DNA from: Candidatus Saccharimonadota bacterium | GTDB taxonomy: Bacteria > Patescibacteriota > Saccharimonadia > Saccharimonadales > Saccharimonadaceae | Reading direction: 5' to 3' | Assembly: GCA_017432425.1 (NCBI GenBank) | Contig: JAFRJE010000023.1 | Location: forward strand, 1 to 64,000 | DNA: 64,000 nucleotides | Part shown: piece after piece, positions 1 to 64,000 of the stretch | Position numbering within the stretch: the first letter of the stretch is position 1 | Layout: the number at the start of each line of letters is the position of its first letter | Made by a program: the position numbers and the translations under genes | The notes under the pieces: model-generated | Told to the model about the DNA's origin: nothing | Database searches by the model: none | The model's input: the letters and a program-made list of their open reading frames with translations, nothing else

Positions 1-51
1 TATCATAAATCCTTTATTTTTAGAGAAAATCGTGTTAGAATAAGGGGGTCT

Positions 52-128
52 GGGGTATTAGCTCAGTTGATTAGAGCGCTTCGATGGCATCGAAGAGGTC
101 GTGGGTTTGAGTCCCACATACTCCACCA
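52..128 (+). tRNA. tRNA-Ala (anticodon GGC)
   Basis: The sequence folds as a full cloverleaf. A 7-bp acceptor stem pairs GGGGTAT with ATACTCC, a 5-bp anticodon stem CTTCG/CGAAG encloses the loop ATGGCAT, and the T arm GTGGG/CCCAC carries a TTTGAGT loop. The anticodon GGC reads GCC/GCU alanine codons. The 3' CCA is encoded. A terminator-like hairpin follows about 35 nt downstream. Confidence 0.96.
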
Positions 129-162
129 TAATGTTAATAATTGGTTAAGTTTTGTTCAATTA

Positions 163-187
163 CCCCTGTAAAATGGGGCATTTTTTG
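163..187 (+). terminator. Probable terminator of tRNA-Ala
   Basis: CCCC (163-166) and GGGG (175-178) form a short stem around an 8-nt loop, and a run of six T follows within two bases. The stem is only 4 bp, so it is weak, but the T tract and its place after the tRNA support it. The remaining sequence to 330 shows no gene. Confidence 0.5.
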
Positions 188-365
188 TGCAATCTAAACA
201 AATTGGCATAAGCGGAATACTTTCGTAAAACACGGCAAAAAATAAAAGTTGGTCAAAATAAAACTCGTCATTAATTCTCCCGTGTAAAAGTCGTCTACCA
301 GCGCTTCTTCCATAACCGCTATAAGTATGGTATAATTACACCAAAACTAAGGATATATAGTTGTT

Positions 366-659
366 ATGCTAACAATAGATGAGATTAAAGAAGTTGTCTC
401 TCAGGTAAGTAAAAAATATGGCGTAAAGTCCGTATACCTTTTTGGTTCTTATGCCAAAGGTATAGCAAATGACCATAGCGATGTCGATTTAATTATTGAT
501 AAAGGCGAAGCCCTCCATAGATATAAAGATTATTTCTATTTTTGCGATGAGCTAGAAAGCAAATTAGGCACAGAAGTGGACGTTACGACCGAAGAAGGGA
601 TGCTCCCTGGTTTTTTTGATTTAATTAAAAACGATCGGATTCCTCTTTATGGCGTCTAG
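366..659 (+). CDS. mntA: MntA-type antitoxin (minimal nucleotidyltransferase)
   Basis: This 97-residue protein is a minimal nucleotidyltransferase. The signature GS-X10-DXD is exact: GS at about residues 27-28, then ten residues, then DVD before L. In HepT/MntA systems this antitoxin neutralises HepT by adding AMP to a tyrosine next to its active site; that is family knowledge, not seen here. The start ATG lies about 30 nt after a TATAAT box (331-336), with AAGGA 12 nt before the start. Its stop overlaps the start of the hepT gene by 11 nt, so translation is probably coupled. Antitoxin before toxin is one of the known gene orders. Confidence 0.88.
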   Translation: MLTIDEIKEVVSQVSKKYGVKSVYLFGSYAKGIANDHSDVDLIIDKGEALHRYKDYFYFCDELESKLGTEVDVTTEEGMLPGFFDLIKNDRIPLYGV

Positions 660-1020
660 CGATAAAATTCTTATAGAAACCATAGCAAGCTATTGCGAGA
701 CGCTAATGCTCGCCTTGTGCAATTATTCTATAAATAAAGAAACAATCGCAGGGAACCTTGCCTTCAGGGGAATGGTAGCATTCTTTGTTCAACAGGTTGG
801 GGAATGTGCCAAGAAACTCAGTCAAGAGTTTAAAGTAAATAATCCGGAAATCGATTGGAGAGCGATGAGCGGTCTAAGGAATAGAATCGCTCATGCATAC
901 GGCAGAATTGATATAGAAATCCTTTGGGATGTCGTCGAACACGACATTCCTGTATTGTTAGAGTTTTGTAAAACAGCTCTAAAAAACGAGGATTCAGCCG
1001 CAGACAATATAGCGGCATGA
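649..1020 (+). CDS. hepT: HepT-type HEPN toxin (ribonuclease)
   Basis: This 123-residue, mostly helical protein carries the HEPN nuclease motif RX4HXY as RNRIAHAY near residue 78, in the sequence context typical of HepT/DUF86. HepT toxins cleave RNA using the R and H, and the Y is the residue AMPylated by MntA. The pair therefore has both halves of a working system: catalytic R and H, target Y, and the GSX10DXD antitoxin directly upstream with overlapping reading frames. Its role could be plasmid or genome stabilisation or phage defence; the sequence does not decide. Confidence 0.88.
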   Translation: MASSDKILIETIASYCETLMLALCNYSINKETIAGNLAFRGMVAFFVQQVGECAKKLSQEFKVNNPEIDWRAMSGLRNRIAHAYGRIDIEILWDVVEHDIPVLLEFCKTALKNEDSAADNIAA

Positions 1021-1428
1021 TTATAGAACCATCAGGGGTAATCTCTCATCTCCTGTATATAGTCTTGCTTAGGAAAGAAATTATCATCAAGATGCATAGT
1101 CCTACCATCGAACACGCTATAGTGTTCCATTTGTTAGTATCATGAAGTTGAGGCTTGATCCCTTTTTGCGATAGTGGGAAAAGGACAAGAATATGATAAA
1201 TACTAATCTTCCCTCCATTCCGATCATGCTCGGCGCAAATAGCTTCTCCTCTGTTCTACACGGGAAATCAAAAAATAGAAAAAGTTGGTGCAGCATATAC
1301 TCGGCTACACCAACTTTTGGCTTATAGCGATTTTTACACGGCAAAAGAAAAAGGCTATAGCGTTTCAAAAGTGACGTCTTTAGCCATGATGTTTTTGTAT
1401 GTCCTTCCCCCGTTGGGGATTTTTGTTT
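1021..1428. other. Region of probable gene debris
   Basis: No intact gene is convincing here. On the plus strand an open frame without a clear start runs from about 1200 to a stop near 1455. It ends in a hydrophobic stretch (ends VLPPLGIFVFIAFCRFL), reads like the C-terminus of a membrane protein, and overlaps the 3' end of the next gene. Around 1117-1200 similar protein-like sequence appears in other frames, as if frameshifted. On the minus strand a 32-codon frame starts at 1130 (begins MEHYSVFDGRT). A hairpin at 1280-1318 (11-bp stem, extended past one mismatch) and a weak GC hairpin followed by T at 1406-1430 are also present. I read this as decayed coding sequence. Confidence 0.4.
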
Positions 1429-2430
1429 TTATAGCGTTTTGTAGATTTCTATGAGTTGTTTTCCGACCGAGCGGACGGATTTTTCTTCGGCTTTTTTATA
1501 GCCCGCTTTGGTTAAATCGGGGAGATTTTTTTCTAAAATATTTTTCGTTAAGGTTTTAAATTCGGCGAGGTTCTTCGCTTTATAGACTTCTTTTTTATTT
1601 TTAAGAAAATCAAAAACAGGAATATCGCGGAGAATCATTGGGGTCTTACAAGCAAGGGCTTCGAGCGCGGGAATTCCCTCGGTTTCTTCGAAGGTCGGAA
1701 AAATATATAAGTCGGCGCCGGAAAGCGCGGCTTTAATTTCGGGCTGAGGAACGTGTCCGGGGAAAATTAAATTCGGTAATTTAACGTTTAGAGCTTTGCG
1801 GATTTTATGCGGAATTAGACTTTTATTAATGTTGCCAAACCAAATAAATTTGTATTCCGGAAAGGTTTTTGCGAGTTCAATAAAATCGAGGATTCCCTTT
1901 CGCTCAAAAAACAAACCAATTCCCATAACGACTTTATCTTTTTCGGAAAAATGGTATTTTTTTCTAAACTTTTTACCCGCAGATTCGTCGCGGGAGAATA
2001 AATCTAAGTCGATTCCGTTCGAGATTGCGTAGATATTTTTTAGACCATAGCTTTCGAGAAGTTTTTTCGAGTATTCGCTCGGCGTAATAATAACGTCGCC
2101 GAGTTTATAACATTTTATAATCCAGCGTTTAAAGAGCGGCGAGATTAAATTCGCGAACCAAAAAGAATTTTTAAAGTCCTCTTCGGTCGAATGAGCATGA
2201 TAAACAACTTTCTTTCCGCGATGTTTTGCGCGTTTCGCGGCGAGGTAGCTTTTTGGACCGTAAAAGTTAATATGGATAATGTCAAAATCGTCTTTCGGGT
2301 TTAGGGTAAAAGGAATTTGATTGTCTTTTAGAGCCTGTTTTTGATGATCAATTGACTTTCCGAGACCAGAAACTTTCAAGGTTTTCTCGAATTCGGTATA
2401 GAGGAGGATTTTTGGAGTAGGCTTAGACAT
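1429..2430 (-). CDS. Glycosyltransferase family 4 (group 1)
   Basis: This 333-residue protein has the two-Rossmann (GT-B) layout of family 4 glycosyltransferases. The N-terminal half carries an acceptor-side domain with HAHSTEEDF, and the C-terminal half carries the nucleotide-sugar domain with the EX7E motif in EETEGIPALEALA. It probably adds a sugar to a lipid or glycan at the cytoplasmic face of the membrane; donor and acceptor cannot be told. I chose the ATG at 2430 (MSKPTPK) rather than the upstream TTG because the ten extra codons are simply the AT-rich promoter run. It stands alone, convergent to the debris region. Confidence 0.85.
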   Translation of the reverse strand: MSKPTPKILLYTEFEKTLKVSGLGKSIDHQKQALKDNQIPFTLNPKDDFDIIHINFYGPKSYLAAKRAKHRGKKVVYHAHSTEEDFKNSFWFANLISPLFKRWIIKCYKLGDVIITPSEYSKKLLESYGLKNIYAISNGIDLDLFSRDESAGKKFRKKYHFSEKDKVVMGIGLFFERKGILDFIELAKTFPEYKFIWFGNINKSLIPHKIRKALNVKLPNLIFPGHVPQPEIKAALSGADLYIFPTFEETEGIPALEALACKTPMILRDIPVFDFLKNKKEVYKAKNLAEFKTLTKNILEKNLPDLTKAGYKKAEEKSVRSVGKQLIEIYKTL

Positions 2431-2472
2431 TATAGATAAAATATATATTATATATGGCAAGTTAGCAAGGTT

Positions 2473-5070
2473 CTAAGGCGTATAGAATCTTGTTCTGTCG
2501 GCGTCGGAAGCGCGGCTAAGCATATTCGGGTCATTCATAATCTGGTTAAACTGTGATGCGAATTTGGTACGAATGGCGGTATCTGCCCCTGCATCACCTA
2601 CGTTAACGCCGGCAAGGGAGCATTTCAACTTATAATCAAGACGGAGAACTTGTTCAGCAGACATTTCGCCAATAATTTTATCACGTCTAGCCTCGTCCAT
2701 CGTACGCTGGATAAACTGAACTTGAGAATTTACTCCTTTATCGTCGGTCATAGTAGCAAAAGCAGTAGCGAGTCCCCTTGGATTTGCTCCGCTCAAAAGG
2801 TTTGGATTAGTAGCAGCTTGGTCGGCAAGCACTTTCCAGTTGTCCTTAGTATAACCAGCGAATCCATCGACGCCATGCGCGTTTACCTGAGCCTCAAGTC
2901 CATCATTAGAACGATAGAAATCTGCGAAATCTCGTCCTAAATGGTCTGCGCTAGCCGCCTGCCATTTTTGGAACTCTTTAAATTCCGGACTAACGCCACT
3001 CAAAACTTGGATCATTTCAGGACGAAGGGTTTCGGCATGGTCAATAGCGTATTTGATTAGTTCATCACGACCGCCTTTTGAGTCAATATCGCTTATTGCG
3101 GTTGCTGCTTGTATAGCTAGGTCGTGTTGAGATCTAACTTGGGCTGGAGTAAGGGGTCCGCCGGAGGCGTATAGGGCGGCAATACTATCCGAGATTCCAT
3201 TAAGCTCAGTAATGACATCCGCTCTGTCGCGAACTTTGTAATTTTCTTGATACATTTTGATAAGCTCATTATCCCTAGCTCGATCGACGTTAGTCATACG
3301 TTGTCCAACGTAATCGTCGTTATTGAAGAGTTCTGTCTCGTTAGAAATTCTTCTATTGTCTATTGCGTTTCTGTTTAATCCAGCAGTAACAAAATCGCCA
3401 GTAGCTTTGTGCGTAATGTCGAGGCGGGCTCGATCTTCCGCGATTTCGTTTTCGTTTACTCCAGCAGTTCGGAAGTCAGCAGTAGCTTTACGAGCATCTT
3501 CGCGCCTCGCTCGATCTTCCGCCACAATGTTTTCGTTCCTACCAGCTTGTCTAAAGGCGTCAGTAGCATGTTCGGTCATAGTTCTTCGCTTTTTGTCCAT
3601 TTCTACCGCTAGCTCATTCCTACTGGCAGTAGAAAAATCTTCGGAAGACATTAAACGACGCTCCTGTCTTAGCCTTTCGATATCCGCATTAGATTTACGC
3701 GCTCTCGCCAAACGTTCTTCTTGGCGTGCGCTACGATTGGTTATGCCACTAAGCCGACCGATTACGCGGTTGTTAGAAGATTGACGCATTCTCTGAGAAA
3801 GAGGCGTTTCTCCGCGTAAAAATCTTCCTTGAGTAGTGCGGCCTTGAGTACGGGCGAGATTCGTACCCCGTTGTTGGAGACTCTGGAGTCTTGCTCCGAT
3901 ATTTCCGACGCCATTAAGCGCCTTAATAACTAATGTCGGCGCGGCGTAAAACGGAAGGAAACAAGCAATCGAAGCAATAACCATCTGGAGAAGACTGGTA
4001 CTGGCAGGGTTAAGCGCCAAAACTTCAATCACACACGCCATTCCATATAATAAACTGCAAATCGGATAAATGACAAGCACAGACTGGAGAAGTTTAAACC
4101 AGCGTTTATAGAGATTTTCCGTGTTCGGGAGAATCATACAAGCGATTGCGAGCGGAGAAACAGCAACGCAAGCCATGGCGAGGATTTGACGAATAGCAAG
4201 CATAGCAAAGAAAATCAAAACCGCTAGGAGGAAGATAATGACGAGAACGACCGCAGCAATAACAAGCGCGAGGGTAATGTTTCCGGCGCCAGAACCGAGC
4301 GAGAGACCTTGAAAAATAACTCCAGCTCCACCAGCAGCAGCGACAATAATGATGACAACAATACGGATGAAGTTCGTCCCTGTATACGTAACACCAATAT
4401 TTGTGGCAATAGTTTGAGCAACGCCGTTAAGCTGGCTTCCAACCGAGGAGCCAATAATATTAGAAATATCTACAGCAATTTGGCAAATATAAAACGAGAG
4501 GTTAACGAGGATTGCAGCAATAATAATTTTTGGGAGCATACGTTTAATCCCGTAATTGTTGATTCCGTAGCCGGTAATTTGAGACAAAATGACGATAACC
4601 ATAAAAATGATAACAAAAATATTCGCCGCGCCGCGGAAATAATCCCAAAGAATATAGGTTGCACTAGTATCCTTGTCGGTTGAAACAACGGTCGCAGCAT
4701 TTAAATTCAGCTCGTCCGCGAGCATATTGTAAAGTCCGTTCGTTCCCTCGGAAATGGTTTCGATTCCAGGACAAAGTGCCCAGGACATTCCACCAAAGCC
4801 AGAAGCACACTGTTCGCTCGGAAAAGGGGTATCGTCATCAACAGTTATTGTTCCTCCAGTTCCAGTTCCGCCACCTGAGCCATCGTCGCTCCCGCTATCA
4901 CCGCCACTATCACCATCATCTTCTTCTCCGAAAGCATCGTCAAAACTACTGTCGTCATCCTCGCCGTCGGCAAAGGTATTGAGCGCGACAGAAGAGACTA
5001 CAGAGAAAGAAAGAAAAACACAAAGAATGATCGTGGCGAGTCTTTTCAGTTTCGAGAAATTTTTTGTCAT
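2473..5070 (-). CDS. Large polytopic membrane protein, VirB6/TrbL-like
   Basis: This 865-residue protein has an N-terminal signal or anchor (about 9-33) and an acidic Gly/Asp/Ser linker (about 36-80). It then has roughly six hydrophobic segments between about 140 and 385. A long polar helical C-terminal half is rich in Arg, Asp and Glu and contains four 27-residue repeats. The layout, a multi-helix core followed by a big soluble tail, resembles the VirB6/TrbL inner-membrane subunit of type IV secretion machines, but no diagnostic motif is visible and the match is by architecture. The ATG follows AAGGA and a TATAAT box 10 nt upstream. The next minus-strand gene upstream (5104-7914) also encodes a very large membrane-linked protein, so the two may form one envelope complex. 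Confidence 0.6.
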   Translation of the reverse strand: MTKNFSKLKRLATIILCVFLSFSVVSSVALNTFADGEDDDSSFDDAFGEEDDGDSGGDSGSDDGSGGGTGTGGTITVDDDTPFPSEQCASGFGGMSWALCPGIETISEGTNGLYNMLADELNLNAATVVSTDKDTSATYILWDYFRGAANIFVIIFMVIVILSQITGYGINNYGIKRMLPKIIIAAILVNLSFYICQIAVDISNIIGSSVGSQLNGVAQTIATNIGVTYTGTNFIRIVVIIIVAAAGGAGVIFQGLSLGSGAGNITLALVIAAVVLVIIFLLAVLIFFAMLAIRQILAMACVAVSPLAIACMILPNTENLYKRWFKLLQSVLVIYPICSLLYGMACVIEVLALNPASTSLLQMVIASIACFLPFYAAPTLVIKALNGVGNIGARLQSLQQRGTNLARTQGRTTQGRFLRGETPLSQRMRQSSNNRVIGRLSGITNRSARQEERLARARKSNADIERLRQERRLMSSEDFSTASRNELAVEMDKKRRTMTEHATDAFRQAGRNENIVAEDRARREDARKATADFRTAGVNENEIAEDRARLDITHKATGDFVTAGLNRNAIDNRRISNETELFNNDDYVGQRMTNVDRARDNELIKMYQENYKVRDRADVITELNGISDSIAALYASGGPLTPAQVRSQHDLAIQAATAISDIDSKGGRDELIKYAIDHAETLRPEMIQVLSGVSPEFKEFQKWQAASADHLGRDFADFYRSNDGLEAQVNAHGVDGFAGYTKDNWKVLADQAATNPNLLSGANPRGLATAFATMTDDKGVNSQVQFIQRTMDEARRDKIIGEMSAEQVLRLDYKLKCSLAGVNVGDAGADTAIRTKFASQFNQIMNDPNMLSRASDADRTRFYTP
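3319..3642 (-). repeat. Four tandem 27-residue (81-bp) coding repeats
   Basis: Residues about 477-584 of the VirB6/TrbL-like protein fall into four units of exactly 27 residues. Each begins with DF or AF, has A-G/S-x-N near position 6-9 and ends near a KAT/HAT. The two central copies share the stretch AEDRAR. The outer copies are more divergent. The periodicity suggests a helical rod or coiled-coil extension. Confidence 0.75.
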
Positions 5071-5103
5071 AGTTTCCTTAATTATAACATAACCTTTTTC
5101 GTT

Positions 5104-7914
5104 TTAGACAGAAAATACACGATTCCGGACGTCGTTATATATTATATATTTCGGTTCGAGAGCAAGGGTCGAGTCTTCAACTTCGTTCGTATCTTCAAAG
5201 TAGATTTTTTCGGCTTCGGGCTTTCCGAAAGCAAGACGCTCCTCTGGTTTATAGTTAGCGATATAATATAAGCCTTCTAAGGTATCCAAAGTAGCGACAA
5301 CGTCGTCTTTTGACATGCCCGACCAACGCGCCAAAACGCCCTCAAAAGAATTATCCAAGGGATTCTTTTGGTAGTAGTCTTCTAAATATAGGGCGATTGA
5401 GTTTTTCTCGACGGTCCCGATACTTTCCAATAATCGCTGATCTTCGGCAAACCTCTGATAGTATTGTCCTTCTTCGTTCCAGAACCTTGCGTTCTTTTCA
5501 CTATCGACACAGTTCAGTCCACTAATCCATTGCATATTTTCTCTATTATCAACGATGTCAGCAATACTCCCGATTAAACTACCGATCAACGGGATTTTTC
5601 TCCACCAAGCAGAGGCGGCATTTTCCTTAATTTTGTCGGCAATATTAGAATCGGCATAACCCCAGTTTGATAACCGCTGACCGCAGAAGTTAATAAACTT
5701 TTCGAGATTAGAATTCTTTTTGATTTCGTAGGTTTTTGTTTCCGAATTATAATCTCCAAGTCCTCCGAGGGATTGTACTTTTTCAATAATCGCTTCCGGC
5801 TTCGTAGTTTGAGTTGATGATTCGGAAATAATGTACGGACGGCAATAAGCGTCTCCGGCAATTCCTAACGAATCAAGAACGGGACATTCGCCGAATGAAT
5901 CGATGAGCTGAGTCTCGGCAATTGCGCTAGCGGACGGAAGTAATTTCGTAACGGAATTAACGGTCAAACTACTAATATTTTTTAATATATTCCCAGAGGA
6001 AGAGGTTACGGAAAATGGAATCAAGTTATATGCTAGACTACCGAAGAAAGTGTATTGAGAAGATACGTCGAACGGGCTTCTAATAGAGCGTTGGTATTCT
6101 GCTTCCTGCGCAATAACGACTTCTTGGCTACGCTTAAAGTCTACGACCTGATTCTTTCCGGCTGGCGTCCCTCCGCCGGTTTGATGGTTTGAGCTTACGT
6201 ATAAGTTTGCCCCCGCAACAAGCGCATTGCCCAAGTCGGGACCGAGCCATTCAGCCGCCATATCCTTTAGAAAGGTATTGCCGAACTTATCCCATAGCCA
6301 CGTTAGTACTTTTTCTGCTAGTTCATTTTTGATTCCATTTATAACTGGGCTAACTGCTAAGGTTACGATGGTCTGGATTCCAAATTTTATTAAAGCTCCG
6401 ACTCCGCCCGTCGCAATTCCGACAACTGTAAGAACCGTGCTTATGACATTAAGCGTTCCACTAACGTAATTACACATTTCCATTGCTTTTACGATATTAG
6501 TAAAACCACTGGCGGCTTTTCCCAACAAGTCAATGACCGCATTCCCCGATTCCGAAGAGCCCATATTCGCCATCGCCGATTCTGAATTAACAGCCATAAC
6601 GCTTTCATCATTACTCTTGATTTCTGTTCCAGAAAATAGCGCGGTCATTCCGCTCGAAGCAAATGAATTTTTACCGGTATCTGGGTCTTCCTCCATAAGG
6701 CGGTTATTATAGGTATTCATCACAGTCCCGTCACTATCGCCCGCTTGAACCATTTGAACTGACTCTAGATAACCGGACAGCAAGTTAAACAGTTGGTTAT
6801 TTTGAAAAGCAGTTACTAAGGTTTGGGCTTTACTGACTATCTGTAGCGCCTGACAAGTTATATTCCCTAGCCCAGATAGACCTGACGTGATTGCTGCGGC
6901 AGTAAGTATGCCCTTTCCAGTTCCGGTTACCGTTTCGCCACTGCCGTCTGAATTTGCCGCTTCAGTTCCCCCAAGGGTGCTGCCACGCATCTTCCCTTTT
7001 ACCCAATTCATTCCGTCTCTAAAGGTATAGCGCATTCCGGTGCGTCCAGTATAAAGAGCGCCAAAGCTAGCAATGCGGGAAGTATTTGTCTGGAAGTACC
7101 TGCTTCTTGAAAAATCTCTAACGATTTCATTAATCGACATCAAAGAGTCATACCAACCTGAACTACCTCCGCGCCACGTTTTTGAAGCGGTTGTATAAGG
7201 GTTTTTAAAGTCTTTGTCGTTTAAGGCGTCGGAATAGAGGACTGCGTCGCCAAGGTCGCCAGGGACGTTAGAGCCGGCGGAGGCGAGAGCGCGATCTTCG
7301 GAGGAAGAAGAACCATAAACAACGTTATATTCTTTCCCTTTTTTATAGGCGAGGGCGACAGTTCCGTCGGAGACATTAAACGGGATTATCCCGACTTCGC
7401 GGAGAGAGGATTTTTGGTCTTCGGAGATTCCGAAAAGCCCGCCGCCGGAAAGTTGGAGATCAAGGATATTGTCGGAGCGGAGGACGGAGGAGATTCCGTT
7501 TGTATTAAACTCTTCGATAAAGCGATTGACGATTGCGAACGGCATGAGGGTCTGGGAGCCGAAAATCAAAAAGCCGAGAGCGCAAAGAAGAAAAACTAGG
7601 GCGACGATTGGACCATGTTTTTTCGCGGAAAAGCGAATTTTTCCTTTCGGTTCTTTCCTCGCAACGCCGGCGACGGAATTTTTAAACGAAAGTTCGGATT
7701 CGGCGGACAAAGCGTCGGACTGGCCGCCGGAAAGATCGGAAGAACCAGAAGCGGACGAAGAGGTTTTTTCCGCGGCGAGAAGATTTTCCGCGGCGGATTT
7801 TTTGCGAGCATCGTCTCCAGGGAGAGTCGGGCGAAGACCGGCGCGAGTACTCTCGCCGATTTCGCGATATGGGTCATGCTCCGCTAAACCGGTTGAACCG
7901 TTATTATCATCCAT
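5104..7914 (-). CDS. Large single-anchor membrane protein of unknown function
   Basis: This 936-residue protein has a Ser/Ala/Glu-rich cytoplasmic-looking N-terminus (about 1-95) and one strong membrane segment (about 102-125). A second hydrophobic patch lies near residues 480-525, with long Ser/Asn-rich regions of outer-domain character. Several scattered cysteines (for example in SFGECPVLDS and GDAYCRPY) could form disulfides. I do not recognise the family. I start it at ATG 7914 (MDDNNGS), which sits 10 nt after a TATAAT box; the longer frame begins inside the promoter. It lies directly upstream of the VirB6/TrbL-like gene on the same strand, which suggests a shared secretion or surface apparatus. 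Confidence 0.6.
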   Translation of the reverse strand: MDDNNGSTGLAEHDPYREIGESTRAGLRPTLPGDDARKKSAAENLLAAEKTSSSASGSSDLSGGQSDALSAESELSFKNSVAGVARKEPKGKIRFSAKKHGPIVALVFLLCALGFLIFGSQTLMPFAIVNRFIEEFNTNGISSVLRSDNILDLQLSGGGLFGISEDQKSSLREVGIIPFNVSDGTVALAYKKGKEYNVVYGSSSSEDRALASAGSNVPGDLGDAVLYSDALNDKDFKNPYTTASKTWRGGSSGWYDSLMSINEIVRDFSRSRYFQTNTSRIASFGALYTGRTGMRYTFRDGMNWVKGKMRGSTLGGTEAANSDGSGETVTGTGKGILTAAAITSGLSGLGNITCQALQIVSKAQTLVTAFQNNQLFNLLSGYLESVQMVQAGDSDGTVMNTYNNRLMEEDPDTGKNSFASSGMTALFSGTEIKSNDESVMAVNSESAMANMGSSESGNAVIDLLGKAASGFTNIVKAMEMCNYVSGTLNVISTVLTVVGIATGGVGALIKFGIQTIVTLAVSPVINGIKNELAEKVLTWLWDKFGNTFLKDMAAEWLGPDLGNALVAGANLYVSSNHQTGGGTPAGKNQVVDFKRSQEVVIAQEAEYQRSIRSPFDVSSQYTFFGSLAYNLIPFSVTSSSGNILKNISSLTVNSVTKLLPSASAIAETQLIDSFGECPVLDSLGIAGDAYCRPYIISESSTQTTKPEAIIEKVQSLGGLGDYNSETKTYEIKKNSNLEKFINFCGQRLSNWGYADSNIADKIKENAASAWWRKIPLIGSLIGSIADIVDNRENMQWISGLNCVDSEKNARFWNEEGQYYQRFAEDQRLLESIGTVEKNSIALYLEDYYQKNPLDNSFEGVLARWSGMSKDDVVATLDTLEGLYYIANYKPEERLAFGKPEAEKIYFEDTNEVEDSTLALEPKYIIYNDVRNRVFSV

Positions 7915-7993
7915 TCTAGTTATGATTATAAAGCGAGGAAGAAAAAAAGTAAACATAAGAAATCCCCCGCGAAAGCGGAGGAAGTTGGAGCAA

Positions 7994-8773
7994 TTAGTCG
8001 ATTCGACTCGGAAAACTATCTTCGGGGTTAAAATAGTTCGAGCGGACGGCGTCGAGAGCGAACTTCAGAAATCTCTCGAAAAAGTCAACGCCGGTCGGGT
8101 CGTTTTTCTTGAGTTTTGGAAGAACGCTGTCGAGCCAGTTGTCGGCGGTCTTCTCGGATTTAGTGCGCTCGAAATTCTGCTCGTCCTGTTTCGTAAGTCC
8201 GAGATGAACTCGCTTGTAGCGAATACTGCCGGGGAAGCCGGCATATTCATAAATCAACGCTTGGAGGATTGCCTCGGACTTGTCGATACAATAAGCAAAC
8301 CGACCGAGTAGCGTGTTCTTCTTCTGGAACGCGCGGAAATTTTTGACGAGCTTTGTAAAGCCGGGCGTCAAATTCCCGAAAATCCGAAGAAAAACACTAA
8401 GTTCTTCGGCGTCCTTTTTGACCTCGTCGCGATTGCCGTCGTCGGAAACGTCGCCGGACGCGATTTCGCCAAAATCATGTGTTAAGAGCAGTTCGTAAAC
8501 CTCGGCGCGTTTATACCTATGAGTATATTCGGGGAACAGCTCGAAGAGGAGAAAAGCGAAGAAGGCACAACCGCCCTCATGTTCATTGTCGTATTCTGGA
8601 CGATCGGGCGAGGCAAACAGCGGGTAGGCATGATCGAGGACACCCCAGTCGCGCCAACCCTTGCGCAAAACAAGACGACCTTTTCCCTTGTAGAGAAAGT
8701 AAATCAATAGCAAAATCGTGAAACGGGTTTCTTCAGAAAGAGTTCGATAACTCTTTAAATCCTTAGAATCCAA
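7994..8773 (-). CDS. HD-domain hydrolase, YfbR/HD_3-like
   Basis: This 259-residue protein contains the HD metal site. HEGG near residue 65 gives the first histidine, LLTHDFGEIASGD near residue 93 gives the HD pair followed by the E and GD typical of the HD_3/5'-nucleotidase (YfbR) group, and a later D in CIDKSEA supplies the last ligand. Likely activity is phosphate removal from a nucleotide or related compound; the substrate is unknown. No ATG fits. The start is a TTG at 8773 preceded by AAGGAG with a 9-nt gap. It has its own promoter (8823-8851), unlike most neighbours. Confidence 0.75.
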   Translation of the reverse strand: MDSKDLKSYRTLSEETRFTILLLIYFLYKGKGRLVLRKGWRDWGVLDHAYPLFASPDRPEYDNEHEGGCAFFAFLLFELFPEYTHRYKRAEVYELLLTHDFGEIASGDVSDDGNRDEVKKDAEELSVFLRIFGNLTPGFTKLVKNFRAFQKKNTLLGRFAYCIDKSEAILQALIYEYAGFPGSIRYKRVHLGLTKQDEQNFERTKSEKTADNWLDSVLPKLKKNDPTGVDFFERFLKFALDAVRSNYFNPEDSFPSRID

Positions 8774-8822
8774 AAAAATCAGCTCCTTTTTCTAAGATAC
8801 TTTCCGCCCCAACTAACTCTAG

Positions 8823-8851
8823 ATTATATGATAATTATTCTAAGCTCGCAA
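8823..8851 (-). promoter_or_regulatory. Promoter of the HD hydrolase gene
   Basis: Read on the minus strand, TTGCGA (8846-8851) and TATAAT (8823-8828) are separated by exactly 17 bp. The -35 box lies inside the 3' end of the Clp-like gene. The leader to the TTG start is about 45 nt and holds the AAGGAG site. Confidence 0.65.
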
Positions 8852-11219
8852 GAATATCAGAGGCAGAAATTTTAAGTTTTCCGCCAGAACTGAGTTCGCC
8901 AGAGAGAACAGCTTTTGCGACGATATTCTCGACGGTTTTCTGAACAATGCGACGCATCGGGCGGGCACCCATGACTGGATCATAGCCTTTCTCGACCAAA
9001 ACATCTAAACCAGCATCCTCAACTTCGACTTCGATTTTTTGGGAGGTAAGGGTTTTGTTGGTCGACTTTATCATTAGTTTTGCGATTTCCCGAAGTTCAG
9101 TTTTCCCGAGCGGGCTAAAAATACAGATTTCGTCAAAGCGGTTCAAAAATTCGGGCTTAAAGATTCCTGATTTAATCAGTTCTTCGGTTAGTTCTTCTTT
9201 TTTCAGTTCCCCGCCAGATTGGATAGCTGCGCGAATTTTATCGGCGCCGGCGTTCGAGGTCATAATAACGATTGCGTCGCGGAAACTAATTTCTTTATTT
9301 TTACTGTCGCGGAGAATTCCCTCGTCGAGAAGTTGGAGCAGAGTCGTCAAAACTTCTGGGCTAGCTTTTTCGACTTCGTCGAGAAGAACGACAGAAAACG
9401 GGCGTTTCGAGATTTTTGCGACAAGGCTATTTTCGTCTTCCTCGCCAGTCGCGATTAACCTTTCGACGTCGCCGGCCTTGACATATTCGTTTAAATCAAC
9501 TCGGACGATTTCTGACTCTTTCGAAAAATAAACCTCGGCGAGAGCTTTTGCGAGCTCGGTTTTTCCGACGCCGGTCGGTCCGAGGAAAAGGAAAGTTCCA
9601 ATCGGGCGGGATTCGTTACGAACGCCAGCCGCAGCGCGACGAAGCGCGTCGGAAACGGTTTTTACGGCGCCGACTTGATTAATCATTCGCTCATGAATCA
9701 AACTCTCTAAGTTTAGAAGTTTCTCGCGGTCTTCTTTATCTTCGGTTACGCCGACTTTAACGCCGTTCGTTTCCTCGATTGCGCGATTAACTGAATCTGC
9801 CGTAACAAATCTTCCCTCGGGATATTTAGCGGCGGCTTCGAGCAGGTTCAAAGCCTTTCCGGGCATTTCTAGATCATGAACATAGCGCTCGCTCAATTTA
9901 TATGCCTCTTTAAGCGCAAGATATTCAAAAGTAATTTTATAATTATATTCGAGATAGGGGACTTTATCTTCCATAACTTTCATAGTTTCCGCCTCGTTTG
10001 CGGGTTTAACCATGATTTTATTAAGCGCGTTTGCGAGGCTCGGTTTTCGACTAGAAATTTCAAGATATTTTTGTTCGTTCATTGTTAAAATAATTCGGAG
10101 TCCGCCTTTTTCGAGAATCGGGATTAGAAGATTCGATATATCAACGCTACCCGTTCCCTCCTCGAAGAATAAATGCGCGTTGTCGAGATAAATAATAATA
10201 TTTTTCGCGGAATAGGCTTCGGAGAGAACTTCGTTAACTAGTCCCTCGATTTCTCCGCGGTTTCCGGCGGCGGAAATTAGAGTTCCGGAATCGAGCATGA
10301 AAACTTGGCGATATTTTAAATTACCGGAAACTTTTTTATTATCGGCGTCAAGAATTTCCTCAGCAAAAGCCTCGACAATCGTCGTACGTCCGCTTCCCTC
10401 CGGTCCGATCAAAGCGATGTTTTGGCGACCGCCGGAGTTAAAAGTTTCGATTATTTTGTCGATGATTTCGCGATGCTGGTTTTGGTGGATTTGGGTTTTA
10501 TAATTGCCGCGTTCGAGGGAAATATTACGGCCATATTTAGAGAGTTCGGGAATATAGCCGAACGCAAGGTCGCGTCCGATTCCGCCGTCACGACGACGCG
10601 TCTTTTTCGCAAGACCATATAAATAACTATACCAAGTCAACCCCTCGATTAAATCTTTTTTCTCGAGCTTCATTTCGCCGAGAAATTTTTCGTAATCTGG
10701 GTAATTTAAAATCAGGGCGAGGGCGAGAAAACCGCCAGAAACTTGCGCTGCGCCAATTTCGGAACGAATTTCGCGTGCGGTTTTAAAAATTTCTGTCGGG
10801 TCGTCGGGGAGAGACGCCGCAATAAAATCTAACTTTTCCGGCGTTAAACGAAAACGGCTCGCGAGAAAAACACCGCTTCTTGTTTTATAAACCATTTTCG
10901 CGATTTCTTTTGCGGTCGGATTTTTGCTGAGGTTCGAAATCACGTTATGAGAAAGAATATCGGTAATGTTTTCGGTTTTACCGTTTTTTAACTTCTTTAA
11001 CTCAAGCCGAGCGTAAAGAAAAATAATCAGAAAAACAACCGCAGCGCCGAACCCGAGCCAGCCGAGCGGATTTTTCAAATAAAGAAAATAAAGACCACTA
11101 AGAGCCGTTACGAACCCACAAAGAACGAGAAGAAAATTAATGAAAAAATTATTTAGAACGTTTCCGAGACGAGCTTTTCTCGCGCGGAGGGAAAAATAAT
11201 TAAAAGTATTTTCGTTCAT
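8835..11219 (-). CDS. Membrane-anchored ClpC/ClpB-like AAA+ ATPase
   Basis: This 794-residue protein has two AAA+ modules of Clp type. Two membrane segments lie at about 24-47 and 52-70, an unusual place for a Clp protein. The first ATPase has GPEGSGRTT at 272-280, where the Walker A lysine is Arg, and LDNAH near 345, where the Walker B glutamate is Asn, so D1 is probably inactive. The second module is intact: GPTGVGKT at 547-554, LLDEVEKA, a sensor MTSNAG and a Clp C-terminal domain (MGARPMRR). It probably unfolds or remodels substrates at the membrane; no ClpP gene is nearby. Its start overlaps the stop of the upstream gene as TAATG. Confidence 0.85.
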   Translation of the reverse strand: MNENTFNYFSLRARKARLGNVLNNFFINFLLVLCGFVTALSGLYFLYLKNPLGWLGFGAAVVFLIIFLYARLELKKLKNGKTENITDILSHNVISNLSKNPTAKEIAKMVYKTRSGVFLASRFRLTPEKLDFIAASLPDDPTEIFKTAREIRSEIGAAQVSGGFLALALILNYPDYEKFLGEMKLEKKDLIEGLTWYSYLYGLAKKTRRRDGGIGRDLAFGYIPELSKYGRNISLERGNYKTQIHQNQHREIIDKIIETFNSGGRQNIALIGPEGSGRTTIVEAFAEEILDADNKKVSGNLKYRQVFMLDSGTLISAAGNRGEIEGLVNEVLSEAYSAKNIIIYLDNAHLFFEEGTGSVDISNLLIPILEKGGLRIILTMNEQKYLEISSRKPSLANALNKIMVKPANEAETMKVMEDKVPYLEYNYKITFEYLALKEAYKLSERYVHDLEMPGKALNLLEAAAKYPEGRFVTADSVNRAIEETNGVKVGVTEDKEDREKLLNLESLIHERMINQVGAVKTVSDALRRAAAGVRNESRPIGTFLFLGPTGVGKTELAKALAEVYFSKESEIVRVDLNEYVKAGDVERLIATGEEDENSLVAKISKRPFSVVLLDEVEKASPEVLTTLLQLLDEGILRDSKNKEISFRDAIVIMTSNAGADKIRAAIQSGGELKKEELTEELIKSGIFKPEFLNRFDEICIFSPLGKTELREIAKLMIKSTNKTLTSQKIEVEVEDAGLDVLVEKGYDPVMGARPMRRIVQKTVENIVAKAVLSGELSSGGKLKISASDILASLE

Positions 11220-11596
11220 TAAATTAAAACTCCGTTAAGATAAAGAAAAACGCAGAGAAAAGGAACGAGCGGAAGAAAAGGCCAGGCGAGAATCAAGACT
11301 AAAATAATTCCGAATTCGACTAGGAGCGCGACTAGGCCGACCAGAATCAAAAAAATTCGAATAAGCGCGCCGAAAAAGCGGGAGAAAAGACGATCGAAAA
11401 AGGCGCGGAGACGAACATCGAGCGCAAGGCTAGAAGTTCCGCCCGCGGAGATTTGATGGAACGGAGCAAAAAGGGTTTTTAAGAGGTCGAGAATCGAGAA
11501 AAAGTCCGCGGTCGATTTCAGTTTATCAAAAAGTTTAGAAGCAAAAAAGCCATAACCTCCAGAATACCACCAACTAAACAAGTCCGCGACAATCAT
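11219..11596 (-). CDS. Small membrane protein coupled to the Clp-like ATPase
   Basis: This protein of about 125 residues begins MIVADLFSWWYSGG and ends in a long hydrophobic region (about 70-125) holding two membrane segments. I do not recognise the family. The frame stays open upstream into the tRNA gene. I chose ATG 11596 because a TACAAT box ends 8 nt before it, matching the leaderless pattern of this genome, and because a start inside the tRNA is implausible. Its stop and the next start share one base (TAATG), so it is likely translated together with the Clp-like ATPase and may be its membrane partner. Confidence 0.6.
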   Translation of the reverse strand: MIVADLFSWWYSGGYGFFASKLFDKLKSTADFFSILDLLKTLFAPFHQISAGGTSSLALDVRLRAFFDRLFSRFFGALIRIFLILVGLVALLVEFGIILVLILAWPFLPLVPFLCVFLYLNGVLI

Positions 11597-11637
11597 ACAT
11601 AACCATTGTAACACAAAAACAAAAATGGAATAAAAAA

Positions 11638-11713
11638 TGGTGGAGCGTGCGAGAATCAAACTCGCGACCTCGGCAATGCGAATGCCGCGCTCTATCAGCT
11701 GAGCTAACGCCCC
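11638..11713 (-). tRNA. tRNA-Ala (anticodon CGC)
   Basis: On the minus strand, the acceptor stem GGGGCGT/ACGCTCC, the anticodon stem CGGCA/TGCCG with loop TTCGCAT, and the T arm GCGAG/CTCGC are all complete. The anticodon CGC reads GCG. The encoded CCA is followed at once by six T, a simple transcription stop or the start of read-through into the small membrane gene. Confidence 0.96.
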
Positions 11714-11739
11714 GACCGATTTTTATTATATCACAAACT

Positions 11740-13605
11740 CTAGATTCCGGGAACCGGGAATTTTAAGGCGAGAGTTTTTACTTCTTCGCGAATAGCGTTT
11801 AATTCTTTTTCTGCGGCAAAAAGATTATCTTCGTCGCCAACGCCGACGCAGATATCCGCGACGCGTTTCATCCATTCCGCGATTTTTTGCATTTCTTTTT
11901 CGCCGAGTCCGCGAGTCGTAATCGCCGGCGTTCCGAGGCGAACGCCAGACGGACGGAATGCGCCACCGGTATCGTCGGGAGTCGCATTGGCGTTTAAGTT
12001 CAAGCCGATTTTGTCGAGGGCTTTTTCATAAAACTTCCCGTCGATCCCGAAACTCTTTTTAATATTAACGAGGATAAGATGGTTTTCGGTTCCGTCGCCT
12101 TGAAGAATAAAGCCGAGGGATTTTAGCTCTTTCGCTAGAGTTTTCGCGTTTCTAACGATATTTTTCGCATAAACTTTAAACTCTGGCTTTAGGGCTTCGC
12201 CGAACGCGACGGCTTTCGCGGCGATGATATGTTCGAGCGGCCCGCCTTGAGTTCCGGGGAAAACGGCGCGGTCGATTAAAATCGGGATATTTTCGAGCGT
12301 CTTTTCCGGTTTTTTGAGCGGGGAGGCAATATTGCCTTTCGAGAGAATGAGTCCGCCGCGCGGCCCGCGGAGGGTTTTATGAGTCGTCGTCGTCATAACA
12401 TTAAACCCGAAGTCGAGCGGGTTTGGGTGCGCGCCGCCAGCGATTAAACCTGCGACGTGTGCCATATCCGCCATTAAAAGACAGTTATCGAGTTTCTCGG
12501 CGATTTTTTTAACGCGTTTAAAATCGGGGATTTTCATAAAAGCAGAATAGCCGATTAAAATAATTTTCGGTTTTTCTTTAAGCGCGACTTTTTCAAGCTC
12601 GTCGTAATCGATGTCGCCGTCGGAGTTAACGCCATAGTTGATAAATTGATAAATATGCGCGGAGCGAGTTACGGGAGAACCGTGGGTTAGATGACCGCCG
12701 GCGGATAAATTCATCGCGAGGATTTTGTCGCCAGGCTCACACCAAGCCCAATAGACCGCTTCGTTTGCGTTCGCGCCGGAATGAGGCTGGACGTTAGCGT
12801 GGTCGGCATGAAAAAGGCGACAGGCGCGAGAAATCGCAAGACGTTCAATTCGGTCGACGTTTTCTTGCCCGCCATAATAACGATAATTTTTTAAAACTTC
12901 GCTTTCGATTTTTTCTTCGTCCCAAAACTCGCCGTCTTTACCGACGCCAGTAAAGTTCGGATAACCCTCGGAATATTTGTTCGTTAAAACCGAGCCAGCG
13001 GCAGAAAGGACTTCTTTCGAGACGTAATTTTCGCTCGGAATTAACTCAAGCCCCTCTTTTTGGCGATTTTCTTCGTTTTTGATTAGCGTAAAAACAGGAT
13101 CCTTCATTTTTCCTCCTTTTCTAGTATATTTAATAAATTTAAAGTTGACGTTGTTTTCTTCGGCGGCAGCAAGAATTTCTTTTTTAAACTTTTTTCGGTC
13201 AAAGTTCGGAAAGAACGCGTCGGCGGTTTTTTCTTCGGCTTCAACTTCGGTTAGAAAAAGTTCATTCGCAAACGGAAGAAGTTGGGAATAGACGCTAGCG
13301 CCGCCAATAACGAAAACTGTTTCCTCGGCGTCTTTATATTTTTCGATAAAGGCGGGGAGGTCGGAAACGCATTTTAGCTTTCCGGAAATTTCTAAATCGC
13401 CGAGCGAGCCGCGCGAAAGAACGTAATTTTCGCGATTCGGAAGCGGGCGACCGATACTTTCGAAAGTTTTATGCCCCATTAAAACTTTTTTATTAGAAGT
13501 TGTTTCACGGAAGAATTTCATATCTTCCTTAAAATGAAAAATTAGATCATTTTTTTTTCCTAGTTCATTATTTTTTCCGATACAGGCAATAATAGAAAAT
13601 GACAT
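11740..13605 (-). CDS. folA-glyA: Dihydrofolate reductase-serine hydroxymethyltransferase read-through fusion
   Basis: One open frame of 621 codons encodes two enzymes. Residues 1-163 are dihydrofolate reductase (start SFSIIACIGKNNELG, with IGRPLPNR and VIGGASVY). Residues 167-621 are serine hydroxymethyltransferase (LELIPSENYVS, PHSGANAN, the PLP lysine in TTTTHKTLRGPRGG). No stop lies between them. The junction codons AGA AAA GGA GGA AAA ATG double as a strong Shine-Dalgarno for an internal ATG at 13107, which is where a normal GlyA would start. The cell could therefore make the fusion, free GlyA, or both. With thyA just upstream the operon holds all three steps of the thymidylate cycle. 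The start at 13605 has no clear ribosome site. Confidence 0.88.
   Translation of the reverse strand: MSFSIIACIGKNNELGKKNDLIFHFKEDMKFFRETTSNKKVLMGHKTFESIGRPLPNRENYVLSRGSLGDLEISGKLKCVSDLPAFIEKYKDAEETVFVIGGASVYSQLLPFANELFLTEVEAEEKTADAFFPNFDRKKFKKEILAAAEENNVNFKFIKYTRKGGKMKDPVFTLIKNEENRQKEGLELIPSENYVSKEVLSAAGSVLTNKYSEGYPNFTGVGKDGEFWDEEKIESEVLKNYRYYGGQENVDRIERLAISRACRLFHADHANVQPHSGANANEAVYWAWCEPGDKILAMNLSAGGHLTHGSPVTRSAHIYQFINYGVNSDGDIDYDELEKVALKEKPKIILIGYSAFMKIPDFKRVKKIAEKLDNCLLMADMAHVAGLIAGGAHPNPLDFGFNVMTTTTHKTLRGPRGGLILSKGNIASPLKKPEKTLENIPILIDRAVFPGTQGGPLEHIIAAKAVAFGEALKPEFKVYAKNIVRNAKTLAKELKSLGFILQGDGTENHLILVNIKKSFGIDGKFYEKALDKIGLNLNANATPDDTGGAFRPSGVRLGTPAITTRGLGEKEMQKIAEWMKRVADICVGVGDEDNLFAAEKELNAIREEVKTLALKFPVPGI
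13112..13118 (-). promoter_or_regulatory. Internal ribosome-binding site for GlyA
   Basis: AAGGAGG lies 4 nt before the in-frame ATG at 13105-13107. It is stronger than any site before folA and is translated as part of the linker RKGGK. It argues that GlyA is also started independently. Confidence 0.7.
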
Positions 13606-13617
13606 AAATAATCTCGT

Positions 13618-14556
13618 CTAAGCCGTGATTGGCATTTTAATCTTTCCCTGATGCTGATAATTTTCTAGGCGAATATCTTTTAGCTCCTTAGAATTATCGA
13701 ATTTAAAGAAGTCGGTAATTTCCGGATTTAACCAAAGAGTCGGAGCGGGAAGCGGCTTTTTCGTCATTTGCTCCTTAATTCCGTCGATTTGGTTTTCGTA
13801 GATATGGGCATCATTAATCGTGAAGGACATTTTTCCCGGTTCGAGCCCGACGGTTCTCGCGATTAGAGAAAGGAGAACGGCGTACTGAGTAATATTAAAG
13901 GGGAGCCCGAGCGGAGCATCGTTCGAGCGGGAATGAACCATTAAATTTAAACGTTTTCCCGAAACAATCCACTCATTGCTCCAGACGCAACTCGGCAACG
14001 CCGCAGTTGGAATCCACTCATTTTGCCAAAGCGACATGACCATGCGACGATTCGTCGAATCTTTTTTTAGGGTTTCGATTAGACCTTGGGTCAGTTGATA
14101 GCGGTTAACAATCCAGCCGTAAGCCGTACCGATTGTTCCGACAGGGTTCTCTTTAATTCCTTTTTCTTTATAGAGCTTTTTAAAATCGCGCTCATAATAA
14201 ATCCCGTCCTCGGGGATTTCCCACTCGTTCCAAATCTTCACGCCGCGGTCGGTTAGCCATTTTACTTTATTGCTCTGGACTTGCCAAATCCAAAGCATCT
14301 CAAGAACCGCCGATTTAAACGCAACGAACTTTGTCGTTAGAATCGGGAATTCTTCGGAAAGGTCGAACTCGAGAAAATAATGAGGAATGCGAATCGTCGC
14401 GGATTCGCTTTTAGCTTGGGCGAGGTGGTTCGGCATAGAGAGAGACGACATTTTCGAGCGGGAAGAATCAGATTTATCCTTATAGTTAACGACCCGTTCG
14501 CCTTCGGTTAGAATCTTGTTGCATAAGTCGAGATATTGCTCATCAAATTTCGACAT
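13618..14556 (-). CDS. thyA: Thymidylate synthase
   Basis: This 312-residue protein is a folate-dependent thymidylate synthase, which methylates dUMP to dTMP with 5,10-methylene-tetrahydrofolate and releases dihydrofolate. The nucleophile is the Cys in ALPSCVW, and the dUMP/folate signature RSNDAPLGLPFNITQY follows. An N-terminal arginine loop region (NYKDKSDSSRSKM) is somewhat unusual but in the expected place. The ATG follows AAGGAGG with a 5-nt gap. It is the first gene of the operon with folA-glyA, only 12 nt apart, so the dihydrofolate it makes is recycled by the next products. Confidence 0.95.
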   Translation of the reverse strand: MSKFDEQYLDLCNKILTEGERVVNYKDKSDSSRSKMSSLSMPNHLAQAKSESATIRIPHYFLEFDLSEEFPILTTKFVAFKSAVLEMLWIWQVQSNKVKWLTDRGVKIWNEWEIPEDGIYYERDFKKLYKEKGIKENPVGTIGTAYGWIVNRYQLTQGLIETLKKDSTNRRMVMSLWQNEWIPTAALPSCVWSNEWIVSGKRLNLMVHSRSNDAPLGLPFNITQYAVLLSLIARTVGLEPGKMSFTINDAHIYENQIDGIKEQMTKKPLPAPTLWLNPEITDFFKFDNSKELKDIRLENYQHQGKIKMPITA

Positions 14557-14616
14557 AACACCTCCTTAGTTACCTCTTATTTTAGCTTATGTCGAAGATA
14601 AAGACAAGTAAAAGTT

Positions 14617-15648
14617 TTACTTAAATTCTGCCCAAAGACGGTCGAGCTTTTTAATTTCGGCGCCGACGTTTTTAACGTAGCTGCCGTTTTCTAAAACTTT
14701 TTCGAGTTCGGCTTTATTATTTTCGACAAGTTTTTTATTTGGAGAAACATACGGATATTCTTCGACAATCCGCGCCGCAATATCGTCGCGAAGAAGAAAG
14801 TCAATGAATTTATAGGCGTTTTCGGAATTTTTTGCACCTTTCGCTAGACAATAATTATCCATTGATAACGCGAAACCCTCGGTCGGAAAAACGATTTTTA
14901 AGTTTTCGTTCTCTAACTGAGCTAGCGTCGCTTCGGCGTTCCAAATCAAACCAATTTCGGCTTCTTTTGTGATCAGAAAAGTTTTCGGAGAGTCGGAGTC
15001 GAACGCCTTTATATTCGGCTTTAAACCGTTAAAAAAGTCGAGCGCGGATTTTAAATCGGAATCGTTAGTTGAGTTCATATCCGCGCCAGAAGCGAGAAGC
15101 GCGGCGCCGATAATAATACGTTGGTCGTCGATTAAAATAATATTATTTTTATATTTTTCGTTTAGTAGGTCGCGATAGGAGCGGAGATTCTCATTGATTT
15201 TTGAATTGTCATAAACCAAAACTGAATAAGCGAGCAAAAACGGAAGCGAGTAGGCGTTTTTGTTATCATAAATTTGGTTTAAGAAAAGCGGAGAAATATT
15301 CTCGGCATTCGTTAGTTTCCCGCGGTTGAGCGGGGAAAGTAAACCGCGTTGAACCAAAAGATCGACCATATAATCGCTCGGAAAAACTAAATCATACGTT
15401 CCCTCAACAGAGCTTGAAAGTTTTGCGAGGAGTTCTTCGTTTGAGGAATATGTCCCGTAGTTTACTTTTATATTAAACTCTTTTTCAAAATCAGAAATCA
15501 CGTCATCGGGAATATAGCTAGTCCAATTTAAAACATTCAACTCGCCATTTTTATAATTATTGTTTCTAATATTTTTGTTTGAAAAAACCAGAACGCTAGA
15601 AATTAAGATAATTATCAATAAACTTAACAATAAAATCTTCTTTTTCAT
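14617..15648 (-). CDS. potD: Polyamine ABC transporter substrate-binding protein
   Basis: This 343-residue extracytoplasmic binding protein has an N-terminal hydrophobic segment (about 3-23) that acts as signal or anchor; no lipobox Cys is seen. The PotD/PotF pattern LNVLNWTSYIPDDVISDFEKEF is clear near residue 37, followed by the acidic pocket segment YDLVFPSDYMVD. Spermidine or putrescine is the likely ligand. It is the last gene of potABCD, 5 nt after potC. Import of polyamines fits an organism unable to make them. Confidence 0.9.
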   Translation of the reverse strand: MKKKILLLSLLIIILISSVLVFSNKNIRNNNYKNGELNVLNWTSYIPDDVISDFEKEFNIKVNYGTYSSNEELLAKLSSSVEGTYDLVFPSDYMVDLLVQRGLLSPLNRGKLTNAENISPLFLNQIYDNKNAYSLPFLLAYSVLVYDNSKINENLRSYRDLLNEKYKNNIILIDDQRIIIGAALLASGADMNSTNDSDLKSALDFFNGLKPNIKAFDSDSPKTFLITKEAEIGLIWNAEATLAQLENENLKIVFPTEGFALSMDNYCLAKGAKNSENAYKFIDFLLRDDIAARIVEEYPYVSPNKKLVENNKAELEKVLENGSYVKNVGAEIKKLDRLWAEFK

Positions 15649-15653
15649 AACTA

Positions 15654-16463
15654 CTACCTAAGCCCCCCCCCGCGCGACGTTATCTTTCGCGACTGGTTAA
15701 AAGCAGAAATTGTTAAAATGGTTGCGGTTACAATTAGCATTAGCGTCGTTAGGGCGTTTACGTCGGGCGTAATTCCGGTTTTAATTACGGAGTAAATATA
15801 AAGCGGGAGGGTATTCGTTCCGGGTCCGGCGGTAAAGAAAGAAATAACGACATCATCGAGACTGAGCGTAAAACTAAGGAGCGCGCCGGAAACGATTCCG
15901 GGTTTTATTAGCGGGAGCAAAACATAAAACAAAGTCTTAAATTTTCCAGCACCAAGATCTTCGGCAGCTTCTTCGTATTCGGGCGGAAGCGTATCAAGCG
16001 CAGAGCGAACGCTAGTTATGACGAACGGAATAGAAAAGGCAATATGGGAAATTAGAACGGAAAAAAGACCGAGGTTTAAGTTAACTAAAGTAAAGCTAGA
16101 AAGGAGCGCAATTCCGAGAACGATTTCCGGCATTACAATCGGAATATAAATTAGTTTTTCGATAATGTTTTTTCCGAAAAAGTTATATTTTTTTAGACCA
16201 ATCGCAGACGCAGTCCCGATTATGGTTGAAATAAGCGTAGAGATTATCGCGATAAGTAAAGTATTTTTAAAAGCATCGAGAAGATTTTCGTTTTTAAAAA
16301 GTTCAACATACCAATCAAACGTAAAGCCCTCAAACAAAATATTCATCTTCGAGGTATTAAACGAGTAAAGAACCAAAACTCCAATCGGGAGAAAAAGAAA
16401 AATGAAAACGAGAATGATAAAAAGATTGCGGCGGAATTTTTCGGCAGTTTTTCGACGCGACAT
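15654..16463 (-). CDS. potC: Polyamine ABC transporter permease
   Basis: This 269-residue permease has six membrane segments. Its EAA loop EYEEAAEDLGAGKFKTLFYVLLPLIKPG contacts the ATPase. The order and sequence match PotC. Its last codons contain a run of nine G (C on the plus strand, 15663-15671) that encodes GGG just before the stop; a slip there would change only the last residues and the stop position. A GGAGGA site at the end of potB precedes its ATG. Confidence 0.9.
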   Translation of the reverse strand: MSRRKTAEKFRRNLFIILVFIFLFLPIGVLVLYSFNTSKMNILFEGFTFDWYVELFKNENLLDAFKNTLLIAIISTLISTIIGTASAIGLKKYNFFGKNIIEKLIYIPIVMPEIVLGIALLSSFTLVNLNLGLFSVLISHIAFSIPFVITSVRSALDTLPPEYEEAAEDLGAGKFKTLFYVLLPLIKPGIVSGALLSFTLSLDDVVISFFTAGPGTNTLPLYIYSVIKTGITPDVNALTTLMLIVTATILTISAFNQSRKITSRGGGLR

Positions 16464-17330
16464 TTATGCTCCTCCTCCGAGTTCATCAAGACGACCGCCA
16501 ATTTTCTTATAGACTTTCAAAAGCAGAAAAGTCAAAAGCAGAAGGAAAACGGAAAGCGCCGCGCCGAACGGCCAGTTTCTCGCGGTTAAAAATTGATTTT
16601 TAATTAAGTTCCCGATTATCATAACTTTTCCGCCGCCGAGAATATCAGCAATAAAGAAATAGCCAATCGCGGGGATAAAGACCATCAAACTCCCGTTAAA
16701 CGCGCCGGAAAGCGTCAGCGGCAAATAAACTTCTTTAAAAACTTTCCACTTCGAAGCTCCGAGATCTTTCGCGGCAGCAACGAGATTTTTATCGACTTTC
16801 GAGACGGCGGAATAGACCGGAAGAATCATAAACGGCAAAAGCGTATAGGTCATTCCGATTATAATTCCGAAGGTGTTATACATTAAACTAAGTGGCACGG
16901 AAATTAGACCAGTCGAAAGGAGCGCAGAGTTAATTAAACCGTTTTTTCTAAGCAAAATAATCCAACCATAAGTTCGGATTAAGGAATTCGTTAGGAATGG
17001 AATCATGACGAGTTTAATCAGGAGATTTTGGGACTTTTCGGATTTATCCATTAAGAAAATCGCGAAAGGATAGGAAATCAGGAGCGCAAGAAAAGTTACG
17101 ACAAGGGCGATTCCGGAGGACTTTAGAAACATCAAAATATAAGTCGGGTCAAAAATTTCAGCGTAATTATTTAGCGTAAAATCGTAAGTAAAACCGCCGT
17201 ATGAGTCGGAAGTTAGAAAACTTAAGAAAAAAATATAAAGAATCGGGAGAAGAATCAAACCGAGACAATATAAAATCGCGGGGAAAGTCATTAAAAAGCG
17301 AAAGAGGCTCAACTTAGGCTTTTTTCGCAT
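16464..17330 (-). CDS. potB: Polyamine ABC transporter permease
   Basis: This 288-residue permease has six membrane segments and the EAA-type loop NLVAAAKDLGASKWKVFKEVYLPLTLSG. It pairs with PotC to form the membrane channel. The stop abuts the potC start without a gap, and its own start lies 17 nt inside potA, so the operon is tightly coupled. Confidence 0.9.
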   Translation of the reverse strand: MRKKPKLSLFRFLMTFPAILYCLGLILLPILYIFFLSFLTSDSYGGFTYDFTLNNYAEIFDPTYILMFLKSSGIALVVTFLALLISYPFAIFLMDKSEKSQNLLIKLVMIPFLTNSLIRTYGWIILLRKNGLINSALLSTGLISVPLSLMYNTFGIIIGMTYTLLPFMILPVYSAVSKVDKNLVAAAKDLGASKWKVFKEVYLPLTLSGAFNGSLMVFIPAIGYFFIADILGGGKVMIIGNLIKNQFLTARNWPFGAALSVFLLLLTFLLLKVYKKIGGRLDELGGGA

Positions 17331-18111
17331 CTTTCGTTCCCTCTCGCTCGGCGCGAGATTTTTTATAATTTATTAATTCAATATCAGAAATAAAACTTTT
17401 TACGAAATCGTTTTTCGGATTTTCGTAGATTTCGTCGGGCGTTCCGATTTGGACAATTTTTCCGGCGTTCATAATCGCGATTCGATCAGACATCGTTAGG
17501 GCTTCGTCTTGGTCATGAGTAACGTAAAGGAAAGTCATTTTTAATTTTTGTTGGAGTTTTTTCAACTCAAACTGCATTTCCCTTTTTAGTTTTAAATCGA
17601 GAGAAGCAAGCGATTCGTCGAGGAGGAGGATTTTATGGTTCATGACAATTCCGCGAGCAATCGCGACGCGTTGTTGCTGACCGCCGGAAAGTTGGGACGG
17701 GAGACGATCCTCGAAACCTTTTAGTTTTACGAGATTTATTGCGGAGCGGATTCGGCGAGCAGCTTCTTTTTTCGGAACTTTTTTCATTTTGAGTCCGAAG
17801 TTAATATTTTCCCAGACGGAAAGGTGCGGGAAAAGAGCGAAGTTTTGGAAAATTGTATTGACTGCGCGACGAGAAGCCGGAACGTCAGTTACGTCTTTTC
17901 CGTCGATAAAAACTCTTCCGTCGGTTACGTCTTCGAGACCAGAAACAAGGCGGAGCGTTACGGTTTTTCCGCAACCAGAGGGACCGAGAAGCGTCAAAAA
18001 TTCGCCGTCAAAAACGTCGAGGTTTAGATTTCGAATAATATATTTCTTCCCAAAAGCCTTATCGACATTTTCGAGTCGAACAAGAACGTTTCTCTCCATT
18101 TCCTCCGCCAT
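17314..18111 (-). CDS. potA: Polyamine ABC transporter ATPase
   Basis: This ABC ATPase has Walker A GPSGCGKT, the signature LSGGQQQRVAIARG and Walker B LLLDESLA, plus the H-loop VTHDQDEA. The C-terminus is short after the ATPase core, so most of the regulatory TOBE domain of larger PotA proteins is missing. The frame is open to 18129, but I prefer the ATG at 18111 (MAEEMERN). An AT-rich -10-like box ends just before it, and the earlier ATG lies within that box. It is the first gene of the pot operon. Confidence 0.88.
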   Translation of the reverse strand: MAEEMERNVLVRLENVDKAFGKKYIIRNLNLDVFDGEFLTLLGPSGCGKTVTLRLVSGLEDVTDGRVFIDGKDVTDVPASRRAVNTIFQNFALFPHLSVWENINFGLKMKKVPKKEAARRIRSAINLVKLKGFEDRLPSQLSGGQQQRVAIARGIVMNHKILLLDESLASLDLKLKREMQFELKKLQQKLKMTFLYVTHDQDEALTMSDRIAIMNAGKIVQIGTPDEIYENPKNDFVKSFISDIELINYKKSRAEREGTKDAKKA

Positions 18112-18161
18112 ATATTTATATATTACCATAAGCTATATAAAAATGAAAGAACTGGTCTCGC

Positions 18162-19046
18162 TTAGATTTTGACAAGTTCGTAATCGGTTGAGCCGAGACC
18201 GAGCTTTTCCGCGTAAGGGAGAATCTCACGACCGAGTTTTTCGTCGATTCGAACTTTAAGTTTTTCGACGCCGAGGTCGGTTGAGTTCCAAACGAAGTCG
18301 ATAAACGCCTGGTCGTTCGCGACGGGGTCAAGCGAGCCGACAATTCCAATATCTTCCATGACTGGGTCGTCTTGGTTCGAGTCGCAGTCGCAAGAAGTTG
18401 AAATTGCGTTCATGACGGTTATATAAATAATTTTCTTTTTGTTTTCTTTACAGTAATTATGGACAGCGGTCGCGGCTTCCGCCATAGATTCGATAAAGTC
18501 GATTTGTTTGTAGTCTACGCGCCAACAAGCGTCGGGGTCTTCGGTTTGACTGCAAGAATGGATGTAAGCCTTTCCGTTTCGGGAGGCAATACCGATGCTT
18601 TGGTTCTTTAGGTTTGCGCCAAAGCCGCCCATCATATGACCTTTAGCATGAGCAAGGTTTAGAATTGAATCATAGTTCGCGAAATTTTTGCCGATTAAAT
18701 CGTATTTTAGGTGTTTTGCGTTTTCTGGGGTCGAGATTTTAAAATCGCCGGCGGCGTCCATAATATCAATTGGGGCAAAGTCAAAACCGTGTTCGCGCGC
18801 GGTTTTTAGATGCTCGTTGACTTCGTTACGCGAGCCGGGATAAGCCGTATTGCATTCAACAATCGAGCCGTTAAGTTTTTTAACGAGCGGGGCAATCAAA
18901 TCGGCTTTTAGATAGTTTTTTGCGCCGCGTTCGCCGGTCGAGACTTTTACGCCAACTTTTCCGTCGAGCTCAACGCCGAGCGCTTCATAGATTTTTATTA
19001 AACTTTCGGGAGTAATTTCTTTTGTAAAATAAACTTTTGACTTCAT
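18162..19046 (-). CDS. DUF362 family protein
   Basis: This 294-residue protein matches the DUF362 family, with the pattern VGVKVSTGERGAKNYLKADLIAPLVKKL at the N-terminus and LNLAHAKGHMMGGFGANLKN in the middle. The cluster CDCDSNQDD could bind metal. No ferredoxin-type CxxCxxC set is present, unlike longer members. Function is unknown. The ATG at 19046 (MKSKVYF) sits 4 nt after a TATAAT box, so the mRNA is probably leaderless; the longer frame upstream is promoter sequence. Confidence 0.78.
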   Translation of the reverse strand: MKSKVYFTKEITPESLIKIYEALGVELDGKVGVKVSTGERGAKNYLKADLIAPLVKKLNGSIVECNTAYPGSRNEVNEHLKTAREHGFDFAPIDIMDAAGDFKISTPENAKHLKYDLIGKNFANYDSILNLAHAKGHMMGGFGANLKNQSIGIASRNGKAYIHSCSQTEDPDACWRVDYKQIDFIESMAEAATAVHNYCKENKKKIIYITVMNAISTSCDCDSNQDDPVMEDIGIVGSLDPVANDQAFIDFVWNSTDLGVEKLKVRIDEKLGREILPYAEKLGLGSTDYELVKI

Positions 19047-19180
19047 ATATATTATATTAACATCTTTTCGAAAAGAAATAAACATAAGTTATATCATAAA
19101 TTGGCTATGCTTGCTAATTTATTTTGTTTTTAGTAAAATTCTGTTTTAAGAATATTTTAAGGTTAACCAAAGGAAAAAAT

Positions 19181-22100
19181 ATGAGCTTAAAGAAAAGAAT
19201 ATTAAGTTTCTTTACGGCGTTCTTGATGATTTTCGGAAGCACTCCGTTTGTTTTTGAGAACGCGAGCGCGGAAGAAAACTCGCACGAAGGCGCATTAAAT
19301 GCTGATGGTGAAGCATTTAAGCCGGACGCATCGAAAAAACTAGATTCGAACGGAGACGGAACTTATACAATTACATTGTCCGTTACCGGAAAGGCACAAT
19401 CAACTACTACGACGACAAAAGCTAATGTTTTAGTTGTTTTTGACACGTCTGGGAGTATGGGGGATCGGGAATGTCTAAGATATACTGGAACTGGCTGGGG
19501 TCGACGTTGCGCCGAATATTCGACGAGGTTACAAGTAGCGAAAGACGCAGTTAATTCCTTAGCTGAAGATTTACTCAGCAACAACACCGAAGCAAATCCT
19601 GATATGGTTGAGCTCGCCTTTATTGATTTTTCCTCTAATGTTAACGATAAGACTTCCATAATAACTTCTTATGATACCGGTTCGAATAACGACGCCAAAA
19701 ATTGGATTAACGGACGAGGAGCCACTGGAGGGACGAACTGGGAAGCCGCGCTAAAAGCTGCGAATGAATTTTCTTTTGATGACGAGGACCAAACTTATAT
19801 CATTTTTGTTTCTGATGGTAATCCGACTTTTAGGTTAACTTCTCACGAGGCGACGGATGACCAGCGCGTTTGGATTGGTAATAGTTGGAATGGTCATTAT
19901 GAGACTACGGACACGGATGAATTCTATTATCCAAGCTATAGTGGCGGAAATGACACGCTTCATGATTCCAGACGACATACCGACGGAACTTATGGAACCG
20001 GTGTTGGAGATCACTATGGCTGGAACTTATCTGACGCAAAAACGCAGGCGACTGCTATTACGACTGCCGGGAAAAAGTTCTACGCGGTCGGAACCTTTGG
20101 CGACGCGGATAATATGAACGAATTGGGCGGAGAATATTACGACGCGACAGATTCAGAAAAGTTAAACGCAGCTTTTTCGAAAATTGCTTCTCAGATTACC
20201 AATAGCCTTAACCTAAAAGACGTTGAGTTCGACGACGGAATTACGACAATGACTCAAGTCGCGTCTTCGATGGTTGACGGCGAGCCGACTGGTTTTACAT
20301 ATACCTTAAACGGAAATACTGTCGATAAAATCGGAACTGTAAGCCTAGACAATAACAATGTCGCGTGGGAAGTCGGAGACTTAGGAAACGGAGACGTCGC
20401 AACGCTATCCTTTATCGTCTGGCCAAAACAGGAAGCCTACGATTTAATTGCCGATTTAGACAATGGAGTAAAAAACTACGACGACCTGACCGATGATGAA
20501 AAATACCAAATTGAAAAAACAGCAGACGGTCATTATAACCTAAAGACTAATACCGAGAGTCCGAAACTTTACTATAAGACTATTGAAACGATTGATGGAG
20601 TTCCTGGCGAACTCAGCGCAGAAAAGTATATTACGATTGAAAATCCAGACCCAGTTCCAGTTAATGATCTAAAGGTTCCTCTAATGAAACTTTGGAATGA
20701 TTCGCTGGACAATACCCAAAGGCTAGACAAAAATAATCCGATTAAAGAAATTACGCTCGAATTGACAAGAACTGATGTAGAAACTGACACAACGCAAACC
20801 GTCGCAATTAAACATGACGGGGAAACTATTTCTGAATTTAAGTTGACGAAAGATTCGACAGTTGATGAACAAGTTTCGTTCGAGGGCGAGAGTTATGATG
20901 CATGGGTTTATGAACACGAAATCGCAATTGCGCCTGGCGAAATGATTTCTAATAGCTCCGATAACTATGAATTATTAAAGGGGACTGGAAAGTTTAAAGA
21001 AATCGACAATTATCTAATTCTCGACGAAGGATATGACTATAAATTTAACGAGATAAGTGGTGATTATCATTTTGAATTAGAAAATATAATTTATCATCCG
21101 ATGATTATTGATGGAGAACTTAAGAGCGTCGTTATTGAACGCGATTCTAGCGGAAAAATTACCGAACTAAAAATTGAGGATTCGGTAGCAATTTACGCGA
21201 TGAATACACTAAAGGGCGGGATCAATGTTTCTAAAGTCGTTTACAAAAATGATAGTGATAAACCTTACGAGACTAATGAATCGTTTAAAGTTAAAATTAC
21301 TTTAGAAAAAGATGGCGAACCTTATAATTACGATTATAGAGTTTATACTTATTCTAATGTCGAACATACCGGCGAAGCGAATGTTAGCGGTCATATTTGT
21401 AGTACTGGGAACGAAAACGGTAACTGTGGCGAAGTTACAAATCAAAGTGGAATAATCGAAGCAGAAATCACTCCATACGATGTAATTCGAGTTATCAACG
21501 TCGAATCAGGAGTAAAATATAAAGTTGAGGAATTGGATGCAAATTCTAAACTAGGATATAGTCCTAAAACGATTAATTATTTCTTGAATGACGAAGAAGT
21601 AGAGGGCGAAAACGGTTTTTATACGGTATTCGGGAATACCGCCTCAAATGCAGTCGTTGTTAACAACTACTATACTGGAGCGTTAAAAATTTCTAAGACC
21701 GTTACGGTTGAGAGCGGGAACGAGAAGGCCGCAAAAGCAAAAACGTTTAACTTTACGGCGACGATTAAAGACGGCGAAAAAACTATTAAAACCGAAACTT
21801 GCGAACTTAAACACGGCGAAAACTGCGAAATTAAAGATTTGCCTGCTGGCGCAACTTATGAAGTTTCCGAAACGGAAGTAGAAGGATTTACGATGTCCTC
21901 CGAAAACGAAACCGGAACGATTGAAAAAGAAGAAACAAAAACAGCCGCATTTACGAACACTTATAAACTTTCGGGCAGCGAGGCGACGATTACTGTTAAA
22001 AAAGACTTCGGGAGTTTCTGGCATACGGATTTGAAGAGCGGGCTTGCGGATACATTTATCTTCATTCTCAAAGATTCTAAAGGGGAAGTTATTGGGCGAA

Positions 22101-23266
22101 AAGAAGTTACGGAAACTTTGAAAGACAGCGTAAAGTTTATTGTTCCGATCGAGATTAACGAAAAAATTGACGAAAACGGAAAGACGTTTAACTTCACGGT
22201 TACGGAAGACGAGAATTTTACGCGCGGCGGAATTAGTCGTGTAAAAGATGACGAAGATATAGAAGTAGCGATTGTTGCGAAAGACGACGGAAAGGGCGGG
22301 ATTACGTTCGAGGAAGCGGAACTTTCTAAGGATACGATTTACAATACTTACGAAGCGACCGGTTCGCTTACGCTTCAGGCGAAGAAAGTCTTAGAAGGAC
22401 GCGAATGGCTGGATTCTGATAAGTTTAGCTTTGAACTTAAAAACGAAGACGGCGAAACTTTAGATACCGCCGAGGTTTCCATGAAAGACGTCGAAGACGA
22501 GGTCGCGGACTTTAGCTTCGAAGAACTAGAGTTTACTGAAGCTGACGCCGGAAAAACTTATACTTATACGATTTCCGAGACCGGTACGCTTCCGGCTGGC
22601 GTCGAAAATACGACCGGAGACATTACTGTTACGGTTGAGATTTCCGACAATTATGACGGGACGTTGACCGTTACGGCAGAATATTCAGAAGAAAACCAGA
22701 CGTTTATTAACGAATATTCAACAAAAGCGACGGACGCGGAAGACTTTGTCGTTAAAGTTAGCAAAGAGATTGTCGATGATTCCGAAGACCAGACGGCGGA
22801 AGATACAGAATTCGCCTTTATAATCAAGGGACTTTGTGAAGAATTTGAGGATTATAGCGAGACAATTTATGTTACGACGGAAGATCTAATCGGAAGCGGA
22901 GCGTTTTCTGGAATTAGCTTCGACGAGGTTGGAGAATACCAGTTCGAGGTTTCCGAAGTCAATGACGAAAAAGAGTATTTTGAGTATGATACGTCGACTT
23001 ACGTCGTTACGGTTGTCGTCGAAGACGACTATGAAACCGCCCAGCTTTATATAGCTTCGAAGACGGTTGACGAAGAAGAAAAAGAAGAAATCGACTTAGA
23101 CTTCGAGAACCATTATAACGAACCTGGACGCGGAGAAGTTGAGGAACCTGAAGAAACGGAAACGAATCCATATACACGCGATAATATTTCCCTCTTTATT
23201 TCACTATACATCATTTCCTTAATCGGATTTGTCGGGGCGATTGTCTACGCGAAAAAGCGAATCTAG
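19181..23266 (+). CDS. Giant vWA/pilin-type surface adhesin with sorting-like tail
   Basis: This 1361-residue protein starts at ATG 19181 (MSLKKRIL), 6 nt after AAAGGA. It has a signal peptide (cut near ENASA-EE) and a von Willebrand A domain from about 45 to 340 with the metal site DTSGSMG. Several immunoglobulin-like modules of Cna-B and Spy0128 type follow, each ending near a (N)TY or NEY segment typical of streptococcal pilins. The tail has an acidic linker, NPYTRDN, a hydrophobic segment and the basic end KKRI. This is the layout of a sortase substrate with NPxTx in place of LPxTG. It resembles tip pilins of Gram-positive bacteria and probably binds a host surface. No sortase is in the window. 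Confidence 0.85.
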   Translation: MSLKKRILSFFTAFLMIFGSTPFVFENASAEENSHEGALNADGEAFKPDASKKLDSNGDGTYTITLSVTGKAQSTTTTTKANVLVVFDTSGSMGDRECLRYTGTGWGRRCAEYSTRLQVAKDAVNSLAEDLLSNNTEANPDMVELAFIDFSSNVNDKTSIITSYDTGSNNDAKNWINGRGATGGTNWEAALKAANEFSFDDEDQTYIIFVSDGNPTFRLTSHEATDDQRVWIGNSWNGHYETTDTDEFYYPSYSGGNDTLHDSRRHTDGTYGTGVGDHYGWNLSDAKTQATAITTAGKKFYAVGTFGDADNMNELGGEYYDATDSEKLNAAFSKIASQITNSLNLKDVEFDDGITTMTQVASSMVDGEPTGFTYTLNGNTVDKIGTVSLDNNNVAWEVGDLGNGDVATLSFIVWPKQEAYDLIADLDNGVKNYDDLTDDEKYQIEKTADGHYNLKTNTESPKLYYKTIETIDGVPGELSAEKYITIENPDPVPVNDLKVPLMKLWNDSLDNTQRLDKNNPIKEITLELTRTDVETDTTQTVAIKHDGETISEFKLTKDSTVDEQVSFEGESYDAWVYEHEIAIAPGEMISNSSDNYELLKGTGKFKEIDNYLILDEGYDYKFNEISGDYHFELENIIYHPMIIDGELKSVVIERDSSGKITELKIEDSVAIYAMNTLKGGINVSKVVYKNDSDKPYETNESFKVKITLEKDGEPYNYDYRVYTYSNVEHTGEANVSGHICSTGNENGNCGEVTNQSGIIEAEITPYDVIRVINVESGVKYKVEELDANSKLGYSPKTINYFLNDEEVEGENGFYTVFGNTASNAVVVNNYYTGALKISKTVTVESGNEKAAKAKTFNFTATIKDGEKTIKTETCELKHGENCEIKDLPAGATYEVSETEVEGFTMSSENETGTIEKEETKTAAFTNTYKLSGSEATITVKKDFGSFWHTDLKSGLADTFIFILKDSKGEVIGRKEVTETLKDSVKFIVPIEINEKIDENGKTFNFTVTEDENFTRGGISRVKDDEDIEVAIVAKDDGKGGITFEEAELSKDTIYNTYEATGSLTLQAKKVLEGREWLDSDKFSFELKNEDGETLDTAEVSMKDVEDEVADFSFEELEFTEADAGKTYTYTISETGTLPAGVENTTGDITVTVEISDNYDGTLTVTAEYSEENQTFINEYSTKATDAEDFVVKVSKEIVDDSEDQTAEDTEFAFIIKGLCEEFEDYSETIYVTTEDLIGSGAFSGISFDEVGEYQFEVSEVNDEKEYFEYDTSTYVVTVVVEDDYETAQLYIASKTVDEEEKEEIDLDFENHYNEPGRGEVEEPEETETNPYTRDNISLFISLYIISLIGFVGAIVYAKKRI

Positions 23267-23284
23267 ATTCCTCCAAAGAGTTCA

Positions 23285-23321
23285 AATAATCCTCAGGTAA
23301 ACTAATCTGAGGATTATTTTT
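23285..23321 (+). terminator. Rho-independent terminator of the adhesin gene
   Basis: AATAATCCTCAG (23285-23296) and CTGAGGATTATT (23307-23318) form a 12-bp stem with a 10-nt loop, followed by T. Confidence 0.9.
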
Positions 23322-23340
23322 ATGGTATAATATATTATAT

Positions 23341-23544
23341 ATGTCAAGAAAAGTTAATTATAATAAGTTGGCGGCGTTTGAGCCGGAGAGATGCTGGGTC
23401 GGGGAAAGTCATAAAATCTCCTATAAAACGCGCGAAGAAGCGGAACTAGCGGCGCGAGTCGCGGAACATGACCACGGGATTTCTGGGCTAACGGTTTATA
23501 AATGCGAATTTGGGAAACATTGGCACTTATCCTCGAAACAATAA
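23341..23544 (+). CDS. Small protein of unknown function, single Cys-His tail
   Basis: This 67-residue basic protein ends in YKCEFGKHWHLSSKQ, resembling the half zinc-ribbon seen at the end of small CPR proteins, although only one cysteine pairs with the histidines (another Cys lies near residue 18). The ATG lies 9 nt after a TATAAT box, so it is probably leaderless. It is alone between a terminator and the convergent exchanger gene. Possibly a nucleic-acid-binding protein; not recognised. Confidence 0.65.
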   Translation: MSRKVNYNKLAAFEPERCWVGESHKISYKTREEAELAARVAEHDHGISGLTVYKCEFGKHWHLSSKQ

Positions 23545-23545
23545 C

Positions 23546-24511
23546 TTAAGACACAAAAACCAAACTATAGTAAACAAAGAAAGCAGTAAGCATTAGAAGC
23601 CCCTCAAGGCGGGAGATTTTGTGTTTCGTTAAAGAGAAGACAAAGAGAAGGAGCGCAGAGCCAATTAGAGCGACAAGGTCGAGAACGGCAAAACTTTCCG
23701 GAGTTACGGTTCCGAAAATTGCGACTGGGATTCCGAGAACAATACAGATGTTAAAGATATTTGAGCCGAGAATATTGCCGAGAACGAGACCGGTTTCCCC
23801 TTTTCTTGCGGCGACGACGGTCGTTACGAGTTCAGGGAGACTCGTTCCGAGCGCGATTACGGTCAAAGCAATTACGCGTTCAGAAACACCAACAAGAGTC
23901 GCGATTTCCGAAGCGGAATCGACGACGAAATTTGAGCCAAAAATAATTCCAAGTAACCCAATTCCAGTAAATAGTAGCGACTTTCCGAGTTTCCATTTCG
24001 GTTTTTCTTTCGACTTTCTCTCTTTTTTATGTCCTTTAATCGCCATGGAAATTAAATAATAAAGGAAAACTGCGAAAAAGAGGAGAATCGTAATCCCGTC
24101 AGAGCGAGTAATAACGTCAGCGGAGCCGGATTTTAGCTCGACGTCGAGGAAGAGGGTTACGAGAAGAGTCGAAATCAGAATACAAATCGGGATTTCTTTT
24201 TTTATTGTATCGGATTTTATCGAGAGAGGGTGGATTAGAGCGGCGAGACCGAGAATCAGAAGAATGTTAAGAATGTTCGAACCGATTACGTTTCCGAGAA
24301 CCATATCTGTGCTGCCAGAAGCGAGGGCTTTAATCGAGACGGCAAGTTCCGGCGCGGAAGTTCCGAAAGCAATAATCGTTAGGCCGATTAGGGTTTTTGG
24401 GACACGAAAGTTCGTTGCGGTCGAGGATGCGCCGTCAACAAAAAGGTCGGCGCCTTTAATCAGAAGAACAAAACCGAAGACGAGAAGCAGGGTTTGGAGA
24501 AGAATTGTCAT
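23546..24511 (-). CDS. Calcium/sodium antiporter, CaxA/YrbG type
   Basis: This 321-residue protein has ten hydrophobic segments in two inverted halves. Each half carries the ion-binding alpha repeat: IAFGTSAPELAVS near residue 47 and IALGTSLPELVTT near residue 216, each followed by GNVIGSN or GNILGSN. It exchanges Ca2+ for Na+ across the membrane. TATAAT ends 8 nt before the ATG. Confidence 0.93.
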   Translation of the reverse strand: MTILLQTLLLVFGFVLLIKGADLFVDGASSTATNFRVPKTLIGLTIIAFGTSAPELAVSIKALASGSTDMVLGNVIGSNILNILLILGLAALIHPLSIKSDTIKKEIPICILISTLLVTLFLDVELKSGSADVITRSDGITILLFFAVFLYYLISMAIKGHKKERKSKEKPKWKLGKSLLFTGIGLLGIIFGSNFVVDSASEIATLVGVSERVIALTVIALGTSLPELVTTVVAARKGETGLVLGNILGSNIFNICIVLGIPVAIFGTVTPESFAVLDLVALIGSALLLFVFSLTKHKISRLEGLLMLTAFFVYYSLVFVS

Positions 24512-24581
24512 ATATATTTATTATAACATAAGCGAGAATATAAAACATAAAAAATAACGCCATATTTTAGACGTTTGTCAA

Positions 24582-24666
24582 TGGTGCGCGAGAGGAGACT
24601 TGAACTCCTACGCCGAAAGGCATATGCTCCTAAGGCATACGTGTATACCAATTTCACCACTCGCGC
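24582..24666 (-). tRNA. tRNA-Leu (anticodon TAG)
   Basis: This is a class II tRNA of 85 nt on the minus strand. It has acceptor GCGCGAG/CTCGCGC, anticodon stem TATGC/GCATA with loop CTTAGGA, a long variable arm (TGCCTTTCGGCG) and encoded CCA. The anticodon TAG reads CUA and CUG leucine codons. Confidence 0.95.
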
Positions 24667-24681
24667 AGTAGGTTTATTATA

Positions 24682-25752
24682 TCACGAAGAGGAAGATTCG
24701 TCGAGCGATTTCTTTTTGTCTAAGCCCAACTCAAGATAAGTTAAGCCGCCAAGAGCGATAAAGAGATAATAACTGAAGAAACGCCAAGTTATCATTGCCC
24801 AGAAAGTATAACCAGAGGAGAGAGCAGAAAAGACAAGGTAGAACGAGCCTTCGGCGGCGCCGGCGTTTCCGGGGGTCGGGACAAAGGAAATTGCCGCCAT
24901 AATCGAAATTGTCGTCATTGTTGCGGCGAGGTAAGAAATTCCGCCGCCAAACGCGGAGATAACGAAAAACGGAATACTCGTCATTCCGAGTTGATAGACG
25001 AGCGAAAGCCCCATCGTTTTTCCGAGCATTTTTTTATTTTTTACAACGTCTTTAATACACTTCGAGTATTTTTCGATTTCGGTAAACACTTTTTCTTCGG
25101 TCTTTCTAACGTTTTTAACGACATGAATTTTATTAAGGAATTTAAAGAGAGCGGAGAGGAGTTTTTTCGCGGTTTTTGGAGTTAAAGCGAAGAAAAGAAT
25201 CAGAACCGGAAGCGAGGCGTAAAGAATCAAGCCGAAGTAAGCGGCGGCGTAGGTTACAGGAGAGAGGACGATATTTGCGCCAAAAATCAGGGTTAAAATC
25301 CCGAGAAGAACGAAAGCAAGCTGGGTCGTTACGAACCCAAGAATAGGAACCATCGCGGCGTGTTCGCTAGGGACGCCACTCTTTAGCATGTGGGAAATCT
25401 GGAACGGCTGACCGCCAATCGCGGCGGGGGTAATATTGTCGTAATAGCGACCGAGTAGAACGGTCTGGCGGGCGAGTTTTTTATTTCCCTTTCCGGTAAA
25501 CCGCTTTAGGAGCATGTTGTATTTGTGGATTTCGGCGGTCAGAGCAACGAGAAAAGAAAGAATCGCAGGAATTAGAAGCCACCAATGGAGCTTTACTTCG
25601 GAAAATTTAACTTTGTTGTTGCTAGAGAATTCTTGGCTCGCAGTCCAGAGGATAATCGCGATATTTGCGAGGACGAAAAGGATAACGAGAAATTGTTTAT
25701 AACGTTTTTTCTTTCGGGTTTCGGCAGGTTTTTCCGGTTTGATTTCGCTCAT
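24682..25752 (-). CDS. Flippase-like integral membrane protein (LPG_synthase_TM/UPF0104)
   Basis: This 356-residue protein has about eight membrane segments and the family motif GRYYDNITPAAIGGQPFQ near residue 103, known from the membrane half of lysylphosphatidylglycerol synthases (MprF) and YbhN/AglD proteins. The cytoplasmic aminoacyl-transferase domain of MprF is absent, so lipid flipping or glycolipid handling is more likely than lipid aminoacylation. TATAAT ends 7 nt before the ATG (leaderless). Confidence 0.85.
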   Translation of the reverse strand: MSEIKPEKPAETRKKKRYKQFLVILFVLANIAIILWTASQEFSSNNKVKFSEVKLHWWLLIPAILSFLVALTAEIHKYNMLLKRFTGKGNKKLARQTVLLGRYYDNITPAAIGGQPFQISHMLKSGVPSEHAAMVPILGFVTTQLAFVLLGILTLIFGANIVLSPVTYAAAYFGLILYASLPVLILFFALTPKTAKKLLSALFKFLNKIHVVKNVRKTEEKVFTEIEKYSKCIKDVVKNKKMLGKTMGLSLVYQLGMTSIPFFVISAFGGGISYLAATMTTISIMAAISFVPTPGNAGAAEGSFYLVFSALSSGYTFWAMITWRFFSYYLFIALGGLTYLELGLDKKKSLDESSSS

Positions 25753-25797
25753 GGAAAGTATTATAGCCGAAAAAGAGAAAAATTAAAAGAGAGAGTT

Positions 25798-26223
25798 TTA
25801 GGCTAGTTCGTTTTTATAGGCGCGAGAGAAAAGATACATTGCGACCGAGCCGAGAAGCAAGGCGAGCGAGACGACTTCGCGCGGTCCGGTCGAGGGGAGC
25901 GCGGAGTTCGATGAGCTTGAGCTGGAAGACTCGGCGTTAGCGACGGCGGAGGAATTTGAGACCGGAGCGAGATTGCCAGCTTCAGCAGACTCGGAGGATT
26001 CGGAGCTTTCGCTATTTTCGGCGCGCGAGACTTCAGCGTTTTCTTCGTTGTCTTCTAGTTCGACGTTTTCGGAAGCCGTTTCTTTCGAGACTAGGTTATT
26101 ATTTTTTCGGACAATCGCGTTAATCAAAACGACGGCGAGAAAAAGGATAATTAGCCCCATGATAACGGAAATGATAATTAGTTTTTTGCGTTGGGTATCG
26201 GATTCATTGACTTGACCGTACAT
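25798..26223 (-). CDS. Ser-rich protein with LPSTG sorting-like C-terminus
   Basis: This 141-residue protein has an N-terminal membrane segment (about 14-36) and a Glu/Ser-rich middle (about 45-108). Its C-terminus is ALPSTGP, a hydrophobic stretch and a short charged end (SRAYKNELA). LPSTG plus hydrophobic segment is the classic sortase A signal, but here the N-terminus looks like a retained anchor rather than a cleaved signal peptide. It could span the membrane twice or be a wall-linked stalk. The ATG follows AGGGAG with an 8-nt gap; a TATAAT box lies about 30 nt upstream. Confidence 0.7.
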   Translation of the reverse strand: MYGQVNESDTQRKKLIIISVIMGLIILFLAVVLINAIVRKNNNLVSKETASENVELEDNEENAEVSRAENSESSESSESAEAGNLAPVSNSSAVANAESSSSSSSNSALPSTGPREVVSLALLLGSVAMYLFSRAYKNELA

Positions 26224-26264
26224 AATAAAATCTCCCTAATTTATAGGAGAATTATAACATACTT

Positions 26265-26807
26265 TTATATCTTTTTAAAGAGGGAAATTCGAGCGGCGGC
26301 GTAAGTATGACTAGAGAGAAGCTCAAGACCAGAAAGTTCGGGTGCGATTTCGTTTAAATCTGGAACTTTAGGGGAGGAAAGAGCAAGGATTCCGCCGGGT
26401 TTTAGGAAGTTGACAAGATTTTTTATTTCTTCTATTCTAAAGTTATCGTAGGGCGGGTCGGCAAGAATAATATCAAATTTATTAGACGGGAGGTCAAGTT
26501 TATTAACGTCTTTAGCTAAAATTTCGTAAGTTTCGGGAGGGATTTTTAGAGTTTCGCAGTTATTTTTAATTGTTTTTGTGATTTTTTTATTTTTTTCGAC
26601 AAAAACGACTCTTTTTGCGCCGCGAGACAAAGACTCGAACCCCAGCGCGCCCGAACCAGAAAACGCGTCTAAGACGATTTTTTCGGACAAATAGGGCAGA
26701 AGCATATTAAACAGGGCAAGTTTTTCGCGATTTCCCATGGGGTGTGTTTTTATGTCGTCGGGGGACGAAAATTCGCGATTTTTATAAATTCCGGAAATTA
26801 TGCGCAT
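26265..26807 (-). CDS. rsmD: 16S rRNA (guanine966-N2)-methyltransferase
   Basis: This 180-residue Rossmann methyltransferase starts with the RsmD pattern MRIISGIYKNREF. It carries the SAM loop LDAFSGSGALGFESLSRGA and the catalytic DPPY (ADPPYDNF) of amino-methylating enzymes. It methylates G966 of 16S rRNA near the P site. It overlaps the upstream gene by 10 nt. Confidence 0.92.
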   Translation of the reverse strand: MRIISGIYKNREFSSPDDIKTHPMGNREKLALFNMLLPYLSEKIVLDAFSGSGALGFESLSRGAKRVVFVEKNKKITKTIKNNCETLKIPPETYEILAKDVNKLDLPSNKFDIILADPPYDNFRIEEIKNLVNFLKPGGILALSSPKVPDLNEIAPELSGLELLSSHTYAAARISLFKKI

Positions 26808-27604
26808 TTTTCCTCCTCACTAAGACTTGAGAACCAACTCAAAACAATTAGTTTTACGATTTCGGGGAGGAGGATTTTTTTCGTTTCGACGGTTAGTTTT
26901 TCCGTCCAACCTAATTCGAGGTAGCGTTCGTACATTTTTAGACTCGCAATTTTTTCGACGGATTTATAAAATTCGGATTCGAGGTCGAGATTCTTTAAAT
27001 CTTTTCGGGAGAGGTTTGGGTAGAGATTTTTATTTTTCATTGGCGTAATGATTTGGGCGATTTTAAACTCAAAGAAAAAATGTTTCGTCATCGCGCCGCC
27101 TTTTCCGTAATATTGCCAATTATTTTTTACGGTTTTGAGCGGGGAGTCGCCGCGCATGACATGACGCAGGGGACGCCCAAAAATTTCAAAATATTCATTA
27201 TCAGACATCAACTCGTCGCGCACGTCATGAAGCGGAAAATGATGCGCCGGAGTTAGAGCGTCGGTCAAATAATGCGCCAGCCAAGCCGCCTCGAACGCGG
27301 CACGTTCAGGATTGTTTTCTTTCAGGGCGATTTTAAGATTTTCTCGACAGTCAAAAACTTGAGAAAAAAGGACTTTATCGTCGGCGTCAGGAATGATGAA
27401 ATGCGACGGCTGGGGAGAGTCGGGACATTTTCGTTTTAAACCGTCTGGTCCGCGCATGCCCTCAAAATAGACAATTTCTTTCGCGCTCGGAAAGTAAACG
27501 TCAGGTTTTAAAAACTTTCCGAAATAGCGCCGAGAAACGCGGTCGAGTTTTTGGTGCGTCCCGACGAGGCGAACGAAACGGTTTTTTAGGGGGAGAGAAT
27601 GCAT
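26798..27604 (-). CDS. Helical metalloenzyme-like protein, phospholipase C/P1 nuclease fold
   Basis: This 268-residue protein carries AAWLAHYLTDALTPAHHFPLHD near residue 107. That resembles the HxxxD...H metal-binding helix of zinc-dependent phospholipase C and P1/S1 nucleases (compare HYLGDxxxPLH). Additional histidines (HFIIPDADD, TKHFFFEF) could complete a metal site. No signal peptide is seen, so it would act in the cytoplasm, unlike most of that fold. It lies 3 nt after recG and overlaps rsmD. Specific function is not recognised. Confidence 0.55.
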   Translation of the reverse strand: MHSLPLKNRFVRLVGTHQKLDRVSRRYFGKFLKPDVYFPSAKEIVYFEGMRGPDGLKRKCPDSPQPSHFIIPDADDKVLFSQVFDCRENLKIALKENNPERAAFEAAWLAHYLTDALTPAHHFPLHDVRDELMSDNEYFEIFGRPLRHVMRGDSPLKTVKNNWQYYGKGGAMTKHFFFEFKIAQIITPMKNKNLYPNLSRKDLKNLDLESEFYKSVEKIASLKMYERYLELGWTEKLTVETKKILLPEIVKLIVLSWFSSLSEEEKCA

Positions 27605-27607
27605 TTT

Positions 27608-29662
27608 TTAGTTAAGGGTAGTTAGTTGTTGATACTTTTTTATACATAAGCCCAGTTCAGGATATTTTAACATAAGTTCGGGGTCTTTGGCAAATGCGCG
27701 GGCGCAGGCTTTCGCGTTTTCGGAAGCGGCGGCGACGAGGCGGGAATCGGTCAGAGAGGCGAATTGGAGATTAAGCGCGCCGTGTTGGAGCGAGCCGTAG
27801 ATTTCACCAGGGCCGCGAAGTTTCAAGTCGGCTTCGGCGAGATAGAAACCGTCGTTTGACTTTTCGAGAGTTTTTAAGCGACGGGAGGGTTCGACTTCGG
27901 CAGGGAGGGCTAAGAAACAAATCGCGGCGTCGCTTCCGCGACCAATACGCCCGCGGAGTTGGTGAAGCTGGGCAAGACCGTAGCCGTCGGCGTCCATAAT
28001 AACCATTAAATTCGCATTCGGGACGTTTACGCCAACCTCGACAACAGTCGTCGAGACGAGAATATTGATTTTTCCTGCCGCAAAATCGGACATAATTGCG
28101 TCTTTTTCGGCGGGCTTCATGCGACCATGGAGAAAAGTAATAACTTCGGTTGGGAAAACTTTTTTCAGTTTTTCGGTTTGTTTTTTAACGGAAGCCGCTT
28201 CGGAAACGGAACTATCTTCGATTATTTTACAAATCCAATAGATTTGTTGACCCTTTCCTAGATATTCGCGGATTTTTGGATAGAGCTCGTCCGCGAAATT
28301 TAGTTCGGAAATAATTTTGGTCGCGACGGGCTGACGACCGGCGGGGAGTTCGTTTAGAATCGAAACGTCGAGATCGCCAAAAATTGTAAGTTGGAGCGAG
28401 CGCGGGATTGGCGTTGCGGTCATCATTAGAAGATGGGGAGCGGGGACAAGAGTTTTTTCAAGCAGTTTTTGACGCTGGTTAACGCCGAAACGATGTTGTT
28501 CGTCAATAATACAGAGCGCAAGAGATTTGAATTTCGTATCGTCGGTTAGGAGCGCGTGTGTTCCGACGATTAAATCGACTTTTCCCTCTCTAATCTTTCT
28601 TTTTAGAAAATCTTTCTTTTTCGTTGCGCCGGTTAAAAGTCCGACAGAGATTCCGAACGGAGAGAGTAATTTTTCGAGGGAGTCGGCGTGTTGGGTTGCG
28701 AGAATTGCGGTCGGGGCGAGGAGGGCGACTTGGTAGCCGTTCGTGATTGCTTCGAAAGCGGAAATTGCCGCGACGACAGTTTTTCCGGAGCCGACGTCGC
28801 CCTGGAGCAGACGGTTCATCGGAACGGCGCGTTCCATGTCCTTTATAATTTGGAACGCGGCTTTGCGCTGGGCGTTAGTCAGGGCGAACGGGAGAGAGTT
28901 GACGAAACGTTTAATTTTTTCCGGCGAGAATTTTAGGGGGACGCCGCGGAGTTTTTGGTTTTCGATTTTGTTTAAACTCGCTGCGAGAATCAACTCAAAC
29001 AACTCTTCGTAGGCAAGATATTTTCGCCCAGATTCGACTTCTTTCGAGTCTTCGGCGTAATGAACTTTAAAGAGCGCGTCGGCGCGCGAGCCAGGATAAA
29101 CAAAGTCGGGATTCGAGTCGGACAGAGGGAGCAGGTCGGGAATGAAAGCGAATTTATTGCGGAGATTATCGAAGATTTTTTTAAAGTTCGCGGATTTAAA
29201 TGAACCTTTGGTTGAATAAATTGGCTGAAAACCGCCGCTAGTTGTTTTGTCTTCGACTTCGGCAGCGAGGCGAGCGGTCGGAGAAGTTAATTGATAGCGA
29301 CCGCGATTTAGATCATAATTCCCAATAAAATAATATTCTTTGTCTTTGTCAAATTGTTTAACGCGGTAGGGCTGATTAAACCAAACAACGCGGATTGCGT
29401 CGGTTTTATCGCGAATAACGCCCTCGGTTATCGTCAAATTCCGGCGAGAAGTCCGCTTTACTATTAAATCGCTAATTTTTCCCTTAATAACAACGCGACC
29501 GGGGCGAATTTCTGAGAGATTTGTTGTTTTTGTATAGTTTTCGTAAGTTCGGGGGAGAAAATATAACAAATCGCGGACGGTCGAAATCCCGACTTTTTCT
29601 AATAATTCGCGAGATTTCGGACCGATTCCTTTTAGAGTTTCAATTCCGGCGAACAAGTCCAT
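27608..29662 (-). CDS. recG: ATP-dependent DNA helicase RecG
   Basis: This 684-residue protein has the full RecG layout. There is an N-terminal wedge/OB domain (LKGIGPKSRELLEKVGI, then LYFLPRTYENYT) and SF2 helicase motifs GDVGSGKT, DEQH, TATPIPRS and QLRGRIGRG, followed by the RecG tail. It reverses stalled replication forks and processes branched DNA. TATAAT ends 6 nt before the ATG. It leads the recG-metalloenzyme-rsmD run. Confidence 0.96.
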   Translation of the reverse strand: MDLFAGIETLKGIGPKSRELLEKVGISTVRDLLYFLPRTYENYTKTTNLSEIRPGRVVIKGKISDLIVKRTSRRNLTITEGVIRDKTDAIRVVWFNQPYRVKQFDKDKEYYFIGNYDLNRGRYQLTSPTARLAAEVEDKTTSGGFQPIYSTKGSFKSANFKKIFDNLRNKFAFIPDLLPLSDSNPDFVYPGSRADALFKVHYAEDSKEVESGRKYLAYEELFELILAASLNKIENQKLRGVPLKFSPEKIKRFVNSLPFALTNAQRKAAFQIIKDMERAVPMNRLLQGDVGSGKTVVAAISAFEAITNGYQVALLAPTAILATQHADSLEKLLSPFGISVGLLTGATKKKDFLKRKIREGKVDLIVGTHALLTDDTKFKSLALCIIDEQHRFGVNQRQKLLEKTLVPAPHLLMMTATPIPRSLQLTIFGDLDVSILNELPAGRQPVATKIISELNFADELYPKIREYLGKGQQIYWICKIIEDSSVSEAASVKKQTEKLKKVFPTEVITFLHGRMKPAEKDAIMSDFAAGKINILVSTTVVEVGVNVPNANLMVIMDADGYGLAQLHQLRGRIGRGSDAAICFLALPAEVEPSRRLKTLEKSNDGFYLAEADLKLRGPGEIYGSLQHGALNLQFASLTDSRLVAAASENAKACARAFAKDPELMLKYPELGLCIKKYQQLTTLN

Positions 29663-29678
29663 AAGACTATTATAACTC

Positions 29679-30353
29679 TTAATAGGGGGACTTTTTTGAG
29701 TTCGCTTTTCGCCATTCGGCGATTTTGCCGTGATTGCCGGAGAGGAGAACGTCGGGGACTTTCATACCGCGGAAGTCGGCTGGTTTCGTGTATTGGGGAT
29801 ATTCTAAGTTGTCGCCGTCGGAAAAACTCTCGATTTCGGCAGAAGTTTCGCCGCCGAGAACGCCGGGGAGGAGGCGGACAATCGAATCAATCATAATCAG
29901 AGCGGGGAGCTCGCCGCCGGTTAAAATATATTTTCCGAGAGAGATTTTGTAGTCGACGAGGCTTAAAATGCGCTCGTCGTAGCCCTCGTAATGGGGGCAG
30001 AGGATAATGTAATGTTGAGGATTTTCGGCGGAAGTTTTAGAAAACTTTTTAGCCATTTCCTGATTCCAGACTTCGCCGACGAGAGTCGGGAGAATAACTT
30101 TCGCCGAGGGGTCTTTTTCTTTAACGGTTTCAATCGCGGCAAAAACCGGTTCGCAGCGAAGCAACATTCCGTCACCGCCGCCGTATGGCGTATCGTCAAC
30201 GGATTTATGCGCGCCGAGACCGAACTCGCGCAAATTTATAAATTCAAATTCAACAATTCCCTTTTCTTTTGCTTTCCACATCATCGAGGCGTTTAAATAT
30301 GGCTCGATTGCTTCGCGAAAGAGAGAAATAATCGTAAATTTTAGTTTTGGCAT
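29679..30353 (-). CDS. trmD: tRNA (guanine37-N1)-methyltransferase
   Basis: This 224-residue SPOUT methyltransferase has TrmD signatures. DDTPYGGGDGMLLR lies in the middle, LCPHYEGYDERI and ISLGKYILTGGELPAL form the knotted SAM site, and SFSDGDNLEYPQYTKP follows. It makes m1G37 in tRNAs, which prevents frameshifting. I start at ATG 30353 (MPKLKFTI), 6 nt after TATAAT; the longer open frame is promoter. Confidence 0.95.
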   Translation of the reverse strand: MPKLKFTIISLFREAIEPYLNASMMWKAKEKGIVEFEFINLREFGLGAHKSVDDTPYGGGDGMLLRCEPVFAAIETVKEKDPSAKVILPTLVGEVWNQEMAKKFSKTSAENPQHYIILCPHYEGYDERILSLVDYKISLGKYILTGGELPALIMIDSIVRLLPGVLGGETSAEIESFSDGDNLEYPQYTKPADFRGMKVPDVLLSGNHGKIAEWRKANSKKSPY

Positions 30354-30399
30354 AAAAATATTATACCATAAAGCTAAAACTAAAGCAAAGGAGAGAATC

Positions 30400-31329
30400 G
30401 TGCGGAAAAGCAATTATACTTTTTATGACCTATTAAAACTTTATAAGTTGCGCGCGGCGGCGAGAGGATTTTCGCCAAAAACAGTTCGGGCGACGGAATC
30501 GAACCTTAGAATGATTAGTCAATTTTTTAATTTAGAAACGAAAGTCCGGAAATTTCGGGAGGAAGATTATAAGAAATTTTTAATCGCGCTTCGAAAATCG
30601 GATTATTCGCGAGAGACGATGTATGATTTAAACGCAACTTTAAGGAAGCTAATTAACCTCGCGAGAAAACAGAAGTTAGTTAAATTTGATTTTTCGGAAA
30701 CGGGAAATATTCGTTTAAACAATTCAGAAGAATATAAATTAATTTCGGGAGAGGATTTTCGGAAAATTAGAGAATATTTTAATGAGCGCGGAGAGCGGGA
30801 ATTTGAGTTTCTGTTTTTGTTACTTTATTATACAGGAATCCGGATTGGAGAGGCGTTAGCGTTAAGGCGAGAGGATTTTAAAATTTATCCGCGGGAAAGA
30901 GACGGACGAATTTTAGTCAATAAATCATATCTTTATGAATTCAAACTAATCAAGGAACCGAAGAATAAAAAGAATCGAGTCGTTCCTATTCCGAGAGCTG
31001 TCGCGAAACTTTTTCAAGAGACTTTCGAAAAAACGCCGGTGGGAGAGCGGATTTTTCAGTTTTCGCCAAATGCGGCGAATCTTGCACTAAAGCGGGCGGC
31101 GAAAGTAAAAGGGGTTCCGGAGTTTCATTGTCATTCGTTTCGACACACATATATTTCCAATTTAGCGAGGAAGAGGGTTCCACTTCCGGTTATTTCGAGC
31201 GTTTCGGGAGATACGCAAAAGACGGTTTTAAGTCGGTATAGCCACATGTTTTTTGAGGACGAGAAACTAGTTCTTAAGGCACTTTCGGCTGCCGAATATG
31301 CAGCGAAGCCAGAGGGATACCGCTCGTAG
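30400..31329 (+). CDS. Tyrosine recombinase, probable pilin invertase
   Basis: This 309-residue protein has a SAM-like N-terminal core-binding domain (about 5-95) and a tyrosine recombinase catalytic domain. R148 lies in TGIRIGEAL, a lysine in the 185-191 loop, HxxR at 245-248 in CHSFRHT, and the nucleophile Y280 in RYSH. The usual second His/Trp is D271 (SGDTQ where GHSS is common). GTG start, AAAGGAG 7 nt upstream. Codons 297-307 (AAEYAAKPEGY) are exactly the 33-bp repeat at 31288-31320, so the gene runs into the invertible segment and its last residues depend on orientation (YRS here, predicted YAKTK after inversion). By position it resembles Rci of the R64 shufflon; Xer-like housekeeping is less likely. 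Confidence 0.88.
   Translation: MRKSNYTFYDLLKLYKLRAAARGFSPKTVRATESNLRMISQFFNLETKVRKFREEDYKKFLIALRKSDYSRETMYDLNATLRKLINLARKQKLVKFDFSETGNIRLNNSEEYKLISGEDFRKIREYFNERGEREFEFLFLLLYYTGIRIGEALALRREDFKIYPRERDGRILVNKSYLYEFKLIKEPKNKKNRVVPIPRAVAKLFQETFEKTPVGERIFQFSPNAANLALKRAAKVKGVPEFHCHSFRHTYISNLARKRVPLPVISSVSGDTQKTVLSRYSHMFFEDEKLVLKALSAAEYAAKPEGYRS
31288..31320 (+). repeat. Left inverted repeat / recombination site
   Basis: These 33 bp are identical to the reverse complement of 32207-32239. They contain the dyad GCTGC-CGAATAT-GCAGC, two 5-bp arms around a 7-bp spacer, which is the usual form of a tyrosine recombinase crossover site. They encode AAEYAAKPEGY in the recombinase frame and LPNMQRSQRD in the pilin frame. 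Confidence 0.93.
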
Positions 31330-31753
31330 AAATGACTACGCAGCCTTTTCCGCAAATATCACGAACTATATTACGAATAATAACGGCAATTTACCGGCTG
31401 ATTACACGACATGGTGTAGCAACACTAGCACTAACGCAAAATGTCTAAATCCGAAGAAATATATTAACACTGAGGGGGTTGACCAGTCTGGAAAGTCCTA
31501 CTTAACGGCAATCGTAACTTGCGATGGATCAAGCGCTGGCGACCAATGCAATAACAGCCAAATAAGACAAGGGACCGGATCTAGCACCGGAGTAATGATG
31601 CCAATTTCGCAAAACGACCAAGCGCACGTTTTACTTGTAAAGTCGGCTGCTTGTGGTACTAATCAGGGGACCGTCGTGAAGTCTAGCGGCAACCGCGATT
31701 ATGCTATTCTCGGTCAGCTCGAATCCGGCGTTTATTGCCAAGACAACGTATAA
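31289..31753 (+). CDS. Silent type IV pilin C-terminal cassette
   Basis: The frame runs LPNMQRSQRDTARRNDY at its start and NRDYAILGQLESGVYC near its end, homologous over its whole length to the pilin on the opposite strand (LPNMQRSQRDTQRRNDY and SRNFAIYGQLENGTYC). The middle is strongly diverged, including different cysteine spacing. It lacks the leader peptide, the hydrophobic assembly helix, a ribosome site and a promoter, so it is not expressed as a pilin in this orientation. An internal ATG at 31298 could start a useless 151-residue product. It is best read as a stored alternative C-terminus. Confidence 0.85.
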   Translation: MPNMQRSQRDTARRNDYAAFSANITNYITNNNGNLPADYTTWCSNTSTNAKCLNPKKYINTEGVDQSGKSYLTAIVTCDGSSAGDQCNNSQIRQGTGSSTGVMMPISQNDQAHVLLVKSAACGTNQGTVVKSSGNRDYAILGQLESGVYCQDNV

Positions 31754-31765
31754 GAAGCGACCTTT

Positions 31766-31795
31766 AAAAATACCCCTCGCGAGGGGTATTTTTTT
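31766..31795. terminator. Bidirectional terminator shared by both pilin cassettes
   Basis: The perfect palindrome TACCCCTCGCGAGGGGTA (31771-31788) is flanked by A5 on the left and T7 on the right, so it forms a hairpin with a U tract when read from either side. It sits between the two converging stop codons. Confidence 0.95.
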
Positions 31796-31809
31796 AGTGA
31801 ATTTTTATT

Positions 31810-32340
31810 CTATTGAGATGCCATACAATAAGTACCATTCTCTAACTGACCGTAGATGGCAAAGTTACGAGAACCGGTTTTGAAAGCTGGTTTCGAGTAG
31901 CCAGTAGCATCATCCGTACCGCTACAGTCAGCTTGTTGATAAACGATAACTATGCTTCCGGCATCGGTCGTAGCCTCCGAGAGAGAAGCCACTGTGTTGC
32001 TACCAGCCGACAACTGTTTTACGCTAAGTTTATACTTATTTCCTGTCGGATCCTCGCCGGTTGAATTTAGGTAGCGATCTTGCTGCGCACAAATCCCACT
32101 TAACGTCGCGGCAGAACCGTCACACGCAGCGGGGAACTTTCCGTTATTATTGGTCATATAGTTAGAGATGTTCGTATTGAGGGTCGAATAATCATTTCGT
32201 CTTTGCGTATCCCTCTGGCTTCGCTGCATATTCGGCAGCGCAATGAAGACCATCAAGAAGATAAGACCAGCAATCGCGAGGACGAGAACGACTTCGATAA
32301 TCGTAAAGCCTTTTTTAGAGTTTATATTTAGGGTTTTCAT
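31810..32340 (-). CDS. Type IV pilin-like protein (currently expressed form)
   Basis: This 176-residue prepilin has a short basic leader ending in KKG, processed before FTIIEVVLVLAIAGLIF; the conserved E5 of mature type IV pilins is present. The N-terminal helix continues to about residue 40, then the repeat-encoded LPNMQRSQRD, then a globular domain with cysteines (for example in CDGSAATLSGIC, ADCSGTD, TYCMAS). ATG 32340 is preferred; a TTG three codons earlier lies closer to AAGGA. A -35/-10 promoter with a 17-bp spacer lies upstream. Downstream of the repeat the sequence belongs to the invertible segment. It is probably the main pilin of a type IV pilus or competence fibre. Confidence 0.9.
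   Translation of the reverse strand: MKTLNINSKKGFTIIEVVLVLAIAGLIFLMVFIALPNMQRSQRDTQRRNDYSTLNTNISNYMTNNNGKFPAACDGSAATLSGICAQQDRYLNSTGEDPTGNKYKLSVKQLSAGSNTVASLSEATTDAGSIVIVYQQADCSGTDDATGYSKPAFKTGSRNFAIYGQLENGTYCMASQ
32207..32239 (-). repeat. Right inverted repeat / recombination site
   Basis: Exact inverted copy of 31288-31320, lying inside the expressed pilin gene where the assembly helix ends and the variable domain begins. Identity stops sharply at both edges apart from codons needed for the shared residues R-N-D-Y. Confidence 0.93.
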
Positions 32341-32380
32341 AGTTTTCAACTATTCCTTTCTATTTTTAGTACTTAAAGAT

Positions 32381-32409
32381 AATATACTAAATTTTCAAAC
32401 AAATTTCAA
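32381..32409 (-). promoter_or_regulatory. Promoter of the pilin gene
   Basis: On the minus strand TTGAAA (32404-32409) and TATATT (32381-32386) are 17 bp apart. It lies outside the invertible segment, so it would drive either pilin form. Confidence 0.6.
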
Positions 32410-32438
32410 TATGTTTATGATTATTTTAAGGCTCTAAA

Positions 32439-34773
<2,335 letters not shown>

Positions 34774-34777
<4 letters not shown>

Positions 34778-36501
34778 AAATCAGCGTTACAGAGTTCCTG
34801 ACAATGGTCGCGGATATTCTGGAGATGTCCGGAATCTGTGTCACTATAATACATCACGCCATCGTCTCCTGTCAAGAAGTAAAGGTAAGAGGTTTCAGAG
34901 GGATTTGCGGCGGCAATCAGAGCGAACGAACCGGGGTTCGAGATCGGCCCGCAAGGGAGACCGGAGTTTTTGCGGGTATTATAGCAGGAGTCAATTTCGA
35001 GTTTCGCGGCGTTATCGGTATATTTCGCGCGTTCCTCGGAGGAAAGCAGGCTCAAAGCATAGGACACGGTTACGTCGCTCCCGAGAGGCATTCCGTTTTC
35101 GAGGCGATTATAAAATACACTCGCGACGTTTTTCTGGTCTTCGAGAGAGAGATTTCCCGCCTCTTTTTGGATAATTGAGGCGAGGATAATTCCCTGATAG
35201 AGGGTTAAGCCGCGGCTTTCGAACTTGTTTTTTAAGTTGTTTTTCGAGACGACTTGGGTTAGCTGATCGAGCATTGTTGTGATGATTTTTTCAATCGAGT
35301 CGGTCTGATAGAATTCATAGGTATCGCCGAAAAGATAGCCCTCGAGATTTTTGTCGGCGGGTTTTCCAGCAAGAATAGGGTGGGAATAGGTTTTTGAGAG
35401 AGCGGCGGAGATTTCTTCGTCGGAATAGGACAGGTTCGAGAGACGTTTTTTAAAGTCGGCGAGAGTTTCGCCGGGGAGGACTGTTAGGCGAAAGACAATC
35501 GCGTTTGTTGTTCCGTCAACGAAGTTTTTAACGAGTTCTTCGACCGAAAGAGCGCGACTAAGGTTATAAACGCCCGCCTTTAGCCCGGCGGAAGTCCCGT
35601 TCAATTTTACGAAAAGTTTAAAGGCAAACGCGGATTTTATTAGCCCAGTCGATTCAAGACGGTCGGCAATCGCAGAGACGGAGTCGCCGTCCTCGATTTT
35701 AAACTCGACGACTTTACAGGATTCGTTCGCAACGTTTTCTGAGGCGGAGCAATCTATTCCGGCAACGGACGAGAGAGCGTTTTTATACCAGATTTTAAAA
35801 GAAATAAAGCCAATTCCGAGAAAAATTAGAAAAATAATCAAAACTCGAATAAAAAGCCATTTTTTATAACCTTTTTTATAGGGTTTTCCCGTTAGAGGGC
35901 GTTTTTTCGCGGTTTTAGGGGAGTTTAGGGCGGAGTAGGGTTCAAGGGCGATCGGGTCTTTTACCTGCGTTTTTTCGGCTTTAGGAGGTTCGGGGATTTT
36001 CAGGGCGGAAGCCGGAGAAGTTTCAGCGACGGGGGCGGGGGCTTTCGGCGGGAGAGGCTTCGAGGCAACTTTAAAGGCGGGGGTCGTTGGGCGGGAGAGG
36101 CTTTCGAGAAAATCTTGGAGAATTATGACGGCGGCTTCCGTATCGACGTCGCCACGTTTTTTATTGATTCCGCCCTTTTTGTTTTTTAAGTTTTCTTTCG
36201 CGAGAACGGACGTCAGCGACTCGTCTTGGAACTTTATTTTCGAGTTCGGGAGTTTTAATTTTAAGTTTTTCGCAAAATTACGGACGTATTTTGACTGGGC
36301 GGTTTCCTCGCCATTGTTATTGCGCGGAAGCCCGATTACGAAACATTCGGCACCATAAATCCGCGCAAGTTTTTCGATTTTTTCAAATTCAGTCCCGTCG
36401 ACGCCAACCATGCCGTATGGGATTGCAATTCTTACGCTCGAATCAGCTTTCGCGACGCCGATTCGCTTTGTTCCGACATCTAGTCCGAGGATTTTCATCA
36501 A
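34774..36501 (-). CDS. RuvX/YqgF-MltG fusion protein
   Basis: This 575-residue protein fuses two normally separate products. Residues 1-135 are a complete RuvX/YqgF RNase H-fold nuclease (LGLDVGTKRIGVA, GLPRNNNG, FQDESLTS, DTEAAVIILQDFL), a Holliday-junction resolvase or rRNA-processing factor. A Pro/Ala/Lys linker (about 136-213) and one membrane segment (about 215-237) follow. The rest is the extracellular MltG/YceG lytic transglycosylase with a LysM-like part and catalytic E447 in IIQKEAGN. ruvX and mltG are neighbours in many bacteria, so loss of a stop could explain the fusion. It overlaps genes on both sides by ATGA. Confidence 0.88.
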
Positions 36502-38189
36502 TCTTCGACCTTAAGCTCAATCGTTATTTTATTTACGTCGCTCGGAACGGAGTTGACCCAGAAAACTGACTTTTCGATATTGACGCTACTAATTCCGTTG
36601 ATTGACTTCAGCAAGCTCTGGACCTCGCCGATTTTCTTTCCCTTAGCCTTTTCGAGGACGTCGGTTTCGGTTACTTTCGGACCGACTTTATAAGTCGTTT
36701 TTAACTTCGCAGTATAGCCGGCGTCGGTTTCGATAAAGTATTCGAGGAAAGGATTGCCGACGGAATAGACCTCGCGGTCGTCAGCGATATTCGCTTTTTT
36801 CTTAATAAAGTCTTCTATTCTAACGTAATCTAGGGTAAACATCGTATAGGAAGTTGAGGTCGAAATCGAGGGGGTCGTTCCCTCCTTAACTTCTTCGCCA
36901 ACGGCAGGGGTCGAAACTGGGTCGGAAACCTCCGCCTTAAAGCTCGACTCAATCGGGAAAGTCGTCTCGGAGAGTTTTTTCAGAATCTCCTCTTTTCCGG
37001 TTGCAGAATTTTCTTTCGTCAACTTATCGCAGGCGGCGTCAACGTCGGACTGCTGGACGACGGTTATTATTTTCGAGGTTCCGCCAGCAATCGGCTCTTC
37101 GTTACGAATCGAGGCGGAGACGTCGAGAATTTTCCAATCGGAAGCCTGGGAGGAGACGTTATAGTTTTCGCCAGGGGCGGAAGCCTCGATTTTTACGAGG
37201 GCGGATTTTAGACAACCCTCGGAGGCGTCATAATCGTCGGCATTCTCGCAAGTTTTCGTTTTCTTTCCGTCCCAATAAATCGAAACGTCGGACTGGGTTA
37301 TGTATTCGAGGTTATTATGATAAATAATTGAGCCGGCAGGGAGATTTAGGGAGAAACTTTCCGTTCCCTGGAGATAGATTCCGAGCGAGCCGGTCGCTTT
37401 TTCGCCAACGTCTTTCTTTCCGGTCGCCGTGAATTTTACGGAGGCTTCTTTTGTTATTTTTTCTTCGCGAATAAAGAACTTCCCCTCGTCGATATTTTCT
37501 TCGGACTCGGTTTTTGTAAAGGAGACGCCCTCAGAGAAGTTAGAGGAAGTTGTTTTAATCGAAGCGACGATTTTTACGGCGGGAGCGATAATTAACGCCC
37601 AGATAAAGAACGCAATTACGGCGACGCCGGCAATACTCCCGAAAATAATCCATTTTTTTCTGTTCGACTTAAACGGGTCTTTTTCTTTTTTCTTCTTTTC
37701 TTTTTTAGACTTTTTCGAGGATTTTTTTTCGGAATCTTCCACTTCTTCCTCAGACTCTTCGGTTTCGGAATTTTCCGCCGAAGTCTTTTCGGCTTCTTTT
37801 TCCGACTCAATCGACTCGATTATTTCTTCGACGGGTTTATTATCGGAGGTAAATTCCTCGACGATTTCTTCCTTAGACTTTTCCGGAGCTGACTCAGGAA
37901 CGTCCGCTTCTTTTTCGGGGACGACGGGGCGAGATTGGAGATTTTCGGCGACGGGGATTTTCGAGGTTTTTGCGAGTTTTAGAATCGCGGAGTCGTTCGT
38001 TACGAGAACGACGACTTTTCCGAGTTCGGTCGCGGTTTTTTGAATCAATTTTATGTTTACGGAACTATGGAGAACGTTCGACTTTTTCGGGGGAACGAGG
38101 GCGACAATTTTGTTTTTTACTTTTTTTAAATCAGAGAGAATATCGGTTATGTCATCGTTCGGGTCGATATAAATCGTAGCTTTATTCAT
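36498..38189 (-). CDS. Single-pass membrane protein with large outer domain
   Basis: This 563-residue protein has an N-terminal cytoplasmic domain (about 1-85, alternating beta/alpha, begins MNKATIYIDPND) and a long Glu/Ser/Lys linker with a very basic end (KKSSKKSKKEKKKKEK). One membrane segment lies at about 188-212, and a beta-rich outer part runs to the end. The outer part includes PAGSIIYHNNLEYITQSD, reminiscent of what is often labelled baseplate J-like in CPR proteins. The function is unknown. It is the first gene of a run with RuvX-MltG and the CHAP hydrolase, which points to cell-wall work. TATATT lies 6 nt before the ATG. Confidence 0.6.
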   Translation of the reverse strand: MNKATIYIDPNDDITDILSDLKKVKNKIVALVPPKKSNVLHSSVNIKLIQKTATELGKVVVLVTNDSAILKLAKTSKIPVAENLQSRPVVPEKEADVPESAPEKSKEEIVEEFTSDNKPVEEIIESIESEKEAEKTSAENSETEESEEEVEDSEKKSSKKSKKEKKKKEKDPFKSNRKKWIIFGSIAGVAVIAFFIWALIIAPAVKIVASIKTTSSNFSEGVSFTKTESEENIDEGKFFIREEKITKEASVKFTATGKKDVGEKATGSLGIYLQGTESFSLNLPAGSIIYHNNLEYITQSDVSIYWDGKKTKTCENADDYDASEGCLKSALVKIEASAPGENYNVSSQASDWKILDVSASIRNEEPIAGGTSKIITVVQQSDVDAACDKLTKENSATGKEEILKKLSETTFPIESSFKAEVSDPVSTPAVGEEVKEGTTPSISTSTSYTMFTLDYVRIEDFIKKKANIADDREVYSVGNPFLEYFIETDAGYTAKLKTTYKVGPKVTETDVLEKAKGKKIGEVQSLLKSINGISSVNIEKSVFWVNSVPSDVNKITIELKVED

Positions 38190-38237
38190 AAATTAAATAT
38201 ATCACATTTTATTACGTTTGTGCTAAAATTATATGTA

Positions 38238-39884
38238 ATGGGCATTTTGAATTTAAAAATTGGAGCCAAAAAAGGCGGTACGGTAGAAAAGCCAGTTGAT
38301 AATTCAGCGATGGCGCAGTTAGCGCTCAATACAATCCACGACGGGGTAGTGATTGTTAATAAAGACGCGGTTATTCGTTTTATAAATCCGGCGGCGGTTG
38401 AGATGACTGGTTGCGGAAGCGCAAATAACGCAACGAATCTAGATTTTTCCCTGATTATGAAGTTTGAGATGAAGGACGGCGCAAAAGTCGAAGATGCGGA
38501 CAACGCCATAATTAAAGCAATTAAAACAAATCAGGCGTTTGAGTCGCGAGATTTCGTTCTACTGGCGGGGCAAGACGAGAAAAAGACGCCGATTGCGATT
38601 TACCTGACGCCGTCGGGCGACGCGAGGAGCGACAGGATTATTACGTTTAGAAATATCTCAAAAGAGCTTGAGGAAGAGGGGGCGCAAACAGAGTTCGTTT
38701 CGACCGCGAGCCATGAAATGCGAACGCCGGTCGCGTCGATTGAGGGGTATATTGGGCTAGCCTTAAACCCCCAGACGGCGACGATTGACGCGAGGGCGCG
38801 CCAGTATCTCGAGGCGGCACATTCCTCGTCGCAACATCTAGGGAGGCTGTTTAAAGATTTGCTCGACGTTACGAAACTCGATGACCATCGAATCCGTCCG
38901 CATCCAATTCCGCTCGAATTAAATGGATTTGTTAAGAAGTTCGCGGACGAATATGCGACGAAATTTAGCCAAAAGCGAATTAAATATAGTTTTGGGGCGG
39001 GAGATGCGAAACAGGGATTGTTCGGGGGAAGAGTGCTCGAACAAGTCGTTTATACATACGCCGATCCGGATTTCTTAGGCGAAATTTTGGCGAATTTGAT
39101 TGAGAACGCGATTAAATATACGCCGGAGGGCGGAGCGGTTTGGGTTAATGTTCAGGGGGACGGCGACCGCGCGCTGATAAATGTAACAGATACGGGGATT
39201 GGGATTGCGTCGGAAGATTTACAACATATTTTCCAGAAATTTTATCGCGCGGACAATTCGCATACGCGAACGGTCGGCGGGACGGGACTAGGGCTGTATT
39301 TAGTTAAACAACGAACCGAGGCGATGAACGGACGAGTTTGGGCAGAGAGCGCGTTTGGGGAGGGTTCGACTTTTTATGTTAGTTTGCCACGATTAACGGG
39401 CGAAGAATATGAAAAGCGTCAGCTTGCGCTCCAGAATCAGAAAGCTGTCGCAATGTTTCAAGACCAAGTTAAGACCGCCGAGGATATTGCGGCGCAAAAC
39501 GCAACCGGAGCGGCTGTTGGGATTCCGACGCAGCAATTTGACCTTAGTTTAGTCCAGCAACAACCAGTCGTCGCACAACCGACTATGGCGGCGCCAATTC
39601 AACAAGCCCCGGTTCAGCCGGCGGTAGCCCAGCAACAAATTTCGTCCCGACCGGCGCCGATTCAGCAGCAGGTTCCGGTTCAGCCGATTCAACCTGTCCA
39701 GCCACAACAGATACAAACACAGCCGGTTCAGCCGCAGCCGATACAACCGCAACCCGCGCCGTTCGTTCAACCAGCGCCAATTCAGCAACCAATTCAAACA
39801 CCACAACAACCGCCAACCGTACAATACGGGCAACTTCAGTACCAACAACCCCCTGTTCAAAATAATCAAAATATAATACAATAA
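38238..39884 (+). CDS. Soluble PAS-domain sensor histidine kinase
   Basis: This 548-residue kinase has no membrane segment. A PAS domain spans about 26-140, a HisKA domain has the phospho-acceptor H159 in SHEMRTP, and the HATPase domain has ENAIKYTPEGG, DTGIGI and GTGLGLYLVKQ. The last 130 residues are low-complexity Gln/Pro/Val (PIQQ-like units). It probably senses a cytoplasmic ligand or redox state. The response regulator gene follows 18 nt later. ATG 38238 is chosen; a TAAAAT box ends 8 nt before it. Confidence 0.9.
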   Translation: MGILNLKIGAKKGGTVEKPVDNSAMAQLALNTIHDGVVIVNKDAVIRFINPAAVEMTGCGSANNATNLDFSLIMKFEMKDGAKVEDADNAIIKAIKTNQAFESRDFVLLAGQDEKKTPIAIYLTPSGDARSDRIITFRNISKELEEEGAQTEFVSTASHEMRTPVASIEGYIGLALNPQTATIDARARQYLEAAHSSSQHLGRLFKDLLDVTKLDDHRIRPHPIPLELNGFVKKFADEYATKFSQKRIKYSFGAGDAKQGLFGGRVLEQVVYTYADPDFLGEILANLIENAIKYTPEGGAVWVNVQGDGDRALINVTDTGIGIASEDLQHIFQKFYRADNSHTRTVGGTGLGLYLVKQRTEAMNGRVWAESAFGEGSTFYVSLPRLTGEEYEKRQLALQNQKAVAMFQDQVKTAEDIAAQNATGAAVGIPTQQFDLSLVQQQPVVAQPTMAAPIQQAPVQPAVAQQQISSRPAPIQQQVPVQPIQPVQPQQIQTQPVQPQPIQPQPAPFVQPAPIQQPIQTPQQPPTVQYGQLQYQQPPVQNNQNIIQ

Positions 39885-39902
39885 GAGAAAGATGGAGGAA
39901 TT

Positions 39903-40724
39903 ATGACAAAAATAATGGTAGTTGAGGACGATCAGAGCCTTAGAGAAATTTATAGTATTCGTTTGACTGCTGAGGGATATGAAGTTGTTTCAGCGGGCGA
40001 CGGAGAAGAGGCTTTGGCGATTGCCGTAAAAGAGAAACCGGATTTAATCGTTTCGGACGTGATGATGCCGAAAATTTCTGGGTTTGATATGCTAGATATT
40101 TTGCGCTCGACGCCGGAGACGAAAGACGTAAAAGTGATTATGATGACGGCGCTTTCTTCGGATGACCAAAGGAAACGCGGAGAAAATCTCGGGGCAGATC
40201 GCTATCTTGTTAAGTCCCAAGTTGGGATTGAGGACGTTATCAACGCCGTTAAGGAGGTTTTGTCTGGTCAAGCGAAAGAATTAGCCGAAGTAGCGGTAGC
40301 GCCAGCTGCGCCAGTCGCGACGCCGTTGCCGAATCCGGCGGACGGTCCGCAATTCAACCCAGAGGTAATGGCGCAACCGAATCCGGCAGTTCCGAGCGCA
40401 CCAGCTCCAGCACCCGCTCCGCAACCGACGGCTCCAGCAGCTCCCGTGCCAGCGCCAACGCCAGTCGCTCCGACTCCTCAACCAGTCGCGACCGTAGCCC
40501 CGCAACCAGTTACGCCGGCTCAACCAGCTCCAGCACCAAGCGTTCCAACGCCGCAACCGGTCGCGCCGGCTAACCCAGCGCAAGCTCCGGCGACTCCAGC
40601 CCAGACGCCGACGCCAGCTCCTCAACCAGTAGCTCCGATGACCCCTGCGCCAGCGCCAACGCCACAGATGCCACAAGCCCCGCAAGCTCCTCAAGGAAAT
40701 GGACAAGTTAATCCGGCTCAATAA
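39903..40724 (+). CDS. Response regulator with receiver domain and Pro/Ala-rich tail
   Basis: This 273-residue protein has one receiver domain (1-122) with acidic residues D9 and D10, phospho-acceptor D52 in VSDVMMP, and the T and K switch residues (MMTALSS, LVKSQ). Nothing like a DNA-binding output follows; residues about 130-273 are a Pro/Ala/Gln/Thr tail. It is the partner of the kinase upstream. Output may be by protein contact, perhaps through the tail. GGAGG sits 5 nt before the ATG. Confidence 0.9.
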   Translation: MTKIMVVEDDQSLREIYSIRLTAEGYEVVSAGDGEEALAIAVKEKPDLIVSDVMMPKISGFDMLDILRSTPETKDVKVIMMTALSSDDQRKRGENLGADRYLVKSQVGIEDVINAVKEVLSGQAKELAEVAVAPAAPVATPLPNPADGPQFNPEVMAQPNPAVPSAPAPAPAPQPTAPAAPVPAPTPVAPTPQPVATVAPQPVTPAQPAPAPSVPTPQPVAPANPAQAPATPAQTPTPAPQPVAPMTPAPAPTPQMPQAPQAPQGNGQVNPAQ

Positions 40725-41379
40725 ATTTCTCGCCGAAAGGCTCGGTATTTCTCGTCGCGAAGCAGACGATTTAATCGCTGAGGGGAAGGTTTTTGTTGAC
40801 GGAAAGCCGGCGATTCTAGGGGAGAAGGTTGACAAATCTAGGGAAGTATGCTATAATAAGAAGAATATACCTTTCTTGAAAGAATACACTTATCTTTTGT
40901 TCAATAAACCGGTCGGGTATGTTTCTTCGCGGAGGAAACAGGGCGAAACGCCGACGTTGTATGAATTGTTGCCAGAAAAATACCGAGAGTTAAAGACGGT
41001 CGGGAGGCTAGATAAAAATTCGTCAGGATTGATTTTATTGACAGACGACGGGGATTTTGCGTTTAGGATGACACACCCAAAATTCTTGAAAACTAAGGTT
41101 TATACGGTCGAGCTAGACCGCGCGCTCGAACCGTTACACCAACAAGAAATCGCGGATTTTGGAATTCGGTTAGAGGACGGAATTTCTAAGTTAGGGCTAA
41201 CGAGATTAAACGACGAACGGACGAGATTTGAGGTTTTGATGACGGAGGGGAGAAATCGCCAAATCCGGCGAACGTTCGCAGCGTTAGGCTACGTCGTCGT
41301 TAAACTCCACCGTAAAAGTTTCGGGAAATATCAGCTCGGAGAGTTAAAACCGGGGGAGTTTCGGGAGATTAAGATTTAA
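40699..41379 (+). CDS. RsuA/RluB-type pseudouridine synthase
   Basis: This 226-residue protein has an N-terminal S4 RNA-binding domain (IRLNKFLAERLGISRREADDLIAEGKVFVDGK) and the synthase domain with catalytic Asp in GRLDKNSSGLILLTDDG and the NRQIRR motif. It isomerises a uridine in 16S or 23S rRNA; RsuA and RluB cannot be separated by eye. Its start lies 26 nt inside the end of the response regulator gene, which suggests coupling. Confidence 0.88.
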   Translation: MDKLIRLNKFLAERLGISRREADDLIAEGKVFVDGKPAILGEKVDKSREVCYNKKNIPFLKEYTYLLFNKPVGYVSSRRKQGETPTLYELLPEKYRELKTVGRLDKNSSGLILLTDDGDFAFRMTHPKFLKTKVYTVELDRALEPLHQQEIADFGIRLEDGISKLGLTRLNDERTRFEVLMTEGRNRQIRRTFAALGYVVVKLHRKSFGKYQLGELKPGEFREIKI

Positions 41380-41389
41380 ATTAGTTAAA

Positions 41390-42676
41390 TTAGTTCGAGA
41401 GAAGTTTTTCGATTTTTGACTTCAGACCAGTTTCTTCGGGAGATTCAGCGTTCGTGTCGAGGGCGACGCGGAGAAGTCCGAGAGCGGTAAGATAAGAATG
41501 GTCGAGTTTTAGATCGTCTGGGTAAGAGATTCCGGGAAGAGTTTCGGGGTCGATTAAGTTCACAAGCGGGCGACGCGAAAAAGAAAGTTTTTTATACCAA
41601 TCGTCGAGGGCAAGGGATTCTTGGAGCGCGGAAAGACTAGCCCCGCCGCCACACAGAAAAATCTCTTTCGGGAGAACATCAACGTGTTTAAAGTCGCCAA
41701 GAGCAAGTTCAACGCCGGCAAGCCAAACGGAAAGATTTTTAGAAATCGCGGCGGCGGCTTTGCCGCGGAGAGCGTCGTCGATTTCGTTGTTTTCGAGGTT
41801 CAGCTTTAAATCTTCTGCTTCCTCAAATTCAATGCCAAGCGATTCGGAAATCTGGCGGGTAAAAGTTCGACCGCCGATATTAAACATCTTTGTTCCCTCA
41901 ACTCCGCCGTTGTCGATAATTGCGACGTCGGTCGTTCCGCCGCCAATATCAAGGACAATTCCGGAGAACTCCGACTCGGAATCGTTCCCGAGACAGGCGC
42001 GACAAACCGCGAACGGCTCGACGGCGACCGCTAGAAGTTCGAGGTTGAGTTCGGCGCAGACTTTTTCGATTGCGGAGATATGGACTAGCGGAGCGAAAGC
42101 GGTATAGTATTGGATTTTAATGTCGTTTCCTTTAAATCCGACGGGGTTCGAGATTTTATAGCCGTCAATCGTTAAGGAAACAAGCGCGGAATTGATTAGG
42201 CGGATTTCGACATTTGGATTATCGGTTTCGAGAGCGAGCTCTTTTTTTGCCTTTTCTTCGGCGCGTTTTTCGATTTTCTCAAAAATCAACTTGACTTCGG
42301 ACTCGGTTAGGGGCTTTCCGGGAGAGTTGCGACGATAGCGGACGGTCGAGGTATTTCCCTTTACGAGCTCGCCAGCAATTCCAACAACGACTTTTCTCGC
42401 CGAGCGACCAACAAATTTTTCCGCTTTTTTTAGGGCATCTTCGCAAGCATCTGCGACTGCGGGAATATCGGCAATTCCGCCGTTATACATATTTCCGGGA
42501 GATTGGCGAGTTTTCGCAGCGCCGAGAATTTCCAAATCGCCAGAGTCGGCAGAGTCGGATTTTATGGATTTTTTCGCGACAACGGCTTTGACGAATTCGG
42601 TTCCAATATCGAGCGCAAGAATTAAATCGTCAGAAACACGACGTTTTTTAACGGGTTTTAGACGGATTAAACTCAT
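41390..42676 (-). CDS. FtsA/PilM-like actin-fold ATPase
   Basis: This 428-residue protein has the actin-like phosphate loops LALDIGTEFVKAVV and LDIGGGTTDVAIIDNG, an inserted domain between them as in FtsA (KVVVGIAGEL to AFAPLV), and the adenosine motif LCGGGASL. FtsA tethers FtsZ rings; PilM anchors the type IV pilus inner complex. The C-terminus has no obvious FtsA-type amphipathic membrane helix, which leaves both options open. TATAAT ends 6 nt before the ATG (leaderless). Confidence 0.8.
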   Translation of the reverse strand: MSLIRLKPVKKRRVSDDLILALDIGTEFVKAVVAKKSIKSDSADSGDLEILGAAKTRQSPGNMYNGGIADIPAVADACEDALKKAEKFVGRSARKVVVGIAGELVKGNTSTVRYRRNSPGKPLTESEVKLIFEKIEKRAEEKAKKELALETDNPNVEIRLINSALVSLTIDGYKISNPVGFKGNDIKIQYYTAFAPLVHISAIEKVCAELNLELLAVAVEPFAVCRACLGNDSESEFSGIVLDIGGGTTDVAIIDNGGVEGTKMFNIGGRTFTRQISESLGIEFEEAEDLKLNLENNEIDDALRGKAAAAISKNLSVWLAGVELALGDFKHVDVLPKEIFLCGGGASLSALQESLALDDWYKKLSFSRRPLVNLIDPETLPGISYPDDLKLDHSYLTALGLLRVALDTNAESPEETGLKSKIEKLLSN

Positions 42677-42736
42677 GGTTAAATTATATCTTATTCTTTA
42701 TTATTCGGCAATATTTACAGTTGTACAGGGGTACAC

Positions 42737-42765
42737 TTGACTATTTTAGGAATATGTAGCATAAT
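42737..42765 (+). promoter_or_regulatory. Promoter of the membrane protein gene at 42814
   Basis: TTGACT (42737-42742) and CATAAT (42760-42765) are 17 bp apart. The predicted RNA starts near 42772, leaving a leader of about 42 nt with a Shine-Dalgarno. Confidence 0.7.
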
Positions 42766-42813
42766 TAAAGTATGGGCGTTGACGCCGATTCTATTTCGAG
42801 GAAGGTGATTTTA

Positions 42814-43413
42814 ATGTCTGCTCTTTTCAGGTTTTTGACGGCTTCTCCCTGGAACTGGATTCCCTGTCTCTTGGTCTACTGGTTGATTTGGCCGGGTCTG
42901 ATGTTCTTGGTTGCGGCGATCTTCGAGTCGCGGGCAGTTTATCTCGGCAAAGGTCAGAGTCGGATGTTCTTTCCTGGCGACTTTTTCCTTGGGGTTTGGA
43001 TTATTACCTTTATGGTAATGGACGCCCGCTATCCGGTACAGCTCGACTGGGCGTTCACTCCGACCTATTGGTTGATAGTCGCGGCGGTTTTTATCGTCGT
43101 GATGATTGGCGTAAGAATTCCCGACTCTAGCCGCTACCCAGTTCGCTCCGCGAATAGCCCGACAAAATTAACCCACGATTTTATCGGCTATTTTCTGTCG
43201 CCGTTTCTGATTTCTGGATTCGGAGTCCCCCAGCTCGTCTATCCTTTCGTCAATTTTGATCATCTCAAATTGACTTGGAAGTTATGGGCGTTGGTGTTCG
43301 GATGCTTCGCGGTTTTTCTTGGGCTAATCATCTACGATTGCTCGAATCCGCCGACTAAAATCGATATGCTCCGGCGCCATCCGGACGACTGGAAGCCGAT
43401 TTGGCGGAAATAA
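42814..43413 (+). CDS. Small polytopic membrane protein of unknown function
   Basis: This protein of about 199 residues has five hydrophobic segments and tryptophan-rich turns (ASPWNWIPCLLVYWLIWPG). I do not recognise a family. Two starts are possible. ATG 42772 would lie at the predicted RNA start; ATG 42814 follows GAGGAAGG with an 8-nt gap, and its product begins right before the first membrane segment, so I prefer it. The gene has its own promoter and terminator. Confidence 0.65.
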   Translation: MSALFRFLTASPWNWIPCLLVYWLIWPGLMFLVAAIFESRAVYLGKGQSRMFFPGDFFLGVWIITFMVMDARYPVQLDWAFTPTYWLIVAAVFIVVMIGVRIPDSSRYPVRSANSPTKLTHDFIGYFLSPFLISGFGVPQLVYPFVNFDHLKLTWKLWALVFGCFAVFLGLIIYDCSNPPTKIDMLRRHPDDWKPIWRK

Positions 43414-43432
43414 AACGAGAAGCAGAAACCTT

Positions 43433-43458
43433 GCCCCTAGCCACGCTAGGGGCTTTTT
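43433..43458 (+). terminator. Rho-independent terminator
   Basis: GCCCCTAG (43433-43440) and CTAGGGGC (43446-43453) form an 8-bp stem with loop CCACG, then five T. It ends the membrane protein transcript. Confidence 0.93.
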
Positions 43459-43466
43459 CATAGTTT

Positions 43467-45347
43467 TTATTCTAAAACAGCTTTAATTCGGCGGACGCCG
43501 GCGGAGGAAGATTCTTCTTTTTTAATCTTAAACGTTCCGAGTTCTTTCGTATTTTCGACGTGCGGCCCGCCGCAGACTTCACGCGAGACGGGATTCTCAA
43601 AATCGCCGATTGTATAGACTTTTAATTTTTCTGGGTATTTTTCCCAGAACTGACCGTGCGCTTTAAGCGTATTTTTCGCGTAATCTTTTTCATATTCGGC
43701 GAAAGAAACGGGAAGTTTTTCGGAAATCCAGGAGTTGACCTGATCTTCGACGGTTTTAAGTTCGTCGGGAGTCATTTTATGGTCGAGGTTAAAGTCGAAA
43801 CGAAGACGGTCGGCGGTAATATTTGAACCTTTTTGGACAATATTTTTATCAACGTGTTTTTGGAGGGCGGCGAGGAGAAGATGCGTCGCGGTATGGTATT
43901 TGGTCGTTTGAGTGCCGTGGTCTTCGAGACCGCCTTTGAACATACCTTTCGAAGCAGTCTTTGAGCGTTCGCGCTGTTCTTTAAGCGCGGCGTCGAACTC
44001 GGCTTTATAATTCTCGGAAAGTTTTAGATTTTTACGATAGATTTCTTCGATTGAGATTTCGAACGGGAAGCCGTAGGTATCTTGGAGCTTAAAAATATCA
44101 TTTCCACTTAAAACTTTATTTTTTTGATAAATCTTATCTAACTCTTTAATTCCCTTTTCTAGGGTTTTTCGGAAAGCCTTTTCTTCTTTTTCAAGAGTTT
44201 CAAGGGCAGTTTCGCGGTTCGTCAAAATCGAGTCAGGGAGAGAATCGTATTCTTTTTCGATTGTCGAAATAGTTTCTTTGAGAAAATCCTTTGCAATTCC
44301 AAGATCGAGGGCTTTCAAAATCGCGCGACGAATCAGACGGCGGAGGGCGTAGCCTTGCGCCTTGTTTGAGGGGACGAGACCTTGCGCCGAGAGGAGATAA
44401 GCGCCGCGGAGATGGTCGGCGATAATTCGCATTTCGTCGGTATTGTTTTCATAACTTTTTCCGGAAAGGCTTTCGAGCTTTTCAATAATCGGTTTCATTA
44501 GAGAAATTTTAAAGACGTCAAAACTCTCAATCGACGCCGCCGCAAGACGTTCGAGACCGCCGCCAAAATCAACGTTTTTATGTTCAAGTTCGGAAAAGCT
44601 GCCGTCAGAATTGCGGCGATATTGCATGAAAACTTGGTTCCCGATTTCCATAAAGCGGGCGCCGTCAGAGGCGGGATGACTTTTTCCGTATTTTTCAACG
44701 TCCTGTTTGTCTTCGCCAAAATCATAAAAAACTTCCGAATCTGGCCCGCAGGGGTCGCCGATTGGGGTCGTTTCGATACCGCCGCCACGGCTCCACCAGT
44801 TTTCTTTATCGTTATAGAAGAAAATGCGCTCGCCGGGCTTTATTCCGCGTTTGTCGCCAGCTTCCGCCGTGTCGATTTCCGCGATTTTCGCGTCGATTCC
44901 GGCCTCTTTAAAGACTTTCTGCCAAATCTCCGCAGCTTCGGTATCTTTCGGGATTCCGTATTTTTCTGAGCCAATAAAACAAGTTACGAAGATTTTTTCT
45001 GGATTCAATCCAATAACTTTGGTTAGAAATTCAAAATAGTTCCTAATTTGTTCCTCTTTAAAATAATCGCCGAGCGACCAGTTTCCGAGCATCTCGAACA
45101 CAGTCGTATGGCGCGGGTCGCCGACGTCTTCGATGTCCTGGAGACGGAGGCAGGGCTGGGAATCGGTTAGGCGCGTCCCCTTAGGGTGTTGTTCACCGAG
45201 AAGAAAACGGAGGAGTGGCTGCATTCCAGAGCCGGTAAAGAGGGTCGTCGGGTCGTTTTCAAGAACGAGCGGGGCGGGAGGAATGACTTGATGACCCTTA
45301 GATTTTTGAAACTCAAGATATTTTTGTCTAATTTCGCTAGCATTCAT
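43467..45347 (-). CDS. alaS: Alanyl-tRNA synthetase, short form
   Basis: This 626-residue enzyme has the class II catalytic core (LFTGSGMQPLLRFLLGEQHP, RHTTVFEMLGNWSLGDYF), the tRNA-binding region and the editing domain with metal ligands in TATHLLLAALQ and CGGPHVENTKELGTF. It stops directly after the editing domain. The roughly 250-residue C-terminal DHHA1/C-Ala domain of standard enzymes (about 870 residues) is absent, with no trace downstream, so this is a natural short form rather than a frameshift. TATAAT ends 7 nt before the ATG. Confidence 0.95.
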   Translation of the reverse strand: MNASEIRQKYLEFQKSKGHQVIPPAPLVLENDPTTLFTGSGMQPLLRFLLGEQHPKGTRLTDSQPCLRLQDIEDVGDPRHTTVFEMLGNWSLGDYFKEEQIRNYFEFLTKVIGLNPEKIFVTCFIGSEKYGIPKDTEAAEIWQKVFKEAGIDAKIAEIDTAEAGDKRGIKPGERIFFYNDKENWWSRGGGIETTPIGDPCGPDSEVFYDFGEDKQDVEKYGKSHPASDGARFMEIGNQVFMQYRRNSDGSFSELEHKNVDFGGGLERLAAASIESFDVFKISLMKPIIEKLESLSGKSYENNTDEMRIIADHLRGAYLLSAQGLVPSNKAQGYALRRLIRRAILKALDLGIAKDFLKETISTIEKEYDSLPDSILTNRETALETLEKEEKAFRKTLEKGIKELDKIYQKNKVLSGNDIFKLQDTYGFPFEISIEEIYRKNLKLSENYKAEFDAALKEQRERSKTASKGMFKGGLEDHGTQTTKYHTATHLLLAALQKHVDKNIVQKGSNITADRLRFDFNLDHKMTPDELKTVEDQVNSWISEKLPVSFAEYEKDYAKNTLKAHGQFWEKYPEKLKVYTIGDFENPVSREVCGGPHVENTKELGTFKIKKEESSSAGVRRIKAVLE

Positions 45348-45406
45348 ACGGGTAATTATAACATATTTTTAAGGGGTTTAGGGGACTTTCGGAAACCTTT
45401 ATAGAT

Positions 45407-45435
45407 TTGACTTTTTATCTTGTTCGTTGTATAAT
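45407..45435 (+). promoter_or_regulatory. Promoter of the VanZ-like gene
   Basis: TTGACT (45407-45412), 17-bp spacer, perfect TATAAT (45430-45435). Confidence 0.85.
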
Positions 45436-45475
45436 AGAGAAAAGTACCTTAATAATCTAACTAGGGAGGGAGCTT

Positions 45476-46009
45476 ATGGGTAGAGATAGAACTATATCTA
45501 GACGGAAACTGGCGACTGTCTTTTTCGTTAGATTTATCTTCTTTCTGTTTTGGCTAACAATTACGCTGATTCTTTCGAGCCAGGAGGGAGGCGAGAGCGG
45601 AATTCTTTCGCGGAAAGTCGCGAAAATCGTGCTTCAGTTTTTGAGCAAATTCGGCTATACGCCGAGTTCGTTCGCGAAGTTCCACGGGGATTTAAGAAAC
45701 TTCGCGCACTTTTTTCTCCATTTTACTTTCGCGTTCGTAACCTACCGAATGTTAATAGCGTTGGTAGTTTATTTTTATTCCAGTAATCCCGCGAAAAAGG
45801 CAATCGGATTTACGCTTTTACTATCTGGATTTATGGCGATGTACGACGAATCGGCTCAGGCTTTTATCGCGGGGAGAGTGTTCGAATCTTCCGACATCCA
45901 TCTCAATCTTTACGGAGTAATGACCGGGATCGTGATTGGGATTTTGCTGACAAGACAACCAAAAATCAAAAGAGGGGGAATGAAGTTTGTTCAAGGCTTT
46001 AATCACTAG
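45476..46009 (+). CDS. VanZ-like membrane protein
   Basis: This 177-residue protein has three to four membrane segments and the VanZ family pattern: LRNFAHFFLHF in the middle and DESAQAFIAGR, then DIHLNLYGVMTGI near the end. VanZ proteins affect teicoplanin sensitivity in enterococci, but the molecular role of the family is uncertain. GGGAGGGAG lies 4 nt before the ATG. A small gene overlaps its 3' end. Confidence 0.85.
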   Translation: MGRDRTISRRKLATVFFVRFIFFLFWLTITLILSSQEGGESGILSRKVAKIVLQFLSKFGYTPSSFAKFHGDLRNFAHFFLHFTFAFVTYRMLIALVVYFYSSNPAKKAIGFTLLLSGFMAMYDESAQAFIAGRVFESSDIHLNLYGVMTGIVIGILLTRQPKIKRGGMKFVQGFNH

Positions 46010-46190
46010 CGTTAAACGCGCGATTTGGGGGACGCCCGCTCGGTCTAGCGGCGAAAGTCGGTTTTTAGGCTCTTACGTCGAGGGTTACGGAAGCGAAGAG
46101 ATAATTCAGTTTTTGAACGCCGAATATACACTGATGTGCCAGGGGAGGCGGTACATGACAATAGAGATTATCCGACCGATAGGTCTGTGA
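45987..46190 (+). CDS. Small basic protein overlapping the VanZ-like gene
   Basis: This 67-residue frame begins at a TTG with GAGGGGG 8 nt upstream, inside the last 23 nt of the VanZ-like gene, and ends 32 nt before a terminator. Those positions suggest a coupled second cistron. The protein has no recognisable domain (AIWGTPARSSGESRFLGSYVEGYG). It could also be non-coding trailer. Confidence 0.5.
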   Translation: MFKALITSVKRAIWGTPARSSGESRFLGSYVEGYGSEEIIQFLNAEYTLMCQGRRYMTIEIIRPIGL

Positions 46191-46221
46191 TTTATATGAC
46201 CCCTAATTCCCTAGTTTACCT

Positions 46222-46248
46222 ACCCCCGAGGAATCGGGGGTTATTTTT
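46222..46248 (+). terminator. Rho-independent terminator
   Basis: ACCCCCGA (46222-46229) and TCGGGGGT (46234-46241) form an 8-bp stem with loop GGAA, followed by a T-rich tract. It ends the VanZ-like transcript. Confidence 0.92.
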
Positions 46249-46265
46249 TATTAGCATTAGGGTTA

Positions 46266-46294
46266 TTGACTTTTTTAATAAAGTATGATATAAT
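46266..46294 (+). promoter_or_regulatory. Promoter of the gene at 46325
   Basis: TTGACT (46266-46271), 17-bp spacer, perfect TATAAT (46289-46294). Confidence 0.85.
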
Positions 46295-46324
46295 GTAAGT
46301 ATAATCATTTTAGGAGGGGTTAAA

Positions 46325-47011
46325 ATGAAGTTTTTTAAGAAGACCATGCTGTTTATTGTCGCCGTCGTCATCTTCGCTGTCGCGCTCAACTTTGGGTTCA
46401 ACATCGTCAATGGTCTCCGCGTCGCCGCTGCCGCTAGGACGGTCGAATCCATGACCGAGAAAGTCAACAATGCCGTCGTTCAGGAACTCGACCTTGACTA
46501 CGCTGCTGAACCGATTTACAAAATCGGGGTTTGCCTCGACCAGTATCCGACTCGCGAGGGGGAGGAATGCGTTTATGGATTCGATAGCCTCTGGCAAGCG
46601 ATTCGCTATACTGAGTTTATCGAGGCCTTTATACAGTCTGTCGATGGGCATCAAGAGGAGCTCGGTATTAACTGGGCAACTAAAACGAACTACGAAGCTA
46701 ACCACGATGAGTTCATGGAAGCCTATTGCGATTTGATGTGGAAGTCAATCGGCAAAGGAACTTTGAACAAGGATTCGCTTGTGCACTTCATGAGCAGATC
46801 TTCCATCGAGATTAAACGCCGTGGAGCGACGAAGACTTATCAATTCCATTATTACAATGACGAACTGGACAGAACTATCTATCTGCCGGTAGCCTATGTA
46901 GAGTATATCCATGCGTATTCGTACGATGGAAAGGTTTATGAGTCCGGAATGGCTGCCGTTCAGGTTTTCGACCCCAAAACAGCAACTTCAACCTCTCCCG
47001 CTGAGTCTTAG
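46325..47011 (+). CDS. Secreted or anchored protein of unknown function
   Basis: This 228-residue protein has an N-terminal hydrophobic segment (about 7-28) followed by a helical, then mixed domain. Three cysteines (VCLDQYP, ECVYGF, YCDLMW) could pair outside the cell. I recognise no family. AGGAGGGG sits 5 nt before the ATG. It is a single-gene transcript: its terminator hairpin overlaps its own stop codon. Confidence 0.7.
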   Translation: MKFFKKTMLFIVAVVIFAVALNFGFNIVNGLRVAAAARTVESMTEKVNNAVVQELDLDYAAEPIYKIGVCLDQYPTREGEECVYGFDSLWQAIRYTEFIEAFIQSVDGHQEELGINWATKTNYEANHDEFMEAYCDLMWKSIGKGTLNKDSLVHFMSRSSIEIKRRGATKTYQFHYYNDELDRTIYLPVAYVEYIHAYSYDGKVYESGMAAVQVFDPKTATSTSPAES

Positions 47012-47024
47012 CGGGAGATTTTTT
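46994..47024 (+). terminator. Rho-independent terminator overlapping a stop codon
   Basis: TCTCCCGCT (46994-47002) and AGCGGGAGA (47010-47018) form a 9-bp stem with a 7-nt loop, then TTTTTT. The stop codon TAG lies within the stem and loop. Confidence 0.93.
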
Positions 47025-47107
47025 GTTCCTGCTTTTTTTGTTTTTTAAAAACGATAGAGGATTGGTTAATCTCTAAAAGTATAAAAGTTTATTGTATAAT
47101 TTTAACT

Positions 47108-47746
47108 ATGGACAAAAATTTAGAGAAAGTTAGCCCGAAAGTTCGGGAGCATATCGAAAAAGCGGTTTTACCAAGATATAGCGAGCTGCGTGGGCATACG
47201 GTTGATCATATAGATTATGTTATTCGGCGAAGTTTAAAGTTCGCGGGAGAAATTCCGGAGATTAATTTTGATATGGTTTATATTATCGCGGCATATCACG
47301 ACCTTGGGAGGTTAGTTAATAATGAAAATCATAATTTTGAGTCGGCGAAAATGCTTCTAAAAGATAAGTTTTTAGCGGAAAAATTTTCAGAGGAGGAGCG
47401 GAGGATTATGGCGGAGGCGGTCGAAGACCACCGCGCGTCGCTAAAACGCGAGCCGAGGAGTGTTTATGGAAAAATTGTTTCGTCGGCAGACAGAAATACC
47501 GAGGTTTCTCAAGCCGTAAAGAGGTCGTTTAATTATAGCCGAGCATTACATCCGGATTATTCGGTTGAGAAGACAATCGAAGACGCGCGGGTTCATCTTC
47601 GCGAAAAGTTCGGGGCGGGCGGGTACGCGAGGGGGAAAATGTATTTTAAAGACTCGGAATATGAGAAGTTTTGCGAAGAAATTGAAGAAATTACAAAAGC
47701 TCCGGAAGAATATCTAAAAGTAGCGAAAAGAATTTTAGGAGTTTAA
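47108..47746 (+). CDS. HD-domain phosphohydrolase
   Basis: This 212-residue protein has a classic HD site. The first His is in RGHTVDHIDYV, the HD pair in AAYHDLGR, further His in EDHRAS, and the final Asp in VSSADRNTE. It probably hydrolyses a phosphoester, perhaps of a nucleotide. It differs from the HD_3 protein at 7994. TATAAT ends 7 nt before the ATG, with no ribosome site (leaderless). Confidence 0.82.
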   Translation: MDKNLEKVSPKVREHIEKAVLPRYSELRGHTVDHIDYVIRRSLKFAGEIPEINFDMVYIIAAYHDLGRLVNNENHNFESAKMLLKDKFLAEKFSEEERRIMAEAVEDHRASLKREPRSVYGKIVSSADRNTEVSQAVKRSFNYSRALHPDYSVEKTIEDARVHLREKFGAGGYARGKMYFKDSEYEKFCEEIEEITKAPEEYLKVAKRILGV

Positions 47747-47778
47747 GACAATTTTATATCTCGGCTAAGTACGTTTTC

Positions 47779-47807
47779 TTGATAAAAGTGATGTAATTTG
47801 TTATAAT
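47779..47807 (+). promoter_or_regulatory. Promoter of the gene at 47879
   Basis: TTGATA (47779-47784), 17-bp spacer, perfect TATAAT (47802-47807). Leader about 65 nt. Confidence 0.82.
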
Positions 47808-47878
47808 TAAGGAATAGTACTTTAAGATTCTCGACTTACTCTAACGACCTTTTTATCTTTAGCGAGGAGGAGATTTTG

Positions 47879-48271
47879 ATGACGAACTACCAGTTGAAGT
47901 TCCCCTATTCCGAAGAAGAAGAGAAAGAGCTTTTTGCCATCCGGCGCAGGTTTCAGGACGAGCTGATTACCTCGTCTATTTCCCGCGAATACCAGACGGC
48001 GATTAGGGAGCAGATTCCTCTGACCGCGGTAGCGGCTCAGGAAGAGCTGGCGCGGCGCGGCGACTACAACTACATCGGCGACATTCTGCTCGCTGCGCTG
48101 GCCGACAACCAGATTCAGTACCAGACGGCGCTCTGCGAGCGCATCGCGAAGAGCCTGTCGCGTTTTGAGGACGGCGCTATCCTGAAGCGGTTTGGCAACC
48201 ACGTCTTGTGGCGCATGGCGAATGGCGATACCGGTCCGGTCAGTTTCAAGTCGTTCGTCGAGAGTTTCTAG
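47879..48271 (+). CDS. Small soluble protein of unknown function
   Basis: This 130-residue acidic helical protein (begins MTNYQLKFPYSEEEEKELF) has no recognisable domain. Codon use is richer in G and C third positions (CTG, GCG, CAG) than in neighbours, so transfer or high expression is possible. GAGGAGG lies 8 nt before the ATG. It forms a single-gene transcript with promoter and terminator. Confidence 0.68.
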   Translation: MTNYQLKFPYSEEEEKELFAIRRRFQDELITSSISREYQTAIREQIPLTAVAAQEELARRGDYNYIGDILLAALADNQIQYQTALCERIAKSLSRFEDGAILKRFGNHVLWRMANGDTGPVSFKSFVESF

Positions 48272-48278
48272 CCCAGTT

Positions 48279-48302
48279 CCCCAGCATCCTGCTGGGGTTT
48301 TT
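48279..48302 (+). terminator. Rho-independent terminator
   Basis: CCCCAGCA (48279-48286) and TGCTGGGG (48290-48297) with a 3-nt loop, then five T. Confidence 0.93.
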
Positions 48303-48307
48303 ATGAG

Positions 48308-49540
48308 CTATTTAATAATGCCGCCGCCGAGACAGAGGTCGCCGGAATAGAAGACGGCGGATTGACCGGAGGCGGGGAGTTTGATTTCTTGATCGAAAAG
48401 GAGAGTCGCGGAAGAGAAGGGATTATCGGCGTTTAGAGTTAAGTTTTCCGGGTTCTTTAGAATGAGTTTCGCGGGGAGGAGGTGGGCGCGATGACGGAGG
48501 CGAACGGAGATTTTTTCGGGGATTTTGTCTGGCGTTTCGCGGAGGAAAAGGTTTTCGAGAGTCAGTTCTCTCGACCACAGGTTCGCGTCGTTAAGATTGC
48601 GAGAAACATAGACGATATTTTTTTTCAAATCTTTTTTGACGACATAGTATGGAAGCCCGCCGCCAAGATAAAGCCCGTGGCGCTGACCGAGGGTATAGAA
48701 AACCGCGCCGTCGTGGAAGCCAAGAACTTCGTTTGTCGAAACGTCGCGGATTTCTCCAGGGTTTAGGTCGATATACTCGCGGAGAAAATCTTTCATGCCG
48801 ACTTCGCCGACAAAACAGACGCCCATCGACTCTTTTTTATAGGCGTTTTTTAGTCCGTTTTTTGCGGCAAAGGCTTTTACTTCGGGTTTTTTCATTTCGC
48901 CGAGCGGGAACAGGGTCTTCTCGAGAGCAGAGGTCGAAATTCGATAGAGGAAATAGGTTTGGTCTTTGTTTTCGTCTTTTGCGAGGAGAAGTTTTCCGTT
49001 TTCGGCTTTAGCGTAATGACCGGTCGCGATAAAATCAGCGCCGGAGGCGAGGGATTTTTCGAAGAAAAGTTTGAATTTTATTTCTTCGTTACACATAACG
49101 TCAGGATTCGGGGTTCGACCGGCTTTAAACTCTTTCAACATATATTCAACGACTTTTTCTTTATAATCTTTTTCGAAGTCAAAAACTTTAAAGTCGATTC
49201 CGAGCTTTGTCGCGACGCGTTTTGCGTCGGCAAGGTCTTCTGCCCAGGGGCATTTCATGCCGGGGAGGTCGCGCGACCAGTTTTTCATATAGACGCCAAC
49301 GACTTTATAGCCCGCGTTTTTTAAAAGAAGCGCAGAGACGGAGGAGTCAACGCCGCCAGACATACCGAGATAGACGACACCACGCTCGCTTGCGGTCGAA
49401 AGTCCTTTGTCGAGCTTCGCTCTCGCCGCGTCCCAAGGGGCGGAACGGAAAACGGCGTTCTCTCGGCCCGTCGTTACGGGGCTCGGGCGCCTTAATCCTC
49501 CCTCGTAGCGGTCCGGGCATCCCTCAAAGAAGCTATTCAT
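48308..49540 (-). CDS. mnmA: tRNA 2-thiouridylase
   Basis: This 410-residue protein is MnmA: PP-loop MSGGVDSS near residue 60, catalytic cysteines in DVMCNEEIKF and MGVCFVGE, and TGHYAK. It thiolates U34 of Lys, Glu and Gln tRNAs. The first 55 residues are an extension with no MnmA counterpart (FFEGCPDRYEGGLRRPS). The ATG is placed by GGAGAGGGAG directly upstream and overlaps the iscS stop by 8 nt. Coupling with IscS implies that sulfur passes directly from the desulfurase; no Tus relay genes are seen. Confidence 0.93.
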   Translation of the reverse strand: MNSFFEGCPDRYEGGLRRPSPVTTGRENAVFRSAPWDAARAKLDKGLSTASERGVVYLGMSGGVDSSVSALLLKNAGYKVVGVYMKNWSRDLPGMKCPWAEDLADAKRVATKLGIDFKVFDFEKDYKEKVVEYMLKEFKAGRTPNPDVMCNEEIKFKLFFEKSLASGADFIATGHYAKAENGKLLLAKDENKDQTYFLYRISTSALEKTLFPLGEMKKPEVKAFAAKNGLKNAYKKESMGVCFVGEVGMKDFLREYIDLNPGEIRDVSTNEVLGFHDGAVFYTLGQRHGLYLGGGLPYYVVKKDLKKNIVYVSRNLNDANLWSRELTLENLFLRETPDKIPEKISVRLRHRAHLLPAKLILKNPENLTLNADNPFSSATLLFDQEIKLPASGQSAVFYSGDLCLGGGIIK

Positions 49541-50735
49541 CTCCCTCTCCTATCCTATTGCATTCTTCATCAACGGCTTCACGAATTAGACGACCGGCTT
49601 CACGGACGTTATCCTCGGTATTGAGTCTTCCGAGAGAGATGCGGAGCGAGCCGGCGATTTCGGCGTCGGAGAGACCGATTGCTTTTAGAACATGAGACTT
49701 TTTTCCTTTTGAGGCGGCGCAGGCAGCGCCGGTCGAAAGAAGGACGCCCTGTTCTTCGAGTTTATAAATCAAACGCTCGGCGTCGAGACCCGGAAAACAG
49801 ACGGGGCAAAAATTCGCAAGAGAAGATTTTTTATGTTTTAGAAATTTTGGTTCGATTTTTGATTGTTTTAGTTCGGTTTCGAGAATTTTAGTTAGTTTTT
49901 CGTAAGTTTTGCGGTTTGAGGAGAAGTGGGACTTTGCCTCTTTAAACGCGGTCGCGAAGCCAATTACGCCAGGGACGTTCTCAGTTCCGGAGCGCAGCCC
50001 GTTTTCCTGACCGCCGCCGAGAAAAACTGGGGAGAGTTTAACGCCGTGCGCAACATAGAGCGCGCCAACGCCTTTCGGGCCATAAACTTTCGCGGAATTC
50101 AAAGTCAAAAGATCGACGCCGAGACGGGCGACGGAAATGTCGATTAGATTAAGGGCTTGGGAGGCGTCGGAGTGGAGATAGAGCGGGGTTAGGTTCCCCC
50201 TTCTCAAGCGATTCATTCTTTCGCTTCGGACTAGTTCGGCGATTTCGGCGAGAGGCTGGATAGTTCCGAGTTCGTTGTTCGCAAGAGAGACGGAAATCAG
50301 GCGAGTCGCGGGAGATAACTTTTTCTTCAAATCGTCAAGTATAATTAAACCATTTTTATCAACTTTAACAAGGGCGTTCGAGAAGCGTTTGGCGTTCTCT
50401 AAAACCGCTGCGTGTTCGGTTTCTAGAACTAAAACTTCCGGCAAATTTTGCGGAGTTTGAATCCGCGCTTGAACTTTTTGATTAACAGGGGTCAGGAGGC
50501 TTGAAAAAGCGAGTTCGTTGCTCTCGGTCGCGCCAGACGTCATAACGAGATCAGTTCCCTTTGCGCCGATTAAATGCGCGATCTCGTTTTTCGCGGTTTC
50601 GTATTTTTCGCGGACGAGTTTCGCGGGGTAGTAAGCGGCGGAGGGATTAAAAAAATCTTCCGTAAAAAACGGCTCCATCGCGCGAAGAGCTTTTTCTGAG
50701 ACCGGCGTCGCGGCGGCGTAATCGAGATAAATCAT
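49533..50735 (-). CDS. iscS: Cysteine desulfurase
   Basis: This 400-residue PLP enzyme starts MIYLDYAAATPVS. It has ATESNELAF, the PLP lysine in NSAKVYGPKG and the catalytic Cys loop LSTGAACAASKGKKSH. It takes sulfur from cysteine and here most likely feeds MnmA, whose gene overlaps it. TATAAT ends 6 nt before the ATG (leaderless). Confidence 0.94.
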   Translation of the reverse strand: MIYLDYAAATPVSEKALRAMEPFFTEDFFNPSAAYYPAKLVREKYETAKNEIAHLIGAKGTDLVMTSGATESNELAFSSLLTPVNQKVQARIQTPQNLPEVLVLETEHAAVLENAKRFSNALVKVDKNGLIILDDLKKKLSPATRLISVSLANNELGTIQPLAEIAELVRSERMNRLRRGNLTPLYLHSDASQALNLIDISVARLGVDLLTLNSAKVYGPKGVGALYVAHGVKLSPVFLGGGQENGLRSGTENVPGVIGFATAFKEAKSHFSSNRKTYEKLTKILETELKQSKIEPKFLKHKKSSLANFCPVCFPGLDAERLIYKLEEQGVLLSTGAACAASKGKKSHVLKAIGLSDAEIAGSLRISLGRLNTEDNVREAGRLIREAVDEECNRIGEGDE

Positions 50736-50750
50736 AGAAATATTATATAA

Positions 50751-51206
50751 TTATTCTTCGGAATTTTCAAGAGAGGCGTTCGAGTCGGCAGTCGTCGGAA
50801 TAAAAACGCTTTCTTTTTCGTCGGACTTTGCGACGACGGTAAAGTTTTTTTCCTCGCGATTAAGCGTAAAAGAGAAATCGTCTTCGAGGGTATAGAGCCA
50901 ATCGGTCGAGATTTTTAAATCTTCGCCGTCCAATTTCCAGGTAAAATCATAGAAATTCGTTTCGTTTGTCGTTAAAGTTCCTTTTCCGTCGGCTTTAAAA
51001 ATCCATTTTACTTTCGGGCTTCCCTCTTTTTCCCAGGTTCCGACGTCAACCAAAAACTCCGCGTCGGAAAACGGAGGGGTCGTATCGCGATTTAGGTAAA
51101 AATAAAGACCAGTTCCGCCTAAAATCAAAAACAAAAAAACTCCGACGGAGATAAAAACGATTCTTTTGACTTTTCTTCCTCTAGGATTAAGAGACTTTTC
51201 GTTCAT
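50751..51206 (-). CDS. Single-anchor small protein of unknown function
   Basis: This 151-residue protein has a basic N-terminus, one membrane segment (about 15-36) and a beta-rich outer domain of about 110 residues (KVKWIFKADGKGTLTTNETN, DFTWKLDGEDLKI). The pattern looks lipocalin-like or like small secreted DUF domains that measure deviation from a standard fold; no family is named. TATAAT ends 6 nt before the ATG. Confidence 0.65.
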   Translation of the reverse strand: MNEKSLNPRGRKVKRIVFISVGVFLFLILGGTGLYFYLNRDTTPPFSDAEFLVDVGTWEKEGSPKVKWIFKADGKGTLTTNETNFYDFTWKLDGEDLKISTDWLYTLEDDFSFTLNREEKNFTVVAKSDEKESVFIPTTADSNASLENSEE

Positions 51207-51227
51207 GGTTAAATTATATCACGAACG

Positions 51228-51584
51228 CTAGTTTTGATAAAGATTTTGCTTAATTAAGTTAAGATAGGCGCGGGCGGCTTTGCGGAAGTTAAGGAGTTCT
51301 GCGCCCTTTAGTTTTGTATAGACGCCGCCGAGCGGTTTTTTATAGACGCCGTTTTCGCGAACTTCATAGCGAATCGTCGTTTCTTTACGACTGCCAAATT
51401 CGTTCCAAGATTCGTGCCAAATCCAGACGTTCTTTTTATGTTCAAAAAACTCGCGTTGATGACCCGCCGGAATCGGTCCAAAAAGGGTTCGCCCAAGTTC
51501 GGATTCGGCGTTAATTAAATCTTCGACAGTTGGGCGAAGTTTCCCGAAGGTTCGATAAGCAGCTATCGAGCGTTTAAGCGACAT
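51228..51584 (-). CDS. Small soluble protein of unknown function
   Basis: This 118-residue protein is basic at both ends, with an aromatic core (NVWIWHESWNEFG) that looks beta-stranded. No family recognised. GAGGAG lies 8 nt before the ATG, inside the end of a 48-codon gene that it overlaps by 22 nt. The order tatD, 48-codon gene, this gene suggests one transcript. Confidence 0.65.
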   Translation of the reverse strand: MSLKRSIAAYRTFGKLRPTVEDLINAESELGRTLFGPIPAGHQREFFEHKKNVWIWHESWNEFGSRKETTIRYEVRENGVYKKPLGGVYTKLKGAELLNFRKAARAYLNLIKQNLYQN

Positions 51585-51709
51585 TGTTCAATCTCCTCGG
51601 CGATTTTATTCAGTTCAGAATAAACCTCGAAATCTTCTGGGTCGGCAAAATTATAGGCTTCTTCGCGTTTAAAGCTCGGGATTCGGAAGAGAGAAGAGGG
51701 TTCGGACAT
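51563..51709 (-). CDS. 48-residue acidic protein between tatD and the next gene
   Basis: A short frame starts at ATG 51709 inside the last 41 nt of tatD and ends 22 nt inside the following gene. It encodes MSEPSSLFRIPSFKREEAYN at the start, then an acidic helix (DPEDFEVYSELNKIAEEIEQ). Composition looks like real protein and overlaps on both sides suggest coupling, but it is short and unrecognised. Confidence 0.5.
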   Translation of the reverse strand: MSEPSSLFRIPSFKREEAYNFADPEDFEVYSELNKIAEEIEQCRLNAR

Positions 51710-52454
51710 TTTCGGTCGTTTTCTCTGTTATGGTTTCGAGAGAGACTCCTAATTTAGCTGATAACCATTCGGCGATATGTTTAATATACGCTGGTTCGTT
51801 TATTATACCACGTTTCGGAACAGGGGTCAAGAACGGGGCGTCGGTTTCGAGCAAAATACGCTCCAAAGGAACGATCCGTTCGAGATTTTTATAACAGTCG
51901 AGATTTGCGAACGTCGCGAGACCGTTAACCCCGACATAAAAGCCTCTTTCGAGAACTTTTTTCAAGTTTTCTTCGGAGTCGGAGAAGCTATGGAAAACGC
52001 CGGTTAGCTTCGGAAAATTATTTAAAATCCCGAAAATATCTGGGAAAGCGTCGCGGACGTGGAGAGAGACGGGAAGATTGAGGCGAGTTGCGAGGGAAAG
52101 CATTTCTTCGAGGAGTTTGATTTGGGCTGGTTTATTGAAGCCGTCGTAGTGATAGTCGAGACCGACTTCGCCGATAGCGACAAGTTTAGAATTATAGAGA
52201 GTATCATCATTTTTTCTCGCTAGTCCTCGGCTCGCGATATTAGTCTCCTCTGGATGGATCCCGTAAGTCCAAAAAACGTTTTTGTGGCTTTCGGCGAAAC
52301 TTTGCGCTTTTTTGGAATCTTTTTCGCTCGTTCCGATACAGATAACCTGGCGAATGCCGGCTTTTTCGGCGTTTTTTAACATTTTTTCCGCCAATTCGGG
52401 CGCAAAAAACTCAGGATCGTGGAGATGGCAATGAGAGTCGATTAGATAAGACAT
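51669..52454 (-). CDS. tatD: TatD family metal-dependent hydrolase
   Basis: This 261-residue TIM-barrel protein has the TatD metal sites: DSHCHLHDPEF at the start, GEVGLDYHYD, HVRDAFPD, GVFHSFS and LETDAPFLTP. TatD proteins are 3'-5' exonucleases or deoxyribonucleases. I start at ATG 52454 (MSYLIDSH), 7 nt after TATAAT; the upstream open frame is promoter sequence and the end of the neighbouring gene. Confidence 0.93.
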   Translation of the reverse strand: MSYLIDSHCHLHDPEFFAPELAEKMLKNAEKAGIRQVICIGTSEKDSKKAQSFAESHKNVFWTYGIHPEETNIASRGLARKNDDTLYNSKLVAIGEVGLDYHYDGFNKPAQIKLLEEMLSLATRLNLPVSLHVRDAFPDIFGILNNFPKLTGVFHSFSDSEENLKKVLERGFYVGVNGLATFANLDCYKNLERIVPLERILLETDAPFLTPVPKRGIINEPAYIKHIAEWLSAKLGVSLETITEKTTENVRTLFSLPNPEL

Positions 52455-52470
52455 ATCTAATATTATATAA

Positions 52471-53121
52471 TTATTCTTCGGAATCGCCAAAAATTTCTTC
52501 AGCTTGTTCGTCGGTCAGGACGATGTCGTCGCCGGTATAAGAATCTTCGCTATAGCTAAAGACTTCCTTTCCGTCTTCGGTTTTAATGGAAAGGTCTGGG
52601 AATTCGGCGTCGGTCGAGGCGTAAGACAAATCAACGAGATAAACTGCGCCGGTACTTACCTTTAGCTTAAAGGAATTATTTTTTAGACTATTCGGGAGAA
52701 CCGTAACGGAAGAATATTCTGGATAAACCGAAACAAGGAACTCATAAAGAGCCTCTTCGACATAACTTTCGATATCTTCGCCCTCGAAAAAGCCCTCTTT
52801 AATATTAACGGAGAGTTCTTCGTCGTCGAAGATGCTGCTCTGGGAAATAATCTTACCGTTTTCGTCCGTCGGGAGGTCGAGTTCGGCTAGTTCTTCTTCC
52901 GTTAAACCGTCCGGAGAGAGTTCGGAAGTCGTTTCTGATTCTGGCTCCGAGGGGCTATTGCTCTTGATTATAAAAAATACGCCTAAACCGATTAAGATCA
53001 GCCCGAGCGCAATTCCACCAAAGAGAAAAAGTTTTTTATTATTAGGCTTTTTAGGCTCCTCGGGCAGCTGGGCGTCGAGGGGTAAAGTCGGGGTAGGGTT
53101 TTCGTAATTATTGTTTTCCAT
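52471..53121 (-). CDS. Single-anchor acidic outer protein
   Basis: This 216-residue protein begins MENNNYENPT (AAAGGAG 6 nt upstream). It has a membrane segment at about 30-52, an acidic linker rich in Glu and Ser, and an outer domain of about 120 residues with alternating strands. Not recognised. It is of the same build as the protein at 50751 and may be a relative in role, both ending in SEE. Confidence 0.6.
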   Translation of the reverse strand: MENNNYENPTPTLPLDAQLPEEPKKPNNKKLFLFGGIALGLILIGLGVFFIIKSNSPSEPESETTSELSPDGLTEEELAELDLPTDENGKIISQSSIFDDEELSVNIKEGFFEGEDIESYVEEALYEFLVSVYPEYSSVTVLPNSLKNNSFKLKVSTGAVYLVDLSYASTDAEFPDLSIKTEDGKEVFSYSEDSYTGDDIVLTDEQAEEIFGDSEE

Positions 53122-53132
53122 ATAAAACTCCT

Positions 53133-53768
53133 TTATTTTCCGCAAATATTACCGTAGCTAGGGATTGAGCCAGCATTTCCGACATAAGTCAAAGCGGCGC
53201 GGGCTTTTTCGGCAGCTTTCATAAACTTCGTCGCGCTTCCAGAGCCGGTACCGGATTTAGAGGTTGATGTACCGGAAACGATGACGCCGTGGAACTTAAA
53301 ATCGCTCCATTTACCGTTTTTCTTCGTCGCGGAAACTTTGGTAATGAGCGCATGTTTTGAGCCTTTACTAACAAGGGCGTATTGCCCGGCAATAATTCGC
53401 GCAGTTACGCGCATAACGTTTTCGCAAGTTGTTTTAGACTTGACTGGCTGAAGCCCGCCCTCAACGCCGCGAGAGTTGCTGACGCCGAGTTTATTCAAGA
53501 AGCAGCGGACTTTTTCGACTCCGCTTTTCTTAAAACAGTCGCTATAATCGCTGGTCATGTTCTCAATATCCCAGCAAGAGATTTCGCCGCGACCCTTAAC
53601 GTAGTTCAGAGCGACAGCGGCGATATAGGTTTCGGCACTACAGCCGGACGGAAAGACGCTCCAGGAGCTATTTAGCTTTCCGACGCTTTTAGCAGAGACG
53701 TTACCGCCGAAGACGACCGAAAGACCTAAACATAAAATAATAAATAATGATTTAGAAAAAGTTTTCAT
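53133..53768 (-). CDS. Secreted cysteine-containing protein
   Basis: This 211-residue protein has a clear signal peptide (cut near NVSA-KS). Seven cysteines lie after it (GCSAETYIAA, SCWDIE, DCFKKSG, RCFLNKL, TCENVM, NICGK), suggesting disulfides or a catalytic Cys with the later His in SKHALITKV. The spacing recalls papain-like folds, but that is a guess. The -10-like TATAAA ends 5 nt before the ATG. Confidence 0.6.
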   Translation of the reverse strand: MKTFSKSLFIILCLGLSVVFGGNVSAKSVGKLNSSWSVFPSGCSAETYIAAVALNYVKGRGEISCWDIENMTSDYSDCFKKSGVEKVRCFLNKLGVSNSRGVEGGLQPVKSKTTCENVMRVTARIIAGQYALVSKGSKHALITKVSATKKNGKWSDFKFHGVIVSGTSTSKSGTGSGSATKFMKAAEKARAALTYVGNAGSIPSYGNICGK

Positions 53769-53803
53769 ATATTTATATTAACATAAAAATAACATAAAAA
53801 GAA

Positions 53804-53826
53804 TGAAAATCCTCCCTTTCGGGAGG
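53804..53826 (-). terminator. Rho-independent terminator
   Basis: On the minus strand CCTCCC, loop GAAA, GGGAGG, then ATTTTC. It lies directly after the stop of the CHAP-like gene. Confidence 0.85.
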
Positions 53827-53829
53827 AGA

Positions 53830-54510
53830 TTAGGAGAAAGCAGGGTGAGGAGGGTTGTTGGCGAGTTTATCGACAGGGAGGGGAGGCTCGCGACGAGCGA
53901 TTTTAACCCAAGTATAGTCCGGGACGCGGACTAACTTCGAGACAAACATCTTGTGGTCATAGGTCGTAACGAGGACGATGTCGTTTGAATTGCCCTCGCC
54001 CTCGTAGCGTTCAAGCCAGACAACTTCGCCGTAAGTCCGGTAGGGGTGCGTGCGGACGCCGACGTAGTAGAAGTTTTTCGACGGTTGATGGTCGACTTCA
54101 TAATAGCCGGCTTCACGGAGAAACGCAACCCAGTTATTAGCGTCGAAGCGCTTCCCTTTAGAGACGCGCTTGGGCCAAGAGCCGGTTGTTTCCTTGATCT
54201 TATAGGCGCAGTAGGAGGTCGCGTAGCCGACAACCGAACGTGAGGGGTCGGGGACAAGCGAATAATTATCTTCGTCGTCGGACTCCGTCCAACTGGCGCT
54301 GGCCATACGCGAGATGTTCTGGTAGAAACGCGGGTAGGTGTCGAGAATCTCGCCATTCTTCATCTTGGCAAGATTGCGACGATGGAGCGGGGAGAAAAAA
54401 CAGTAGAGTTCGCCGAGGAACCAGTAACCCTGACGACACAAGATCCTCAGCTTTCTGTGCTTGTTGAATCGAGTGAGTGAATATCGAACAAGGAAGTTCG
54501 TAAGAGACAC
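53830..54510 (-). CDS. CHAP-like amidase domain protein
   Basis: This 226-residue protein carries a CHAP-like core: SYCAYKIKETTGSWPKRVSKG with the putative catalytic Cys near residue 100, DANNWVAFLREAGY, and HPYRTYGEVVWLERYEG with candidate His. No signal peptide is evident; a short hydrophobic stretch (YWFLGELYCFF) lies near residue 30, so export route is unclear. Start is GTG, with AAGG 8 nt upstream. Promoter, structured leader and terminator make it a single-gene unit. It could cut peptidoglycan, but the match is weaker than that of the LysM-CHAP protein. Confidence 0.6.
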   Translation of the reverse strand: MSLTNFLVRYSLTRFNKHRKLRILCRQGYWFLGELYCFFSPLHRRNLAKMKNGEILDTYPRFYQNISRMASASWTESDDEDNYSLVPDPSRSVVGYATSYCAYKIKETTGSWPKRVSKGKRFDANNWVAFLREAGYYEVDHQPSKNFYYVGVRTHPYRTYGEVVWLERYEGEGNSNDIVLVTTYDHKMFVSKLVRVPDYTWVKIARREPPLPVDKLANNPPHPAFS

Positions 54511-54561
54511 AGAAATCGCCTTCTTTCTTAGTGAAAATGCTAGGCGACTAATCGCCTCGTA
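54511..54561 (-). promoter_or_regulatory. Structured leader with two exclusive hairpins
   Basis: TCGCCT can pair with AGGCGA upstream (forming AGGCGA-TTAG-TCGCCT, 54542-54557) or with a second AGGCGA (54516-54521) that contains the AGG of the ribosome site. The two foldings exclude each other, as in a translational switch. Read directly from the sequence; function is inferred. Confidence 0.45.
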
Positions 54562-54568
54562 TCTCTCT

Positions 54569-54597
54569 ATTATACACCAAAACGCCTAAAAAGTCAA
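54569..54597 (-). promoter_or_regulatory. Promoter of the CHAP-like gene
   Basis: On the minus strand TTGACT (54592-54597), 17-bp spacer, TATAAT (54569-54574). It lies between the typA stop and the CHAP-like gene. Confidence 0.85.
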
Positions 54598-54598
54598 G

Positions 54599-56410
54599 TT
54601 AGGCGCGGTTTTCGCGTTTGCGTTTAATCGGGTCAAGTTGGCGCTTTCTGAGACGGAGAGACTTAGGCGTAACCTCGAGGAGTTCGTCGTCGAGGAGAAA
54701 ATCAAGACATTGTTCGAGAGAGAGTTGAGTGTGAGGGGTGAGTTGGATTGCGCCGTCGGAAGCGTGGGTGCGCATATTCGTTAGTTGCTTTTCGCGGCAG
54801 ATGTTGATGTCAATGTCCTCTTTTTTGTTAGAGAGTCCAACAATCATACCTTGATAGACGGGAACTTGGGGAGGGATAAAGAGAGTTCCGCGGGCTTGGG
54901 CAGCGTCGAGAGCATAAGCGGTTGAAGTTCCGGATTCGAAAGAAATCAAAGCGCCGTTTCGTTCGGGTTTGTATTTAGAGTCGACGGGTTGGTAGCCTTT
55001 CGGAATTGAGGACATAATGACCGTGCCCTTAGTTTCGGTCAGGAGATTATTCCTTAAACCGATTAGGGCGGCGGTAGTAATATGATACGTAAAGCGAGTC
55101 GTTCCGGAAGAAGTTAGCTCTTGGGAAACGAGATTCGCTTTGCGGACGCCGAGCTCCTGGGAGACGGCGCCAACAAACTGGGCGTCGACTTCGACGCTTA
55201 AAGATTCGACCGGTTCTTGTTTAACGCCGTCGATAATTTTATAAACAACTTCTGGGCGTCCGACTTCGAGTTCATAACCCTCGCGGCGCATGGTTTCGAT
55301 TAAAACGGAAAGATGAAGCTCGCCGCGACCGGAGACTTTATAACCAAGTCCGTCGGGGGTAATTTTTAGGGCGATATTCGTTTCGAGTTCTTTTTCGAGG
55401 CGTTCGGCGATTTGACGAGAAGTCGTAAATTCCCCCTCTTTCCCTTTTAGGGGGGAGGTATTTGGTCCGATATAAATCGAAAGTGTCGGCGGTTCGAGTT
55501 CGATTGTCGGGAGGGCTTCGGGGACGTCGCCAGTTGCGACCGTGTCGCCGATGTTTGCTTTTTCGATTCCGGTTAAAGCGACAATATCCCCGGCATAAGC
55601 TTCGCTAACTTCCTCTTTTCCGAGACCGCGATAAGTAAAAAGGTTTTCAATTTTCGCTTGAACGCTAGAGTCTTTTTGGAGCAGTTTAACCGTTTCGCCT
55701 TTTTTAAGTTTTCCGCGGTGGATTTTGCCGATAGCATATTTTCCGAGATAATTATCAGCGGCAAGAGCAGCAACAAGAAGCTGAGCGCCTTTTCCCTCGT
55801 TTTCGTCAATCGAGGGGGCGGAAATATCGTTGATGATTGACTCAAAAATAACGTTTAGATTATCATCAAGGTCGGTCGTCTTTCCGGCGCGGCCGTCGCG
55901 GGCGACGGCGTAGTAAATCGGATAGTTGAGCTGAGACTCGTCAGTCGCAAGTTCTAGGAAAAGATCAGAAATTTCGTCTTTGACTTCTTCGATGCGGGCG
56001 GCGGGTTTGTCGATTTTGTTAATAATAACGACCGGTTTTAGTTTGAGGTCGAGAGCTTTTCCGAGGACAAATTTCGTCTGAGGCATCGGACCTTCTTGAG
56101 CATCAACAATCAGAAGGACGCCGTCCGCCATATTTAGCGTACGCTCGACTTCGCCGGAAAAATCGGCGTGGCCTGGGGTATCAATAATATTGATTTTATA
56201 ACCATTGTAAAAAACAGCGGTCTGTTTCGCGGTAATCGTAATCCCGCGCTCATGTTCCTGATCCATGCTATCCATGATAAGGGTCTGGGACATTTCCGCC
56301 TGATTGTCGCGAAAAGTATTTGACTGTTTTAAAAGTCCATCAACAAGAGTCGTTTTACCGTGGTCGACGTGCGCGATAATCGCGACGTTTCTGATTTTTT
56401 CTTTATTCAT
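54599..56410 (-). CDS. typA: Ribosome-associated GTPase TypA/BipA
   Basis: This 603-residue translational GTPase has AHVDHGKTTL, the G2/G3 motifs (RGITITAK, DTPGHADF), NKIDKP, then EF-G-like domains and the TypA-specific C-terminus (RAHASDGAIQLTP-like: MRTHASDGAIQLTPHTQ). It supports ribosome assembly and stress growth. A TAAAAT box ends 9 nt before the ATG. Confidence 0.96.
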   Translation of the reverse strand: MNKEKIRNVAIIAHVDHGKTTLVDGLLKQSNTFRDNQAEMSQTLIMDSMDQEHERGITITAKQTAVFYNGYKINIIDTPGHADFSGEVERTLNMADGVLLIVDAQEGPMPQTKFVLGKALDLKLKPVVIINKIDKPAARIEEVKDEISDLFLELATDESQLNYPIYYAVARDGRAGKTTDLDDNLNVIFESIINDISAPSIDENEGKGAQLLVAALAADNYLGKYAIGKIHRGKLKKGETVKLLQKDSSVQAKIENLFTYRGLGKEEVSEAYAGDIVALTGIEKANIGDTVATGDVPEALPTIELEPPTLSIYIGPNTSPLKGKEGEFTTSRQIAERLEKELETNIALKITPDGLGYKVSGRGELHLSVLIETMRREGYELEVGRPEVVYKIIDGVKQEPVESLSVEVDAQFVGAVSQELGVRKANLVSQELTSSGTTRFTYHITTAALIGLRNNLLTETKGTVIMSSIPKGYQPVDSKYKPERNGALISFESGTSTAYALDAAQARGTLFIPPQVPVYQGMIVGLSNKKEDIDINICREKQLTNMRTHASDGAIQLTPHTQLSLEQCLDFLLDDELLEVTPKSLRLRKRQLDPIKRKRENRA

Positions 56411-56458
56411 AGAACTCTTATTTTACCACTTTTAGCGGCAAAAAGCAAGAGTTTATCT

Positions 56459-57163
56459 TTATTTTAGCTGGGAGAGGAAGCTAGAAATTCGGGAGTTAAA
56501 GGCTTCGACGCGTTCGTCCGTCCAATATTCTTCGGGAGTTTTCGCATCGGCGGTATCTTTTGAGGTCTCGAAATCGTTGCCAATGATAACGCCGTCTTTA
56601 ACAAAAACTGCGTCGGGGACGTAAAGATGGCGATTGCCGGCTTCGTCATATTGGAGATTTGAGCCGAGGAGTTCGGTCAGTTTATGGTATTCCTCGGTAT
56701 CGTTTTGCCAATCGTCGTAAGTATTATGGTAATAAATTTTTTCGATTCCGGCTTCTTTTGCGAGAGAGTTCAACATCGGCGCATAAGCCTGGCACCACGG
56801 ACACTGCGGAAAACCGAGAAAGACGACGCCGGTTCCGTGTTCAAGAATTTCGATAACTTCTTCGCCGGTTTGGTAAACGAAAAGATTATCTTTTTCGACT
56901 TCGGAATATTCGGCAGAAAACCTTTCGGCGTCAGTCATGAGGTTTATTTTTGCGAGATAAAAAGCGAGCCCGAGGACGAGCGAAAGAAAAACAACAAATC
57001 CAACCCCAATCATCATAACGCCAAAACAGAGATGATGCGCTTCGGTTTTTCCGGGTTTATGACAAGTTTTGGTTGGTTTTTTAGAATTTTGAACTGGTTT
57101 TTTAGCGACGGTTTTTGGTTTCGCAGTTTTTTGAGAAGATTTAGTAGATTTTTTAGTAGCCAT
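56459..57163 (-). CDS. Membrane-anchored thioredoxin-fold protein
   Basis: This 234-residue protein has a Lys-rich, Pro-containing N-terminus (about 1-42), one membrane segment (about 47-72) and an outer thioredoxin-like domain with the redox motif CPWC in VVFLGFPQCPWCQAYAP. It probably makes or isomerises disulfides outside the membrane, in line with the many cysteine-containing secreted proteins here. TAAAAT ends 6 nt before the ATG. Confidence 0.82.
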   Translation of the reverse strand: MATKKSTKSSQKTAKPKTVAKKPVQNSKKPTKTCHKPGKTEAHHLCFGVMMIGVGFVVFLSLVLGLAFYLAKINLMTDAERFSAEYSEVEKDNLFVYQTGEEVIEILEHGTGVVFLGFPQCPWCQAYAPMLNSLAKEAGIEKIYYHNTYDDWQNDTEEYHKLTELLGSNLQYDEAGNRHLYVPDAVFVKDGVIIGNDFETSKDTADAKTPEEYWTDERVEAFNSRISSFLSQLK

Positions 57164-57194
57164 ATTTTTATTTTAACATAAGCAGAATAGTTTT

Positions 57195-57228
57195 TTCAAT
57201 AAAAATAAGCCCGCTCTAGGGGCTTATT
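57195..57228 (-). terminator. Terminator of the tRNA-Val/tRNA-Lys transcript
   Basis: AATAAGCCC (57204-57212) and GGGCTTATT (57220-57228) form a 9-bp stem with a 7-nt loop. On the minus strand it is followed by a T-rich run. It lies just after the two tRNA genes. Confidence 0.8.
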
Positions 57229-57247
57229 TGTTTTTCTAGGCTAAGGG

Positions 57248-57324
57248 TGGTGAGCCGGGAGAGGCTCGAACTCTCGACACCGGGCTTAAAAGGCCCGTGC
57301 TCTAACCAACTGAGCTACCGGCCC
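57248..57324 (-). tRNA. tRNA-Lys (anticodon TTT)
   Basis: Acceptor GGGCCGG/CCGGCTC, anticodon stem CGGGC/GCCCG with loop CTTTTAA, T arm GAGAG/CTCTC and encoded CCA. It is a likely substrate of MnmA encoded upstream. Confidence 0.96.
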
Positions 57325-57344
57325 AGAAAGTCTAGAAAATTGAC

Positions 57345-57421
57345 TGGTGGACTCTAGAGGACTTGAACCTCTGACCTTTTCTACGTCAAAGAAACGCTCT
57401 AGCCAACTGAGCTAAGAGTCC
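57345..57421 (-). tRNA. tRNA-Val (anticodon GAC)
   Basis: Acceptor GGACTCT/AGAGTCC, anticodon stem TTTCT/AGAAA with loop TTGACGT, T arm AGAGG/CCTCT and encoded CCA. It lies 20 nt from tRNA-Lys on the same strand. Confidence 0.95.
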
Positions 57422-57474
57422 CTAGCCTTTTTATTTTAGCTCAATTTTAGAGTTTTGTAAAGACTAGAAAAGTT

Positions 57475-57798
57475 TTAGAGAAGCGAAACGAACTCGTCGT
57501 AGTATTTTTGGAGTTTCTTAGGGTCGGTTCTGAAAGAATTGCCGTTAAAATAGTCACAAAACTCCTCGCGGGCGCGACAAACTTCTTTTAGCTTCCCAAA
57601 CTCCTTTTTCTGTTGGAGCGAGTCGATTGTAAAGTCGAAGAGTTCTAGGGCTCGCTCGAAGCACCCTTGAAAGCGACGGGGATTATCTTTGTTTTTAAGA
57701 GAGCGGGAGACTTCGCTACCGATGTTCCCCATTTGGTAGGCGAGGGATTTCTCCGACCAAGATTCTCGGAGGGTTTTATGCTGGATTATTTGATCCAT
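57475..57798 (-). CDS. Small helical protein of unknown function
   Basis: This 107-residue helical protein begins MDQIIQHKTLRESWSEKSLA and continues with YQMGNIGSEVSRSL, ERALELFDFTID and CRAREEFCDYF. The pattern is one I have seen as a conserved unknown protein in diverse bacteria, but no function is known to me. It overlaps the end of a 49-codon gene by 13 nt and is probably its partner; a toxin-antitoxin-like pair is possible but unproven. Confidence 0.65.
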   Translation of the reverse strand: MDQIIQHKTLRESWSEKSLAYQMGNIGSEVSRSLKNKDNPRRFQGCFERALELFDFTIDSLQQKKEFGKLKEVCRAREEFCDYFNGNSFRTDPKKLQKYYDEFVSLL

Positions 57799-57935
57799 TT
57801 TTTAACGACCGCTTTAATTTTTTCGCGAATTTCGGGATTTTCTACGTCGACGACCGCTTTAACCATTTCGCCGTTCAAAACGTTTTCTGAATTTTTTAAA
57901 TCAGATTTGTTGATTTCTTCTTCTAGAATTTTCAT
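57786..57935 (-). CDS. 49-residue protein, likely internally deleted DUF5674
   Basis: A short frame starts at ATG 57935, 7 nt after TATAAT. It encodes MVKAVVDVE followed at once by NPEIREKIKAVVKKW. In DUF5674 proteins of about 105-110 residues, as I recall them, MVKAVVDxE lies near residue 25 and VE(D/N)PEIRxKI near the end, so about 60 residues seem to be missing, joined at the two similar VE segments. The frame is intact. Whether the short form works is unknown. Confidence 0.6.
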   Translation of the reverse strand: MKILEEEINKSDLKNSENVLNGEMVKAVVDVENPEIREKIKAVVKKWIK

Positions 57936-57957
57936 ATGATATATTATATAATATCTT

Positions 57958-59748
57958 TTACTCCAATTCGAGTATTTTGCTTACTTTCTCGAATAAAACT
58001 TTAAAGGACGAAAAATCTTTTTTGTTGTAATTGATAGTTTCTCTCCAGAAGACCGCTTTGTTCCCTAGAAATTTTGATACTCTCCCAGGCTTGTCGGGAT
58101 TTATGCCGTAGTGATTTTGCCCTAATGTCTTATTTTTGAAATAAAGTTCTATACTAAGACAACTATAGCTCTTAAAAATACTGCTAGCAATTTTATTTCT
58201 ATACTTAGGAACTGGTAGAATCATGGTTGATATACCAATTTCGGTTTTGTGCTTTCTATAGAGCCCATCCTTATCATTTCCTAAAATTCTACTCCAATTT
58301 TCTTTCAATAGTCCATCGAACGACGAATACGCTTCGTCAAAATCAAATAAACCCAAGACTTTTTTGCCACAAATAGTACTAGGAAAGTTAGACCGGTTCA
58401 GGAAACCATAAAGATTCCTATGACCATTAGCTGAGATTATTTCGAACGGGGCTTTCGTAACAAATTTTTGTCCAAAATTTGTTTCATTGAATTCTATATC
58501 ATGGACTTTGAGCCAAGCAACTTTATAAATTTCGGTATGTTGGTCTTCAACCAATAAAACTGGTTTATTAGTTACCTCAATATTGTTTATAATGTTTTTT
58601 ATTTCTGCGTTGGTCGTTTTAAGTCGTTTTCGAGTTTCTTCTATTTCTCGGAAATCCTTTGCCAAAATTTCTTCCCCGAATGGCAGTTCGATAAGTTTTA
58701 TTTCTGTATGGTTTTCAATTCCTACGACGGAGATTGGGTCGTGAGTAGTGATAATGAATTGTATTTTGGGAAAACTTTTGATAATTTCCGGTATTACACG
58801 CGACGCAATCTCTCCAGTCGTATGAGCGTCAATTTCATCGATTATCACGAGCCCTTCATTTTCTGTTGGAATTTTATTTTGATTTCCGATACGTAAAACA
58901 TTCAGTAAAAGGTTCAAGGCGGTTAATTGCCCCATTGATAAATTCTCAAAAGAATTTAAAACGACTTGTCTGCCGGCATCTATAATCGATAGCCTGTCGT
59001 AATGGTTCGTACTAACATTTAGAAGAACGGGCGTTTTTTGTTCTAAAATTTTACTCAGAAAACTAGTAATCATATTTATTCTGAGTTCACAAAAGGGATT
59101 ACCCCCATTCACTACATAGTGGTCAAGGACTTCATTCGTGAGCCAAATATAATTATCTTTCAGCGAGTTTATTAATTCAAGTTTTCTGCCCAGTTCTCCG
59201 ACGTACCAAGTTTTCTGAGAAAAATCCTCATTAAAAAACACTTCGGTTCGCCAGCTTTCATCTTCAAAGCGATTTGCCGGAAGAAAGAAAACACTTTCGC
59301 TCAGCATTTTTTGGCGCAAATCTTTTTTGTTTTCTTTTTTTATATCAAGTATATTTTTCGCCTGATTTTCACTCCAGGGTATTTTTGACTCTTCTACATT
59401 GAGCTCACTGATTAGTTCTTCTTTAGAATAGCCATATTGCTCAAGATAAGATATTTCTTCTTTGTCAATATTCCCACTAACCCAAATATAACCTTTATTT
59501 GCGCCAACTCTAAGAAATTTTGGCGAAGCAACTCTGAAATATGTATGGTTCAATCCGTTCGCCGGCGGAGTAATGTCTCGAAAACCAAGTTCAGTAAAAT
59601 ATTCATGGATAAAATCTACCAAAGAAGAAATTAACAGAGTTTTGCCGCTACCATTACCGCCGATAAAAGCAACAGATTTTCCTTTTAGCTCAATATCTAG
59701 GTGCTTAAAAGGCCCAATATTCTTTATTATTATGCGATTTATTTTCAT
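57958..59748 (-). CDS. OLD-like ATPase with TOPRIM-like C-terminus
   Basis: This 596-residue protein has an ABC/SMC-type ATPase: Walker A GGNGSGKT near residue 30, signature LSMGQLTALNLLL, Walker B LVIIDEIDAH and a switch His in ITTHDP. Beyond residue 395 a second domain begins VLLVEDQHTEIYKVAWL and continues with LGLFDFDEAYSSFDG, the acidic spacing expected of a TOPRIM nuclease as in OLD proteins. Members of this group often act in phage defence. No HNH or UvrD partner adjoins it. A TAGAAT box lies 6 nt before the ATG. Confidence 0.7.
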   Translation of the reverse strand: MKINRIIIKNIGPFKHLDIELKGKSVAFIGGNGSGKTLLISSLVDFIHEYFTELGFRDITPPANGLNHTYFRVASPKFLRVGANKGYIWVSGNIDKEEISYLEQYGYSKEELISELNVEESKIPWSENQAKNILDIKKENKKDLRQKMLSESVFFLPANRFEDESWRTEVFFNEDFSQKTWYVGELGRKLELINSLKDNYIWLTNEVLDHYVVNGGNPFCELRINMITSFLSKILEQKTPVLLNVSTNHYDRLSIIDAGRQVVLNSFENLSMGQLTALNLLLNVLRIGNQNKIPTENEGLVIIDEIDAHTTGEIASRVIPEIIKSFPKIQFIITTHDPISVVGIENHTEIKLIELPFGEEILAKDFREIEETRKRLKTTNAEIKNIINNIEVTNKPVLLVEDQHTEIYKVAWLKVHDIEFNETNFGQKFVTKAPFEIISANGHRNLYGFLNRSNFPSTICGKKVLGLFDFDEAYSSFDGLLKENWSRILGNDKDGLYRKHKTEIGISTMILPVPKYRNKIASSIFKSYSCLSIELYFKNKTLGQNHYGINPDKPGRVSKFLGNKAVFWRETINYNKKDFSSFKVLFEKVSKILELE

Positions 59749-59771
59749 GCTATTATTCTATCATAATTTTC

Positions 59772-59800
59772 TTGACTTAAATAGCATACTATTTTATAAT
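59772..59800 (+). promoter_or_regulatory. Possible plus-strand promoter facing the surface gene
   Basis: TTGACT (59772-59777), 17-bp spacer and TATAAT (59795-59800) read rightward, antisense to the 3' end of the gene at 59874-60794. A 95-codon plus frame starts at 59805, but its protein is mostly the acidic complement of the other gene and is not convincing. Confidence 0.4.
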
Positions 59801-59873
59801 TTTTATGTTTTTAAAAAACATAGTTCGGCTAGCTTACGCCTGTTATAAACAGCAAATTATCTGTGATGGCTAC

Positions 59874-60794
59874 TTATTTATTTTCCTTCTTTCCATTGAG
59901 GATTTTGAAGATAGTAAGGAAGATGACGACGGCGATGATGAAGAGGAGCCAGAGTGGGCAGACGATAACTATCTTATCGACTTTCTGATTTACACCTTCG
60001 AACTCGACGTTATAGATGACGTGGAAGATGCCGATAGAAGGAGTTTGATCCCATTCGATAGATGTGTATCGCGTATTGCCCGGCATAATTAATACCGAGT
60101 CTGGGTTTTCTTCGTTTGTAAACACCTCCTCGTTAGAGAAAAGCGGAAATATCTGTAAAGTATGAGTGGCACGCGAATGAACATTGCCGTTATTTTTAAT
60201 TTTTGAGCTACCAGCAATGCTCCCGGAGAATAAGAAACTTGGTACGTCAATATCGTTAATTTCCCCTTTCCTGACCGTTTCACCAACTACATCAGCGTAA
60301 ATAAGATGGACGGATTCGTAGATTTCTCGTAAGTCAACGGTAGTATTGTCCACTCTATGTTCAGCAGAAGAAACCACAATCGAGGCGTATTGTCCGCCAG
60401 CGGGGGCGTCCTCAGGGACATTAATATAGAAGCGAACTTCCTTATTTGAATTCGGAGGTATGACTCCCTCTGTTTCTTTTAGCTCGATCCAATCAGTTAT
60501 CATGTTATAATCACCATTATTATATGCGACTAATGAGCCCTCATTATTATCGTCCACACTAAAAGGCTCTACCCGTAGAGAATAGTAAAAATCAGACTCG
60601 CTTGTCCCTGGATTTACTATGTCGAAATTCCCAACATATGTCTCGCCTGGGGACAACGTTATAAACTGGTACATCGGAGATAAGGAAAACTCGCCAGCAA
60701 AAGCTGGGATAGTGGGGACGCAAGAAGCTCCAAGAATTACCGTCAAAATAGCGAGAGCAATTTTTGATATTATAGTATTTTTGTTACGTTTCAC
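59874..60794 (-). CDS. DUF916/WxL-interacting-like surface protein
   Basis: This 306-residue protein starts at GTG (AAAGGA 7 nt upstream). It has a signal peptide (cut near AFA-GE), two immunoglobulin-like domains (LSPGETYVGNFDIVNPG, then APAGGQYASIVVSS) and a C-terminal membrane segment with a KKENK tail. That layout is that of the WxL-interacting proteins (DUF916) of Gram-positive bacteria, which hold WxL proteins at the wall. The WxL-like gene lies two genes upstream on the same strand. Confidence 0.65.
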   Translation of the reverse strand: MKRNKNTIISKIALAILTVILGASCVPTIPAFAGEFSLSPMYQFITLSPGETYVGNFDIVNPGTSESDFYYSLRVEPFSVDDNNEGSLVAYNNGDYNMITDWIELKETEGVIPPNSNKEVRFYINVPEDAPAGGQYASIVVSSAEHRVDNTTVDLREIYESVHLIYADVVGETVRKGEINDIDVPSFLFSGSIAGSSKIKNNGNVHSRATHTLQIFPLFSNEEVFTNEENPDSVLIMPGNTRYTSIEWDQTPSIGIFHVIYNVEFEGVNQKVDKIVIVCPLWLLFIIAVVIFLTIFKILNGKKENK

Positions 60795-60807
60795 TTTTAT
60801 ATCCTTT

Positions 60808-61431
60808 CTATTCTTCTAGTGAAGTCTTACAGCTAAACCCTTTAGCTTCATAGCTATTCTTATATTCCACGAGAGTTACTGGTAATTCTCCTGAATCTAA
60901 TCCATCCACGACAAAATAGCTTTTCGCTCTATCGTCCATTTTCCCGTCAGAGGTATGGAGAGTGAGCACCAAATCACTATCGATAATCGAAAACTTATTG
61001 CTGAATTTCTCAAAAGAATAGCCAGATTCAGCAAGGTTTTTAGCGAATTGAGCATGAAGAAGAGATTCGGCTTGGGCCGCTTCTAGTCTTTCAGAAAAGT
61101 GGAGTGTATATTTTAGGTTGGCAGAGTTAAACTCTTTGTCGCCATAGAAAATCATGCTTATCTTGAGTTCTTTATCATCAGAACTGATTTCGTTAGCTTT
61201 ATCGTAAGTAATATCATTAGATATACACTCGACATATTCATTTTTTAGGTTTTCCGGATAGCGACCGGAAACGGTTCTAGTTCCTCTTAGTAACCAGACA
61301 ACAATTAAGATTATAATTAGTAATAATAACAAAGAAGAAAACAGCTTCAACAATTTATGATCTTTTTTCTTTTCTTTGGTACGTTTTTTATTGCCCGACG
61401 TCTCGGGCTTAAAATATAAGGTTTCTTCCAA
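60808..61431 (-). CDS. Single-anchor outer protein of the WxL-like cluster
   Basis: This 207-residue protein has a very basic N-terminus, one membrane segment (about 29-49) and an outer alpha/beta domain with two cysteines (VECISND and SCKTSLEE). Start is TTG, with AGGAGG 4 nt upstream. Not recognised. It lies 13 nt before the DUF916-like gene, so they share a transcript. Confidence 0.6.
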   Translation of the reverse strand: MEETLYFKPETSGNKKRTKEKKKDHKLLKLFSSLLLLLIIILIVVWLLRGTRTVSGRYPENLKNEYVECISNDITYDKANEISSDDKELKISMIFYGDKEFNSANLKYTLHFSERLEAAQAESLLHAQFAKNLAESGYSFEKFSNKFSIIDSDLVLTLHTSDGKMDDRAKSYFVVDGLDSGELPVTLVEYKNSYEAKGFSCKTSLEE

Positions 61432-61481
61432 AATACCTCCTGTTTGTTATATTAATTATACATAAAGAAACAGAAAAATGG

Positions 61482-61512
61482 AATAAAAATCTCCCCATTG
61501 CTGAGGAGATTT
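61482..61512 (-). terminator. Terminator after the WxL-like gene
   Basis: AAATCTCC (61487-61494) and GGAGATTT (61505-61512) form an 8-bp stem; on the minus strand a T run follows. It separates the abundant-looking secreted protein gene from the two downstream genes. Confidence 0.8.
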
Positions 61513-61536
61513 AGGTCGTCAAATCGCTTATCGTGA

Positions 61537-62274
61537 TTACTCTGCTAGTTGAAGGAGAGTATAGACAACATCGCCTTGGTAGGTAGCGGCTTTCTGATCT
61601 GGTTTGACGCCAATACCGTAAGTAACAGTAATAGAATCACCGGTCTCAGCTGTAGTGACTCCAGCTTTATGAGCAATTCGAGTCGGAGCGGCCGTAGCGT
61701 GTTTAGCTTGAGCATCGACAGTTACTCCACCAGTTTGTGCTACCCCAAAGAGAGCATAACCAGAAACGGACGCAGAGTAAGAAGCACTCGGTGCAATCGT
61801 TGCACCTTCACTAACAGCAGCGTTATTCTCCCATTCCTGGAGCGTACCTAAAGCAGCTTTGACTTCGTAACCAAGATTATTGTTACAAACGATTTTCATA
61901 GTCGTTGTACCAAGATCGTCACGAGTAGTACCGGCGAACATGGAGTAGGTTAATTTATCGACGGATTTGTTGGCATTTGTACCAGAAGCGTTGTCCGGGG
62001 TACGACCAGTACCGTCAGAAGCAGTAACAGTAGACCAAGTCGGAGCAGTTCCACCATCAGTTGCAGCGACAGTAGAGCCAGCGGTATGGGAAATACCAGA
62101 AACCGGATCGAGAGGAAGCGTAGCGCTACCGAATGTACAAGACGGAAGAACCGTAATGTTTAGAGTATCGGTATGTTGGTCGCTTTCCGTGTCTGTAGCG
62201 AAAGTTGCTACCGGAGCTAAAGCAACTGCGAGGCCGGCAATGACGCCGAGACCGGCAATAATTCTTTTGGACAT
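61537..62274 (-). CDS. Secreted WxL-like surface protein
   Basis: This 245-residue protein has a clean signal peptide (cut near TFA-TD), a Thr/Ala/Gly-rich beta-structured body, two cysteines (LPSCTFG, KIVCNNN) likely to pair, and the ending ATYQGDVVYTLLQLAE. The end recalls the YxGxhxWxL close of WxL domains with Tyr in place of Trp. Low Lys, high Thr/Ala content suits an abundant cell-surface protein. It has its own terminator. The WxL label is moderate; another beta-sandwich coat protein is possible. Confidence 0.6.
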   Translation of the reverse strand: MSKRIIAGLGVIAGLAVALAPVATFATDTESDQHTDTLNITVLPSCTFGSATLPLDPVSGISHTAGSTVAATDGGTAPTWSTVTASDGTGRTPDNASGTNANKSVDKLTYSMFAGTTRDDLGTTTMKIVCNNNLGYEVKAALGTLQEWENNAAVSEGATIAPSASYSASVSGYALFGVAQTGGVTVDAQAKHATAAPTRIAHKAGVTTAETGDSITVTYGIGVKPDQKAATYQGDVVYTLLQLAE

Positions 62275-62399
62275 AATAATTATTATTTCCTTTTTATAGT
62301 TTTTTAGTTTATATTAAATAATTGACCTTTGTGATTTCTATTTTACATTAGCGGAATGAGGCTGTCAAGGATTATTTTTATGGTTAAAGATATTCGTCT

Positions 62400-63857
62400 T
62401 TATATGCTTTCGATAATACAAATCAATATCTCGATTGAACGTTTTATATCTTCAGCATTAGGCTTTTGTCGTATCGGATTGGGCTCTATCGTCGACTCCG
62501 GATGATGGATGCAGTTTCTTATATAAACCGGTAATGTTCTGTCACCGCGTCCATTTATCCATCCGGTAGGCACTGCGTAATTTCCTGTTTGCCCGTCAAT
62601 AAAATTATCTACATCGTCTATATTGGTGCTAACACCGGTAATTTGGTTGAGCCGCTCCTGAAGAAACCCAAACAAATCATTGTGAAAATCGCTTGTTGGC
62701 AGATTGAATGCTCCATATTTTATTTCGTTATATGTCGGACTATATGGAAAAAGATTTAGATTCTCAGCTTTTTCGGCTACGATATCACCACTAGCATTGC
62801 GCTTCATAATAAAAATGAGGTCTTTAGCCTCATATGCGTCTTTTATCACGTATTCGGAGTGAGTTGCAACGAACAATTGTGCAATTTGTCTGCCGTTTTT
62901 ATTTAATAGTCTTTTATAGTACTCAAGTATCCTGTCTTCCCATAGAGGGTTTAGAGATTGTTCAGGTTCATCCAGAATAGAGATGAAAGGGTTGTCCAAA
63001 TTAATATCTTTTAAAAAGAAAGCTCCATTTTGAACTATATTTTTTTCTCCAGAGCTTAAACCTTGAACTTTAAATTTTTCTCTATTCTTCTTGAAAATAA
63101 TTTCAAAATTGTCTATTTTTGAAAATTCCAGTCCATTGTCAAAAAAATGATTAAAAGCACTTCTGAAACGTTTTACTCTATTTTCCGCGTCTTCTACAGC
63201 GACCGTCCCTGTTTCTAATAATTTATTTTGAAGTTCCGACGCATCTTGATAGTTTATATTAGTAAGTAGTTCGGATATATTCAAGTCATTAGAGGAAACT
63301 ATCCGATTATTCTGTTTATAGTCATCTGGGTTATCTATAGTAAGAGTAGTGGTTTGACTAACTTCCCGGAACGATGGTTCTTTATCATTTTTCTTAATTT
63401 TTGCAACTACATTCGACAACAAAAATCCTATAGATGACCTCGTTTCTCCATAGGGAGCATATAAGATATTTTTTTCATTTTCTTCAAACGAATATCTAGC
63501 CATGCCCCAATACCCCATATTTCTTCGTCCTGGTTCCGATATTGTTATATGGCTCAATTGTGACAAAATCTCCTCTGGAGTCTTATCTTTGAAACCATCA
63601 TTGACCAAAATTTCTTCTGAAGCATTTTCTAAAACAAACAAGATATCCTCTATATCTAGCCGAACAATAACTTCCATATACTTGCCGTGCAAATCTGATG
63701 AGATTTGGGAAATGCTGTTGAGAATCGTCGTTTTTCCGTTCCCGTTTTCACCAGCAAAAATTACAGTGTCATAGACGCCACCGGCAGTATCCGTAAAATC
63801 TAACTCTAAATTCTTAAGGGTAGGGTGGTTGAGGAATTTTAATTTTGATATCTTCAT
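62400..63857 (-). CDS. AAA ATPase with HEPN-like C-terminal motif
   Basis: This 485-residue protein has Walker A GENGNGKTT near residue 36, signature GLSSGEKN, Walker B SILDEPEQSLNP and switch His in VATHSEYV. The last 60 residues contain LPVYIRNCIHHPES; RNCIHH fits the RX4H catalytic motif of HEPN RNases, within a helical tail. ATPase plus HEPN RNase is the build of tRNA-cutting defence proteins such as RloC and PrrC, although those are longer. It probably acts in phage defence. An upstream gene ends 8 nt before its ATG. Confidence 0.68.
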   Translation of the reverse strand: MKISKLKFLNHPTLKNLELDFTDTAGGVYDTVIFAGENGNGKTTILNSISQISSDLHGKYMEVIVRLDIEDILFVLENASEEILVNDGFKDKTPEEILSQLSHITISEPGRRNMGYWGMARYSFEENEKNILYAPYGETRSSIGFLLSNVVAKIKKNDKEPSFREVSQTTTLTIDNPDDYKQNNRIVSSNDLNISELLTNINYQDASELQNKLLETGTVAVEDAENRVKRFRSAFNHFFDNGLEFSKIDNFEIIFKKNREKFKVQGLSSGEKNIVQNGAFFLKDINLDNPFISILDEPEQSLNPLWEDRILEYYKRLLNKNGRQIAQLFVATHSEYVIKDAYEAKDLIFIMKRNASGDIVAEKAENLNLFPYSPTYNEIKYGAFNLPTSDFHNDLFGFLQERLNQITGVSTNIDDVDNFIDGQTGNYAVPTGWINGRGDRTLPVYIRNCIHHPESTIEPNPIRQKPNAEDIKRSIEILICIIESI

Positions 63858-63865
63858 ATCTGCTA

Positions 63866-64000
63866 TTACTCCAATTTTATTCGCGAAACCACTTTATCTA
63901 CATCCGTCGTTGGTGACGATTCTAGAATATTGCTTCCATATGTTTTTCTAAGCCTCTCTGCTTCTACGAGCGCCTTGTTTACCATATCGATTGAAAATCT
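63866..64000 (-). CDS. Partial gene upstream of the AAA-HEPN gene
   Basis: The window ends inside this frame. Only the last 44 residues are present (FSIDMVNKALVEAERLRKTY, then a helical end VDKVVSRIKLE). The short gap to the ATPase gene suggests one operon. The protein cannot be identified from this part. Confidence 0.55.
   Translation of the reverse strand, partial: RFSIDMVNKALVEAERLRKTYGSNILESSPTTDVDKVVSRIKLE

Follow-up and report, generated by a model that had tools for sequence, protein, structure and literature searches.

We found in the genome of a Saccharibacterium a locus that is best read as a self-contained two-state DNA inversion switch, in which a type IV pilin gene would be altered by its own tyrosine recombinase; judged from sequence, the probability of this reading is about 0.85. 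The locus is carried by the 64,000-nucleotide stretch of DNA analysed here (the window, G000:C13:1-64000), which belongs to a genome of 711,736 bp, 97.5% complete in 30 contigs, and it is flanked by trmD (29679-30413, minus strand) on one side and by the gene of the Obg GTPase (32439-33761, minus strand) on the other. The switch had been proposed in a preliminary description of the same DNA, and it was supported by the anatomy of the locus, by a second species of the genus (G287), by the identity of the repeats and by the conservation of a silent pilin cassette.

The evidence consists of exact inverted repeats located at the recombinase gene and in frame with two homologous pilin domains, an independent replicate of the module beside other genes in G287, repeat arms in which every difference between the two genomes is present in both arms, pilin domains that are far less similar outside the arms, a constrained and confidently modelled cassette, complete pilins after in-silico inversion in both genomes, a site that overprints the end of the recombinase gene, and a terminator-like hairpin on both strands between the domains of both genomes. 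In the proposed mechanism the recombinase, which we infer to perform the inversion itself, would bind two identical inverted sites and invert the 952 bp segment between them (31288-32239, both arms included, without strand). The promoter, ribosome site, leader and membrane half of helix 1 would remain fixed outside the segment, which would hold two alternative distal halves (the rest of helix 1 and the globular domain), which face each other tail to tail across a terminator-like palindrome. With each flip the part of the pilin exposed at the surface would be swapped and its assembly part kept constant, and the end of the recombinase, whose frame would be open in both states, would be altered as well.

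Anatomy of the locus

The tyrosine recombinase, the presumed invertase, is encoded on the plus strand at 30400-31329 (309 aa, GTG start, with AAAGGAGAG upstream), and its assignment to this class in the preliminary description was borne out by a score of 62.4 bits against PF00589 (cut-off 27.1). Its last codons lie inside a 33 bp repeat (31288-31320, plus strand), through which the frame runs to its stop. The second arm (32207-32239, minus strand), 886 bp away, matched the first at 33/33 positions and corresponds to codons 38-48 of the pilin gene, in agreement with the exact inverted copy described earlier. The repeat is read as LPNMQRSQRDT in the pilin frame and as AAEYAAKPEGY in the recombinase frame. 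A search of the window genome (0.71 Mb) with the repeat region yielded these two places only and no third copy, and the exact 29-mer of the repeat was absent from viral_contigs. A candidate symmetric core with a 7 bp spacer (CGAATAT / CGACCAT) was found within the site; dyad symmetry was dropped as evidence for the site, because the top score was shared by five of 42 distinct motifs, including three that are switch arms (a count restricted to loci L006-L046, of 65 motif places).

The full pilin occupies the expressed position (31810-32349, minus strand; 179 aa from a TTG start, with an alternative ATG at 32340). It bears a prepilin leader with GFxxxE and a hydrophobic helix, and exceeded the cut-offs of both N_methyl (PF07963, 24.2 bits against 21.2) and TIGR02532 (22.8 against 16.3). 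Its AlphaFold2 model (mean pLDDT 89.0) contains beta strands and a single long helix at residues 17-67. The silent cassette (31298-31753, plus strand) comprises 151 codons and a stop, encodes the distal half of helix 1 and the globular domain, and shares the pilin's reading frame at the repeat; it is stop-free over its 151 codons, as was none of 2000 shuffles of it. The AlphaFold2 model of the cassette is a confident domain (pLDDT 90.1) with a helix at its residues 3-27. Foldseek gave no match to the PDB at E<=0.001 for either model. Since the repeat (residues 38-48) falls in the middle of the pilin helix, and not just after it as had been stated, the cassette would supply the second half of the helix together with the whole globular domain. 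The cassette had also been described as being without leader and helix: the leader and the membrane half of helix 1 are indeed missing, whereas the second helix half is present. That both domains begin in frame at LPNMQRSQRDT was confirmed, and so was their relationship as homologous but diverged domains, with 46% DNA and 35% protein identity (42/121) beyond the repeat. Some similarity is to be expected of homologous domains, yet against this low identity a perfect 33-mer stands far above background.

Between the convergent domains there is a perfect palindrome with flanking A/T runs (31766-31793, without strand), which is terminator-like on both strands and so would be usable in either orientation. 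RNA folding of its two strands gave z values of -3.60 and -3.65 in the window and of -5.58 and -5.92 in G287; a simple terminator scan did not report the window palindrome. A promoter-like site (TTGAAA-17-TATATT, 32381-32409, minus strand) that agrees with the consensus at 10 of 12 positions is located upstream of the pilin and outside the repeats, and it constitutes weak evidence because 10 such sites occur in the region, against 3.9 in shuffles. When the segment was inverted in silico, both frames stayed intact in the window as well as in G287, giving a complete pilin with the other C-terminus, as had been predicted, and an open recombinase frame; the end of the recombinase changed from YRS to YAKTK in the window and to a 19-residue tail in G287.

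A pilin query matched only the pilin, the cassette and two weak places on contig C30 of the window genome, one among minor-pilin-like genes and the other alone about 18 kb away, so that the switch pilin is the only one of its class found in this genome. The genome also has pilB-/pilT-like genes as well as pilC-/pilD-like genes on contig C16 (pil names read from sequence), and a third gene of the T2SSE family is present on contig C10.

Several other genes of the window were recorded. A single frame of 575 codons (34774-36501, minus strand) carries RuvX (Holliday junction resolvase) and YceG/MltG domains, an apparent gene fusion, and another frame (33737-34777, minus strand) encodes a LysM and CHAP domain protein that is a probable cell-wall hydrolase. 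A protein of 1380 aa with VWA and FctA/Spy0128-like isopeptide domains (19124-23263, plus strand) is probably a surface protein, and a large relative of it adjoins a pilin in another genome (G309).

The module in a second species

Another species of the genus, G287 (record JAFWHC010000003.1, 'Candidatus Saccharibacteria bacterium' isolate RGIG5734, from sheep ileum), has the pilin, the inverted leaderless cassette and the recombinase in the same order as the window, and its neighbouring genes, EF-Tu and a DUF362 gene, are unlike those of the window. Its arms are identical at 38/38 positions and lie 909 bp apart, while its two pilin domains share 52% DNA identity outside them. Between the two genomes the arms match at 29/33 positions and all four changes occur in both arms, although one arm doubles as the recombinase tail in another frame. 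Over the 90 bases upstream of the pilin arm 72/90 match, and the recombinases are 44% identical. Arms that are identical within each genome and have changed in parallel between genomes fit recombination between the arms, or strict selection for matched sites.

In a tree of 39 pilin domains, picked from the loci examined here out of 365 pilin-bearing genomes, the cassettes of the window and G287 were sisters (support 99/91), joined next by the expressed domain of G287 (100/99), whereas the expressed domain of the window was nearest to the pilin of G269, which lacks the module. A flip of orientation between the window and G287 was looked for in this tree and is not shown by it, since each genome has its sister cassette in the silent place. 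The two assemblies show the corresponding orientation and the opposite one was not seen in them; we infer that both orientations occur in living populations. The codon after QRDT (window 31322-31324; L005 8150-8152) specifies Ala in the silent cassette and Gln in the expressed pilin of each genome, and might be a marker of orientation for surveys.

The sister cassettes are identical at 84/139 residues and match at 13/37 of their shared four-fold sites (dN 0.38, dS undefined); four-fold sites were counted in place of dS because only four of the 15 domain pairs gave a dS value, in each case above 1.9, and the other 11 left it undefined. By these counts, the cassette has been under selection at the protein level ever since the two lineages parted, though it is silently placed in both assemblies, and expression after inversion is the simplest account of this constraint. 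Neutral decay of the cassette had been named in advance as a sign against the switch; what was found is an intact frame whose residues are better conserved than its four-fold sites.

The order of genes in G269 is EF-Tu, pilin, DUF362 and transporter genes (polyamine type, read from sequence). In G287 the cassette and the recombinase sit exactly between the pilin and DUF362, and the contig also carries trmD, about 9 kb away from the pilin. In the window, the DUF362 and transporter genes are found at about 15-19 kb, with the pilin module beside trmD. By these gene orders, the module is present in two contexts of one rearranged neighbourhood. The pilins of the window and G269 are 63 to 68% identical, depending on the alignment, and a search for a recombinase remnant in G269 gave chance-level matches only (best E 0.96).

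The recombinase, related cassettes and other explanations

The pentad R-K-H-R-H and a nucleophilic Y are reported as the catalytic residues of tyrosine recombinases (PMC8138268). Catalytic-type residues common to the window and G287 enzymes are R148, H245, R248 and Y280, as well as K185 and K188; at the position of the second catalytic histidine, LGH in Xer, both enzymes, whose activity is presumed, and the relatives L054, L055 and L056 have SGD. Each of the two genomes has two PF00589 matches, the second of which is Xer-like (on contig C16 in the window genome). In a tree of 23 rows the window and G287 enzymes formed one clade with four enzymes of Clostridia/Lachnospiraceae (support 100/99), within which their pairing had a support of only 89/79. 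The separate Xer-like gene in the genome, and the position of the clade apart from the Xer-like genes of G287, G304 and G267, indicate that the recombinase is not Xer. The tree included 11 of the 44 loci of the profile search described below and was built without the Xer-like gene of the window genome (L101), which had no blastp match to the two query enzymes; L057, whose frame of 335 aa ends before the catalytic tyrosine, was kept.

The Clostridia relatives L054-L056, at 388-416 aa, are extended by about 70 residues at the N-terminus. L054 and L056 terminate at ALEDL/ALENL; from the equivalent KALS the window protein goes on with AAEYAAKPEGYRS, straight into the repeat. Its tail after the catalytic domain is only short, where Rci of the R64 shufflon carries an extra C-terminal domain. 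As the tail starts where the repeat starts, the site seems to overprint the end of the recombinase gene, with the caveat that L055 has an extension too, of some eleven unrelated residues. The surroundings of L054-L057 showed no convincing pair of inverted sites. The recombinase gene of L054 (5752-10691, from a rabbit Clostridia genome) lies upstream of a sortase-type pilus operon with an LPETG protein and a sortase-like gene (read from sequence), and that of L056 adjoins an open frame of 1934 codons that runs off the locus and probably encodes a surface protein (read from sequence).

The recombinase was rare, being detected in two of 394 genomes of the family (E<=1e-20), namely those of the window and G287, in 2/392 genomes of the order sample (profile search, E<=1e-22) and in one of the 379 genomes of the phylum sample (profile search, E<=1e-18), the window's own. 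Single-sequence scans of genome_contigs and viral_contigs gave no homologue. With a two-row profile, 44 loci were obtained in genome_contigs, five of them below E 1e-50 (the record of G287 and the four Clostridia), and three weak ones in viral_contigs. The best PHROGs match was the integrase family phrog_1. The direction of any transfer of the recombinase between the lineages is here a matter of interpretation.

Among 174 genomes of the genus, 57 matched a pilin motif search, and identical motifs on opposite strands about 1 kb apart were found in three of them (window, G287 and G267). A broader search, matched by 108 of 170 genomes, added one near-identical convergent pair, in G385, where the pilins are all full length; in G313 and G381 similar motifs form head-to-head pairs. 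The survey covers genomes whose pilin motif fits either search pattern.

The strongest of the other explanations, though an improbable one, is that the cassette is a silent donor used by homologous recombination (gene conversion) and that the neighbouring recombinase is coincidental. Its best argument is G267 (L036, G267:C3, 4851-5979), in which a full pilin and an inverted leaderless domain with an identical motif stand tail to tail within a pilus-assembly locus, with arms of 126 nt (96% complementary, 114 nt exact) and no recombinase beside them. The G267 cassette may be a donor for exchange by homologous recombination, and it implies that the inverted-cassette geometry alone is not proof of a dedicated enzyme. 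Moreover, in G385 (L147, G385:C2:60500-67500) pilD-like and pilC-like genes enclose an array of five full-length pilins, not all in the same orientation, of which some pairs are near-identical in their N-terminal halves with different C-termini, which suggests that pilins of the genus also recombine where this enzyme is lacking. In the window and G287, however, exact identity stops at 33 and 38 bp, which is short for homologous recombination, and in both genomes the recombinase gene, one of only two PF00589 matches in each, overlaps an arm.

Somewhat less probable still is the remnant of an integrating element, now inactive, whose integrase took the pilin motif as attachment site and left a truncated second pilin. 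An integrase gene that ends at its own site is typical of integrated elements, the nearest relatives outside the genus are integrase-like proteins of Clostridia, the best PHROGs family is one of integrases, and the single-pilin relative G269 has DUF362 directly after the pilin, where G287 has the cassette and the recombinase. Against it, no other element-like open frame was seen between the flanking genes of either genome (frames partly profiled), and a constrained cassette with arms that are identical yet changing between species is unlike an inactive remnant. As an origin, such an element is compatible with the switch. Assembly or binning artefacts, which inverted repeats can cause and for which the several contigs of both genomes leave room, are very improbable, because G287 has the arrangement again, in another sequence and among other neighbours, and the contig of the window is 141,238 bases long.

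Inversion by the dedicated recombinase is thus the reading that we retain, and the points that count against it are the single orientation seen in both assemblies, the rarity of the recombinase, the geometry of G267 without the enzyme, the SGD at the second histidine, a symmetry that is not special and the tail of L055. A more detailed history has a somewhat lower than even chance of being right: an integrase lineage shared with gut Clostridia would have been captured by Saccharibacteria, shed its N-terminal part and adopted the conserved codons of pilin helix 1 as a site overprinting its own gene end, giving a portable module that flips the exposed part of the pilin and so hedges between hosts or evades recognition by host or phage.

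Biological meaning and comparison with known systems

Cultured Saccharibacteria grow attached to other bacteria. For Nanosynbacter lyticus it is reported that a thin type IV pilus takes part in host binding and a thick one in twitching, that pilA1 and the remaining targeted pilins of locus one resisted deletion, and that pilA2 has a share in host binding (PMC12206443). The Saccharibacterium of the window is probably host-dependent and attached to other bacteria as well, and the pilin swap would alter its attachment to, or recognition by, the host bacterium. If the switch is real, a genome of 0.7 Mb with only two PF00589 matches would possess a dedicated mechanism of diversity, a heritable and reversible change in the exposed part of a pilin, which bears on how so reduced a genome copes with changing hosts. 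With such a switch it could be tested directly whether a pilin's identity determines the choice of host, and the window and G287 would offer two natural pairs of site and enzyme whose recombination site is read in two coding frames.

In other gene-altering inversions (hsdS, pneumococcal PsrA and others), inverted repeats in coding sequence exchange protein parts; here, what would be altered is a type IV pilin, the single one of its class found in an ultrasmall bacterium. The cassette of G267 has the tail-to-tail geometry in common with the window, and differs in its 126 nt arms, in the missing adjacent recombinase and in its pilus-assembly locus. The Clostridia loci L054-L057 share the recombinase clade (100/99), and differ from the window in the longer N-terminus of L054-L056 and in having no convincing site pair nearby. 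The preliminary description knew of no case in a CPR bacterium, and none was found in the open-access literature searched, judged by titles and the start of abstracts.

Piv of Moraxella is not a tyrosine recombinase, whereas the recombinase here is of the PF00589 tyrosine class; the two systems would have the inversion of a type IV pilin in common. In Moraxella bovis and M. lacunata, a site-specific inversion is reported to switch between two type IV pilins (PMC4073114, PMC11868660). The R64 or IncI shufflon works with a tyrosine recombinase, rci, which is reported to invert segments that give a pilin alternative C-termini on a constant N-terminus, as proposed here, at sfx sites of 31 nt (12+7+12) (PMC11852207). 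As described there, R64 has four segments and seven sites and acts on the tip adhesin PilV of a conjugative plasmid, whereas the present locus has two alternatives of a chromosomal pilin, and the two sites found in the window genome fall short of the several segments and sites of a shufflon. Unlike in R64, the 3' end of the recombinase gene lies here inside the site.

Follow-up and report, generated by a model that had tools for sequence, protein, structure and literature searches.

A tyrosine recombinase gene and a type IV pilin gene lie close together in the 64 kb stretch of Saccharibacterium DNA analysed here (the window), and each contains one copy of an inverted repeat that, at the recombinase gene, is read in two frames. 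This raises the question of whether the DNA between the two copies inverts, with what consequence for the pilin, and whether the recombinase is itself altered in a meaningful way. The locus is very probably a two-state site-specific inversion switch for the pilin, comparable to a minimal shufflon.

In the proposed mechanism, the adjacent tyrosine recombinase would bind two inverted sites, each with arms of about 12 bp around a 7 bp core, of which one lies within the region coding for the pilin alpha-1 helix and one at the 3′ end of the recombinase gene itself. A 952 bp inversion would then replace tail A of the pilin with tail B, while promoter, signal and membrane helix stay fixed. Either orientation would yield a complete pilin that displays one or the other exposed domain, rather than an ON/OFF change. 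We infer both the exact crossover point and the catalysis of inversion by the adjacent recombinase.

Anatomy of the proposed invertible segment

The 33 bp repeat at the recombinase gene (31288–31320, forward strand) has a single exact reverse-complement copy at the pilin gene (32207–32239, reverse strand), and the pair encloses 952 bp. It is the longest inverted repeat across the whole window, and inverted repeats in 100 shuffles of the region reached a maximum of 13 bp. No further copy with up to three mismatches was found in the 0.71 Mb genome, which holds two copies of the site rather than the several sfx-separated segments of the R64 shufflon.

The expressed pilin gene, in the tail A state (31810–32349, reverse strand), starts at TTG 32349 or ATG 32340 and encodes the prepilin motif KKGFTIIEV. 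It scored 24.2 bits against PF07963 (cut-off 21.2) and was also above the cut-off for TIGR02532. The assignment as a type IV pilin draws on this motif, the hydrophobic alpha-1 helix and the assembly ATPases in the genome, which encodes three T2SSE-family ATPases of the T4P type; a fold search with the pilin model gave no significant match. The 5′ part of the gene, coding for the signal and membrane helix (32240–32349, reverse strand), lies outside the invertible segment, as does a sigma-70-like promoter upstream of the pilin (TTGAAA-17-TATATT, 32381–32409, reverse strand), predicted from 10/12 consensus matches only.

Silent pilin tail B (31298–31753, forward strand; 151 codons) comes with neither a promoter nor a start region nor a membrane helix, and its pilin homology starts at the site. 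The invertible segment is made up of two pilin C-terminal regions placed back to back, with a single fixed pilin start outside it. Since this one start serves both tails, inversion would exchange about four-fifths of the pilin. In silico inversion left the pilin open both ways, with lengths of 179 and 191 aa from the TTG start. In the AlphaFold model the alpha-1 helix spans residues 14–64 and the crossover falls mid-helix, at residues ~36–46, so that all exposed parts of the pilin are predicted to be exchanged. Mid-segment, between the stops of tails A and B, is a bidirectional terminator-like hairpin (AAAAATACCCCTCGCGAGGGGTATTTTTTT, 31765–31795; −16.8 kcal/mol, z −3.97) with T runs on both strands, which as predicted can terminate transcription in either orientation.

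The recombinase gene (30400–31329, forward strand) encodes 309 aa from a GTG start after AAAGGAGAG. The product scored 62.4 bits against Pfam Phage_integrase (cut-off 27.1), and residues R148, H245, R248 and Y280 were invariant in five aligned enzymes. Fold matches were headed by Tn1549 Int and also included Cre, XerH and XerA. At 31195–31221 the motif SGDTQ, with Asp271, replaces the usual third His/Trp of LGH, and is likewise invariant in the five enzymes.

The 33 bp repeat appears to be built like a tyrosine-recombinase site, with a 7 bp core and arms as in the shufflon sfx. With arm and core boundaries picked after sequence inspection, the proposed elements of the recombinase-side copy are a 12 bp left arm ACTTTCGGCTGC (31281–31292), the core CGAATAT (31293–31299) and a right arm GCAGCGAAGCCA (31300–31311). 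The pilin-side copy has the same core and right arm, preceded by the proposed left arm TCATTGCGCTGC; the two left arms are alike at 8/12 positions. The sfx site of R64 is described as a 7 bp core with a conserved right arm and a variable left arm (PMC11852207). The dyad around the core, for these post hoc boundaries, matched at 7/9 positions in the window pilin and in its counterpart in the second genome described below, compared with 3–6/9 among 27 ordinary pilins from the same genus.

A second instance and selection on the silent tail

Recombinase relatives were retrieved with an alignment query against genome contigs. A close match was present in two of the 174 genomes of the genus, as compared with 165 for the pilin, and the scan of all 174 yielded two instances of the switch module. 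The second is in Candidatus Saccharibacteria RGIG5734 from sheep ileum (G287). Its layout is as in the window, with a 38 bp repeat, the core CGACCAT, nearly identical left arms at its two sites and the same overlap of recombinase and pilin frames. In silico inversion gave open pilins, with both tails intact in either state. The two recombinases are 43–44% identical and paired in the tree (91/88), next to enzymes of Clostridia and Lachnospiraceae, a position that points to an old transfer between these groups. Both assemblies are in the same state, with tail B silent. Over the site, the window and G287 pilins use the same codon at 7/10 shared amino acids, against an all-pairs mean of 0.31, and an identical-codon fraction as high was seen in 11 of 406 pilin pairs; immediately upstream of the site, codon identity between the two was average.

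The tails B of the two genomes grouped as orthologs (98/90), and tail A of the window clustered with ordinary pilins of two other genomes, G216 and G269. Between the two tails B, pN was 0.28 and pS 0.77, the latter saturated, with pN below pS in 300/300 bootstraps. Judged from these values, silent tail B is under strong purifying selection, with its reading frame intact in both genomes. A never-expressed sequence would lack such constraint, so tail B must be expressed at times, which implies that inversion would be the means of its expression. We regard this constraint as the best indirect sign that the switch turns.

The same evidence bears on the possibility that the segment is a dead or passive duplication, in which a truncated pilin lies beside an unrelated integrase and gene conversion or homologous recombination maintains the repeat. 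Several pilin copies per genome are a common arrangement in the genus, often in convergent order and without a recombinase, and homology between the silent and expressed copies extends past the 33 bp, to 113 nt at 75%, as such a duplication would allow. This account is nevertheless unlikely given that the silent tail has an open frame and shows purifying selection in each of the two species, that the same anatomy recurs with a 43%-identical recombinase and that the homology of the silent copy starts at the site.

Convergent pilins were also observed at four loci of relatives, L095 (4040–5965), L096 (965–2045), L097 (4433–5539) and L098 (4313–6036), each with two or three full genes and without a recombinase. 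In L095 and L098, exact inverted repeats of 20–26 bp fall within the region coding for the pilin N-terminus. The convergent pilins of these loci could be shuffled by homologous recombination.

Equally unlikely is that the recombinase and silent tail form a mobile element of Tn916/Tn1549-like ancestry that integrates beside pilins, with inversion secondary or absent. The nearest other relatives of the enzyme are Firmicutes recombinases, and the fold search placed Tn1549 Int first. The module also occupies different loci: in the window, pilin and module lie between trmD and obg, and the G287 module is flanked by a pilin and a DUF362-like gene. The neighbours of the G287 locus (EF-Tu, pilin, DUF362-like and pot genes) occur in G269 without the module. 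Against this, no other mobile genes accompany the recombinase, searches of phage and plasmid collections found no relative of it, and the window pilin also lies at a different place. Since the sites are inverted rather than direct, there is no visible integration product.

Elsewhere in the window, a gene at 19124–23266 (forward strand) encodes a 1380-aa surface protein, by eye a VWA/Cna-type adhesin, beside DUF362-like and pot genes. Its position is where relatives carry EF-Tu and a pilin. The obg matches in G287 and G361 (L109 and L116) carry one internal stop codon each, possibly assembly errors or a match-boundary artefact.

No inverted repeat comparable to that of the switch was found near the Firmicutes relatives of the recombinase. 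The flanking DNA examined for further tyrosine recombinases from the genus and phylum (L007–L011 and L100–L102) contained no prepilin-type pilin, and among these loci only L009 had an inverted repeat (16 bp seed). One Firmicutes relative is just upstream of an apparent sortase pilus operon (L013, 4752–8542) and another just upstream of a large repetitive surface protein (L015, 124–6314), a hint that the recombinase family is often tied to surface structures.

The frame overlap and the recombinase tail

The sequence-only reading had drawn attention to the site as coding for two proteins in two frames, and its coordinates and translations were confirmed: the recombinase frame gives AAEYAAKPEGY (residues 297–307) and, one base on, the pilin frame gives LPNMQRSQRD. 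A single recombination site thus holds pilin code, recombinase code and a probable binding site together. It was also correct that recombination keeps both frames, pilin and recombinase being open in either orientation in silico, and that the recombinase, now 309 aa ending GYRS, would after inversion have 311 aa ending GYAKTK. The equivalence of 33 bp to 11 codons carries no weight as a frame-keeping feature, since frame is kept at any repeat length when the crossover is inside identical repeats; a length chosen for frame keeping was rejected on the 38 bp repeat of G287.

The conserved core of the recombinase extends to about residue 296. Just 13 residues lie beyond it, 11 encoded by the site (297–307) and two by the silent pilin tail (308–309), and there is no extra C-terminal domain of the Rci type; a helper protein for the recombinase may be conceivable. 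The earlier proposal of a built-in bias or feedback, in which the activity or stability of the recombinase would depend on whether its tail reads RS or AKTK, is now very unlikely. The tail does differ by orientation, the overlap and its frame are retained in G287, and a role in cooperative binding has been proposed for the C-terminal extension of Rci (PMC11852207). When the C-termini were compared, however, no tail pattern was shared, those of G287 after the site being RKTQ or the 19-residue PAQERLRRLRCEHHELPNK, and in the predicted model residues 287–309 were at pLDDT < 50.

Selection on the overlap also argues against control by the tail. Among site codons that differ between the window and G287, 4/4 changes are replacements in the recombinase frame and 2/3 are synonymous in the pilin frame; few as these changes are, they point weakly to an overlap constrained in the pilin frame and not in the recombinase frame. 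The equivalent of the recombinase frame is also open by chance in about half of ordinary pilins, so its openness is no evidence of selection. The likeliest origin of the overlap is a truncated pilin copy that begins at the site, immediately downstream of the recombinase core and not separated from it by a stop codon.

The more distant relatives also speak against the proposal. The sequence-only reading had itself named a recombinase stop before the repeat in relatives as evidence against the proposal, and of the three Firmicutes relatives whose C-terminus could be read, two have ALEDL or ALENL as their last residues, exactly where the repeat would start. The third continues past the core end for a few unrelated residues. 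What stands of the proposal is that the last residues differ with orientation, while their functional importance is unsupported. The orientation-dependent last 2–4 residues are most likely neutral, a by-product and not a control, although the tail may have a small effect on inversion rate. That the recombinase reads its own switch state, the silent tail writing its last residues and a change in activity or stability biasing the ratio of pilin states, is likewise very unlikely.

Comparison with known systems and implications

The proposed pilin inversion switch is close in anatomy to the R64/IncI shufflon (Rci, sfx, PilV), in which a tyrosine recombinase beside the segment swaps pilin C-termini behind a constant N-terminus. 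The same elements are present here on the evidence of sequence, a tyrosine invertase adjoining inverted repeats that would select pilin C-termini, and the proposed window site has an identical core and right arm with left arms that differ, as described for sfx, although the left arms of G287 are nearly identical. The differences are that one segment carries two tails here and several segments are present there, that the site is inside the recombinase coding sequence, that the Rci-type C-terminal domain is absent, that the module is chromosomal in Saccharibacteria and that the protein may be a major pilin and not a tip adhesin.

In Moraxella bovis and Moraxella lacunata, Marrs in 1988 (cited in PMC11868660) is said to have described one inversion that places either of two pilin 3′ parts after a single start. 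The proposed window switch shares this single-inversion plan with the Piv system, but Piv is a DEDD (IS110-type) recombinase and the enzyme here is a tyrosine recombinase of the Phage_integrase family. SSV1-type archaeal integrases have the attachment site within their own gene, which integration breaks. The site likewise overlaps the recombinase coding sequence here and recombination would alter the product, but the change would be confined to its last few residues and no gene would be broken.

Saccharibacteria are ultra-small obligate epibionts. Their pili contribute to host binding (PMC12206443), and the two-pilus systems of the related Nanosynbacter lyticus TM7x use PilA-type pilins in host binding and twitching. 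The pilin studied here is similar in being a PilA-type pilin of a Saccharibacterium; TM7x, in contrast, has multiple fixed pilin genes, and the available text does not mention DNA inversion (PMC12206443). No DNA-inversion switch in Saccharibacteria was found described in the literature searched, and the pilin switch looks both real and little known. Its operation would be expected to give two subpopulations with different pilus surfaces, and the likely phenotype is a change in host-cell binding, or else evasion of phage or host. If this is true, these epibionts would alter at high frequency the surface with which they make contact, perhaps changing host or escaping phage or host defences.
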